Assembly (NCBI GenBank): GCA_963969345.1
Contig: OZ017769.1
Span: 5,955,725-6,019,724 of the forward strand
DNA: 64,000 nucleotides
From: Turbatrix aceti
Lineage: Eukaryota > Nematoda > Chromadorea > Rhabditida > Panagrolaimidae
Reading direction: 5' to 3'
In this document: piece by piece, positions 1 to 64,000 of the stretch
Layout: every line of letters begins with the position of its first letter
Numbering within the stretch: the first letter of the stretch is position 1
Position numbers and translations under genes: made by a program
The notes under the pieces: model-generated
Seen by the model: only the letters and a program-made list of their open reading frames with translations
Told to the model about the DNA's origin: nothing
Databases searched by the model: none

Positions 1-667
1 TTACCACTTCCCGCGGCCGATCGCGGTGGAAGATTGTAATCGACAGGTTGAAGTTTTTGCCGCGTCCTGATCTGCCGACAAATCTAAGGTCATTGAATTC
101 GGCTTGTTGGTTCTTGACTTTGGTCGTGTTGTTTTTCAGGTCGGCACACGAAGTCTCATCGTTGCCCGCAGAAACGGTGATCTCCGTGTCGTCGGCGATG
201 GGTTGAAAGAACAAGATGCGGAACTTGGTCGGGAGTTGTTTGTTGGCCCTGAAACTCATAACATAGCATTAATAGCAAATGGGATTGGCGCTGATGCTAC
301 CGTAACCCCTATGAGTAGAGGTTTAACGATGTCTAATGGTTTTAAGCTAGGCACTCAAAATAGCTCCGACGGGTGTGACGTCCTACGCATGTTCATATTT
401 ATCAGCTCAAAAGTTCAGCACGCGCGCGCGACGAAAAAAACATCGAAAACAGTAATAATGCATTTCTCTCACTCCCACAATAATGCATTCTATCACTCAC
501 CTCCAGTGCTCGGGAACCTTGGTGATGAAGACATCCCGATGCCCGGTGGGGACAAAATTTTCAGCGCTGGTCATGACTTTGGCGAAGGCTTCTTCGATGA
601 CAGCCGTCGACTTGGCAGCTGCTTGCATGTCGCGGCGAATACCTGAAAGTGGAACGAACACTGTCAT
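1..667 (-). CDS. RUNX-family Runt-domain transcription factor, 5' part only
   Basis: DNA-binding transcription factor of the RUNX/Runt family (RNT-1 in C. elegans), acting in the nucleus, usually with CBF-beta. Two exons are visible on the minus strand: 667-501 and 248-5. Exon 1 ends PEHWR after a GTGAGT donor that splits the last Arg codon. Exon 2 follows a TTTCAG acceptor and carries the core Runt signature: AGNDE, then EFNDLRFVGRSGRGK with the DNA-contacting arginines, then the NLSITIF strand. Exon 2 ends at a GTAA donor at the window edge, where vertebrate RUNX proteins continue into the ATYHRAIKITVDG region, so the rest of the gene lies outside. The ATG at 667 follows a possible acceptor (TATTTAG at 670-676), consistent with trans-splicing or an upstream 5' exon. 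The first 56 residues before the Runt core are short and match only the N-terminal beta-strand region of the family. Confidence 0.9.
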
Positions 668-6104
<5,437 letters not shown>

Positions 6105-6359
6105 CTACTGCTGCTTCTTTCGGAATGAGCAGCCTTCGATGAGACGTGCCTTACCGCCCGTAGGTTGACAGAGAACCGTGTTGCATCCCACGCAGACGAC
6201 GACGGATTGAGCGTGGCTGAAAACAGTGGTGATCTTGTAGCAACCGGGGCACTTGACATCCATGAAGTAGGAGTTAGGATGGGGCACCAAGCGCTTCATC
6301 TTGTGGCGCTGCTGTTCCTTCTTCGGATCGGGGTGAAGTAAATCACGGGCAAGCGGCAT
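6105..6359 (-). CDS. rps-27: 40S ribosomal protein S27 (eS27)
   Basis: Structural protein of the small cytosolic ribosomal subunit. The single exon encodes 84 residues, the usual family length. It begins [10 protein letters not shown] and carries the family core [13 protein letters not shown], then a four-cysteine zinc finger (CPGC ... CVGC, 14 residues between the pairs), then the C-terminus ending GCSFRKKQQ. The start is the only ATG giving the conserved MPLA N-terminus. An acceptor (TTTTTTACAG) lies 23 bp upstream of the ATG on the minus strand, so the mRNA is probably trans-spliced or has a 5'UTR intron. It is divergent from the OSCP gene, 849 bp away. Confidence 0.97.
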
Positions 6360-7208
6360 TTTGGCTCTCTTGTGCTGTTACCTGTAAAAAATACGAATGA
6401 GATGTGGAAGCAAACAACCAGCTAAACAGAATACAACACGCGTCAAAGAGGCAAATAAATACGCGACGGAATATAAAAAGTACCAAGAAAACGCAATGTG
6501 GTGCAATACTGTGAAACAACACGAGTTGTACACTCCTAAAAAACATATTTGGAGGATAAACATCCAAAGCAGCAAAAACAACGCAGGCATAAAGTATAGC
6601 AACGCGCAAACAGAAAATTACCTGCAAAATTTTTATAAAAAGTGAAAACTTCCCCAAACTCGAGGAAACAGGTATAAAATCTCTCTTTCGGTTCAAATCT
6701 GAGTTTGCAGCCCAAAGTAACCCGTCAATATCCTTAGATTCCCAAAAACAAACGCTAAATAGCATCTACAAGCTTATAAAACTCCAGTGCTCAAATGAAT
6801 AAATGAGAATGTGAATTGTGGCTCAAAAGCGTCAGTTTTGGTGACATAAATAGGTAAAACGCACTGGATTAGCAGCAGAAAGTGCATCCAAACATCTACA
6901 AAAAGTATAAATGCAAGTAAGAAGCTGAAAACGTAAAAATAGCGAAAATCAGAGCAAAACAACGAAAAACGACATGAGCAGTAGGAAAAGAGATCGAGTT
7001 GTGGGCAAGATAACCAGACGCAGCGAGTGCGTCGCTTGTACCGTAGGCAATGTCTCGGGTGGAAAAAAGACTAGACGCACAAATCTTTGTTCGCGTGCAA
7101 ATTTTTACAAAGAAGCGTGTTTTGGAGGCGTTTCACGTCCTCGGCGTGCTTTTTCAGCGCCTGTTTTAATTACTCGAATAAATTAATGAATATGAGGCTT
7201 TCAGAATC
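6360..7208. other. Divergent intergenic region, RPS27 / OSCP
   Basis: Shared upstream region of two highly expressed housekeeping genes read outward from it. Minus-strand T-rich tracts followed by CAG (near 6383 and 6625) look like acceptors and may belong to a 5'UTR intron of RPS27. No protein-coding gene, tRNA or clear core promoter motif is seen. Confidence 0.55.
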
Positions 7209-7900
7209 ATGGCTGCCAACTTGGTCCTCAAGCGCGGTCTTTCGCTGTCGACGATCGCACAGGCAGCAGCCGTCAGAGTGCCGGTTCAGGTGCACGGCGT
7301 CGAAGGACGCTACGCATCCGCTCTGTACACTGCCGCGATCAAGCAAAACGTCCTTCCCGCTGTCGAGAAGGATCTGCAGACCATCAAGAATCTCTACACC
7401 ACCGACGCCAAATTCAAGGTGGGTTTTTAGTTTTGTTTGCGTGCGCGTGCGCAAAACGGGTATTATGTGATAATTGCTTGCAGGAGTTCGTTCTGGATCC
7501 CACTTTGAACGCCCTGGTCAAGACGAAGGCAGTGAACGAGATCGCGAAGTCACTCAAGGTCTCCTCCGCTTCTGTCAACTTTGTGAGCCTTCTGGCTGAA
7601 AATGGCCGTCTGTCTAACCTCGGCGCCATCATCAACGCCTTCGAGACCATCCTCCGCGCCCACAAGGGAGAACTCTCCATCGAGGTCACCTCGGCGGAGC
7701 CCCTGACGGCGAAGCACGCCGACGCGCTCAAAGTCGCTCTCCAGAAGTTCGCGACCTCCGGACAGACGGTCAAGATCACGTTCCACGTCAAGCCCACCAT
7801 CCTCGGCGGCCTCGTCGTCAACATCGGTGACAAGTACGTGGACCTCTCGATTGCTTCCCGCGTCAAGAAGTACACGGAGGCTCTCCAGCAAGCTATCTAG
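7209..7900 (+). CDS. atp-3: ATP synthase subunit OSCP (ATP5PO), mitochondrial
   Basis: Peripheral-stalk subunit O of mitochondrial F1Fo ATP synthase, which connects the F1 head to the stator. Two exons: 7209-7418 and 7484-7900, joined by a 65-bp GTGGGT...TGCAG intron between lysine and glutamate codons. The product is 208 residues, the normal length. The first 25 residues ([10 protein letters not shown]...) are basic and hydroxylated with no acids, as in a mitochondrial presequence. The OSCP body follows: [14 protein letters not shown] at the start of the helical domain, and the C-terminal strand [20 protein letters not shown] with the conserved GG, close to the family signature. Convergent with the PDZ-protein gene, whose stop codon is 150 bp away. 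Confidence 0.96.
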
Positions 7901-8049
7901 ATTGGCTACTGTGTAAGTTGGTGCGCGGATAGGTCTCTGTTTCTGTGCCGCGCGTCGACTGTCCAAGGTTGTAGATGAGTAAAGAATTCTTATCAAAACC
8001 GGTTGTTTGTTTATCCGTGCAAAGACACGAGTCAGCTTATTCCGCGTGT

Positions 8050-9091
8050 TCATCTGGGAGATTTATTGGGAGAGGCGGCGTTCTTGGTCTGGATCTGGAA
8101 GACCGGAATGGGCACCGGCATGAGGAGGTTTGGGTTGTTTTCGCAGGCGACTCCCTGCTCCTGGGACTGCTCGGAGATGGACACCCGCTTTTCGGCAACG
8201 GTCGCCCGCTTTTCGGCGACTGTCGCCCGCTTTCCGGATTTCTTGGCTCTTTCCTTCATCGCAGACTTGACAGGTGCCAGGTTGGGATTGGCGGAAAATC
8301 TGCGGATTTCGGTTTTACAGATGAATTCGACGTCTTTGAGCATGACGGGCTCCGTCGTTTTGTCCGCGGTGAGCACCTGGCGGACAATGTTCTTGTTGAC
8401 GAGCTCGATGGGCTGCTCGATGATCATGCTCGCGTACCCCTTCTGGCGCAGGGCGGCGACGAGGGCGTCGGACGTCTCCTGCACCGTCGAGACCGGCGTG
8501 CCCTCGACGTCGAGGATGACGTCGCCCAGCGAGAGCACGATGCTCGCCAGCGTGTTGTCCGTGATGCGACAGACGTAGATCTTGCACGAGTAGGACTTGA
8601 CCGAGAGGCCGAGCTTGCAGTTCGGGATCCTGTAGATGAAGCCCCTCATGTAGCGGCACCCGGAGATGACCTCGTAGCCGCGGGGAATCTCATTTGGCTC
8701 GGCGGGCTTCATAGCGACCGGCCGCGAGAAGACAATGTCCACCGAGAAGTTGCCTGCTTTGGGAATCTTGTTGTAGATTTCCGTGAACTGCTGCCTATTT
8801 GTCACCTGCTGGCTGTTGATGGACGTGATTATGTCGCCGATCTGGAGACGCTGGTGTGCGACACCAATGTGATCGACGTACGTCACGACGAGGTGCACTG
8901 TTAGTTTCAATCCTGACTGAAAAAGACGTTTAGTCCATACAATGTGCTTCAAAAAGCAGCCTCACGGGAGCATTCTTTTCACCCTGAAGTTGAACGTTTG
9001 ACACCTCCATCATATTGTTTGGCACGTTGTAACCGTATGCCCGCGAAGGCAAACTGCCGCCCTCGCCTCCCGGTGCCTGCAAAACCGACAT
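8050..9091 (-). CDS. PDZ-domain protein, nematode type
   Basis: Probable scaffold protein of 330 residues. Exons 9091-8966 and 8916-8050, 49-bp intron. Residues about 43-110 look like a PDZ domain (LQIGDIITSINSQQV resembles the carboxylate-loop and alpha-A region). A second, more diverged PDZ-like unit covers about 150-235 (LSLGDVILDVEGTPVS). The tail is basic and Ser/Thr-rich and contains a duplicated heptad KRATVAE. No signal peptide or membrane segment is seen. It begins only 150 bp after the eEF2 stop codon; a TATTTTTAG acceptor ends at 9101, nine bases before its ATG, and the eEF2 poly(A) signal lies about 87 bp before that acceptor. This is the spacing of a downstream operon gene that is SL-trans-spliced. 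The specific function is unknown. Confidence 0.8.
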
Positions 9092-9100
9092 CGTGCTCGA

Positions 9101-9110
9101 CTAAAAATAA
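9101..9110 (-). promoter_or_regulatory. Probable spliced-leader trans-splice acceptor of the PDZ gene
   Basis: Minus-strand TTATTTTTAG precedes the PDZ start codon by nine bases, with no possible upstream coding exon between it and eEF2. With the eEF2 poly(A) signal at 9188-9193 it forms a typical nematode intercistronic arrangement. Confidence 0.6.
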
Positions 9111-9187
9111 CATCCAATGACCACTGTTTTCTGCAGGCACTAAAGCGGCAGTCGTATGCAAATACACACCTGACAAACACGAATAAA

Positions 9188-9193
9188 TTTATT
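9188..9193 (-). terminator. eEF2 polyadenylation signal AATAAA
   Basis: A canonical AATAAA on the minus strand, 49 bases after the eEF2 stop codon and about 87 bases before the acceptor of the next gene in the same orientation. Confidence 0.75.
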
Positions 9194-9241
9194 CAACAGA
9201 AACGACGAAACAAAAACAACTTCAAAAAGACAGAGCCGTGC

Positions 9242-12125
9242 TTAGAGCTTATCAAGATAGTTATCAAGAGCCGGAATCGAGTCTTTCAGACCCTTACGCT
9301 TGCGGGTGTCAAGAACGATTTGGTTAGGGCGGGAGCCGGCTTCCAGTGGGTCACCGGGCAGAACCTGCCAGTGATCGAACACGCACTGAGGGAAGGCTTG
9401 GCCACCAGTGTTAGAGCGAAGGTCAGCAGTGAAACCTAAAAAGAATCAACGTTTTGAGCAGTTCCAATGTGTAAAAAAACTTACCGAAGGACTCGTTGAC
9501 AGGGAGGTAAGCCTTGACGACGAACATGGGGGTACCGGCAATCTGGCTTTCTTCGAAGACGTGACCACGACGACGGTTGAGCACACCGTAGATACCACCA
9601 ACGGCAACTTCGGGGCACTGGATCTCGACGAGATACACGGGCTCGAGCAGGCGAGGCTCAGCGGTAAGTTGGCAGGCGTAGATGACACGACGAGCAGTCG
9701 GGATGACCTGTCCGCCACCACGATGGATAGCGTCAGCGTGGAGTGTCACATCGTGGATGTTGAAGCGGATGCCGCGCATGTTTTCGTCACAGAGAACACC
9801 TTCCTTGGTAGCCCATTGGAAACCAGCGACAACGGAGTCCTTGATTTCGTTGAGGTATTGCACACCCTTGGTGACGTCGACGAGAAGGTTGGAGCCAGTG
9901 CCGTCGGGGCCGAAGCACCAGATCTTGCGGGCCTCAGTGGGATCCCACTCGTACTTCTCAGTGAGAATCTTGGCACGAGCTCTGGCTTCATCGCGAGCGC
10001 TGATTGAGCCGCCTTCGATTTCTTCCGCGAGGCTGTCAGCAAGAGGAGCAGCAGTGCAGAAAAGACGGTTGTGCTTGTTGGGCGACTTCGAGAGACACAC
10101 CTGGTTGGATTCAGCCGAGACAGTTTCGCGGTACGAGACGACGGGGTCGGATTTCTTCAGAGGAATGCAAGCGTGGTCTTCTTCCAAATCCTTGAGACAG
10201 ATTTCAAGATGAAGTTCACCAGCACCTGCGATGATATGTTCGCCAGATTCTTCGAAGATACACTGAACCATGGGATCGGACTTGGCCAGACGCTTGAGAC
10301 CTTCGACGAGCTTCGGAAGATCACCGGCGTTCTTGGGTTCGACGGCGACACGGACGACAGGTGAGACGGAGAACTTCATGACACGCATGTTGTGAGCTTC
10401 TTTGAAAGTGGTGATGGTACCGCCCTTGACGAGGTACTGATCGACACCGACGAGACCAGCGATGTTTCCGGAGGGGATGTCTTCGATAGGCTCGATGTAA
10501 CGACCCATCATGAGGATGGTGCTAAAAAATAAACGGGATGTAAAAAAATACCAAAATAATTGATAAAAACATACCGTTGAATGGTCTTCTCGTAGAGATC
10601 ATCCTTCTTGCCGGGGATGTAGTTGGGGCCTTGGATGCGGGCCTTCATGCCAGTCGAGACCTTGCCTGAGAAGACACGGCCGAAAGCGTAGAAGCGACCC
10701 TTGTCGGATGTGGGGACCATCTTCGAGACGTACATCATGAGAGGACCGTTGGGGTCGCAGTTCTTGATGGCAACAGCGGCTTCATCGTCGTGGGGTCCTT
10801 CGTAGAGCATTTCCATACGGTACTTCTGGGCAGTCACAGGCGAGGGCAAGTGAATGCAGATCATTTGAAGCATGGTCTCGCCGGCAGGGAGCCACTTGCG
10901 CATCATGACCTTCATGAGGGGCTTTCCTTCGAGGTCCTTTTCGTCAGCAGCCAGTTTGATGTTAAGCTTGTCAAGGAGCTTGGCAGTGTCGTCACGGTTG
11001 ACATTCATGACGGCGTTGAAGACCTTGAAGATGGGGTCAAGAACAAATTGAACGAAACCGCGGACGGCGCCATCCTCCTGTTGGTTGGACCACTTCTTGG
11101 TCTTCAAGTTGAAGAAACGATCTCCCCAGAGGTTCTTCATGAGCTTGTCGATCTGAACGCCGAACTTGGAGGCGTACATCTCGGCAAACTGCTTGAGGGT
11201 GAAGGCCCAACCGTGAAGACCGGAGCCGAAACCGACGTTGCCGATGGCGGGATCGACCATGATGGGACCCATCGGGCCGTCATCGTCACCGTAGGTAGCG
11301 ATGATAACGTTGATGTTTTCGACGATACGTTGGAAGGTCTGGAAGAGTTCTTCCTGTCCGAGCTGCAACTCGAGGAGAGCACGATCCATCTTGTTCATGA
11401 ACAAGATTGGCTTGATACGCTCAGCGATGGCTTGACGCAAGACGGTCTCGGTCTGGACGCACACACCTGAAATTATATAAAATTTAATAAAACAGAACAA
11501 CAAAAAAAATATAAAACCGTACCAGAGACGCAGTCGACGACGACGAGAGCACCGTCCGTGACACGGAGGGCAGCAGTAACTTCAGACGAGAAATCAACGT
11601 GGCCAGGTGAATCAATGAGATTGATCAAAAAGCCGTTAAACTTCTTTTGTTCGCCGCCGGTGGTGACGATGTCAACTTGGTTGTCGCCCTTGATGAAAGG
11701 AAGATCAGATTCGTTGAGTTCGAAGAACATGGAGATAGCAGTCGACTTGATGGTGATGCAACGCTCTTGTTCATCCTTACGCGTATCCGTGAAACGCGTT
11801 TCTCCGGCTTTGGCACCAGCGATGATACCAGCCTTCGAGACAAGAGAATCCGTCAACGTGGATTTGCCGTGATCGACGTGGGCAATAACCGACATGTTAC
11901 GGATATTCTTTTTCCGGTCCATAAGGCTCCGGATTTCGTCAATGGTGAAGTTCACCTAAAATATTTTGATGCCATATTACCATAATTGTAAGCGATACCC
12001 CTCCACCTTGATGCTTAACGATTTAGGCCTACATTGTTTTCGATGACTAATGGATTAATAAAATGTTTACGTCCAAAATTATGCCACAAAAATACTAAAC
12101 ATTGATTTAAAAATGGACTTACCAT
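9242..12125 (-). CDS. eef-2: Translation elongation factor 2 (eEF2)
   Basis: GTPase that drives ribosomal translocation. Five coding exons: 12125-12123, 11955-11523, 11466-10575, 10521-9485, 9435-9242; the sum gives exactly 852 residues, the length of the C. elegans protein. Motifs in order: P-loop AHVDHGKST, switch [12 protein letters not shown] guanine-specificity motif, and domain IV diphthamide loop [19 protein letters not shown] with the modified His. The protein ends NYLDKL, as is typical. Exon 1 codes only for the initiator Met; the next residue (Val) opens exon 2. Phases match at all four junctions. Claspin lies upstream in the same orientation (545 bp), and the PDZ gene 150 bp downstream. 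Confidence 0.98.
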
Positions 12126-12669
12126 GATTGCAGATGTTCAGACGTCAGACGACGCAAGAAAGCCAACAGAAAACAAGAAGCTCACCGCACAACAGGGAGG
12201 CGGCAGTCCGAATACACGGAGTCTTGGGAAGTGAATGCGTTGGCTGTTTGGGACGTCCTTTACAGCTGAACGAAAATTACGGTCTCTGAGTACGTTTGCG
12301 TCGACTCGAAGTACGCGCACGCCGGTCCTTTCAAAGCGAAGTTGGGTGGACGAACGTCTGTCCTCTAGCGTTTTTCGCTATCTTTCTTTGCACAATGTTG
12401 TTCAACATTGGACGTGCAAAATGGAAAAAAACAATCCCTTTTTGTTTTCCATATTTTGTAGTACCTGTTTTTAGCCTATCAGAGCCCAGTGTTTTCGATC
12501 AATCAGTGTGATCTCGCCATGTTTCATTACAAAGGCGTCACATTACCCTTTATTTACATTTTTTGATTGCATGGAAAATTAGTAATCATTTTGCAAATAA
12601 ACAACAGTGATCACATTTCGTACAGTCAAAAAAATTAAAATTACAGTTTCTGATTCAACGTCAGTGTTA
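12126..12669. other. Claspin-eEF2 intergenic region
   Basis: Contains the claspin 3' end and eEF2 5' region, 544 bp. It probably holds the eEF2 promoter because eEF2 must be expressed far more strongly than claspin. No additional gene or RNA is visible. Confidence 0.5.
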
Positions 12670-15263
12670 TTATTTCTGCTGGGAAACGGCTGTGAAAAAA
12701 GCACCAGTTGTTGGTTTGGACGACTCAGCTTTGTTTGCCGCCTGAACTTCCTTGAGAAGGACACCGAGTGACCCTGAGCTGCGCAGCAGAGAGTCGCAGG
12801 ACAGAGCAGAGAATGTCGTTGACGACTTGCCTATTTTCTTTGATCGCTTGCTCTCTGCAGTTGAGACTTTGAACATGGGGTCGTTTAGAATGTCGTCAAA
12901 AGCGTTATCGTTCATGACAGCATCTTCCACCTAAAAAAGCGTATATAAAAAATACCAAGCGCGTAAAAGGCATGAACTGCATGAAACACAAAAACTGCTT
13001 ACCTCCTTTTTGAAATTCTGAACTTTGATTGCCTTGAGCCTCGCTTTTTCTGCCTTTTCGTCCTCATTTTCGCTTTCTTCATCCTCATCATCGTCTTTGA
13101 TATTAGCCAAAGCGGGGTTGAGCTTGACGAGCTTCTGCCAGTCCTCATCGCTGATCTGATGGTTCATTCTGTTACGGAAGGATCTGTCCAGCCCGTCTCC
13201 ATGCAAATCGCTGTCGACAAAGAGAGCCTCCTGGATACGAATGAGACGCCGCTCTTCTTCGTCAAATTCGTGTTTGAGTGTCTGTTTCACAAGATTTTCT
13301 CGGACTTCCTCCATATTGATGTCGTCGTCATCCCCGAGTTCGGATTCGTACTCGTCGGCGAGCAGGGCTTCGTCGATGTCACTGCCCATGTCGTCACCGG
13401 ACAGCGAGGCTTCTTCGTCGACGAACTGCTTCAGCCTGAAAATATTTTTTTGTATTTAAAATTCTGACAAAAAAAAAGCTTACATATTTATGGGATCGCC
13501 GCCCAGGTTGTTGTCTTCGTTTTCGCTTTCCTCCTCGTCGTCGTCGTCATCATCATCGTCGACGGCGTAGCGCTTCTGAATGGGTTTGTCGTAGTCGAAT
13601 TCGTCATTTGTGACTTCGTCGTCGTCGACAACGTCGGCGATGACACCGTTGCCCGTGCCCGTGGTGGATTCTTCTTCGCGGGAAAAGACGTCGTCCATCC
13701 AGGAAGGGACCGGCGATTTATCAGGCTTCACGGGGCTGGCTTTACCGGTGATCTCCGCGTCGTTGCTTTCCTCGTCCTCGTCTTCCGAATCAAAAAGCCG
13801 GACTTGAGTTGCAGGTTTCTGTGGGACAGCGACCGGGCAATAAATGTCCTCATCCGAATCGTAGATCATCAGAGCGTCCGCAGTGTCATCGGAAAAGAGC
13901 TTAGCCTTCTTGGCGACAGGCTCCGAAGCGTCCTCAGCACTGAAAATAATTTTATAGAAGCGCAAAAAGCAATAAAACATACCTGAGAGCGTTCGGAAGG
14001 CCCATGATCGCGGATTCAGAGCAACCGGCATCGCTTTGGAGCTCAAAACGAGCCGAAGACATCTGCGAAGCCAAAGAACTGCCGAAAACTCCCGAGCAGA
14101 GATCCATGATGTCGGCAGAGACGAGTTCGTCTTCCAAGGCAGTGACACGGGCTTCGGGCTGCGTGTCGCTCGCCTGGGAAATCAGCAAGTCCGGCTCAGC
14201 GACCTGCGAGGGGCACGCGGGAATGGCGAACGACATCCTGCCAAAAAGAGAGCGGTCATCGTCGAACTGAAAATAAAAAAAATTAAATCATGCATTTCGA
14301 TCCATCAGAAACAAAAAAAAACTCACATTCGCCGCCTGCGGGCTCATGGCACCCGGAGAGACAGGCTGGGTGTCCGTGGCCATCGGCACATCGTCGTCGT
14401 CGTCGGCTTCGTCGTCGGACAAAACGGCCCTTCGCCTGGCCTGGGACTTGGCCTTGACCGCCTCGTCTTCCGAATCTGACTCCAAATCAGCGACGTTGTC
14501 ATTGTCTGTTTCAGGATCAGATTCCGCGTCTTCCGCTTCGTCGTCCGCCTCCGAGCCGGAGTCGTTGTCGTTATCCGAATTGTCGTCATCGACAATTTCT
14601 TCGTCTTCGTCGACCCGGATTTTCCTTTTGGGAGTCGTCTGGACCGATTGAACGCCCGTCGCCGGCGCAGAATCGCCTTCGTCGCCCCCATCGTTGTCCG
14701 AATCGTCTATTTCCATTTCCTCCTCTTCTTCTTCCTCCGGGTCAACTTCAAGCTCGTTATCGGCGTTGAAAACCGCGAAACGATCGCTCTGCTCTTCAAT
14801 CCGTCGGTTTCGCATTTTTTCAGCCATTTCGCGTCGCATTTTTGATACTGTAACCCAACAACGATTTTTTTTTCACGTCAACCATTAAATTAATAATAAA
14901 CCCACGCTTGGATTCAAACTTGGGCGACTTGGTAGGCGCTTTCTTCTCTTCCACGACGGCCAGAACTTCTTTCGTTGGCTTGATATTGGCTTTCTCGAAG
15001 AGCACCTGTGTGGCCCTGTCCAGCAGCACGGATTTCACATCTTCCTTTTCTACTTTTTTCTCCTAAACCCATACTATCTTGGAAAATACATAAAATCGCA
15101 TGACACTTACCGGTTCGAGTTCAAGGAAGCCGTCGCTGTCGGTCACAGCAGTCAGATTGAGAGGGCGCGCGGCGGCGAGGTTTTTGATCCGCTCCCGAAT
15201 CGACAGGGGTTTTATGTTTTCCACATTTTCCTGGATTTCGCCGTCCACTCCGTTAGCCACCAT
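12670..15263 (-). CDS. Claspin-like S-phase checkpoint mediator
   Basis: Acidic adaptor that, in the claspin/Mrc1 family, links stalled replication forks to CHK1 activation and supports fork speed; nuclear. Seven exons: 15263-15111, 15062-14906, 14847-14327, 14266-13983, 13939-13484, 13435-13003, 12930-12670; 754 residues. The N-terminus has a short LSIRERI helix. Residues about 115-275 are extremely rich in Asp/Glu/Ser, and a second acidic block precedes the conserved claspin segment in exon 6: EASLSGDDMGSDIDE, then the DEEERRLIRIQE helix and DLHGDG. This order (LSG..GSD acid patch, RQLRLYQE-like helix, DLHSDG) matches vertebrate claspin. It is shorter than vertebrate claspin (about 1,340 residues), as in other invertebrates. 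CHK1-docking phospho-repeats cannot be assigned with confidence. Confidence 0.85.
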
Positions 15264-15817
15264 GGCAGGCAAAAAACACGCAGAAATCGAGATCCGAACT
15301 GATGATGGCGTACAAATGCATCGTTTTCCCGCCCAATTCTTTCGCGGTAGGAATCCGAATAATTGCAAACGTCAAAGTTATTTCTTTTTCGTATTTTTTA
15401 TTTATTCGATTACTCATTTTTTTAACTGGGTTATTTTTACTTTGATTTGCTTTTGCATCGCAATTAGGATAATTAATTGGGTTCGAGCTCGAAGGTACAA
15501 CATGCTATATGAGGTGTTTATCGTCGGTTTTGCTCTTCTGCCGTTGGCGTTGTCATCAAACGCGTAAATGAGCCTGGGGAATTTGGCGCGTCGGAGTGCC
15601 GAGACGTATACGAGCCCCATGGCGCGTTTTGATTACGTTAAAGCCGAGCGTTCGGCTTAGAAGACATATGGTGACCGTAATCAGTGGGGAGCCGTGAAAG
15701 GCATAACTTCGTGTGCGTTTACGGTTAATGACGTCCGCATCTGAACACTTGATGAATAAATAAAAGCAGATGTGATGAACGGTGCTTATCAGTTCCGCAC
15801 TGACGAAGTCAGGTGAA
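15264..15817. other. Intergenic region, claspin / chemoreceptor array
   Basis: Divergent upstream region of claspin (-) and the first chemoreceptor gene (+). A short plus-strand frame starts at 15263, opposite the claspin start, but has no family match or splice support. Nothing else is seen. Confidence 0.5.
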
Positions 15818-17111
15818 ATGCCTCAGGTGTCCGACTACTTACCTGTCTTCTACGGTTCTCTGAGTCTCGGATTGCACGGACTCATCCTTCACACGATTCT
15901 GTTCAGCCAACGGAAAAAAGACTTTAAAGGCTCCTTCTGGGTTTTATACGTCATCAACAGTCTGCATGGCATTGCCGGTGCTTTTTTCACCTGTGCGGTC
16001 CACAGATGCCGTCAGAATCCACTGGTCGCCTCATTTGTGCTCAATTTTCTGCCCTCCGGCGGGGTCATCCCGACCCTCGGAATGTGGGGCTTCAACATCT
16101 GCTGCGTAAACATCACGCTCGTCCTGCTGCTCATAAATTTCAACAGATTTACGGTAGTTCTCCTTCGACAGTCTTACACGGATTTTTGGCGGCGGAACAA
16201 GGTTCGCATCATTGCACCTTTTTTGGTGTTCTCCATCGTCGTCAGCAGCAACCCCATTTTCCTCGACGTCCGGATCCGCCGCGTCGAAGGTCCGAACCTG
16301 GCGTATATCTGGGATAGCACGAGGATCCTTCCTTTCTGGCAGATAAGTGGCATCCTGTTCGTCTGCATCATGCTCAGTTCTCTGCTCTCCACGATGTTCA
16401 CTGTTTACATGGTCGTCTCGCTGGTCAAACACCGGAGGACGACTGCTTCTTCTTTGCACTACGTCAAAGAAAGCGACGTCAAACTCTGCGTTTTCAGTGG
16501 CATCATGGCTTGCGTTCATTTTGGCCTTGCGGGTTGTCAGATGCTGTACTTTCTCAACCCGACTGAAGCTACATATGAGTGGATTCTCGGGTTTGAGTTT
16601 TACCTCATGGATGCTCTTATTTTTCTCCCTCCTTGGACTTTGATCTGCACGAGTGATCTTCTTCGGCGCGGATTGGTACGTTCGGGGATGACGGATGATG
16701 ACAGAACATCCAAAATGCATTTTTTTGTTTGCGAACGAACATGGAAAACTGTAAAATTATGTCCGAGAAATGAAACGAACACGAACATTTTTGACCATGT
16801 TCGCGAACAAACATCAACGAACATTAACGAATATGGTCAAACAAACATTTTTGACCATATTCGCAAACATTTTACGATATCGATAATCAACGAATAAAAT
16901 GTTCGCGATTATCAAAGTTTGATTCGTTGATAATCGCGAACGAATCAAACAAACATGTCAAAATATTAACTCAAATATAGTGTTCCTGATTGTTCGGAGA
17001 TTAAATGTTTGATTTCAGAGAACCCAGCTAGGATGCTGGTCAAAAGTGACCCCTTCGAGCGTCAGCGTGCTCTCATCCGGATCTCACGTGCACATCAGTG
17101 GCATCGCGTGA
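15818..17111 (+). CDS. Serpentine chemoreceptor 1 (Srg/Srv-like)
   Basis: Seven-TM G-protein-coupled receptor of the nematode chemosensory type, expected in the plasma membrane of sensory cilia. Two exons: 15818-16675 and 17019-17111; 316 residues. It shares with the next four genes an N-terminal TM1, an NF[NH]RFT motif at the end of TM3 (position of the DRY motif), a short extracellular segment ending YxWDxTR before TM5, KxSDVKLCVFS at the start of TM6, and LPPWTLICTS in TM7. Exon 1 (858 nt) equals the summed lengths of exons 1 and 2 of gene 3 (723+135), so the intermediate intron is cleanly absent here. The last exon encodes a 30-residue Ser-rich tail; it is assigned by the GATTTCAG acceptor and by analogy with genes 4 and 5. 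The 343-bp intron carries CGAACA-rich repeats. Confidence 0.82.
16676..17018. repeat. Repeat-rich intron: 60-bp direct repeat plus palindrome
   Basis: AACATTTTTGACCAT occurs at 16784 and again at 16844, embedded in related CGAACA-rich sequence (a 60-bp offset). A perfect 15-bp inverted pair, GTTCGCGATTATCAA at 16901-16915 and its complement at 16927-16941, is separated by 11 bp and could form a hairpin. Other introns in the array are only about 45-270 bp and lack this. Confidence 0.85.
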
Positions 17112-17338
17112 ATCAGTCGCTCCTAATTGGCTACAGGCTGCCAACTTGGTGCTACCTGACCGCTGACGTCGACGATGAGACCTGTTTAATAGTCGAGATC
17201 CCCCGAGAATTGTAGAATGGCTTGTTTGTTTGTCGCTTGTCTTAAAACCATAAAATGCCAGAGGTGATTAAAAGACTAAATTTGTGTCGAAGGTTGAGAG
17301 GAGATGTCGCGCACTATTTTAACTTAAAAGTTATAGCG

Positions 17339-18660
17339 ATGACCGGTATAATTTCGTACATCTCGTTTGTCTACTCTCTGCCCAGCGTGGCACTTCACTT
17401 TTGCATTCTCTACGTCATCCTGCTCGGCTCGAACCGGAAAAAGTTCAAAGACACTTTTTGGATATTCTACGCCATCAACAGCGTGTCGGACCTCTCCGTC
17501 GCGCTTCTGACGTGCGTGGTTCACAGATGGCGAGATGTGCCGTGGGTCGCTTGCTTCGTGCTACGGTACCTGCCTTCGAGGGGTCTGCTGCCGGCCACCG
17601 TGCTCTGGCTGTTCAACGTGGCCTGCCTGAACACGGTCTTCCTGCCCTGCCTCATCAATTTCAACCGCTTCACACTCATCTTTTTCAAAGACACTCTCTC
17701 CCGGCACAATGCTTTCTGGAAGACTTATCGTTGGCACTTTGTTATCACGCTCTTGATCGTGGAGTGCGTGTTATGCTGCAACGTTTACCTCATGGACGCC
17801 CGGATTATCCGAGTCAACAGTTCGGCACTGGTTTACAGATGGGACAGTTTGCGTCCAGTCCCATTGTTTCCGATCTGGAAACCCAGTTTTGTGCTCTGCG
17901 GTTGTCTGGTGCTAGCCACTCTCGTTTCCACAGTAATGAACATTTACCTCATGGTGTTCTTGGTCGTCTATCGTAAAAAACTGCTCAACGTACTCGTAGC
18001 TGATGCACAGAATGTCAAGTTGTGTTTTTTCAGCGGAGGAATGTTTGTTGTCAACACTGCGCACGCTGTTGGACAGGTAGGCAGGTGACGAGGGGGGGGG
18101 GATGAAACCGTAATGAATTCCAAAAAAATATAAAATTTTCACTATTTTTTTTATTTTAATTAAAAATTTTTTTGTTTCAAACACAAATTTTATGTACAAA
18201 TGCGAACAGTTTTCGTAAAATAAAAATCTCACTTTCATTTGAAAAAATAAGCTTCGAATTTTCTTTCGACTTTTTCGATCGGATTAAAATTTTGTGTTTT
18301 GGTCGGCTGTATATATGCCTTGTGTAAAGAAACAAGACCGGTTTCAGTTCATTTACACCCTAATGCCGTCACATGAAACCTACCAGGCGATCGTCGGCTA
18401 CGAAATGTACCTCCTCGACGCCGCTGTCTTTCTGCCACCCTGGGTTCTGCTTCTCACAGACAGTGCCATTTACAGGGCTTTGGTAGGTGTTAGTATTTCT
18501 CATCTCAACCGATTTCTGCTCTGGAAATTACCACAACTGTTCCTCGTAGCACTGTACAAAGCAATGCGTTGTCAGAAGGCTTTGATAATGCGAGAATTTC
18601 CTTCCACAGAGAACTAACTGCAGTTGCGATTTACGGAATCCACGCAATGCCAATGCGTAG
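17339..18660 (+). CDS. Serpentine chemoreceptor 2 (Srg/Srv-like)
   Basis: Seven-TM chemoreceptor paralogue of its neighbours, 307 residues. Exons 17339-18076, 18348-18482 and 18610-18660. The start at 17339 (MTGIISY) aligns with the N-termini of the paralogues; an in-frame ATG at 17255 would add 28 unconserved residues. Conserved landmarks: INFNRFT after TM3, YRWDS before TM5, DAQNVKLCFFSGG at TM6, FLPPWVLL in TM7. Exon 2 is 135 nt, identical in length to exon 2 of gene 3. The C-terminal exon is the least certain: a CCACAG acceptor giving a 16-residue tail with two cysteines. The 271-bp intron 1 is strongly A/T rich with a G run. Confidence 0.8.
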
Positions 18661-19132
18661 AACGATTACAAAACTCAATTGGAAGGCGTAGCTCATATTT
18701 ATTAGAGCGCCTAGCCATATAACTGCTAATAAAATTACATGGTTTTGTTTGTACACGTTAAACGATGACTAGAGTCATTCCAGCTTCGAGACCATGCACC
18801 ACTTTTTTTAGGTACTTGGTAACAACCAGAACAACCGCTATGGGCAGCCGCAGCAACGGCGACGGTCCTAAGTGTCAATTAGCCGGGCTTCCGCTACATC
18901 TACATGTCACGTCGTCGTGATTGCACGGGATGTACGCGTGGTTCAAAGTTGCCCATTTCACTCTGCTTGCACCTCTTCCTAACCTCGTATTACCTTTATC
19001 CTTGGGGAGGAGCTGTTAAAAAAGGCTGTAATTTCCGATATGCATTTACGTAGACTTGCGCTTCATCATTTGTGTTTTTTAAACGACCGTACCTAAAGAC
19101 CTAAAAACGAAAGTGTCGGTGACTGACTGACA
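18661..19132. other. Intergenic spacer within the chemoreceptor array
   Basis: 472 bp between receptors 2 and 3. It presumably contains the promoter of receptor 3; no gene, RNA or repeat recognised. Confidence 0.5.
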
Positions 19133-20162
19133 ATGCCAACTTGGGCCGATGCCATTCCTCTTTGCTACGGAATTATCAGCGTCTTGCTGCACCTCATCGT
19201 GCTCTACGTCATCCAGTTCGGTAAACTGCACAAAAAGTTTCAAACCTGTTTTTGGCACATTTACACGTGCCACAGCGTGCAGATTCTTCTCATGGTTTTT
19301 TTCTACAACCTCATACATCGTTGGCGGTCAGTGCCAATTGTGGTATATTTTGTAGCTAGGTTCATGCCGGAAAGCGGTATTGTGCCTGTTATTTTTCAAT
19401 GGGTGGGCAACGCTACGGCTCTGAATGTCATCCTACTCCCTCTCCTTATCAATTTGAATCGGTTTACCGTTGTGTTTCTGAAGCACAAGCACAATCACTT
19501 TTGGAACAACTACAACATGCGCCTCATTGTCGGCTGCTTCATGCTATCCACTCTGATGGGGGCCAATGCCTGGTTCACAGCTCCTCACGTCACTCTGAAG
19601 GAGGAAAATGAGACGTTGTCCTACGTCTGGGACGATACGAAAAAACTTCCTTTCTGGCGAATCAGTATCATGACTTTCCTGTGCATAGTCTCGTCCGCCG
19701 TGATATCATTTGCCCTGAACTGTTACATTTCCTACGCGCTCATTGTGCATCGCAAAAAGATGATCAACGAGCTCAAGATCAAGCAGAGTGACATCAAGTT
19801 GTGTTTAGTCAGCCTTCAAATGTTTGTCACAAGTTTTCTCTTGGCGCTTGTCCAGGTAAGTTTCAGCTGTTCAAATTCCCGTATCAGACGTTCTTTCAGT
19901 CGTGGTATATTCTGTCGCCAACCCAAGAAACCTACATCATAGTCATGCAGTTCCAAATCTACCTAGCAGACGCTTCCGCGTTCATACCTCCCTGGTCGCT
20001 GCTTTGCACCAGCGACATGCTACGGGAAGGTTTGGTAAGCCGGCATTTATTCGATTATGCGGTTATAACAAGGTTTGATTACAGCGTGAATTAATTTTCT
20101 TCATGCCCAAGAGACAGCAAGTCACAGTTGCACCGGTTTCGTCTGGAAGGACGATGCAGTAG
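19133..20162 (+). CDS. Serpentine chemoreceptor 3 (Srg/Srv-like)
   Basis: Seven-TM chemoreceptor, 311 residues. Exons 19133-19855 (723 nt), 19900-20034 (135 nt) and 20085-20162. Shared motifs: INLNRFTVVFLK after TM3, YVWDDTKKLPFWRIS before TM5, KQSDIKLCLVS at TM6 and FIPPWSLLCTSDML in TM7. Introns are 44 and 50 bp with good GTAAGT/GTAAGC donors. The tail exon begins CGT GAA and ends at TAG. Its first exon has exactly the same length as those of genes 4 and 5, which supports tandem duplication. The ligand is unknown. Confidence 0.85.
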
Positions 20163-20369
20163 CTGGCTTCCGCTGGCTTCGACAACGTGCGTCAGTTGAC
20201 CTAATGAACGGCGTTCTCCTATAAAGATGCTTATTTTCACCGTTGTCAGCATCTAAGAACCTTTGCCGCTGACTCTTCATATAACTGACTCTTAAACGCC
20301 ACCTGCAACAATCCTCCATTTCACTTTGAATTTCCTTTCAAGTGTTTGTTTGTTTGTTTGATTCTTCGA

Positions 20370-21484
20370 ATGGCCTTCGCCGACATCCGCTACTACCTCT
20401 CCTTGCTCTTCGGCACCAGCAGCCTGCTCTTACACATCCTCGTCTTATACGTCATCGTCCTAAGCGCGGCCCGTAAACTGTTTAGAGGCGTTTTCTGGAA
20501 AACGTACGCCCTTAACAGTCTTTATACGGTCATCATGTCTCTTCTGTACAACGTTTTGCATCGCTGGCGCACCGAGCCGCTGGTTGCTCACGTGATCCTT
20601 ACCTACCTCCCCTCTGAAGGCTTCGTGCCAACCATCTTTATGTCTGTATTTGATATAACTTGTGTTAGTCTCACCTTTACACACCTGACTATCCATTTCA
20701 ATCGTTTCACAGTTTTGTATCTCAAACAAAAGCACACATTATTCTGGAATCGGAATTATCGTCGGTTGTTGATGCTGACATTTCTGATACAAATCGCAAT
20801 CGGCAGCAACGCGTGGTTTCTGGATGTCCGCATTGTCCGTCAAGAAGTTTTCCAACTCTACAGATGGGACGGAACCCGTGAAATTCCTTATTTCAAAATG
20901 AGTGTCATTATTTTTTTCAATGCTGTTTTTTCGACTGCTGTTTCTACGATTTTGACCACGTACATCATGTATTCGCTTATATGGAACCGTAAAAGGCTTC
21001 TACACGAGTTCAAAATCAAGCAAAGCGATATAAAGCTTTGTCTTTTCAGCTCGGTCATGTTTATCGGGTATGCCGGTGTTGCGTTCTCCCAGGTAAGTAA
21101 ATGATTCTGATTTTGTGGATTTTGTGATACGAACAACGTTTTAGTTGGCTTTTGTTATGGGAGCTGCAAATGAAATGTCTTATCAGGAGATGATGACATA
21201 CCAGTCGTATTTTATCGACCTGAGCGTCTACTTGCCGCCTTGGGCGTTGCTATGCACGAGTACTTTGTTGTGGAAAGCTACGGTAAGTGACATGTCAGCG
21301 ACACTTTGATTATTATAAAACTATAATGATGTCACTTTGATTATTATCAAACTTTCAAATAACTGATTCTTTGACACTTTAGCGTTCCTTGTTATGCTGT
21401 TCGTTGGATCAGAACACCGACGGATTCGCCAGCACCGTTGTCAAGAGTCACACTGTCAATACTTCCCCGAATCTTCGACGATGA
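20370..21484 (+). CDS. Serpentine chemoreceptor 4 (Srg/Srv-like)
   Basis: Seven-TM chemoreceptor, 320 residues, and the closest relative of gene 5 (starts MAFADIRYYLS versus MAFSDVTYYIF). Exons 20370-21092 (723 nt), 21145-21282 (138 nt) and 21383-21484. Motifs: FNRFTVLYLKQKHTLFW after TM3, LYRWDGTREIPYFKMS before TM5, KQSDIKLCLFSSVMF at TM6, YLPPWALLCTSTLL in TM7. The 33-residue tail contains two Cys and a STVVKSHTVNT phosphorylatable stretch also found in gene 5. A TTTG microsatellite lies just before the ATG. An upstream in-frame ATG at 20346 would add eight residues absent from gene 5. Confidence 0.87.
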
Positions 21485-21902
21485 GATACACTATTTTTCA
21501 AGAATCATACTCTTTCATTTCTTAATATTGTTACGGTCCATTTTCCTGCGTGTGTCAAAGTATTATTACGGTCCTTCCTTTTCCCTCCCCAGAAATCTAA
21601 CCTTAGCTGGTTGTTTAAAATGTTGTTTAATGCGAGTGTTCGATGATGAGGTATAAAACTTTCCCGATACAGTTCACACCACAGACAGAAGCTACAGGGT
21701 ACTATTATAGTTTTGAAATTTATGTTCCTTCTGTACGGTGTCTATTTGTTACAATATCGGTTTCCAAGAATCTTTTACCAATACAGTCTAGTCGACAGGT
21801 AACTATTATGGAATACATAATTTGTCTCAGGCTGAGTGTTAATCGCCACCGACGCAGATTCTTTATTTTATTTTTAAAGTTGAGTCACGCTTCCAATATC
21901 CA
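21485..21902. other. Intergenic spacer, receptors 4 and 5
   Basis: 418 bp. It contains short imperfect repeats of the receptor-4 stop-codon region (TTCGACGATGAGATA near 21474, TTCGATGATGAGGTATA near 21638), possibly remnants of an earlier duplication. No gene seen. Confidence 0.5.
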
Positions 21903-22978
21903 ATGGCTTTTTCGGATGTCACCTATTACATCTTTCTGATTTTCGGCGCTAGCAGTCTGATCCTGCACATTCTCGTCCTGTTCGTCATCGTCCTCAGTCC
22001 GGCCCGTCGACTGTTCAAAGGAGAATTCTGGCAGTTGTACGCCATCAACAGTTTGTATACTGTTTTGATGTCTCTTATGTACGACGTCGCTTATCGCTGC
22101 AGGCAAAATCCGATGGTCGCGCACATAGTTCTCACCTACCTCCCTTCCGAAGGCTTTGTACCGACTCTCTTTGTTTCGCTGTTCAATATCGCTTCTATCG
22201 TCACAATCTTTACGTACCTGCTTATCAATTTCAATCGTTTCACAGTTTTGTATCTCAAACAAAAACACAACATGTTTTGGAATCGCTGCTATCTTTGGTT
22301 TCTCGCGCTCATATTCGTCCTGCAGATCGTAATAGGAAGCAACGCGTTTTTTCTGGATGTTCGCATCACCCGACCCGAAGTGCTCGAATTTTACAAATGG
22401 GACGGAACACGTAAACTTTCTTATTTCAAAATGAGTACAATAAATTTCTGCGGCGCTGTGCTTTCGACAGTTGTTTCCGTCGTGCTCAATACGTATATTG
22501 TGTATTCGCTTGTCTGGAACCGCAAGAAACTCCTAAATGAATTCAAAATCAAGCACAGCGACATAAGACTTTGTCTCTTTAGCTCGGTCATGTTTATCAG
22601 TTATTCTGGTTTAGCGTTCTCCCAGGTAAGCTTTTTATAAATAATTTTGTCAGAACTATCAATTTTGAAAATTTAGGTAGCATTCGTTTTCGGTGCCGGA
22701 AGTGAAATGTCATTCCAACAAGTGATGACCTATCAGTCGTATTTTATGGATCTGAGCCACTACATGCCTCCCTGGGCGTTGTTGGGCACTAGCACCTTAT
22801 TGCGAAGAGCTACGGTGAGTTTTGTCTTTCCTGTTAAAAAATAAATTCTGATCAACTGTTTTTTTAGTTTTCCCTGCTGCGTTGTTCGCTGGGCCGAAAC
22901 GCGACCACGCTCAACAGCACCGTGGTCAAAAGCCAAACTGCATTCCGTGAAAATACTTCCCAGAAACCTCGACAATGA
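21903..22978 (+). CDS. Serpentine chemoreceptor 5 (Srg/Srv-like)
   Basis: Seven-TM chemoreceptor, 323 residues. Exons 21903-22625 (723 nt), 22677-22814 (138 nt) and 22868-22978; introns of 51 and 53 bp. Motifs: INFNRFTVLYLKQKHNMFW, FYKWDGTRKLSYFKMS, KHSDIRLCLFSSVMF and YMPPWALLGTSTLL. The C-terminal tail shares STVVKSQT with gene 4. The array appears to end here, since no sixth copy or fragment is seen in the next 3.7 kb. Confidence 0.87.
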
Positions 22979-25900
22979 GGGGATGCATGCCTGTAATTTT
23001 GCGATATTTATCATTCGCGACACGTATTTGCAACGTTACAAGTAGTCGTCGTTCCAAAAATTAATCCATGTAGTTTACTGAAATATTTATGTTATGCAGC
23101 GATTTGTAATTCTTATTACCGCATTCTAGGTTAGTACGAAGTTGTGCCAAAATAACTGTGTGTAATAAAGATGTTGTTAAATACCTACAATTTGCACGGT
23201 AACAGCAAGTTAACCGGCAACTTGGAGGTGCCAGCAAACAAGTTGACGATTAACTTGGGTGATAACTGCAAGCGACAGTCAATAACCACATTCAGGGTAG
23301 CCAATTAATCCTGAAGTGTACGCGACCGTCGGCAAAAAAAACAGTTTACGTCTGAAAAGCACCGTCATTGACATTTGTTTTCGCCCCTGTTGAACCACAG
23401 TTTTTCACTCTAAACGTCAACTTGTTCCCAGGGGGAACAAAAAAAACAACTCTAACATGGTTTGCCAGAAAACAGAGTTCAACGGTGCCAAAATAGGGCT
23501 CATGATTCTTGCAAAAACAACGGAAACAGATAAAAAGGCATTTTGGAGAAAAATTGGCATGGTTCTGCAGCCGACGATTCCGGAATCGACGATTCACGAT
23601 TCATTGCCATTCATAAATCGTAGTTTTTTTTAAATTCAACCTTTGTGCCATAGAACAAAAAACCACAATTTTGAATGCCAGGGTAAATTGTTCCAGGTAA
23701 ACAAACTGACAGTCAAACTTAATTAGTCGGAGAAACTTTTTGTCCTTCCGTCCCCGTACTGAATGTGAATGACGTTTGCAGAATTCAGAAACCGGGAGAC
23801 GCAGAAAGGAACACATGCAGCGATGGCGCTGACGGCACGACACGCATGATGACGCCTTCATCGCCCTGGGTGAGTCGCAGTGTCGTGCTCGTCTCCGTGC
23901 AATAAATTTTTCAACTTGTCTCCGGTTGGGAGTCCAGACCGGCAAATTCCGTGAATCCACGTCAAAGCTAGTGCCGTCAACTTGTTTTTGGACATAAACA
24001 CAGACGAGTTCGTAACACAAAGAGTGCAAAACATGTTTGACACGTCATTTTGTTTTTTATCAGGTGGCAAAAATAAATATATATTTCAACGCTGGCAATA
24101 AATCCGTGGCGCGGGCGGCTTGGGCGTAACATTTCCGGAATCCGGATGTTCCTGAAGAAAGGCCGCCGAAAAAGGAAGCGCGCATATAAGTTATTTCCGT
24201 GCTTCTGTGCAACGCAAAGATCGCCTTCATAAATATTTTGTGTCCTGCGTCTCGAATTAATTTGCACACATTTTTATGGGGTAGCCCATTATCATTTATC
24301 CATTATCATGCTCAGCGTCATAGAACGACCATAGACCAGGTCACAGACATTCTTGGCACACGCGACCCCCTTCAAGCTGCCTTAAAATATGCGGATGGTG
24401 GTAATTTTCGAATTAGAGCCTGATAACACGTCGTGCACACGCTGCAGAACAATTATGGCTCGGCCCTTGAGAGCTACGTGCCGTTCTTGGCGTCTGCCGT
24501 CGTTTGCAATTATCAATTATCTGATTGTTTCCCGTTGTTCTAATGGGAATTATATACATTTTGGAACGTGTTTCAGAAGGGCAAGTGACGGGGACAAAAG
24601 GGTCAGGGGCATCTGCCGGTTGTTCAACGGTCACCAAGAATCCTATTGAAAAACTGATAACGATCCTACGCACTACCGCGTGGAAGCGTGGGACTCCCGT
24701 GTGATTATGCATGCTAACACGCACGATGCAATGATGCCAAGACATGACCGCCGTGACGCTATCGCCGGCTCCTGCATACATGAATGCCATTCGATACAAG
24801 TGCTAAGACCTTCAACCCCATTTCCGCTGCAGATAAAGTCCATGCCGCCGCTGCGGAAACAGTCTGGCGCTCGCAAATCACCGCGTGCAAACACACGCAA
24901 AACCCTACAGGCGTTTTTGGGGGGTGCCGGGGACATTAATCTCGGGCAAATAGATGGACGACCACCAGAAGCGTTTTATTTATTTTGCGCCCTGGTTCAA
25001 TATACATAAGTGCGCTTCCCCCGAGGATGGTCTAAAAGCTATGTATTTTTCGCTACGACTACGGTTGTCCTTTTCCTGCAACTCGAGTTTGTTCAATTCC
25101 TGCAACCCTTTCAAAGTACATACTGTCGCTACCGACTGGATTTTCCGCATCCTCTGCCGAGGCAGTTGACAACGACGGCAAAATGGCCATTAAGCGCCGC
25201 AAAAGCCGTTACCCACACCGTTATCCGCACCTGAAGAGCATTATCCGCCCTGACTATGAGAAGCCAAAGTTTCCCCGCCACTCGTTGACGCTGACCATCC
25301 TGAAGTGTTTGTTCTCACGCCTGTTTTTGTCAGCATAGACCGGCGAAGAGATGCTAAGGATGTGTGCTTCCAAAGAAGGAAACCAATTAACTCGAAGACG
25401 TGTTGCGTTGTGTGGCCCCTCCCAGACGTACAAAAAAAAGCCAAGAAACAACGCCAAACCCCGTAGATTGCCCTCCCTCCCCCTCGAAGGTTTCCAGCTT
25501 CCAGGTTGCTGCAAGCTTTGCTTCACGCCTCTCTCCAGCCCCATCCGGTCCCCACATAAAAGTCCAGCACATTCCGAGCCCCACGCGTAATGGCAACTTT
25601 TTTTTTTCTTCAGGATAAGCGCATGTGCGTCGTCAATTACCCCCAGATTACGCTACTGACTTGCCTAACGACTTGCTAGCGATTATCCGAGCCTGGCAGG
25701 CAGACACGTGTTGCACGAGTGCCGCTCATTTGTCTCAAATTACCACACAGATCCACGTGCTGCCGCAAAAATGCGAAAACTTGACCTGATGTTTATCCCG
25801 ATGTGCAGAGTGCTGCAGCCTGATAACTCTGTTCTGCCACGGCCACGGTTTATTGCCTTCTTATGTGTTGTCCAGAGGGCCCTGCAGAGTGAAAACAAAA

Positions 25901-26760
25901 GATGTGTCCCGTTCCGCGTACGAGTGTCTTTAGAAATCTCCAGCCCCCGGAATTGTTCATTGTTTTATCCTTCAAGTACCATCAGATTTGATTATCCCAT
26001 CAGCTCGTGCCGCTTAAAGTTTCAGCGTGTGACGTGGAAAACTTCTCAAGCGTTGCCGAAGAAGAACACTCGCGTGACTACTGCCTGCCTGTGTTGGACG
26101 GTGGTTCGATCGTTGGATCACCCGGTAGGTGGTTCGGTTCAAAATCGAAAGTCATTTCACCACCACAGGTTGATAGCCGACAACCTCTGCAGAGTATGTA
26201 TCCTATGGAAGCTACGCTACACACATTCCGGACCGCAACCGAGACTGGAAGGATAGCAGCTGTTGCCCGACGCCCGTGGCATGTCTTCCACCGGTTCCAA
26301 CAGGTTGCCCGCGTACGTATGTATGTACATTGAAGCGAGCAACTGCGCCAATGTCCAGCGGCGAGGACGTTACTCATAATCCGGCCATTTGTCGTGTGGT
26401 GCGCCCGTCGCCCCCATCCTCGTCAGGAGTTGTTGTTGTCACTCATTGTTTCTAAATACTAAATATTTCGCTTGTTCCGATAGATGTCTGGACTGATCTG
26501 ATCTTCAAAGTAGCTCGCCTGCACAAGACAGCCCCCGTGCTCGTGCCCGACGTGATTGTTTTTGTTTTTCTTTTCGCGACTCATTTTGCACCCCTGAAAT
26601 GGTGCTTGGTTCTCGATCGATTGATCGTTCGTGCCACCCTGCTTGCCTCGTGATTGATTTATAGGCCGCTATCGATTGCGAAAAAAAATCTTCTTCGGCG
26701 ATTTTTATTACGACACATTTCATCCTCTCAAATATCTAAAAATCGAATCGATTTTCAGTC
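22979..26760. other. Long intergenic region
   Basis: About 3.8 kb without a supportable gene. Frames on both strands are short, Arg/Ser/Cys-rich and without known motifs or paired splice sites. The last bases (ATTTTCAG before the ATG at 26761) are a splice acceptor of the next gene, so an upstream 5'UTR exon could lie in this stretch. Confidence 0.5.
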
Positions 26761-27497
26761 ATGGACTTTGATCCGGACCACGCAAAGTGGCAGTGCTGCT
26801 GCTGCCATCTCGCGTCGGGTCTCAAAATTCTCGCAACCAGCGAAATCTTTGCCGCTGTCATTTGCGTCGTCTACGGGGTCGTAACGTTGTCCCACGAAAT
26901 CGCAGCGCCGGAGGAAAACGACACAGACATCGCTTTTGCCATCTGCCTCATCGTAACCATGCTCATCACGATTGTCGGCTCCGGGTACCTCATCTACGGC
27001 ATCGCAAAGAACCGCGTACAGTACATGTACCCGACCCTGACCGCGAGAGTGGTGTTCATAATCTTTGTGACCGTCTTCGGCGTCAAGGAGGTCGTCGTTG
27101 ACCCTCAGGAAGAAGCGGAAGAGGGCGCTGAGCGGGGTTTTATCCGCATGATCAACGGAAAACCCGTGAGGAGCGAAGACGAGCCGCCCGTCGTCATGCG
27201 CCTCGTCTTTCTCGTCTTCGTCATGATCTTTGTCTCCATCGGCATCATGTACACCATCTACCTCGTCGTGAGGTGTATCCGCTTCGTCAAGGCTTCTGCC
27301 ACGCTCGAGCGAAGGCGAGAGTCGCTCATCATCGCCGGCCAGATAGGTAATAGCCCATTTACCTCCCCTGTCTTTGTATAGCACGCACTAACGAACTAAC
27401 TGACAAACATTTATTTCTGGACTACTCAGGAACTAACTCCACATCCATTCCAGATCCCGAATACCTCAGGCATTACAGTCATGCCAGCCAGCTCTAA
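26761..27497 (+). CDS. LAPTM-like four-TM protein of a nematode family
   Basis: Small polytopic membrane protein of 209 residues. Exons 26761-27346 and 27454-27497 (107-bp intron). It starts with a cysteine cluster (WQCCCCHL), then SGLKILATSEIF leading into TM1. Four hydrophobic segments lie at about residues 22-45, 60-83, 92-115 and 140-167. An acidic loop (EEAEEGAE) lies between TM3 and TM4, and a basic stretch follows TM4. This layout and the CCxCH-type N-terminus resemble LAPTM4/5-type lysosomal proteins and the nematode four-TM families related to them; I cannot assign a named gene. The tail DPEYLRHYSHASQL has tyrosines that could act as sorting signals (inference). ATTTTCAG ends two bases before the ATG. 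Confidence 0.78.
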
Positions 27498-28610
27498 CCC
27501 GTTCCCTTCTCCCGGTCGCACCTCGTGCCTTAACGCGCATCCTATCCTATCCTCAAACGTGCTCAAGAGAAATCAACCCAATCAAGTAATGCAAGGTGTA
27601 TTTTTATTTAAACCCAGTAAATCACATGACAAGCCATCAAAAATAAATAATCAACGTCTACGGACACTTTAAGCATCCGATGAAGACTAGATAGACCAAA
27701 TCAATCGTAATGCAGAACAGAATTTGCGCCCAATGCGAATCAGATCCCCGCGCATACATCGAAGGCTAGGACTCAGAACAGGCGTCCAGAGAACTCCGGT
27801 TGAATCCAAATCGATGGGCAGGGATCTGATTAAACTCCCAAAAATATGGGGAAGTTATAAGTAAAAAAAAAGTTACTCGTTAAAAAACAAAAGATGCGAC
27901 AAAGATGACAATTTTGTGGACAGTAGACCCAATAAGTAGAATTTTACGAAAGGGAAGAAGAATATCTCTCAACAGAGAAAGACATAATCAAAAATACAAA
28001 CGGATGAAACCCATGAGCCTGATTCTTACCTTCGAAGCTGAACTCGGCTTTTGACGGATCAGAACGTGTCGAAACAGGAAACAGACAAGATCAGCAGCGG
28101 CCAACGATCGGATAAATCCGACCGAAATGGCCTAACCCATTTGGCCACTCTCCGTAGTGCCAAACGGCCACGGTATTTCGCCTGGAAAAAAACAGTGTTT
28201 CGTGTATCGTAAAACATGCGGAAACAATAAAGCGACACAAAAAAACGTATTTTTGGCCTGATAACAAAGCGTAACCTCCGGCACCGATGCCTACCGTACC
28301 ACCCCGATAATTACGTTTATTGCATTATTAAAAAATACACGAAAAGGTCAAGAAAACATGGCAAAAAAAAACAAAAGCTTGTCCATTTTTGGAGCAAAAA
28401 AATTCATCAATACTGACTTTTAACCGCTGCCCGCAGCATGCGTTCCACTGCCCGATTCGCAGTGCACGTCATCAAGCGTGTGCGGGACAATTCTAGAATG
28501 TTTTTCACCGTGAAATTTCCCCTCGAGGGCTGTCTTTTTCCGAGGCTGCTGCCGTGTCAGGTGATTCCTCTTTTAGCCAGAAGCATTGTTTTTTTTTTGC
28601 AGGACCCAAG
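27498..28610. other. Intergenic region upstream of SPCS1
   Basis: 1.1 kb, increasingly A-rich toward SPCS1. A short frame from 28438 ends inside the SPCS1 5' exon and has no family match. The TTTTTTTTGCAG acceptor at 28591-28602 precedes the SPCS1 ATG by eight bases. No RNA gene recognised. Confidence 0.5.
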
Positions 28611-29048
28611 ATGGATAGCATCATCAACATGCTCCCTGAGCGTTTTCGGCGTTACTCGACGCACATTGATTTTGTCGGCCAACATCACGCCGAACGTGTC
28701 TACCAGGTGAGTTTCTGTTTGTTTTTCCCCTACAGGATGTTTACCAACTGGTCCGGCTTCAGGCGATCCTGATCGTGGCCACTGTGGTCGGCTTCATCGC
28801 GGGCTACGTCGTGCAGCAGGTGTCGACGACTTTCGCAATCATCGGCGGCGGATTTCTGCTCGCCAACCTCATCCTGCTCTTCCCCCTGCCTGTCTTCCGT
28901 CAGCATCCTGTTCGTGTAGGTTTCCAAACTATTGATTTCTCGGTTGTAATTGAACGCGTTTCAGTGGACAACGCAGGAACAGCTCCGGAAGATCAGGAAC
29001 CCGGCTTCCGCCACACCTGCCCCGAAAGAAGGCAAGAAAAAGCAATGA
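28611..29048 (+). CDS. spcs-1: Signal peptidase complex subunit 1 (SPC12)
   Basis: Non-catalytic ER membrane subunit of signal peptidase. 119 residues from exons 28611-28706, 28736-28915 and 28965-29048. The first intron is only 29 bp (GTGAGT...CTACAG), very short but phase-consistent and required to join the conserved DFVGQHHAERVYQ helix to the first TM. Two TM hairpin segments follow (ILIVATVVGFIAGYVVQQ and a second around IIGGGFLLANLILLFPLP), then the family signature FRQHPVRW and a Lys-rich cytosolic tail. It is followed after 191 bp by mitochondrial Lon, in the same orientation. Confidence 0.93.
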
Positions 29049-29108
29049 TTAGGCTACGTTTTGTGCCTGGGTGGTTTATTTATTCGTTTTGTTTTTTTTT
29101 GGTTCCTG

Positions 29109-29114
29109 AATAAA
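29109..29114 (+). terminator. SPCS1 polyadenylation signal AATAAA
   Basis: A canonical hexamer 60 bases after the SPCS1 stop and about 125 bases before the acceptor (AATTCAG) next to the Lon start codon. This spacing fits an operon-type intercistronic region. Confidence 0.7.
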
Positions 29115-29239
29115 GCAACGTGTGATATTCTTTGGGGCGACTTTCGCAGGGATTGGACTATTCGGTACGAGACCGTGTTGCGTATCTTTTTCTTTTTATC
29201 ATCACCATTTTTGTGGTTTTTATGGGATCGTAATTCAGG

Positions 29240-32200
29240 ATGGCTTCAAAGCGTCTCATTTTTCGTACGCTAACAACACGAAGCTCTCTCCGGAGCGCTT
29301 CAAGTGTCGTAGCCCCTCGTCTACTGTCCAGCGCAGGCGTTGCGAGCTACAGGCCTCTTGCGCTAACCTCGGTCCGGAATTTCTCGTCTGCTGCCGGCGG
29401 GGGAGGAAACAGCAACGACGGAAACGGTCACGACGATCACAGCGGAGGAGGCGATGGATACGACGCGAATACCGCGGTCATCGAGCATGAACCCTTTGCG
29501 CCGTCCACCGTAACCGTTCCTGACGTCTGGCCCGACGTGCCAATCATTGCCATCAACCGGTACCCCCTTTTTCCGGGCTTTATCAAGAAGGTTGACGTAA
29601 GTTGAACAGTTTTGGCTGTTAGAAAGGGTTGTATGGATCTTTTTCAGATTGTGAGGGACGAAAAACTCATGAAGTTGATCCGGAGGAAGGTGGCGATGAG
29701 GCAGCCCTACGTCGGCGTCTTTGTCAAAAAAGACGACGAGAACAAGTCCGAGTCTATCACTTCGCTAGACGAGATCTACAAAGTCGGCTCGTTCGCGCAG
29801 ATTCTGGAAATGCGAGATCTGGGACCGATGATTGAAATCATCCTTTCTGCGCACCGCAGAATCCGCATCGTCGAGCCACTCGAAGACATCTTCACCGAGG
29901 AGGAGGTTGTCAAAACGCCATCCGTAGGTCGGGTCAACGGTCGCCGGGCGAAGCGGCAGGAAGCCAAGAAACGCGCTGCGGCCGCGGTCGCTGAACCGAA
30001 CCTCGTTTCGACCGACGAAACCGCAACCGTTCAGGCAAAATCAGCCGAGGAGCCAGCGGTTGCAGAAGGTGCGCCAGAGGGCGGTGAACGTCCGGCACAG
30101 GCACCACAGTCCCCAGCGTCGAAATCGATCATTCTGGCGAGGACGGAGAACGTGTTCAACGATTCGGTCGAGAAAACGATCGAGGTGAAAGCTTCGATGC
30201 AGGCGATCGTCCAGAATGTGAGGGACATCGTGCAGTACTCGCCGCTCTTCGGACAGCAGATCAATCTCCTCCTTCATCCGTCTCAGAATGTGATTGAGAA
30301 TCCCATTTATCTCTGTGATCTGGTGGCGACACTGGTCCAGAGTGCAGACACGAAGGATCTTCAGCAGATGCTCGAGGAGGAACATGTAAGTCTTTGCTGT
30401 GTTTTTAATTGAAAAAAAAATGACTCGGACTTTGAGGTCGGCATTTTGACTCTGATCGTTTCTTATAAAACATTTTTTATAAGAAACGCACAAAAAAGCA
30501 CCAAAACGTAGGCAAATTCCAGAATTAATGAATTTTGAACAAGAAATACTCAAAATCGATAAAAATTGTGAATTTTACCCCAAAAAATGTACATTTTCTT
30601 CAAAAAAAGTCGCTATTCTTTTTCTTAGGTTTTTTTTTGAAATTTTGCCCGTTTGCAGATCAAGGAACGCCTCCAACACGCTTTGCTGCTCCTGGAGAAG
30701 GAAAAAACAGTCGCGAAGCTGAAGCACGAGATCAACAAGGACGTCGAGAAGAAGGTGCAGGACCAGCACCGCAAATACCTCCTCAACGAGCAGCTCAAGG
30801 CCATCAAGCGCGAACTCGGCATCGAAAAAGACGACAAAACATCGGTGATCGAGCGTATGCGAGAGCGGCTGAAGGATCTCGTGGTTCCCGAGCACGTCAT
30901 GAAGGTGGTTGGCGAGGAGGAGCAGAAACTCAACTTCCTCGACCCTCATTCGAGCGAATTCAGCGTTTCCCGAAATTATCTCGACTGGCTGACGAATATT
31001 CCGTGGGGAAAGGTGTCCGAGGAGAATTTTGACCTCAAACAGGCCCAGGAGATCCTCGATGAGGACCACTACGGCATGAAGGACGTCAAAGAGAGGATTC
31101 TCGAGTTTATAGCTGTCGGAATCCTGAAAAAGAAGGTCGGCGGCAAGATTTTGTGCTTCCACGGGCCTCCGGGCGTCGGAAAGACGAGTATTGCAAAGTC
31201 AATTGCCAGGGCACTCAATCGACAGGTTAGTTGGATTTTTTGGAGATTTTCTGGGTTTTATGTGTGTTTTTGCAGTATTTCCGGTTCTCGGTGGGTGGCA
31301 TGACCGACGTCGCCGAGATCAAGGGTCATCGGCGGACGTACATCGGCGCGATGCCCGGAAAAATGATCCAGTGCCTCAAAAAAGTCCAAACGGAGAATCC
31401 GCTGGTGCTCATCGACGAAGTCGACAAAATCGGAGGCGCCGGCTACCACGGCGACCCAGCCTCGGCTCTTTTGGAGCTCCTAGACCCCGAGCAAAACCAC
31501 AACTTCATGGATCACTTCCTGGACGTCCCTGTCGACCTGTCGCGGGTGTTGTTCATCTGCACGGCCAACGTAATCGACACGATCCCCGGCCCGCTGAGAG
31601 ACAGAATGGAGCTGATTGAAGTCTCCGGCTACGTCGCAGAGGAAAAACTCAGCATCGCACAGAAGTACCTCGTTCCGCAGTGCAGGACCGACTGCGCGCT
31701 CGATGAGCAGCACCTCGACATCAATAAGGAGGCTATGGAGCTCCTCATCAAACAGTACTGCCGGGAGTCGGGTGTCAGAAACCTTCAGAAGCACGTTGAA
31801 AGGGTTGGTTTTAGTTTTGAGTTGTCATTTCGAGCCGAGCCTAAAAAATGACCAAAAAACTAATTTTTTTTTAGTTTTTTTTCGAAATCCAAAATTTCTT
31901 TGTTTTATAAATTTTTTTTGGTATCTTAATTTTTTTGACAAAAATTGAGTGTGCTTTTAAATTTTTTTTTCGAAATCCAAATTTTTTTTGTTTTATCAAT
32001 TAATTTTTTCACAAAAATTGAGTGAAAATTGTAATTTTGACTCGGTTGATTCAAATGTGAATTTTGTGTCTAATAAAATTCATTTCAGGTGTTCCGCAAG
32101 GCGGCCTTCCAAATCGCAGGCCGGCCCGAAGGCGCCGAGGACGAAAAAATCATTGTCTCCCCTGAAAACCTCGAAAAATTCGTCGGACGCCCGAAGTTCA

Positions 32201-32880
32201 CGTCAGATCGCATGTACGACGTGACTCCACCCGGAGTCATCATGGGCCTCGCGTGGACGGCGATGGGAGGCAGCGCGCTGTACATCGAGGCGAGTCTTCG
32301 CAAACGGTACTCACCCAAGAAACGCGAACTTCCCGACGTCGTCCCCGCCCCCGAAGGCCAGCAAACTCCTCCCTCGCCTGATGGCAGCCTGGAGGCGACC
32401 GGTCACCTCGGAGACGTCATGAAAGAGTCGATGAGGACGGCGTACACAGTTGCGAAGAACGTCCTCTTCCGCAAGTGGCCGGAGAACGAGCTCCTCGAAC
32501 AGGCGCACATCCATGTCCACGTTCCGGAAGGCGCTGTGCCCAAAGACGGCCCTTCTGCGGGCTGCACGATCGCCTCAGCGCTGCTCTCACTCGCGATGGG
32601 CATCCCCGCGAGGCAGAACGTCGCGATGACGGGCGAGGTCTCGCTGACCGGCAAAGTTCTGCCCATCGGAGGCGTCAAGGAAAAAATCATTGCGGCAAAG
32701 AGAGTCGGCGTCAACTGCGTCATCCTGCCCGAGGAAAATCGCAAGGACTTCAACGACCTCCCTGAGTTTATCACGAGCGACGTCGAGGTCCACTTCGTTC
32801 ACGTCTACGACGAGGTCTTTGACATTCTCTTCCCCGACTTTGATGCAGTCAAGCTGAAGGCTCAGGCCGCGGAGGCTTGA
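29240..32880 (+). CDS. lonp-1: Mitochondrial Lon protease (LONP1)
   Basis: ATP-dependent serine protease of the mitochondrial matrix that degrades misfolded and regulatory proteins. Five exons: 29240-29596, 29648-30385, 30659-31225, 31276-31803, 32089-32880; 993 residues. Order: a basic, Ser/Arg-rich presequence (about 1-50), a Gly-rich linker, the N-terminal substrate domain starting near [15 protein letters not shown] and interrupted by an Ala/Glu-rich insertion, the coiled-coil segment ([16 protein letters not shown]), AAA+ with Walker [10 protein letters not shown] and Walker B VLIDEVDK, then the protease domain with catalytic Ser in [10 protein letters not shown] and Lys in [18 protein letters not shown]. 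All exon junctions are phase 0. Intron 4 carries a tandem duplication. It probably forms an operon with SPCS1. Confidence 0.98.
31881..32024 (+). repeat. Tandem duplication in Lon intron 4
   Basis: Two diverged copies of a T-rich unit of roughly 70-90 bp. Each contains CGAAATCCAAA (at 31883 and 31971) and ends in ACAAAAATTGAGTG (31938 and 32011). No coding role is apparent. Confidence 0.8.
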
Positions 32881-33405
32881 TTGGCCGTGCTTCTGGACTT
32901 TTGGACTAGGATATCACCTACCTATACTGTTTTTTGATGTTTTCTGCCCCTGATGCCGCTGCTGTACCCGTTCGCCGCCCCCGGCGTGTTGTTGATCGAT
33001 TGGACGTCCTCTTTTTTAAATTTTATAGTTAAAGTTGTTAGACTGCTCCCCCAGACGACGGTGTTTCCTAGAGTTCGGTTCGCAACCGGGTGTGTATTTT
33101 TTGAGATGGATCAAACAGTTTTTTGCTCTGTTCGCCAGCAAAATTCACAGGGCCGATTTTTTGTCGGCCGTAAAACACAAAAAAATTATGCAAAAAAATT
33201 GTGAAAATCATAATACATTCTTTAAAAAACATTTTATCGAAAAAGGATATAAAAAAGGATAGAAAGGTGCAAAGTAAACAAATCGTGTTTTTTTGTACTC
33301 TTTTTTCAAATTTTTATAAAATTTGACATGAAACAGATAATTTTTTATCAAATATCGGCCTGGGCCGTTCTGAAAACCTTATTTACCGGCTTGGATGATT
33401 TTCAG
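32881..33405. other. Lon-TTC1 intercistronic region
   Basis: 525 bp, A/T-rich in the second half, ending in GATTTTCAG directly before the TTC1 ATG. No canonical AATAAA found close to the Lon stop. Nothing else recognised. Confidence 0.5.
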
Positions 33406-34092
33406 ATGGAAGAAACAGGTGACTCTCCGCTCCCCGAAGCCGTCGCCACGGCCGAAGCGGGATCTTCCTCGGAAACCCCCGCGGAAGCGGCGGAACGCGA
33501 ACTCGATGAACGCAAATCCCGAGAAGCGCTCCTGACTGACGAGCAGCGAGCGGCGATCGCTGAAAAATGCGAGAAGGCAAAGCTCACGGGTAACGATCAC
33601 TTTGGCCACGGCCGATTCGCGGAAGCCGAGACAGCGTACGGCGAGGCGATCGACGGAGCCCTCCTCTCCATGGGCACCCAGCTGGCGGTGTACCACTCGA
33701 ACAGGGCCGCTGCAAGGATCAAGCTTGAGCGCTGGGCGGAAGCCATCGTCGACTGCACGAAGGCGATCGATCTGGGCGCGCCCAACGACAAGCCCCTCGA
33801 ACGCCGCGCCTACGCGAGACTGCACTCCGGGGACGACAACGAGCTCGACGCTGCCCTGGCCGATTACGAGGCCCTGCTGAGCAAGAACCCGTCTTCCGCG
33901 ACATTCCTCAGCGCCAAGGCGAGTCTCCAGGCAAAGATTGCCGCGCGCAACGAAAAACTCAAGGCCGAGATGATGCAGCAGCTCAAGAACCTCGGAAACC
34001 TCTGCCTCAAGCCGTTCGGCCTCAGCACGGACAACTTTGAACTCAAGCAGCAGGAAGGAGGCGGGTATTCCGTCGGCATGAAAAAGACTTGA
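33406..34092 (+). CDS. Tetratricopeptide repeat protein 1 (TTC1)
   Basis: Small cytosolic TPR adaptor, 228 residues, single exon; members bind Hsp90 and Ras/G-alpha partners in vertebrates. An acidic, Ala/Glu-rich N-terminus (about 1-60) is followed by three TPR units: KAKLTGNDHFGHGRFAEAE, VYHSNRAAARIKLERWAEA and a third around LERRAYARLHSG. The C-terminal helix and tail LKNLGNLCLKPFGLSTDNF is the TTC1 signature (vertebrate LGNLVLRPFGLSTENF). The ATG follows GATTTTCAG immediately, so the upstream in-frame ATG at 33328 lies before the acceptor and was not used. Tail-to-tail with NDUFA13, 219 bp apart. Confidence 0.93.
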   Translation: MEETGDSPLPEAVATAEAGSSSETPAEAAERELDERKSREALLTDEQRAAIAEKCEKAKLTGNDHFGHGRFAEAETAYGEAIDGALLSMGTQLAVYHSNRAAARIKLERWAEAIVDCTKAIDLGAPNDKPLERRAYARLHSGDDNELDAALADYEALLSKNPSSATFLSAKASLQAKIAARNEKLKAEMMQQLKNLGNLCLKPFGLSTDNFELKQQEGGGYSVGMKKT

Positions 34093-34311
34093 ACTACTGC
34101 CTCTGGAAAACATAAAAACCACTTGTCAGCCCCCCTACTCCCGCGTGGATTTTTTTGCTTTACCGTTGTTTTCACTTGTGTGAAAAAAAAGACAGGGGTG
34201 TATCATTCTTTTACACATAAAATCGCCTAATGTAAGGAAAATAATCGAACGAGCATGGGAAACGACAGAGGAAGCCGAGGCAAACCGCTTCCAGACTACG
34301 GAAGTGATCAC

Positions 34312-34952
34312 CTACCAGATATACTGGCCCATCCACGCGGGAATCCACTTGTCGTAGAACTTGGGTGCCGAGTACTCGCTGTGATGCTTGAAGAGAGCTT
34401 CGTCGTACTGCGCCTTGCGAGGCGAGTGGGCAAAGACCTCGTACTGTCCGGGATCCCACCACTTGTCGCCGAGGGTGTAGTAGACCGGCTCGCCGTACCA
34501 CGTGCCCGTCTTCCAGCCAGGCACGTCCTTCATGACCTCATTCTCGATGTCGCGGTTGCGTTTCAGGAGTTTGAGCCATCTGAAAAAAAATTGAACGATG
34601 CCCAAAAAAATCAACGTCCCCCGAATAAAAAAAACCAAAAAAAAAAACTCACTCGCGATCTCGTTCGGCGGTGAGGAAGGGCTCAAGAGCGTTGAGAATG
34701 TCTCGATCCTCGAACTTTTCCGTCTGGCGATGACGCTTCTGGGTGTATGCCTGGAATGCGCCGAACACGCCGCATCCGATGAGGCCGGGGATGACGATGC
34801 CCGCTGCAAAGACAATTTTATCGTCAACCACGTCATCATCCCCCTAGAGACAACTTACGGCGCCAGACGGCACGTGGGTACGTGCGGTTCCAGTTGAACC
34901 TGCGATAGCCGCCAGGCGGCGGCATTTCCTGTCGCGGAGGTTCCGCGGCCAT
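34312..34952 (-). CDS. NADH dehydrogenase subunit NDUFA13 (GRIM-19)
   Basis: Accessory subunit of mitochondrial respiratory complex I, also known as GRIM-19. Exons 34952-34859, 34803-34653 and 34579-34312; 170 residues. The N-terminus has the family signature QEMPPPGGYRRFNWNR. A single TM (IVIPGLIGCGVFGAFQAYT) is followed by a charged helix with FEDRDILNALEPFLTAERDRE and then MKDVPGWKTGTWYGEPVYYT, the most conserved stretch of the family. The two introns are 55 and 73 bp. It is opposite in strand to TTC1. Its ATG is 650 bp from the TRPN stop codon. Confidence 0.95.
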
Positions 34953-35601
34953 GGCTGAAAATATTACGAGTTGGATTCGAACGCAATCGGTAAAAAATTC
35001 GTTTTGGCAGACCGCGCGGTTCCGATGGGTTATGTTAAAACGAAGTCGCCAGATTGTTTCTCGGAAACCAACTGTAGAAAACAATCAGCGAACGAACAAA
35101 AGTTGAAAGCTGGAGCATAAAATCTCTCAAATCGAGGGTTTAATTTCGTTGCGAAACTCTTTATCGTGCGCGCACGCGCACTTTTTGTTTCTTTCAATTT
35201 TTTTGTTGAGGGAGGCTTGCTACGATTTTGCTGCATCTTTTTGCTGCTTTTTCACGTTTTTTTGGATACGTTTTGTTTACCGTAGCAAACTGCCAAGGTC
35301 GCGTTTATTTGGCGGTGTTGGGGATTTTGGATGCATAATTTTATTGGTGCCTAAAAACATAAAAAATATTTTTTTTGTGTTTTTTATTTACGATAAATGT
35401 ATTTTTTTTTGTGTTTTTGTTAGATTTAACATATCTTTATTAGCATGTGATACGTGTGAGATTCAATAGGAAAGAAACACAATGATCAACAATCTACTGA
35501 AAAGAGACCGCGCGGCATAGGACGACACAAGTCGTAACCGGGAGGGAGAATGAATGCATCGGGCACAACATAGAATATTACAAAACAAACAAAAAACAAT
35601 T
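34953..35601. other. NDUFA13 upstream / TRPN downstream region
   Basis: 649 bp, T-rich with several long T runs. Presumably the NDUFA13 promoter and the TRPN 3'UTR. A minus-strand frame around 35236 has no family features. Confidence 0.5.
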
Positions 35602-38600
35602 TTAATCACTGTGGGCGAGAGCAGCGGTCGCAGATCGGGCTTTGCCCGCCATTTGGTAGTACATTTCGACGATTCGGGTCCAATCGATGACGTGCTCGAG
35701 ACTCATGTTTTGGACGTGGCCTGCTTCGTCTGAAAAGTGACAAGTTGTAGGATTGGAAGGGGACATAAAATTGGACCCCAAACTCACCGTCATCGTCCTT
35801 GTCCATGAGCGTGGGCGACGAACGCCCGTTTTGGCCGGTCATTGAGAATGCGTCGATGTTTTCTTCGTATCGGAGGTCCTGCTGCGCTTTTTGGGTGCAT
35901 ACTTTTACTGAAATTGACGGAAATTAGGAAATTAGTTTTAGGACTAAAAGAGGTACTCACGGCGGTTACGATAGGCGACTTTGAGCACGATGAAGAGCTT
36001 GGTGAGCATATTTATCGGCGACGGCGTGGCGGAGCGTTTGTTCATCTGACGGATGAGCATGGCCCTTCCGAACTTCCATTCCTTGTCGGACTGAGCCTGA
36101 ATTCTCTGATAAGTATCTGACATCATAGCAATGAGCAGGTTGATAAGGACGATGAGCGTCACCATCATGTAGATGCCAAAGAGCAGCTTGAGAATCATCT
36201 TGGCAAAGTCGGGCACGAGGTGGAGCGGAGGCATGCTGTCGGGCTCGACGAGGCCAAAGAGCGAGAAGAAGAGCATCTCGAGGGTCTGTCCGGGAGATGC
36301 GAGTCTCATGAGCTCCGCGCTGTCCTCGTCCACCGGCTGGTACGCGGGCTGGAAGATGGACGTCACATGCAGGGTGAATCCCGCGACGAAGAGCATCAGG
36401 ATGACGAGGAAACGGGTGAGATCGTACATGAGATCCCGGATGATGATCGCCCACGGTCCGAAGAGGTGATGCACCGTGAGGAAGTCGAGAAATTCTACGA
36501 ATGCGAAGAGCAGCGCGAACGCGAGCAGCTGGTTTTTGAGGTAGAGCATCGTGCGCGCGAAGTGCAGACGCTCGTCGTTGTCCAGGTGGGTCAGGTAGAT
36601 GAATGGCAGCAGAAATGCTAGGATGTGGACGGCGATTGCTAGGGCTGATAGGATGAGGATGAGCACCTTGACGATTCCCAGGCCGGCGGAGCCCCCGCCG
36701 ACGTGGGATAACTCGGAAACTAGGTTGCCGGATAGCCACAGTAGCAAAACCCACTCCACGGGATTAGGCATGATGGACGTCACCTCGTACATCTTGTGCG
36801 TGATGTTGAGCACGACGACGGTGAGCAGGATGACGAAGTAGACGTGCGAGACGATGTGGCAGACGAACTTGATGATCGGGGCCCGGCCCATTCTGCTGTC
36901 GAGCGGGAGCGAGAAGTAGAACCACGCCGGAGGACAGATGAGCACGAAAATGGTGAAGGCGAGTGTTTTGCCGAAGGACCAGTCGACGCGACCTGTCCAG
37001 ACCTCGGTTAGGTATCTTTGGACACTCGCGTACGATACGACCTCTTTTTGCTCGTTTTCGATTAGGACGTCCAACAGGGGACGACCTCTGGCGTCCTTAG
37101 CTTTAAGCAGGAGTGCCGCGTTGTACTCCGCTGCTGTGATGCCTAGCAACTCGACCGCCATGTTCTCCGCGTAGATGGCCACGTTGCTGAGATCCTTGGC
37201 CCGTTCTTTTTCTTTCTCGGACATGTCCCGGTACAGCGAGGATAACTTGACGGCTGTGTCGATGGGCGCCGGTGACTGGAGGATGAATTCCTCGAGAGGC
37301 TCGTTGTCCGTGCCCTTGCCACACACCATCAGGTCGAAGATGAACTTTCGGTCGTCCATGAGCGCATAGGTGTCGTGTTTTTGTTTAAGCAGGAAGCGAA
37401 GGCAGTCGGTGTGGTTATGCGCGGCCGCAAAACAGAGCGGCACCTTGCCCTCCTTCGTCTCGGCTTGTGGGTCGGCGGAGCTGTTGACGAAGAGCTCGAC
37501 GACGTTGAGGTGGCCTGCCTTGGTGGCGTAGTGCATGCCCGTCCAGCCGTTCTGGTCCATAACGTTGATGTTGGAGCCCTGCGCGATGAGCAGGGACACC
37601 ATCTCGTAGTGACCGTTCATGGCCGCCAGGTGGAGGGGTGTCCGACCGCGCCAGTCCTTCGCGTGCTGTTGTTGTGTGGACCGGGAGAGTAGCATGCCTA
37701 CGACTGCAATGTGGCCTTGCTGGGCGGCCAGGTGCAGCGGGATGACGTTCTGAAAAACAACTTGTTGGGATTTCTAGATTTTCTAAGAGCTTACCATAGT
37801 AGTAGACGTAGCATCCACCTGCACGCCCTGGTTCAGCAGCATGCGCACGAGGGAGTCATGCCCGCTCTGCGACGCCAGGTGAAGCGGAGTGAGTCCGTAT
37901 TCGGTAGAGAACTCCTTGACAACTAGGTGGTTGTAGATCGGCGGTTCGGATCTCACGCTGGCCGGCACGTGCTTGAGCATCTCGTTGACAAAATCGCTGT
38001 TACCGTAGTACGCGGCGATGTGCATCGCGTTGAGACCCGTCTAAAACGCACTGTTACCGTAGATCGTGTAAGAAAGCAAGGCTACATACCTTTTTGGAAC
38101 AGCGTTTCCAAAGATTCTTGTCGAAGGCTTCCAGGATGGCGACATGGCCGTTCTTGGCACCGAGGTGCAGGGCACTCATTCCGTGCTGCAAAGATCTCAT
38201 TAGTCCAATTATCTTTGCCAATTTTAAAACTCACAGCGTTTTCGTCCTCCGGGTTTGCTCCATTTTCGAGAAGGATCTTGACAATGTTCTGATGTCCACC
38301 TGCCGCGGCCATGTGCAGCGCGGTGGCTTCCATGGTTTTGGTCTTGGCACAAATGACCATAGGCTTGTCGATCATCATGAGCTCCTTCACGACGGCCAAA
38401 CTGCCCTTCATCGCAGCGATGTGAGCGCAGGTGAACCCGTTCTGGTCGATGGCTGTCAAAACGGCGCGGTTGTTCTGCTTCATCTTGAGGAAGATCTTGA
38501 CGACGTCCGGATAGTCGTTTTCGGCAGCCAGGTGCAGAGGGGTCTGGCCCTTGTCGTCACGCGCGTTGGGATTTGCGCCAAGAGCCAGTAGGGTCTGTGA

Positions 38601-41591
38601 AACTGCGAGTTGGCCGTACTTGGCTCCGAAGTGCAGCGCCGTCTGGTTGTCGAGAGTGATGGCTTCCAGCGACGCGCCATGATCTTGGACGAGCACGTTG
38701 ACGACTTTTACGTGTCCGTACTGCGCTGCGAGGTGCAGAGGAGCCTCGCCGTTCTTGGCCTTGCTGTTGACGAAGGCCTTGTACTGCAGGAGCGTCTGCG
38801 TCAGCTGAACATGTCCGTTGGCAGCGGCGAGGTGCAGCGCAGTTCTGCCGTTCTCGTCGAAGACGTCGATACGCGCATGGTGCTCGAGGAGGATCTTGGC
38901 GATGCCGGCATGCCCGTTGGCACAGGCCTCGAGCAGGGGGGACCAGCCGTTTTTTGATTGCTTGTTCTGCACGATCTGCACCATGCCCGCGCCGATTTTT
39001 CTTACGACCGCCAGGAGCACCGCTTCGTTGCCCGATCTCGCGGCCAGGTGCATCGCGGTTTCGTTGTTCTAAAACCCTCATAGAAATGACTGATTGAATG
39101 CAAAGGGGACTCACAGCTTCGGTTTGAATCTCGCTCATCCCGCCGTAGTCTATGAGCGTACTGATGAGTTTCGCGTCGTCGCCGTTGCGCTTGGCGGCCT
39201 TCGAAGGCACGACCTGGGCTGCGTAGTGTACCGCAGTGAGCCCTTCCACGGTGCGGCTGTTGACGTACGTTTTTACGGCATCGGGAGGCAGCGTCTGGCT
39301 TAGATGGCGCAGGATGAGGTTGACAGCCTCGCAGGAGCAGTTCTGCGCGGCCACGTGCAGGGCTGTCTGACCGTTGGAAGACTTGACAATTGGGTCTGCG
39401 CCTTCGTTGAGCAGCAGCGTGATCATATTTGTGTTTCCCGAACGAGCTGCGATGTGCAGCGGTGTCTGGCCATCGGTCTGAGTCACGTTGGGCTGGGCGC
39501 CGGATTTGAGAAGCATCTGGGCGCAATCCGTGTCTTCCTCAGGCAGAGCGGCTGCAACGTGGAGCGCAGTCTCACCGATTAGGCCTCCGTGCACGTGGAC
39601 ATCCGCTCCGTAGCCCAGAAGCACCTCGACAACCGAGGCTTTTCCAGATTGCACTGCGACGTGCAGCGCGGTGTAGTTGTCTTTGGTCTTGATGTCAACG
39701 TTGGTGCCTCGCGCGATGAGCATCCGCACGACGTCGGTAAATCCGGCAGCTGCGGCAGCGTGGAGCGCCAGGGCACCGCGCTTGTTGGGCATGTAGAGCG
39801 GGACGCCCCTCTTGAGAAAGGCCAGGGCCGTGGATGCGTGCCCGCTGTTTGCAGCGACGTGCAGGAGCGTACTGCCATCGCGCGTGCGGGCTCGAATCGA
39901 CGAGCCAAACTTGTCGATGAGGGTCTCGACGATTGTCGTAAACCCGCGTTCCGCCGCCACGTGCAGGGGTGTTTTGTCGTCCTGCAACGAAAACTACAGT
40001 CGTCGGAAAATACAGTCCACCTACCTTGTCAATGATATTAGCGTCGGCTCTCAGCTTGTACAGCTGCAACAGCATCTGCGTGTTTCCCAGCTTCGCCACT
40101 TCGTGCAACGGCGTCCGACCCGCTTCGTTCTGCGCGTTAACGTCAGAATCCGCACCCGCGTCGACGACAATCTTGAGCATATCTGGCAGATTTGATTTTG
40201 CCGCCAGGTGAATCGGCTTGTTGCCTTCAAAGTTGGCGACGTGTATCTGCGCGTCTTTGTCGATGGTGAGCAGGCTTCTGACGGTAAACGTGCATCCTCC
40301 TGCGACCGCGTAGTGCAGCGGCAGGTAACCCTTGCGATCGGTGGCTAGTCGGGATTCTGGGTGCTGTCGGAGCAGCATCTGAACGACATTTGTGCCTACA
40401 TGGCTGTTGCGCTGTGCTGCGAAGTGAATTGCTTGCTTTCCGTCTGGCTGAAACGTAATAGGATGTGCTATGGCTGATTGCATGTTGCAACTCACTCCTG
40501 CTGGTTTTGTAGGGTCGATCTTGCGCTCAAGCACCTTTCTGAGCATTTCCTCCGTCGCGTACTTGGCTGCCAGGTGCGCGGCGTTCATGCGATTCTGAAA
40601 TAGACAACGCATCCGATAAATTTTTCGACATCACTTAGGAAACGATACCGAAGTGATATCGAAGAGCTGACCACCCATAGCGATGAGCTTGTCGAGGATG
40701 CGTGTTCTCGACTTTTTAACAGCGATAAGAACAGGCGTCATGCCCCGGGAATCTGTCAGCGTGAAGTCGAGCTTTTCTCCTCGATCGAGCAAATCCTCGA
40801 TTTCCACCCATTTGCTTTGCTTCGCGTAGAGAAGCAGTCGCGCGGAAGGGTCGATACGGGCCAATGACTCCAGACGGGCGATGTCTGCGATGTCATCGTC
40901 CTCGCTGTCTCCCTCGTCATCTTTTTTCACAGGAGCTGCGTTTTCGTCTCCAATGGTGATCACGGTGGCCTCAGGCGCAGAGTCATCGCTCATCGGGCCT
41001 TTAGGACTGTCGACCGCAATGGTCGTAGCGAGGCTTTCCCGGGTCGAAATCCGTTGCAGTGCTGCGCCGAGGATGCCACTGCCATAGGTGAAAGAATCCA
41101 CGCTGCCGGTCGAATGCCGGCGTTTGGCTTTTGGGTCTTCTTCTTTGACCGATGATGGACGGCTGAAAAATGGAACGAACGAAATTATAAATTAATTGCT
41201 GAAAAAAATTTTTTATGAAGCGCGCTCGAATCCCTTACCTGGCAGGCGTTTTCTTGCGACGCTTGAGCAATCTTCCGAGAATGCCCCGACGGGATTCATC
41301 TTCTTCAGAGTCGGGAACCCTCGACATTGGCGGCGGGAAAGTAGTCGAGTGCTTGTGTTCTCTGAGGGCAGCGCTGAGGATACCGCAGCGGTGTCTGAAT
41401 GCGAGTTCTTCGGGGCTGTACTCGCGGGGCGGAAGGGGTTGTAAATCGCCGAGTCCTCCGGGCAGACTGAAGACCTGCGGCGACGGGGCCTGTAGCGGCG
41501 GCGGCGGAGGCATGGCGTCGGGCGGCGTCTCATAGCGCAAAGCGGCCGCCAGGATGCCGCGGCGCTTTGTCGGCGGCGACGGATCGGACAT
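35602..41591 (-). CDS. trp-4: TRPN (NOMPC/TRP-4) mechanosensitive channel
   Basis: Cation channel opened by force through a long ankyrin-repeat spring tethered to microtubules; used in ciliated mechanosensory and proprioceptive neurons. Eleven exons: 41591-41239, 41162-40649, 40594-40496, 40447-40025, 39981-39115, 39068-38235, 38185-38090, 38040-37795, 37749-35961, 35907-35788, 35729-35602; 1,822 residues, between fly NOMPC and C. elegans TRP-4. The N-terminal ~155 residues are Pro/Arg-rich with four GILxAAL-like motifs. A continuous run of ankyrin repeats (GxTPLHxAA) follows, close to the 29 expected, although I did not count them exactly. Then come six TMs, the pore segment FFSLFGLVEPDSMP, the S6 LINLLIAMM and the TRP helix SDKEWKFGRAMLIRQM. 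Most exon joins in the ankyrin region are phase 0. Confidence 0.96.
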
Positions 41592-43018
41592 GACTACCAG
41601 TGCAGAATCGCCATGAACGGCGGCAGTTAAGAGCTTGGAAAAGCCAGAAAAAAAAAAGAAAAGTGAATACCAACAAAATCTCACTACTTCGTAACAGGAG
41701 ACACACCGTTCTGAGTTTACCGAGCCTGGAAAGAGAAAAGTCTGCAATTGTTAATTCAGGCGGTCTTTAAAAAACGTGAAAACGGTGAGGAATCTCGATG
41801 CGAAACAATTTGTGCCTCTCAAAAGTGCGTAAAACTTGTTCCTAATTGTTTGGACTGACGTGAAAACAAAACAAGAACATCAGGTGCGGATTCCGGAGTT
41901 TTAATTTTTTGCAAAAGTCGGCTGAGTCATCGCCCTCAGCCTTTATTTGGTCATAGAAATCGAAATCAGTCACAAACATGGCACACGATTTACACGTGAC
42001 AGTTTTAGGACTGCAGCCGTCACGGTAATCTCAAAAAATGTAATAAGAGGCAATTATGTCCCCGTCGCTCTCCTGCTTTCAAGAGGGCGAAGGGCGAGGG
42101 CGCGCTTTCAAGAGACAACCGGCTGGGTGGGGCACCTGCATCCAGGGGCATACAAGGCACCCGAATGTCGAAAAACTTTTGAAATGTAGTGGGGGATAAG
42201 TTTCACAACCTTTCCAATTCGAAGATTGTTGCGGCATGCCGCAGCACAAAATGCAAAGAGACGCGGGAGAAACGTATTGCAGCCCGAGCCCGAGCCTGGA
42301 CGCCGCCGGACAGCCGGGTCTTCGGGAGAACACTCCACACACCTCCGGAAATCATTGGGGTGACGGACGGAAGCGTTGCTCACCCGCGTCGGGTGCCGTC
42401 GCCTGAGGTCCGAGCGAACACAGCCACCCATTACGGCGTTGTCCACTTGGCCGTGCGCTGACTTCCGGTCGAGGAGCAATTTCGCATACGCCAGGTCCCC
42501 TCGATAAGGTCTTTTTTTACCCTCGCAGAGTGACCGTCACCTTTTGCCTTTGTTGTTGTCCTTCGCCGCGTGCGAACCGAGATTCACAGCACGCTTGGCT
42601 CGCTGCTTTGGCATTTCTGTTGTCTTAGAGTACAGAAAAACAGATCCCAGACAGGGTCATCCGGGGCCAAAAAAAACTTCCTGCAGCATGCATTCGGAAA
42701 AACAAGCTTTGTCATTTTTATTTGTTTTTGGATAACTTTTACGTGTATGTATGTATAAAGTTCTAAGCATTTGCAGTTAGTTTCTTTCGCTAGACTGCCT
42801 TTTGAGCGACAATCGATGGAAAAAAGACGGTCATGATGAGGTCGGCCAGAAAAACATGTGTAAAGCACGGTGTGGTCAGGAGCGAGCGCATGCACCACAG
42901 AATGGCAGGGGGGGAATAAAACTCTTACAAACCGAACGAACAGCACTAGGCGATTGATTGATTTACCCGGAAAGGAGAAAGGAGTCGCGGCGATCAGTAC
43001 CCGCATTTCGCATTTTTT
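41592..43018. other. Intergenic region, TRPN 5' / Dispatched 3'
   Basis: 1.4 kb. Between about 42060 and 42460 it is GC-rich with short antisense frames but no recognisable domain. It likely contains TRPN promoter elements near 41600-41900. Confidence 0.5.
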
Positions 43019-46000
43019 TCAAAAGTGGCCTCGGATGACGTGCATCTGGACGGCCTGGTGCTGCTGCTGTTGCTCGAAAGCGAGCTGCTCGATTCGGTCG
43101 CACTCGGGACAGGAATCGTTCTCACCTGGCTCGGATAGGCACAGGTAGAGCACCGGCAGGAAGAAGAATGTCGCGAAGAGCCAGGAAATGACGGTGGACA
43201 CGACGAGGAACGTCGCGACCCGGTGGAAGGCGTGCGTCGCCGACATGAGCAGGAGCGCGCCTGCCAGCACCGACGAACAGGACGCCATTGAAACAGGAAC
43301 GATAGCCCGCCGGATGGAGGCTGCGATTCGATGATACCGGCAGCCCAGGGAAGGCACCGCGGCTCCGTAGTGCAGAGTGTAATCAAATGAGAGCGAGACG
43401 ACGAGTACAAGAATTACAGCCTCGAGAACGCCGATCTCCCATCCGAGAGCGACGACCGCTCCGACGGTGCACGTTACGATAGCCGCTATCGTGATCAGCG
43501 CCAGCAGAGCCCGCCAACGCAAAAGCGCGGCTGCGAATGCGAAGACGACGACAAATGAAATGGCAAAGCTGTAGACGCAGTCCGAGATGATGGAGCGCTG
43601 CAGATCGTACCAAGTGGACATTAGGGTCCACTCGGTGGTGTAGAACATTGCCGGAGTGAATGCCGAGACCAGGTGAGTGTCATACTGTCGGATGGAGTCT
43701 GACAGGTTGGCGAACTTGTGGCTGTACCTGAAAACGCCATCCGTCGAATTGTGTGCTTTTGAAATGGAGAAATCGAACCTGAGTTTCGTTGGAAGAAGCG
43801 CCGTGTAACCAACAAGATCGAACGAAACGTTATGATAAATAGGTGTATCGTTGTAGCCGGTGACCAACTGCGAAGTGGACACGCGCAGGCAATAATCGAG
43901 AAACTCGTCACCATAAAAAGGCGAAGACACGTTGCAGCACACCGCGCTGTCAGACGTGCACGTCGTCCTCACCGACCAGTCTAGGAAGCGTTCCGGCCAA
44001 AACTTCGCACCCTTGGTCAGGGCGAACTCTGTCGTACGGAAACTCTGCAGGTCCCTGGCAAGCTGTCTGACGTCGTCCACAGTTTTTAGGGCAAAAGCCC
44101 GGTTCTGTGTAACATTGGAGATAGCGAGAGGGTTGAAATGTGAAGTCGCGTACGCCTTGTCGAAGCCATAGATCAGACGGACGGTGAGTGGCAGCGCGAT
44201 CTTCCGTGCTACGAATTCGAAAAGCTGCTCAGCGTTGTTGTCGTACCACTCGTGGGGGTTGCTGTTGACGAAGAGCTGCAGAGGGTTGTACTGCGGCAGA
44301 TGCAAGTTTGTGGCGACCATAAAAGCGCCGCCCGCCGTCAACGTGACCAGCGAGAAGAGCCACACAAAGCGACCGTCGATCAAGACGCCCGGAAGCGTGT
44401 CCAGCATAAATCTTCGCAGAACGCGTCTCACGCGGTTTACCGGCTTCGTGAGACACGCGGAAACCTTTGCGTAGGTCCCGGAGCAGTGATCGTCGTAAAA
44501 AGTTTGAATGTAGGTGTGCTGGAAGACGAGGAAGGCAGGCAGGAAGGTGACGAGCAGCAGGTAGTTAAAAACGAGTGTGAACCCGGCGAAGAGCCCGAAG
44601 AGACGAAAGGCGATGACCGAGGACGCGATGTTTAGCGCGAATGGAACAACGGTTGAAAACTGGGCCAGGAACATGGTGGTGACGGTGTGGTGCAGCGCTT
44701 CTGCGAAGGCTTCTTCGTCGAGAACCTGGTGACGGGACGGAAACGCGTGGAGCAGCACGAATGCACCATCTGACCCGATTGACAGTAACAACACAAAAGC
44801 GACCAAATTGAGCAGCGGAAAATCGGGCGTGAAAAAACGGTAGACAGCCGCCGAGACCAAAACCGACGCTCCGAGGTCGACGAACACCGCGAGTGTGAAT
44901 CCCAGGCTCAGCGAGTAGACAAAAACGAGCACAAAAACAAGTGCAGCAGCCGCGATGGCGAGTTCGCTGTCTCGGAGGGCGGAATCGAATAGGATGTCTC
45001 GTTTGATGTCAAATAGGAAGCCTTTCAACCGGAAGTTGGTCGTTGACTCGCCCCAGGAGATCAGCTTGTCCTGCAGGGCGACGAACGACTGTAGAGGAAC
45101 GTCTATGCCCTAAAAGCCGCATTTACGCCTGTCAATCTGCCTAGAAACCCCCAAAGCTTACCTGAAACCGATAAGACGAGTACGAATAAACCGGCAGAAA
45201 TCCATTGATGTACACCCGCTCAGCGCTGGCCTTCATCGTCATGATATCGATCGGCAGAATCCGATAAAACAGGTCGAACCACATCTGACTGCTACAGTTG
45301 CCGGGAATCAACTCGCACGCATCACAGTTGCGGCGCTCGTCGTGGATAGGATCTCGAGAGGCCAGACAGTCTTTGCCGCAGTCGATGATCGGGCGTCGAT
45401 AGCGAAAACAGTACTCGGTCATGATGCGGAATGCTTTGAGATCGGCGGGCGTCAGCATGGTGCAGTTGTCCCTCGCGGCCGGCGACAGACAGCCCGCAAA
45501 ATTTGAAATGTGAAAAATAGCGCGATACGGCGAGAATGAGGCGAACGGCGCCAGCGTGTCGTGGAGAAAGGCGTCGAGGCGACAGAGCTCTTCCTGGGTC
45601 TCGATGTCGAATATTTTGTCGTAGGAATCGAGCTCAAGGACGAACTGGGCCATGTAGTCCACTGAAAATTGCAGCACCGTCAGCTCGTTTCGTTTCAAAG
45701 CAAAAAACTCACTCTGGAGCAGCTCGATTTCGTAGCACGCGACGGAGGTGAGTGAACCGATGACGTCGTCCTCCAGCGAGCGAGCAGTCCGATTTCTCTC
45801 CTCGTCAGTGCCTTCCAAAATTTTACGCAACGGTTCAATGACCTGCAATTCCTCGAGCGACGGGGGCGGTTGTTCGACGAGAACTCTGCTTCCATGGAGC
45901 AAATACGGCTGCAACTGGCTCCACGTGAGCCGGGGCCCTGAATACGCGGTGCCGCGGGTGTCAAAGCCCTTCTCCGGGTTGTCATCGAGCCGAAGAGGGT

Positions 46001-46325
46001 ATAAATGCAGAATGCAGAGCGGCAGGCCGGCAAAGAGCAGCAGACTGGCCAGGAGGATCGTGGACGGATAATTGAACACGAGATTTGAGTACCATCGGAA
46101 AAGACTCTTCCTTTTTGATGGCACCTTGGTCGCTGCAGGGACCGTTGTTGCGTCGTTGCGGAAGTAGCGTTGATCCTGGCCGGTGTCTAGGGTGCTGCCG
46201 CCGTCGACTATCCTCACCTGGTGGTAATCCTCATAACCGTAGGATGTTGACGGGTACACGTAGGGCTGCGCGTAGACGCTGTCTGCCGGCGACATGGCCG
46301 GATGAGGCCAGATGTGCCTTCGCAT
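43019..46325 (-). CDS. Dispatched-like RND membrane transporter (CHE-14/PTD-2 type)
   Basis: Twelve-TM RND-family protein; Dispatched exports lipid-modified Hedgehog, and nematode relatives act in apical secretion and cuticle. Two exons: 46325-45162 and 45109-43019; 1,084 residues. A cytosolic N-terminus (~85 residues) leads to TM1 (STILLASLLLFAGLPL). Just after it GFDTRGTAYSGPRLTW matches the Dispatched signature (GFEPRGT...RLVTW). A large Cys-rich extracellular domain follows, then the sterol-sensing-like TM2-6 block and a second extracellular loop, then TM7-12. TM4 has SIGSDGAFV where Dispatched usually has two acidic residues; TM10 keeps SFDYTLHYGA. The C-terminus is Gln/His-rich. Alternative: another patched-related protein, but the GFxxRGT motif argues for Dispatched. 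Confidence 0.88.
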
Positions 46326-47415
46326 CCCTCAAAAAACGCGGTAAGCCTGCGTGTTCCATAAAAAAACATTTGAACGACCAAAACACGAGGATAAAGACAA
46401 AAAACTCTATCAAACCCCATAGCAAAGACTGCGGCATCCCAAAAATTGTAAATAAATTAATCATCGGTTACAAAATCGTAGAGACGGCCTTTCCAGCGAC
46501 CGCAGTCACTGACTCGACACGGGTTTCGGTTTCCACAAACTTGTCTCTCCTGCAGCCACCACGGTCGATTGTGTGGCAGTCAGCGGGTGCGCGGAGGGAG
46601 ATTCACGCCTCGTTGGTCGAGGACACGACTGTGGAATGGGAATACATAAAAATCCTTTTAAAACGGTATTTACACGGAAGGAGGCAAAAAAATCAGAAAG
46701 GGGAAAAAGGAAGAAGATGGATTCTCGCCTGTGTAATGGTGGCGATGAGTTCCGTTCCGTGAGCACACTGTCGAAATTGGTCAGTCAGCCAGCCTCTTCT
46801 TTGCGCCGCCGACGTAGCATGAAATGCGCAGAGGTAGATGAGACACGCGGATCACGCACCACCCGCGGCGGCCAGTGGCTAGCTCGCTCTGCGTCAAATG
46901 TGCGCGTTGTTGCGCGTCTGTGAGTGACCAGCGATCCAGGACTACTACTGCGTTGCGCCGTGTGCACATACGCGGTTACGCGACAGTCCCTGCATGCCTG
47001 GGGGATAAATTTGGGTCATCCCGTTCGGCGCGCAGAGCAGAGCAGACCACGTTCGCCGGGTGTCATGCATCCAGCCATCCAGCGTCGTCGTCGTCTTCGC
47101 GGTTGTCTGTCCTGTCCTTGGCGGTTGGTCATTCACGGGCTATTGAACTGCGTTTCCTTCGTCGTCAACGGCTTTCTCCCCCCCCCCTCTCTTGGGTGAT
47201 CGACACTTCATCACAATGCTTTATGCAATAATAACAATAACAAAACTCTCTCCAGGAAGATAAATGGCATGGCGAGATGACGACTTGGATTCTTGACCCG
47301 TAATGCTTTGTCGTGATTGAATACTAACTACCGTGTCGGTTGGAGTCGTGGCAAGACAATAGAACACCTCAAGAGGTCCTGAGAAGAAAAAAACAAGGCA
47401 TCACCCGTGATCTGC
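46326..47415. other. Intergenic region, Dispatched 5' / DUF273 3'
   Basis: 1.1 kb, GC-rich in 46740-47120 with frames in several registers but no domain. Expected to hold the Dispatched promoter. No RNA gene recognised. Confidence 0.5.
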
Positions 47416-49337
47416 TCATTTTTTGTAGATAAACGTCGACAATTTTCGCATGTAGTCAAACATGGTGCCAAAGTTTTTGGCAGAGTTCTTATGCAGGGTG
47501 GCCTCGATAGATTTGTCGGTTCCCATGTAGGATCGCTTGTAGATCCACAGCTTGTAGACGGGCCGATCGGGAGCGCATGTGTGAGCCACGTTATGAAACA
47601 CCTGGGCCACCTCTTCGGCGGTCGAGTAAACGAAGGGACTGGACCACTTGCCAAAGTCGTTTCGATTGAGAAGCTCCTCTTTCCAGCCATGGAAGAAGAA
47701 ATCTCGGGGACCCCAGACGGAATCGGTGAGCCAGCCGTCTCGGCACCAAGCGCGGGGAGACAGCTTGGGTCTTACCAGGATCCGGTCACCGTAGACGTCG
47801 CGCTGACCGAGGATGAGTCTGACGCATGCCACGTACAGCCAGACGCCGTCCCAGTCTCTGCAATCATTTTTTTGTAGAAAATTTGTTTGTTTAATTGTTT
47901 TAAAACAATTTCTAGCCGATTAACAAAATTTTTCTTTGTATTCTATCAAGGCTAGTTTGACTGTTGTCGGGCGCTCGTTTCAACCATTGTTGCCAAAACA
48001 CAAACACAATGGGTTTTAATGCGAAAAAAAGCAAGCAGGACCGGATTGCATTTTTCTCCGCAACCGTCAAAAAGTCGCTATGATCCAGAGTGCACCTAAA
48101 TCGCATCTGACGCAGACAGGGCAGACGTGCGATGGTTTCGGTTTTTATCTATCGTCAACGCATTTTATGAGAAAAGATGCTACTTGGATTTTTAATTGCC
48201 CGCGATCGAATTCCATTCCTATCCGCCGGAAATTGCATCCGCAAATGACGATCAACGACTCGTTGACAGAAATTGCCTCCCCTGACGAAACTTTCTCTGT
48301 CAAAAAAAAAAACTGCGCCGGTGAAAGTTTGAAAGTTGGGCAACTCACTTTGACGCCTTCCAGACATCGTTGCAAACCGGTTCAATCGATGAGCAGTTGT
48401 TGCAGAACTCGTCAAGAAAAAGAGTCTGTAAAAAAAGAGACAGGTATGTATAATAGTTTTTTCTGTGTGCTAACGTCACTCGTGACTAAGTAAGCAAAGA
48501 GGACTCACGTGAATTGCTGCGTTGTCGGTGCCGTGGAAGGATTTAGGAACTTTGGAATCGTAGGATGCCCATTTCATGAGAAACTGCCGGGAGTAGTCTG
48601 TGTTTCTGAAGAACAAGATGGCCATAGAAACTTTCTAGAAAGAGGAAAAACCCACTTGGCAATATAAGACCCGGCCATGATTTCGTAATTGAAGATCCGG
48701 CTGTAAAAAATGAGATCGTATCGGTGATCGACGTACTCCTCGAGGAGGTGGTTGGGGTTGATGACGCCCATGTCGCCGTCCAGGAAGAAGACGTACTCGA
48801 AGGCAGATAGCTGCTCTGTCATGATGTAGACCGCGACGCAGTGCCGACGGAACATGAACTGAAATCGAAAAAAAATCAAATATGTTTTTCATTTTAAAAA
48901 TTTAAAAATTCTGGGATCAAAAATGAAAAAAAAAACGAACATCGCGATGAGGACACAGTTTCTCCCATCTCGAAATATTTGCAGCCACGGCAATCTGCAG
49001 AAATTTGTACTCAAAGTGCCGGCAGTAGCATTCGAGGGTCTTCTGGGCCAGGGGATATTTGGCGAGGTCGGCGGTGTTGTTGCTGATGACTAAGACGGCT
49101 ATTGATCGTCCTGAAACATAACCGGTCGGATTTAAGGTCCCCGCGGCATTTAAAACCATTACGTGTCACTTCGGAGCGATTGGCCGTAATCGGAACGGTA
49201 ACAGCGCTGGAATCAAACGCGTATAGCAGATTGAAGTGCCCGACGTGGGAGAGCTCGTAGAAAAGAACCACGACGGCCAGCAGCAGGCAGAACCCCAGGA
49301 GTGCTAGGCGGTTGCGGTGCGCGAAGGCTCGCTTCAT
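47416..49337 (-). CDS. DUF273-family type II glycosyltransferase
   Basis: Nematode-expanded family (DUF273), predicted Golgi glycosyltransferase of GT-A fold; the acceptor is unknown. Six exons: 49337-49163, 49110-48941, 48858-48656, 48605-48509, 48425-48349, 47857-47416; 387 residues. A short basic cytosolic N-terminus precedes the signal-anchor [17 protein letters not shown]. The lumenal domain has [13 protein letters not shown], then [12 protein letters not shown] with the DGD metal and nucleotide-sugar motif, then [20 protein letters not shown] and [13 protein letters not shown], all family signatures. A cysteine-rich segment (CNNCSS..C) and the HGWKEEL stretch follow. The donor of exon 2 (GTTCGT) is weak, but the join restores the conserved D-FxFRRHC motif and frame. 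Divergent from the RING E3 gene. Confidence 0.87.
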
Positions 49338-50881
49338 CGTGCAGAAACGAGTCAACTGGGGTAATGCATTGATCGAAATCAAATCTCGGGACAAAGCAGC
49401 GTGCACACCTTCAGCAAACCCTGTGACAACAAATCATGCAGCCAGCGCCGTCCGTCTCTGAGAACGTCTTTGATGGGGTTTGTGTAGTCTTTTCTTTCAG
49501 GAACACAGGGACACAAGGAGTGCCCTTTGCTAGGCAGAGGAGCAGTGCTGTCGTTGTCCAGCGATGCATACGCTTATCATGTTCACGCCTGAGTCACAAG
49601 ATTTTTAATGGGTCTTGCTTTTGGGAATGTCAGCCAAAAGCAGAGATAAGAGATACTCACGCTCACGTACGAGACAAAAAACAAAATGAATCGGTAACAA
49701 CAAAGGCCCCAGCACGCCGAAATGCACAGGTGAAAAACAAATAAGTCAGTCCAAGTGGTTAAGTGACTCGCCGGAGCGATCGAGGACCAATTTGTGGCCA
49801 CCTCACTCACCCCGAGTTGACCTTGATACTCTTCTCCCTCCGGAATCCCGTCAGACAACAATGGATCCTTTTCTTCTTTGCGCAAAACAATCGATATTTA
49901 GTTGTCAGTCATCCTCGAAGGCTGACGATACGTACAAGGCTCCTGATCCCCGCTTTCTCCGAAGCACGCCCGTTCAACGTCCATTAAAAAATAACAACAT
50001 GAAAACAACTTTTTTTATTTGACAAACAACATGACACCGATAAATGTTAGTCTACAAAGCCGGGCTCGCGACGGACTTGACGGATGTTGCAACCTGTGAC
50101 CGTTGCCCGCTGTCCGTTGCCGTGTGCGCGTTAATTACACTCACATCAGTCCCGCGCTCGCTTTCACAAAAGCGGAAGTGACTCGACAATGACTCTGCTG
50201 AATTGAAAGCAAAAACACCTATGAGTCTCCTGGATTCTGAATAAGAATCACAGTCTGAATCATAGCCTGACTCAGCGTGCGCGAAGCGAGCACTGCATGC
50301 TTCCGTGACAAAACCTGGATAATGCTTTCGCTATGAGAGCCTTCAAATAGTTAATCCTTCATCCGTAGAACCTGCGGCATAGAATTTTCAGTTAGCTTAG
50401 TTAGGCATCTCTTTTAGCTCTCGCCGAAGGCGTTTGTTTTTTCTTCTTTGTTCCGTTCCGTTCCGTAAAATGAGAGGAACGATGTGAATGTCAGCCATGA
50501 TTGACGCGTGCTGCAGGAGACTTGTGATAATTTTTTTACAGTCATCAGGCGAGATGAAGTTTGGTCGACTGCATGCATGCTTTTCTCTGCCCCGCACTGA
50601 CCCAGAAATCGGTGTCACTCCCTTCTTCGCCTTTTTTCGCCGAGCCGGAGTTTTATCCCCCCCCCTTCCAAAAAAATGCGGCGCACTTTTTTGTGTTGAA
50701 TCGAAAAAGTGAAGTCATTTTTGTTTGTTGTGTGCACACGTTTTGCCCGGTAAAAGGGTTTTTGACGCCTTGTCGTCGTTGACCTGGCGAGCACCCGTTC
50801 TGTTCTCTCCAGTCCACGCGACGAAGGTTTTACTTACTTAGTAGTCGTTGCCAACAACTTCTGGTCACTTTAGAGGTCGAT
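49338..50881. other. Divergent intergenic region, DUF273 / RING E3
   Basis: 1.5 kb. One minus-strand stretch (49885 down to about 49815, translating near KDPLLSDGIPEGEEYQG and followed by GGTGAGTGAG) looks like an exon end but lacks an ATG and any partner exon; not annotated. Otherwise only low-complexity C and T runs near 50660. Confidence 0.5.
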
Positions 50882-53542
50882 ATGGATGTCGCATTCGCAG
50901 GCGGCGCCTTCGGGCTTTCAGAACGACAGAAGACGTTGCTCACAAATTTTCTCGATGCCATCCTCCGCATCCCTGGCGTCTTTCTCCTCGAAATGTGGTG
51001 GATCAAGCACGATGCTGCCGTTTCCGAGTTTAAAAATAAGATGCAGCAGAGCGCGTTGCCGAGGTACCTCGAGATGGCACACATCCTGGAGTTTGTTGAC
51101 AACCGCGACGTCGACACTGCTGCTGCTGGCATTTTGAGTTTTGCCGGTAAGATTTCCTGAATCGTGGAAGGGTTTCCATATTTTATTTCAGTACTGCTCC
51201 TGTGCGGGATCCTGATGGCGGTGCCGGTGACAAAGTTGCTCAAGCTCTACCTGCACGTGGCGTCTTTGCTGCTCTTCGCGCTAGCACACGTCTTGTCCAT
51301 CCGGTACGTGACCCTCGAAGTTGAGGACAACGATATTGAATTGAAGCTCGACGATTTAACAAAACTCGAGCGGCACGGATTTCATTTCCTGGCCCAGGTA
51401 GGCACTCAGGTTTTTGTTTTTTTTCAGCGTCTGACAAACTTTTTTAGCTGATGCTCGCCCTGACCCAATCAGTAATTCTGTCGATAGAGAGCGACGTAGG
51501 ACGCGTGGCGCTTGCCGTCTTCAGTTTGCCGATCGCGGCCCGCATGTGCGGCTGCCCCGTCAACAAGCTCATGATCGCGCACAACGTGGCGTGCTCCGCT
51601 ACCATGCTGCTCATCTCCATCTACGTGCTCAGCTACGTGCCCGTCTTCCTATCCTACCTGAAGCAGTGCACGAGGAAGGTGCGCTCCATCTTTGCCATTC
51701 GCGGCATCGGCGTCGGTGAGTCGGACCTTTGCAATTTTTTTGGGACCGAAGCGAACCCGAGTGCATATTAGGCGTGGTAAACATCTGGCAGCGACTGCGT
51801 ATCGCTGAGGTCCTAGCGATCTCGTGGATCTTCATGTTCGCTCTCCGGCTCTATAGCCAGGTGACTTCCAACGTGCTATCAATCGACACGGCTTTCATGG
51901 CTGCGGTGGCGGAGACGACATCGTCGCCCTTCACGCTTCTGGCACTGGCTCTGACTGTGAGCTATGTGTCCCACGCTATTGTTCAGCTGACCCAGCTCGT
52001 GCTTGGGAGCGAACTCGACAACGAACACGTCCTGGCAAACCAGGGCTACACCGAGGCGTTCACGCTTGTTTTTCTTTGCTGCCAGGCCGGAGTTTTGGGC
52101 ATGCACACGGAACAGAAGACGCTCATGCTCAAGCTTGTGCTCTTTATTGGTAAGTTGTGGATTGGATTTTAGTTCGCTCAGGTGTATGGACTGTTTTCAG
52201 TGCTCTCGGCATTGTTGCAGTCGCTCTACGAGATTCTCGAACCTCAGATGCTCGCTTTTTCGGCGTCTTCGAGGGTCACCTGGTCGATGCACGTCCGGGC
52301 ACTATCGTTTTCTTCGGTTCTCATGATCACGCCCGTTCTTATATCCGGCATGCTCATGGCGTTCCTTCCCATGGATTTGTGGTGAGTGAGGGTTCACCTG
52401 TCCGACCTGGCCCAAAATCCGAATTATTGGGTTCAAACCTGAAAAAATTCCAATTGGTAAAAAAATAGAAAAAAACCGTTAAAAATACCAAATTTTGGTT
52501 TCGAATTTGTTATATTTGTACAAACAATGCAAAAATTTAATAATGCAACGGTTTTAGGTATAAAAAAATTTGGATTCAGGTCAGATAAATTGAAATTTTC
52601 GAGTTCGAGTTCAGGTTCAGGGTGGATAATGTTTTAGGCACGGATTCGATTCCGGATCCGGTATTTCAAAAAATTTCCGAACCTGACAACACTGCTTGTT
52701 TCAGGTTTGTGATGATCATCTCAAACTGCCTTTTAACAACTGTGCGCTCAATTTCTACGACTGTCATCTACTTTATCCACATCGCCGAAAACCGCATGAT
52801 GACTCCGCTGGAGCGCTTCGACGACCTCGTCTTCCTCTGCAAAACCCTGACCCACCTGGCCGAATTCCTGCTTGCGCTGGTGGTCGTCTGCTACGGCGTT
52901 TACTCATCGCTCGTGCTCAGCAAGTACACGGTCTTTTCGATGGTCGTGCTCGTCTTCCACACGTATTTCAACGTTTACCGCCGCCTCAAGTCCAGCATCA
53001 TGGCCATCCGGACGCGGAATGCGGCTTACGAGAAGATCAACGCCTTCGACAAGCCCACGCCGGACGAGATCGCGGCCAAGAGCAGCGTGTGCATGATCTG
53101 TCTCGGCGAGATGGACGATGACGCGCGCATCACGCCCTGCAAGCACCTCTTCCACGGCTTTTGCCTCCGTAAATGGCTCTTCGTCAAGGCCGTCTGCCCG
53201 CTGTGCTACGTGAGTCTGGCCGACGGAATCAAGCTCTTCGGGCCTCAGGAGCCACAGTACATGTTTCGGCGAAGGCGGCAGGCCGAACTCAACGCGCAGC
53301 TCTTTGGCCCGTCTCACGACGACCTCCCGGAGCACCACGAGGCCGTCGATGGCTACGCGGACGACGCCTTTTCTTCTGCTTCGTCATCGGGTCTTGGCAC
53401 GACCGATAGCATCCAGGCGGGAGAGAGCGCGAGTCTGCCTGGCGACAGGCTCGCCTACGTTTGGGCGGCAAACTCGGAGTCTTCCGGCGAGGAGAGGCCG
53501 ATGCTCATCAACCGACGGGGTTCCCGGCACGGCACGACGTAG
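50882..53542 (+). CDS. Multi-TM RING E3 ubiquitin ligase, RNF145/RNF139 (TRC8) type
   Basis: ER-membrane E3 ligase of the TRC8/RNF145 group, which in animals controls sterol homeostasis and ER-associated degradation. Six exons: 50882-51146, 51192-51397, 51448-51715, 51772-52149, 52201-52381, 52705-53542; 711 residues, slightly longer than the human proteins. About 12-14 hydrophobic segments occupy residues 1-520. The cytosolic RING follows: C-x2-C (CMIC), C-x-H-x2-H-x2-C (CKHLFHGFC), LRKWLF, C-x2-C (CPLC), a C3H2C3 RING-H2 whose CKHLFHGxCLRKWL core is characteristic of this group. The Ser/Glu-rich tail is likely disordered. Introns are about 45-56 bp, apart from the last at 323 bp. The start at 50882 is the first ATG of the open exon. 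Confidence 0.92.
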
Positions 53543-54800
53543 CCACGCTAGGCACGTGTTTCTGATTACGAGTAGACGATGAACGACGAGTACGAGGCTG
53601 GGTTGACGTCACCGGTCACGCAACTGCAACTTTTTTTGCCCCGTTTTTTTGAAGCTTCTTGGTGTCATAAGTGCCTTCCTTGCCAGTATTTGTAATGCCG
53701 TCATAATTATTTTGCTTTCTATGTTGTTGGTATAAAAATATCGTTGTTGAGACTCTATTTAACGGTCAAGTTTGATGGTAGCGTGATTTGCAATGTTTCT
53801 GGCGAAGGGCAAGTCGTGCCCCACCGCTCACCTGTTTGCCGGCAACGAAATACGACTATCAAAACAGAGTTGGCAGGTAACACGACATCCGCGAGGTCAT
53901 TGAGCCTGTTATTGTTTGCGAAAACACCTTGCAGAGATCGTAGACCCCAGGGACACGGTGCTGGCTCGCTCTCAACTGGTCCTGTTTTTTTCGGCTGAGT
54001 GAGATAAAAACGGTCACTGTCGTTCCGTTTACTCTCTTCTCAATAAACATCTCAAAATTATTGTTTTCGACCCTGTGGCGACCATATCGACCATGTTTAC
54101 GTCCTTTCGTTTGAGCGAGCCCATGTTTACCTGGGAAATAATAGAAAAAAAAGGTGGCGAGAGAATCGAAGTCCGAGGGTTGGTGCCTCGCTTCAGGTGG
54201 CACGACACACATCAGAGACCTCGATTCGGCAAATTGAGGCAGACTGAAAGCGAATCGGACGAGATCTGTGCTCGCGACAATGGTCGTAGTCATTTCAACA
54301 CATTTTCATTCTCTGATGTCAGAGAATCAACTCATTTACATAAATTTTTCTCGAAAATAAGATAATGAGTCAATTTTGAGAGCACTAAATATATTTTCAA
54401 TAATTTTTGTTGAGATGTTGATTTCTAAAAATTATTCAAAATATATTTTCAATAATTTTGATGTATTTTCGACCAATTTTCTGTTGAGATGTTGATTTCA
54501 TTTTTAATTTTCTATTTTCATGCTTAAATGCTCAAAAATGTGTCATTTTCACACTTTTAAAAAAATCAGTGGATGTCGAAAGATGTCGATTTTTGAAAGT
54601 ATTATAAATAAATGTTCAATTTTATACACAATATACCTGTATACAATTATTGGAATAAAAGACTAATAGAAACGATGGGAAGAAGTGATAAAGGGAAACT
54701 CATAATGAAAACTATTCATCAAAACAGTGGATAAGCGAGGTTCTCAGGCCACATAATTGAACAAATATGTGTAACATAAAATTGCACTAAATCAAATCAT
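53543..54800. other. Intergenic region, RING E3 3' / chimera 3'
   Basis: 1.26 kb between two convergent genes; A/T-rich in the second half. Near 54387-54498 a unit containing ATATATTTTCAATAATTTT (54389 and 54440) and GTTGAGATGTTGATTT (54409 and 54483) is present twice. No gene recognised. Confidence 0.55.
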
Positions 54801-56184
54801 TTACTTTTTAATTAGTTCAAAGGTATCCTTATCCCAATCGATATCCAAATTAAGCTTCAACTTGCGCAACGAATCGATTCCCATAATGTTGACATGTTCA
54901 AAGTGCGTACCAACTCTGCTCACTTGACACTCGATTCGAGTCGACTGGTCCTGAATTTCATACAATATTACTTTCAAATAACAATAGTATGTATAACAAA
55001 CAAACCTGGATCGCGAATGGATAGTACATCCCGTCGACGACGTTTCCAGCTCCAAAGAATGCCTCCAGTGTCTTAACGCTCAGACACGTGAACGGACTTC
55101 CCGTGTCAATGAGACACCAAACGTTGATGACGGGGGAATCGGGTTTCCGGGACCGTTGGAAGGTCAAAGGGACCATTAGCCTAGAGTTCGGTCCATGCAC
55201 GATTCCTCGCACAGGAAAAGCGGGATCCGAGAACGTCCCTGGGCTCAAGTGTTTGACCTCCTCAGCAATTCCGATCTAAAACAACTTTTTGGACGTTTTA
55301 AAATAAAAATAAAAAAGCCTCGAAAAACCTTTTCCATCTCCACTTCGTTAATATCCGTGAGATTGATGTCGAACTCGTCATAAGGCATGGCCAACACGCC
55401 GAATGAACTGTCAATGTATAACTGGTTATGGCTATCCATACTTGACGATTGACGATAGCTTAACCGTCCAAACTCCCGATCTAAAAGTCAAAAATTTTGA
55501 AAGCAACATTGAGAGGAAAGAATAATTGGTGCTGTATTATAAACGACATACAAACTGGCGTCCACTCTTATAAATGCAACAATCGATAGAGAGAGAGTAA
55601 CTGGGACAAATGTGTGACTGTGCTCGGTCAGAGTCGCGGCGCGACTGTGTGCCACTGCGACGACGTCGACGTCGTTTCGTTCAAAGACAAAACTTTTTTT
55701 TTGTCAAAAAAAAAATCATCGCACTGGTTGTGTTCTGTCACGTTTGTTTCCTTGAATCAAGTTTGAAAGCAGTCAGACACTAAATAGACCACTCCCCTTT
55801 CTTGAAATAAAAAAAACACACATTTTGAAAAATCCCCGGAACCCAAACCACTCATCTTTCTATCGTATACCCCAAGTAACTCAATTTCAAGTGACTCACC
55901 GACATAGAATTCGGGAATATCGATGCTCATCCGCCGTTCGAGCATATCGGCCCTCTGAAGCTTCTCGTACGAAGCCAGTCGCCGATTCCACACCGGAGAC
56001 GGCAAGAAATCGGGATATATGAGCCTACAGTACACCCTGTTCAAACCATAAATCCGAAACTCAAAACCCACGGAAAGTCGCGGACCTTGGTCTGCCCAGG
56101 AACGTGCACCACTCTGCGCCTCGTGCCGCCACTGGACATAAGACGTCGACAGAGCAGCTGACTGAGAGCCGTCCGCTGCATCAT
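54801..56184 (-). CDS. Predicted chimera: MRPL19 N-terminus fused to retropepsin-like aspartyl protease
   Basis: Proposed five-exon gene, 269 residues: 56184-56072, 56024-55900, 55480-55329, 55275-55006, 54950-54801. Exons 1-2 are an inverted copy of MRPL19 exons 1-2 (basic presequence-like start, then [10 protein letters not shown] and the DMLERR...IPEFYVG stretch) with an intact GTGAGT donor in phase 1. The next acceptor (TGACTTTTAG) continues in phase 1 and in frame. The protease part, about 190 residues, has [14 protein letters not shown] with the catalytic Asp and [11 protein letters not shown], the hydrophobic-Gly-hydrophobic-Asp motif of retropepsins; one such domain would work as a dimer. 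No reverse transcriptase, integrase or gag is seen nearby. Alternative: the protease starts at its own ATG (55439, 176 residues) after trans-splicing, and exons 1-2 are a dead fragment. The protease exons are well supported; the fusion is an inference. Confidence 0.6.
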
Positions 56185-56272
56185 GTAGCCTACAAGAACA
56201 GCCAATTAGCAGGATTAAAAAGGACTCATTAATCAGGTTTCAAAAGGATTTTATATAAAAATTGAACGTAAA
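55640..56272 (-). repeat. Left arm of 633-bp inverted duplication (MRPL19 5' end)
   Basis: Near-identical reverse complement of 58174-58808, with a few substitutions and small length differences in homopolymer runs. It carries about 88 bp of MRPL19 upstream DNA, exons 1-2 and about 260 bp of intron 2. Both coding exons remain open; one synonymous difference was noticed in exon 1 (AGT versus AGC). Confidence 0.95.
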
Positions 56273-58173
56273 AAATCCGTTCCGAATAGCTGTACAGATC
56301 GATGAAATACCAAAGTGTACTCGGTTGCAATGCATTTTTGCAAATCAGAACTTTCAAAAGGTGTTACGGGGCTCAAAGTTAATATTTTTGCTCGGTATAT
56401 GGCTTCCTAGAATCCTGAGGACACGCCTGATTGATTGTGCTTACATACTTGTGTTTAACTTTAAAACTGACTTTGCAAAAAAGTGATAAAGTGAACACAC
56501 TATGCGCGCGCACAACCATCTTTTTTTGTGCCTGTGCCCGCATGCTGTGCATTGCCCCACTGTCCATCTGCGGAGCCTTGAGCCTTACAACTTAGCCATT
56601 CCAAAAGATTCGTCCCCGAATCAAATATGTAATCTCATCTTAAAAACGATGTGTTTTGTGCCTATTGATTAATAAAGTTTCTAAGTAAGTGAAAGTAACG
56701 CTGCACGAATTTGATTGCTATTGTAGATATTTGGTTGCAATCCTAAAAGCCAGGTTTCCAATAGTAAGTCCGCCTGCCCCTGCCTTTTCATTGTTTGTTC
56801 CCTGCGTCGTTTTCAACTTTTTCGACGACAGACAGGGTCGTTGTGAAAAATTGAACAATTTGCGGGACGCCCGACGACTCACTGACTGCTTTGCTCTCTC
56901 TGTGGTGGTTGTAAGTATAGTCCCGCATCGCCTGGTGTCTGGCAGTCCAGTTCCGTCGCAGTCAGCTGATGCAACGTGTCGCACAGCCGGCATCGCGGCT
57001 GCGAGGCTGTGACGAGAAAGGGGTACTCGAGAGGGGCGGAGCTTCGAGAGGGACCTCGCAAAAGCTCGCGACCTCGGGTCATGCGTGTCCGGTGCCCGCT
57101 GCTGTCAGCTGAGTCCGCTCCGAGTGGCCTCCCGACGTCAGGGGTTGTTAGCAGCACCGCCTTTGGGGTCTCTCGAAGGCGATCTGACTTGTCACCTGCC
57201 TGCTTCCCGGGTGCCGATCCAATCGTGTTTTGATTCTTTGTTCGTTTTCGTGCTTTAATTGATAAACGAGCCTTTGTCTGCCTCAGTCACGAGAGCGGAC
57301 TGCGAGATTGTCTGGTGACCGTGGCTGCAGCCGCCATCAAAATCCGACTTGAGGGCTTTTTTACCTGAGAAAGTGCACAGACACCAACTTTTTTTTTTGC
57401 TTTTGCACTGGATGACAAAAAAAACAAGTCGCGATATAAATTTTATATTTTTTTTAATTTGGACGAAACAGCCGGTTTTGATGCCGGAGATTGATTCATT
57501 TGCCGGCGCTGCTGTTTGTAAAAGTGACACTTTGCGTCGCCTTTCGCACGTCCGCCACCGCCACCGACCGCCACCGGCACATGCATAAGCGGGCGACAAA
57601 GGAAGCTGTTGTTTTCTTTGACCAATTTCGAGCGCCGCCGCCAGCAGCCCGGCCCTTCCTCTGGCCACGGCGTCTTTCCCTGGGCAACAAAGCGTGCCCG
57701 GAACAATTTTTGCAACTTGGCGAACAAAATCATGCCTCGAAAAAAAAAGAAAACATGAATTATCCCCTCCCGTGCACCATGCTGTTTCCCCACCTCTCCT
57801 GTCAGATCGATCCATGCCCCCAAAATTTTAAAAACTGCCATCCCCAAACCATCTCACCTCATTGATTCATAAAGTCACACAAAAAAGACGGTCCCTGGAA
57901 AACAGATTCTAGCCGGGAATGAATGCACGGATGAGCATTGCTCGCTCTGCAGACACACGACAGCACTGCCCCGGGCGAGCGCGTGCGTCGCAGTCATCGC
58001 ATCTCGCGGTCACATGTGTCGCGGACAGAGTGCATCGTCGGGAGAGGGGCCACAGACAAGCAAGACTCCGCAGTGATGAAAAACGAGAAAAAAGAAACCC
58101 GCAACTATCGGAGAACACTCCGAGCCTACAAAATGTCCTCCATTGTAGTAAAGTTTTTTTGTTCTTTACTTCG
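56273..58173. other. Spacer between the inverted arms
   Basis: 1.9 kb flanked by two divergent MRPL19 5' ends, so it may carry promoter activity in both directions. Frames are short and arginine-rich with no domain; the 56980-57190 stretch is GC-rich. No gene recognised. Confidence 0.5.
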
Positions 58174-58808
58174 TTTACGTTCAATTTTTATATAAAATCC
58201 ATTTGAAACCCGATTAATGAGTCCTTTTTAATCTTGCTAATTGGCTGTTCTTGTAGGCTACATGATGCAGCGGACGGCTCTCAGTCAGCTGCTCTGTCGA
58301 CGTCTTATGTCCAGCGGCGGCACGAGGCGCAGAGTGGTGCACGTTCCTGGGCAGACCAAGGTCCGCGACTTTCCGTGGGTTTTGAGTTTCGGATTTATGG
58401 TTTGAACAGGGTGTACTGTAGGCTCATATATCCCGATTTCTTGCCGTCTCCGGTGTGGAATCGGCGACTGGCTTCGTACGAGAAGCTTCAGAGGGCCGAT
58501 ATGCTCGAACGGCGGATGAGCATCGATATTCCCGAATTCTATGTCGGTGAGTCACTTGAAATTGAGTTACTTGGGGTATACGATAGAAAGATGAGTGGTT
58601 TGGGTTCCGGGGATTTTTCAAAATGTGTGTTTTTTTTATTTCAAGAAAGGGGAGTGGTCTATTTAGTGTCTGACTGCTTTCAAACTTGATTCAAGGAAAC
58701 AAACGTGACAGAACACAACCAGTGCAATGATTTTTTTTTTTTGACAAAAAAAAAGTTTTGTCTTTGAACGAAACGACGTCGACGTCGTCGCAGTGGCACA
58801 CAGTCGCG
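58174..58808 (+). repeat. Right arm of the inverted duplication (MRPL19 5' end)
   Basis: Reverse complement of 55640-56272. This arm is continuous with the rest of the MRPL19 gene, so it is taken as the source copy and the left arm as the derivative. Confidence 0.95.
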
Positions 58809-60957
58809 GCGCACGCGTAGTCACATCGGTCGCGTCGTCGCTTGCAGGCAACGTGGTTGTCGTTGTCGTTGTCGGCGGCCCAACGGCATGTACACGGGCT
58901 CACCTGCCATCTGTTCTTGCCCCCTTGCCTCAAACCATTGCCATTCTTTGAAAAAATAGAGCACGCAGTCTCCCATGAGTCTTTGTTCCTACGGATGCAT
59001 GGAAGACAACACTGCTTGCTGCCCCCGAGCTCTGATGTGAGTTGACGGATGCACGTTCTCGACCGACTAATTTGTCGTTCCGTGAGCCCACCAAAAAGAT
59101 TTGTGCCCATCCTGTTTATTTTAGGAACTACCGATGCTATTTATTTATTTTTTTTGTACAGTATCGGATGGTGGTGGTATATTTATATTTTCTGTGGTCG
59201 ACCACGGTCCCTGGCTGTTGTTGTTCGTTTTGTCGCTCAAGTCAGCCCAGTCAGCGTGCAATAGAGGGGATGAGTCTGCGCCTTGAAGGTAGGACGTAGG
59301 ACGAGCGAGGGGAGGAAGGGGGTCGTCCGCGGTCGTCATCCTGTGTAACAGGTTGGCGACGACGCTTGTTGGTCCCCAAGTCGCGGGACAGATGCATTCT
59401 CCGACCTGCCGGTTGTCTGTCATGTGCAAGGGGGTCTTTGAGTTTTTCACGTAGGTTCCCGGAGGGGTGGTCTCTCTCTGGATGCCACACACACAGCTTT
59501 TAAAATTGATGAACGTGTTTTGCTAGTTGATGCATGCTTTTCTGGGCTGTTTAGCAATCCATAAGAGACATTTGACGTTCGTTCGTGCGCCGGGTGAAAC
59601 CACCAGAGTTTAATACATACTACTCACAGGGGGGAACGGCGACCCTCCGCTGACTCATGGTCTTTTAGCGAGCCTAGTTCTGTGGTGGTTTCCGTTCCGG
59701 CAGAGCTATTTTTCGCTGCCTTGCTGCTCATGTCGTGTTTACAGTTGTTGTTTGGGTCTTTGGCGTGAGGAGAACTCCATCCCCCATCCCGTCTCTTTTT
59801 CGGCACGTTTCAGCGTTATCGGGAAACCAGCGGGGACGGACAGCAAATTTGCGTCTGCTTGGCTGGTTGGCCGGCGTCTAAAAATATCTAGCTTTTTTTG
59901 AAAAACAAGGGATGAGGACCGTAAACCATGTGCGTGGCTGTGGTTAGCGAGCGAGCGAGCGAGCGGAGCGAAGAAGCAAGAAAACGCGCTGCGCTATTTT
60001 TACCCAAAAAAACGGAAGGGATGAAAAATTTACTCGATTCCTGGCGCGGGGCGTTGCCGTTTGTTTTGAAGACGAAGACGCAGCCAGGCCGGGGTACCGT
60101 GACGGGGGACAGGCCAAGCAAGCACCAACGTCATGGCTAGCGAGGAATTGGGAACTGGCTTGCATTTGTGTATCTTGCGTCGTCAGTAAGCCGGGGCGCT
60201 TCATTTTCATTGTTTTGGGGAAAAAAGAGCCCTCGGGAGGCCGTAAAGAGCTCACTTTGGACACTTAGTGCACCTCACGAAAGTCTTTCCTTTTCCAGGC
60301 TCCGTGCTCGCAGTCACGACATCCGAGCGCAATGTCGCGACCCGGCAGAACCGCTTCGTCGGCATCTGCGTTCGTCGCGAGAGACCGGGCCTCTTTCACC
60401 AGTTCACGCTGAGAAATGTCATCGATGGCCTCGGCGTCGAGGTCATGTACGAGCTCTACAACCCGACTATTCTCAAGATCGAGACGCTCAAGCTGGAGAA
60501 ACGCCTGGACAGCGATCTTTCCTACCTCATAGACGCTCTGCCGGAGTACAGCACTTTTGACTTCAATCTCGAGCCCGTTGCCCATCCCACAGGCACGCCA
60601 ATCCCGGTGAACGAGACTAAAGTAAGCTTTTACCTGTCTGAAATTGCACGAACTGAGAGTATCAAATTGCAGGTGACACTCCGACCGCCGCCGTGGTCTC
60701 AGCGCTGGGAGCTCTACGACTTCAAGGGCATAGACAACGCCTGGCAACTCGCGACCCCCTACTACAAGCGGAAGCTAAAGATCACCAGGGTTGAAGACTA
60801 CCTCAAGTACGACCTCATCAGGCGCTACCGCGACGACTGCCAGGAAGTCGAATTCGAAGACCGAGTCCAGAACGAGATGCTCGAATTCGAAAAAGCCAGG
60901 CACGAGAGCGGTGTGACGAAGCGTCGCATCCTCAAGTCCGCTGCGGAGAGCATCTAG
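58262..60957 (+). CDS. mrpl-19: Mitochondrial 39S ribosomal protein L19 (bL19m)
   Basis: Component of the mitochondrial large ribosomal subunit, 281 residues. Exons 58262-58374, 58422-58546, 60299-60621, 60673-60957. N-terminus [18 protein letters not shown] is a probable mitochondrial presequence. The body has DMLERR...IPEFYVG joined across intron 2 to [11 protein letters not shown], then [18 protein letters not shown] and [17 protein letters not shown], and [10 protein letters not shown], all matching human MRPL19 in order. Intron 1 is 47 bp using acceptor TGTAG at 58421; an alternative acceptor (AACAG, 58409) in the same frame would add four residues. Intron 2 is 1,752 bp, exceptionally long here, and includes the end of the inverted-repeat arm. 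GTTCTTGTAG six bases before the ATG may be a trans-splice acceptor. Confidence 0.95.
58809..60298 (+). other. MRPL19 intron 2, part outside the repeat arm
   Basis: About 1.5 kb of intron with no nested gene that I can support; GC-rich stretches and short frames on both strands. It ends CCTTTTCCAG before exon 3. Confidence 0.6.
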
Positions 60958-61833
60958 ACAGATTAGGCCAAGGGGGAGGGGTTGGTTGTACTTTGTTGAC
61001 AGTTCTGCTTCTCTCCGAGCGATCAGAGGGCAGCCAGCAGGACGAACTTTGTGTTGTGTTTTTTTTTCTTTTTCTTCTGTGTTTTTTTTGTTTTGTGACG
61101 TCGTCGCGACTCGGGACGTGCGGGGCACATGGTGGAAGAGAAAAGCGTTTTTTGAATCGATCGATTGATTTGCTGGCTTCCACCAGAACCCCATAGTCCA
61201 TGGACGGGGACGCGGACGGCGGCCGCTTGTTATTTTGTCTATTGACGGAGATTGCAAATGCTCATCGTCGGAAGGAAAGGAGACGAAAAGGCCGTAAAGA
61301 CACCCCTTTATCGGCAGCGATCATCCACGTGCTCGCCTTCCTTTCTTCCCTTCCCGTCCGGCGGATGGATGACCAACCAGTCGGTGTCTGTCGCCCGGCC
61401 GATGCGGTGTTCTCTCTAGCGGAGTGAACCTGTTCGATCGATGCGGCCCTACCGCAGCGGTGGCGAACCGAACACTGCTGCTGAGAGGTCACTGGCTATC
61501 AGTCCACGTCCACGTCCGCCGCGGGTCGAGGAGGAATGGTCGAGGCCAGAGGTCGCTTATCTTATCAGGGGCGGGTCTTAAAGATGTTTTTTCCCGCATT
61601 GCACCCCTCTCCGGAGGCCCGCCTGCCACCGGGCCCATTTTTTTCTGTTTGCCAGCCCATGGTTTTTTTTTTGTTATGCATGGGGGATCAAATTTATCAG
61701 GAAAACAGCCGTGTGGTTTTACACGGATCGGTCGGTCGGGCTGGCTGGATGGGACGGGACAGAACGCGACGACTGATGTCACTGCGACCACTCCAGTCGT
61801 GCTCCCAACTGGTTCCTGCGCTTTCTGCGCTCC
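60958..61833. other. Intergenic region downstream of MRPL19
   Basis: 876 bp containing the MRPL19 3'UTR. No second gene, RNA or repeat recognised; some T runs near 61070-61100. Confidence 0.5.
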
Positions 61834-63192
61834 TTAAGAGGCAGTCCACGACAGGATTTCGGACGACTGACAAGGCTTTTTTACAACTTCAAATGTTTTA
61901 AGCCAGAATTGTTTCCCACCCCTAAAAACCTCTAAATCACCGATGCACAGATTTTTAAACATATCGGATTCTGTAGTTTTGGCTTCTGGGAGTTTTTGAC
62001 AAAAATCGACGCCACGAGCTTCGCTATAGAGGAAAAATGCTGAAAATTTTATGAGAGGGGTTTTGAAGGACAGGGAACACGAAGTCGTATTCAGATATTT
62101 TTTATCTTTACGGTAATTGCTGATTACCGTATAAAATGTGTGGTTTTTTGGCCACCACAGACGGGGTTCTCCGAGGGGAGTACATTGTGATAGCACATCT
62201 TGTAGCCCGTGTTTCGGCGCTTTGAATGACGTAACACACGTGAAAAAGGAGTGACCGGAAAGCGGTCATCCATGGGCTTTTATGGCGCGCACTCAAGAAA
62301 ACGCGCGCGATCAGCTTCTTTTTCTCTTCAAACGAGCGTGCGCGCGCATAAAAGGAGTCATGTTCCAAAAAAGGCCCTGAAGCCAATTTTTGTTTTGTAC
62401 ATCCACGGTCACTTTGGTAGGCTTTGGCATGTCCCAGATATAACTTTAAGCCACGCGCACCTTTTATCGGATTATTTTGCACAAAGTTACAACGTTTGAA
62501 AGTTTCATGTTTTTTCATTGCCTGTGGCGATGCCCAATATTGTCAGATAAAAAGCCTGAAAAGCTAGAATCAATCTTTGGGACATGCTAAAGTCTACCAA
62601 AGTGACCGCGAGCATAAAAAAACAAAAATGGGCTTCAGGGCCTTTTTTTGAACATGACTCTTTTTATGCATGCGCGCGCCCGTTTTTTGTCACTTGAAGC
62701 GAAATTGCGCGCGTTTTCTTGAGTGCGCGCCATAAAAGCCCATGGGTGACCGCTTTCCGGTCACTCCTTTTTCACGTGTGTTACGTCATTCAAAGCGCCG
62801 AAACACGGGCTACAAGATGTGCTTTCACAATGTACTCCCCTCGGAGAACCCCGTCAGTGGTGGCCAAAAAACCACACATTTTATACGGTAATCAGCAATT
62901 ACCGTAAAGATAAAAAATATCTGAGTACGACTTCGTGTTCCCTGTCCCTCAAAACCCCTCTCATAAAATTTTCAGCATTTTTCCTCTATAGCGAAGCTCG
63001 TGGCGTCGATTTTTGTCAAAAACTTCCAGAAGCCAAAACTACAGAATCCGATGTGTTTAAAAATCTGTGCATCGGTGATTTAGAGGTTTTTAGGGGTGGG
63101 AAACAATTCTGGCTTAAAACATTTGAAGTTGTAAAAAAGCCTTGTCGGGCTCTCCCCCTTATCCCGAAATCCTGTCGTGGACTGTCTCTTAA
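61834..63192. mobile_element. Palindromic fold-back element bounded by TTAA
   Basis: Nearly the whole 1.36 kb is an inverted repeat: left arm 61834-62435, right arm 62579-63192, loop about 143 bp. The ends read TTAAGAGGCAGTCCACGACA and its complement with one mismatch. TTAA at both edges fits either the tip of the repeat or a TTAA target-site duplication as in piggyBac-type elements; TTAA is itself palindromic, so the two cannot be told apart. Arms differ by substitutions and small indels (for example at 63148-63165), so the element is not brand new. No transposase is encoded; open frames within the arms are mirror images and not genes. Confidence 0.8.
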
Positions 63193-63452
63193 TTGTTGCA
63201 ACAACGCGCTTCGACGGTCCTGTCGTATCATGTGAACCCTGCTTTTTTACCCATTCCTCGTGATTCTGTGTGTCATAAGCAGTGGGGTGCAGTGCTTTTT
63301 TCACCTTCCTTCTTTTCGCTCGTTTTGGACTCTTCTGACGAAAGGGGCGGGTTTGGTTGTCCAGCTTGCCGAATACGCGAATACGGACGCCTCTGTCATC
63401 CACAGACAGACGGACTTTATTTTCGCTCGTCGCTCGAGGGGAGAGCGCGGAC
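63193..63452. other. Short spacer between two mobile elements
   Basis: 260 bp separating the palindromic element from the GC-rich MITE. Nothing recognised. Confidence 0.5.
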
Positions 63453-63462
63453 GGGCATGGTC
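63453..63462 (+). repeat. Left target-site duplication GGGCATGGTC
   Basis: A 10-bp sequence repeated exactly at 63886-63895, directly abutting the inverted-repeat ends of the enclosed element. Confidence 0.85.
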
Positions 63463-63885
63463 AAGGCATAAAATCCGGCCGGCCGGCCGCAAAAGCCGGC
63501 ACGGCCGGCCGGCCGCGGCCGGCTGCGGGCCGGCTTTTCGATTCAAGGCCGGCCGAAAAAGCCGGGAAAAGCCGGAAAAATATTAGAAAGTTGATTTTTT
63601 TCGAAAAAAGTATGATTTTCTGACGTTTTTGTGCTTCATTCGTCTTTTTTTTACTTTTTACCACAGGGGAATTTATTATTATGCATTTTTCCATAATATT
63701 AGGTTGTTTCCAAAAAAAATTTTTTTCTAAATTTGGTCAAATTTTGCGAAAATAACCCTAAAATAAAGCACGAAAATTTTTTTCAAAAAAAAGGCCGCGG
63801 CCGCGGCCGGCCCGGCTTCGGCCTGAAAATTTAGGCCGGCCGCAAGCCGGCCGGCGGCCTGATTTTTAGGCCGGTTTTATGCCTT
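63463..63885. mobile_element. 423-bp non-autonomous MITE with GC-rich terminal inverted repeats
   Basis: It begins AAGGCATAAAATCCGGCC and ends in the near-complement GGCCGGTTTTATGCCTT. Both subterminal regions are packed with GGCCGG-type palindromes around an A/T-rich core of about 210 bp. It is flanked by a perfect 10-bp direct repeat. A 9-11 bp duplication is typical of Mutator-like elements, so this is best read as a MULE-type MITE; no coding capacity. Confidence 0.82.
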
Positions 63886-63895
63886 GGGCATGGTC
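63886..63895 (+). repeat. Right target-site duplication GGGCATGGTC
   Basis: Exact second copy of the left 10-mer immediately after the right inverted repeat. Confidence 0.85.
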
Positions 63896-64000
63896 CGAAT
63901 GAGGCTTTTTCGACCGGGACACGCGCGTGTTTCCCGCGCCGAGTGCTGTTTACCTTCTTTGCACCACCACCTCCTTCCCGGCCCAGGGCTGCTGGCTAAA

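What the first reader, a model, noticed from the sequence alone, without database searches (positions are those of the whole stretch)
54801..56184. Possible new chimeric gene: MRPL19 presequence exons spliced to a retropepsin-like protease
Seen: an inverted copy of MRPL19 exons 1-2 with intact donor (exon ends at 55900, phase 1) lies upstream, in the same orientation, of a protease open frame whose first acceptor is at 55481. Splicing across the 419-bp gap joins G to AT, gives GAT, and reads 13 more codons without a stop straight into the protease ATG at 55439; the total of 810 nt is divisible by three. Inference: the protease gained a promoter and a probable mitochondrial targeting signal from a ribosomal-protein gene. 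A mitochondrial retropepsin-like protease in an animal would be unusual.
Basis: partly seen in the sequence, partly recalled or inferred. Interest (0 to 1): 0.88.

Follow-up and report, generated by a model that had tools for sequence, protein, structure and literature searches.

The report
Mobile protease beside mitochondrial leader exons
In a roundworm genome, a copied piece of a mitochondrial ribosomal-protein gene, including the part that sends a protein into mitochondria, lies in the right place and frame to be spliced onto a protease gene that has apparently moved between worm species; several relatives of this protease in other worms carry similar borrowed leaders, but no RNA was available to show that this one is made.

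Summary
On the minus strand, MRPL19-copy exons 1-2 (56184-56072, 56024-55900) and three protease exons (55480-55329, 55275-55006, 54950-54801) join in one 810-nt frame, 269 aa. The in-frame join alone could be chance (about 0.14). The protease also has its own conserved 5' region and start codon. Splicing 55900/55480 is therefore unproven.

Context raises its interest. The protease is one of 15 loci found in this panagrolaimid-like genome, and its family is modelled as a retropepsin fold. It is 89% identical to a Caenorhabditis auriculariae protein, and its paralog is 92% identical to one of C. bovis, whose MRPL19 is only 60-65% identical to this host's. That points to horizontal transfer. Seven of 66 placed homologs carry long N-terminal extensions. 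Identified donors are NDUFS3, mtHSP70 and ATP synthase b, all mitochondrial, and weakly SEM1. Two NDUFS3-protease proteins run through both conserved intron positions, as spliced RNA would.

Promoter gain is not supported.

The parts
54288..54598 (.). Repeat X, a dispersed repeat on the 3' side of the protease; cut off at 54288 compared with other copies
   Evidence: one search shows other copies sharing about 40 nt more to the left
54801..54950 (-). Protease exon 3, with stop codon
   Evidence: homolog alignment
55006..55275 (-). Protease exon 2, with the catalytic motif DTG
55329..55480 (-). Protease exon 1: 41-nt leader and ATG at 55439; frame into the ATG is open here, closed by TGA in the paralog L039
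55412..55599 (-). Conserved 5' region of the protease gene (TATA-like motif, acceptor, leader, first codons), 89% identical to the chromosome C2 paralog
   Evidence: promoter role is inference
55599..55634 (.). Repeat piece Y, 97% identical to a piece upstream of the paralog L044; stops where the MRPL19 copy begins
55636..56272 (-). Inverted partial copy of MRPL19: about 90 nt upstream, exons 1-2, start of intron 2
55900..56024 (-). MRPL19-copy exon 2 (phase-1 donor after 55900)
56072..56184 (-). MRPL19-copy exon 1 (presequence)
56272..56551 (.). Repeat Z; part of it occurs as facing pairs elsewhere, as in a DNA transposon's inverted ends
   Evidence: transposon reading is inference
58262..60957 (+). 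Original MRPL19 gene: exons 58262-58374, 58422-58546, 60299-60621, 60673-60957
   Evidence: Pfam Ribosomal_L19 E 8.9e-15

Best explanation
The protease at 55480-54801 belongs to a dispersed nematode family of single-domain retropepsin-like proteins that moves between genomes and between species. At this locus a recent inverted partial duplication placed the 5' end of MRPL19 directly upstream, in the same orientation and in a compatible frame. Most likely the locus makes the plain protease from its own 5' region (an SL trans-spliced or short-leader message starting at 55480) and, in some amount, a chimeric message in which MRPL19-copy exons 1-2 are spliced to 55480, giving a 269-aa protein with a mitochondrial presequence. 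In this family, taking on 5' exons of host genes, mostly of mitochondrial proteins, has happened repeatedly. Shown: structure, frame, family, N-terminal extensions of homologs. Inferred: horizontal transfer, transcription, splicing, mitochondrial import, protease activity.
For: Frame, donor and best acceptor intact. Recent copy: 1 synonymous change in 238 coding nt. Paralog L039 has a TGA in the same frame of its leader; the window has lost it. Seven of 66 placed homologs carry extensions of 54 or more residues, after three divergent ones with an unrelated extension are set aside: NDUFS3 (P0149, P0155; E 3.4e-5 against solved structures; E 6.7e-11 to the host's own NDUFS3 frame), mtHSP70 (P0144; E 2.8e-10), ATP synthase b (P0141; E 5.9e-8 to a host frame with PF05405). 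P0149 and P0155 run through both intron positions of the genomic copies, which suggests spliced RNA. On a 43-row tree the 8 extended rows, the window included, need 8 changes. Own copies intermix with Caenorhabditis.
Against: No RNA data. In-frame join has about 0.14 chance. The protease has its own conserved 5' region. Paralog loci checked show no host exons: two upstream stretches gave repeats or a local duplication. P0141, P0144, P0137, P0156 and P0158 may be gene models without transcripts. Donors of P0156 and P0158 are not identified, that of P0137 is weak and not mitochondrial. P0141's own N-terminus does not look like a presequence (3 acidic residues in the first 30). The amphipathic moment of the chimera's N-terminus (0.33) is only slightly above plain members (0.25-0.31). 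I ran no control on how often unrelated gene families show such fusions.
Confidence: 0.5

Rival explanations
1. Accidental neighbours. The MRPL19 fragment is filler from break repair or template switching among repeat pieces X, Y and Z. The protease is transcribed from its own 5' region and trans-spliced at 55481; the MRPL19 copy is a dead fragment and no chimera is made.
For: The stretch 54288-56551 is made of truncated repeat pieces. The own 5' region is conserved. The frame match has about 0.14 chance. The fragment is so young that intactness shows no selection.
Against: Homologs with host leaders exist in several nematodes, so the family tolerates or profits from such joins; the donor and the best acceptor face each other without obstacle.
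Confidence: 0.38
2. The locus is silent: the protease copy is a decaying member of a repeat-associated family kept off by small RNAs, so neither plain nor chimeric protein exists.
For: Repeat-rich surroundings; this copy has lost the first coding intron and five N-terminal codons that paralog L039 has.
Against: The frame, catalytic DTG and splice sites are intact, and the 5' region is well conserved.
Confidence: 0.09
3. Assembly or sequencing artefact: the inverted arm is a foldback error.
For: The arms are nearly identical and inverted.
Against: The arms differ at five places and one indel, are 1.9 kb apart, and end at repeat borders Y and Z that occur elsewhere in the genome.
Confidence: 0.03

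Closest known systems
Maverick/polinton-borne proteases of nematodes ('wosp'; Widen et al. 2023)
   Same: A nematode protease family transferred between distant species and associated with Mavericks (passages in PMC10680173, and PMC12941216). Here: multi-copy family, closest kin in Caenorhabditis, and one of 15 loci (L044) 2.6 kb from an integrase-plus-chromodomain frame and double-jelly-roll frames.
   Different: The original paper is not held, so I could not compare sequences, and the passages do not give the catalytic type. The passages seen mention no captured host leaders. The window copy itself has no Maverick gene recognised beside it.
Organelle leaders gained by exon shuffling, e.g. 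the plastid transit peptide of nuclear rpl32 from SOD1 in Populus (passages of PMC8018952)
   Same: A coding region obtains an organelle leader from a duplicated copy of a nuclear gene for an organelle protein.
   Different: There the cargo is a former organelle gene returning home. Here it is a mobile protease with no known organelle ancestry, and several donors are involved.
Host retropepsin-like proteins: Ddi1 and the Rickettsia retropepsin-like protease
   Different: About 11% identity over the fold; no Pfam or PDB sequence match for the window protein at E up to 10; no ubiquitin-like domain; different N-terminus.

Membership tests
Retropepsin-like aspartic proteases (clan AA) | Fold of a single retropepsin domain | tested here: met
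   Model of the C. remanei homolog P0001 from 41 sequences, pLDDT 89.3; Rickettsia retropepsin and Ddi1 domains head the structural list. An earlier model from 12 sequences failed (pLDDT 37). The window's own protein was not folded.
Retropepsin-like aspartic proteases (clan AA) | Catalytic D-T/S-G | tested here: met
   DTG in the window protein. In the family, DTG in 18 and DSG in 5 of 39 rows with letters there; the Asp itself is lost in 7 of 39.
Retropepsin-like aspartic proteases (clan AA) | Sequence match to a known Pfam protease family | tested here: not met
   No Pfam family for the window protein at E up to 10; some homologs match Asp_protease_2, gag-asp_proteas or RVP below the curated cut-off.
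Maverick-borne wosp proteases | Sequence similarity to the published wosp proteins | not testable with these tools
   Paper not held.
Maverick-borne wosp proteases | Carried by or beside Mavericks | tested here: inconclusive
   Paralog L044 is beside an integrase and double-jelly-roll frames; L050/L051 hold a piece alike to that integrase frame. No PF03175 polymerase match lies near any of the 15 loci, and the window has no such gene recognised. ORFs of only some loci were scanned.
Maverick-borne wosp proteases | Transfer between distant nematodes | tested here: met
   Window to C. auriculariae 142/159, paralog L039 to C. bovis 104/113; host MRPL19 to C. bovis 60-65%. Alternatives such as old paralogy with loss are not formally excluded.
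Chimeric gene by capture of a mitochondrial leader | Duplicated leader exons, same orientation, open frame through the junction | tested here: met
Chimeric gene by capture of a mitochondrial leader | A spliced transcript across the junction | not testable with these tools
   No RNA data for this species.
Chimeric gene by capture of a mitochondrial leader | Import of the product into mitochondria | not testable with these tools
   Only simple composition and moment were computed; no trained predictor and no experiment.

The most novel reading that the evidence does not exclude
A horizontally moving, Maverick-associated retropepsin-like protease of nematodes is repeatedly converted into a mitochondrial protein by taking over 5' exons of host genes for mitochondrial proteins (NDUFS3, mtHSP70, ATP synthase b, and here MRPL19), so that a mobile cargo protein acts inside host mitochondria, possibly in a genetic conflict.
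Probability: 0.4. Interest if true: 0.9.

Novelty: new variant of a known kind. Interest (0 to 1): 0.72.

Why it matters
Maverick-borne proteases are reported to spread between nematode species and to have given rise to a toxin-antidote element (passage of PMC12941216), but where such proteins act is, as far as I saw in the passages, not stated. If members repeatedly acquire mitochondrial leaders, that points to the mitochondrion as a place where they act, and makes the question directly testable with junction reads and reporter fusions. It would also be an example in animals of organelle leaders picked up by a mobile, horizontally moving gene rather than by an organelle gene moved to the nucleus.

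Tried and rejected
Tried without result: Pfam and PDB sequence searches with the window protease; viral contigs with the single protein (no relative); Maverick polymerase near the loci (two matches, none near); a first structure model from 12 sequences (unusable); the donor of P0158's leader in the host genome (nothing) and in PDB (one weak unrelated match); P0156's leader (best an ATPase inhibitor at E 0.044, not accepted); host exons upstream of paralogs L048 and L040 (repeats and a local duplication only).

Considered and rejected: that MRPL19 exons are an ancestral part of the protease (plain homologs start at the equivalent Met). A first reading of intron 1 with the donor after ACCAAG gave stops; homologs showed the right borders. 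I also weighed that the inverted arms make a hairpin RNA; the two sense promoters would point away from each other, and nothing tested supports it.

Literature: searches (listings and abstract starts only) showed no paper on captured mitochondrial leaders in this protease family; most subscription journals are not in that library.

Full report
What is there. The window lies in a 59.9-Mb genome of 28 contigs. The intact MRPL19 gene at 58262-60957 (+) has Pfam Ribosomal_L19 and is closest to Panagrellus redivivus (82% over 88% of the query), so the host is a nematode near Panagrellus (inference). An inverted copy of its 5' end occupies 55636-56272.

Is it more than chance? The frame and openness alone have a chance of about 0.14 under a simple random-leader model. 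The acceptor at 55481 has the best pyrimidine tract of 11 [CT]AG sites scanned. In the C2 paralog L039 the equivalent leader (47 nt) would also be in frame but is closed by a TGA; the window's 41-nt leader is open. These hints are weak one by one. The copied exons differ from the original by one synonymous base, too little to show or exclude selection.

The protease has its own start. Plain homologs in Caenorhabditis and Halicephalobus begin at the Met equivalent to 55439. L039, without MRPL19 sequence (one search finds MRPL19 5' sequence only in the two arms), shares window 55599-55412 at 89%, including a TATA-like motif and the 55481 acceptor. So the MRPL19 fragment is a later addition, and a promoter from it is not needed.

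Surroundings. 54288-54598 (X), 55599-55634 (Y) and 56272-56551 (Z) match dispersed repeats. X and Y flank the protease in the same order at paralog L044. Both are cut short in the window compared with other copies. The MRPL19 arm lies between Y and Z. The left flank 53500-54287 is single-copy. This looks like a mosaic left by insertion or template-switching repair (inference).

Horizontal transfer. Window to C. auriculariae 142/159 (89%), C. remanei 135/176 (77%), C. briggsae 110/168 (65%), Halicephalobus 60-69%; paralog L039 to C. bovis 104/113 (92%); window to its own other tree paralogs 43-54% apart from L039 81%. Host MRPL19 to Caenorhabditis species is 60-67% (C. bovis 60-65%; C. auriculariae MRPL19 was not seen). 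With 7 own rows standing for the 15 loci (near-copies left out; L045 and L046 dropped as divergent), the 43-row tree pairs four own rows with a Caenorhabditis row (window 96/78, L039 93/80, L040 97/90 starred, L044 98/77 within a starred trio) and puts L048 with a metagenome protein and C. angaria (95/92 starred); L042 and L050 have no such partner. AU tests reject one clade of own rows (p 0.0004) and of Caenorhabditis rows (p far below 0.001), and window plus L039 as sisters (p 0.0002); the last pair was chosen after the tree was seen. Old paralogy with losses could explain intermixing, but hardly 89-92% identity against 60-65% for a host gene.

Maverick link. Near paralog L044 lie an integrase-plus-chromodomain frame (rve E 9.4e-17, Chromo 3.5e-10) and double-jelly-roll frames (PF21738 E 1.8e-24 and 3.5e-16). 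L050 and L051 hold a stretch 72.5% alike to part of that integrase frame. The only two PF03175 polymerase matches are not near any of the 15 loci. Reviews report that Maverick-associated 'wosp' proteases are transferred between nematodes (PMC10680173, passage) and that a toxin evolved from a Maverick-associated protease family (PMC12941216, passage). The primary paper is not held, so identity with wosp is not tested.

Captured leaders. A profile search gave 67 relatives among 1957 candidates of 97-308 aa (longer fusions could not be seen). Of 66 placed, 21 lack the start of the core; 10 have 54 or more residues before it; three of these (P0185-P0187) are divergent, with an unrelated extension, and are set aside. 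The remaining seven: P0149 and P0155 carry the N-terminus of NDUFS3 (E 3.4e-5; host NDUFS3 frame E 6.7e-11, PF00329); P0144 that of mtHSP70 (E 2.8e-10) plus an HSP90-like piece (E 6.8e-6); P0141 that of ATP synthase b (E 5.9e-8 to a host frame with PF05405); P0137 perhaps SEM1 (E 1.8 in PDB; Pfam E 0.01, below cut-off); P0156 and P0158 have basic leaders without an identified donor. P0149 and P0155 read through both intron positions of the genomic copies on contigs of 1042 and 923 bases, which suggests RNA origin; their NDUFS3 parts are 72/83 identical and their protease parts 88/163. The eight extended rows including the window need eight changes on the tree (several branches are weak). If 5-20% of genes encode mitochondrial proteins (my assumption), three or more of four identified donors has a chance of 0.0005-0.027; this is post hoc and not controlled for expression level or annotation error.

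Verdict. The arrangement is real and its frame is intact. The fusion protein is plausible and fits a pattern in the family, but is unproven. I put about even odds on a chimeric transcript.

Noticed in passing
window 61869-63146: A second large inverted repeat (443-nt and 67-nt arm pairs, 98% and 90% complementary) just downstream of MRPL19.
   Followed up: no
L044 and L064 (C1:6043700-6060600): Maverick-like stretch: integrase with chromodomain, double-jelly-roll frames and a 683-aa frame without Pfam match, beside a protease paralog and among P450-like frames (P450 naming by eye).
   Followed up: partly
protease family alignment A4: The catalytic Asp is lost in 7 of 39 members, among them C. 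briggsae and C. nigoni (STA), so part of the family may be inactive as proteases.
   Followed up: partly
P0149 and P0155: Two proteins share an NDUFS3 N-terminus at 72/83 while their protease parts are only 88/163 identical; either two captures, gene conversion or stronger constraint on the leader.
   Followed up: partly
P0144 (Ditylenchus destructor): The extension seems to join an mtHSP70 start and a piece like the HSP90 middle, a mosaic of two chaperones.
   Followed up: no
window 55412: Compared with L039, this copy lacks an intron and five codons after MDSHNQ; remains of the intron's 5' end are now read as LYI.
   Followed up: yes
L047-L049 (C1:9973500-10016300): Protease copies lie in repeated units with carnitine acyltransferase exons.
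   Followed up: no
window 4814-5152: Long simple repeat read as poly-Arg or Ser-Pro in the ORF list.
   Followed up: no
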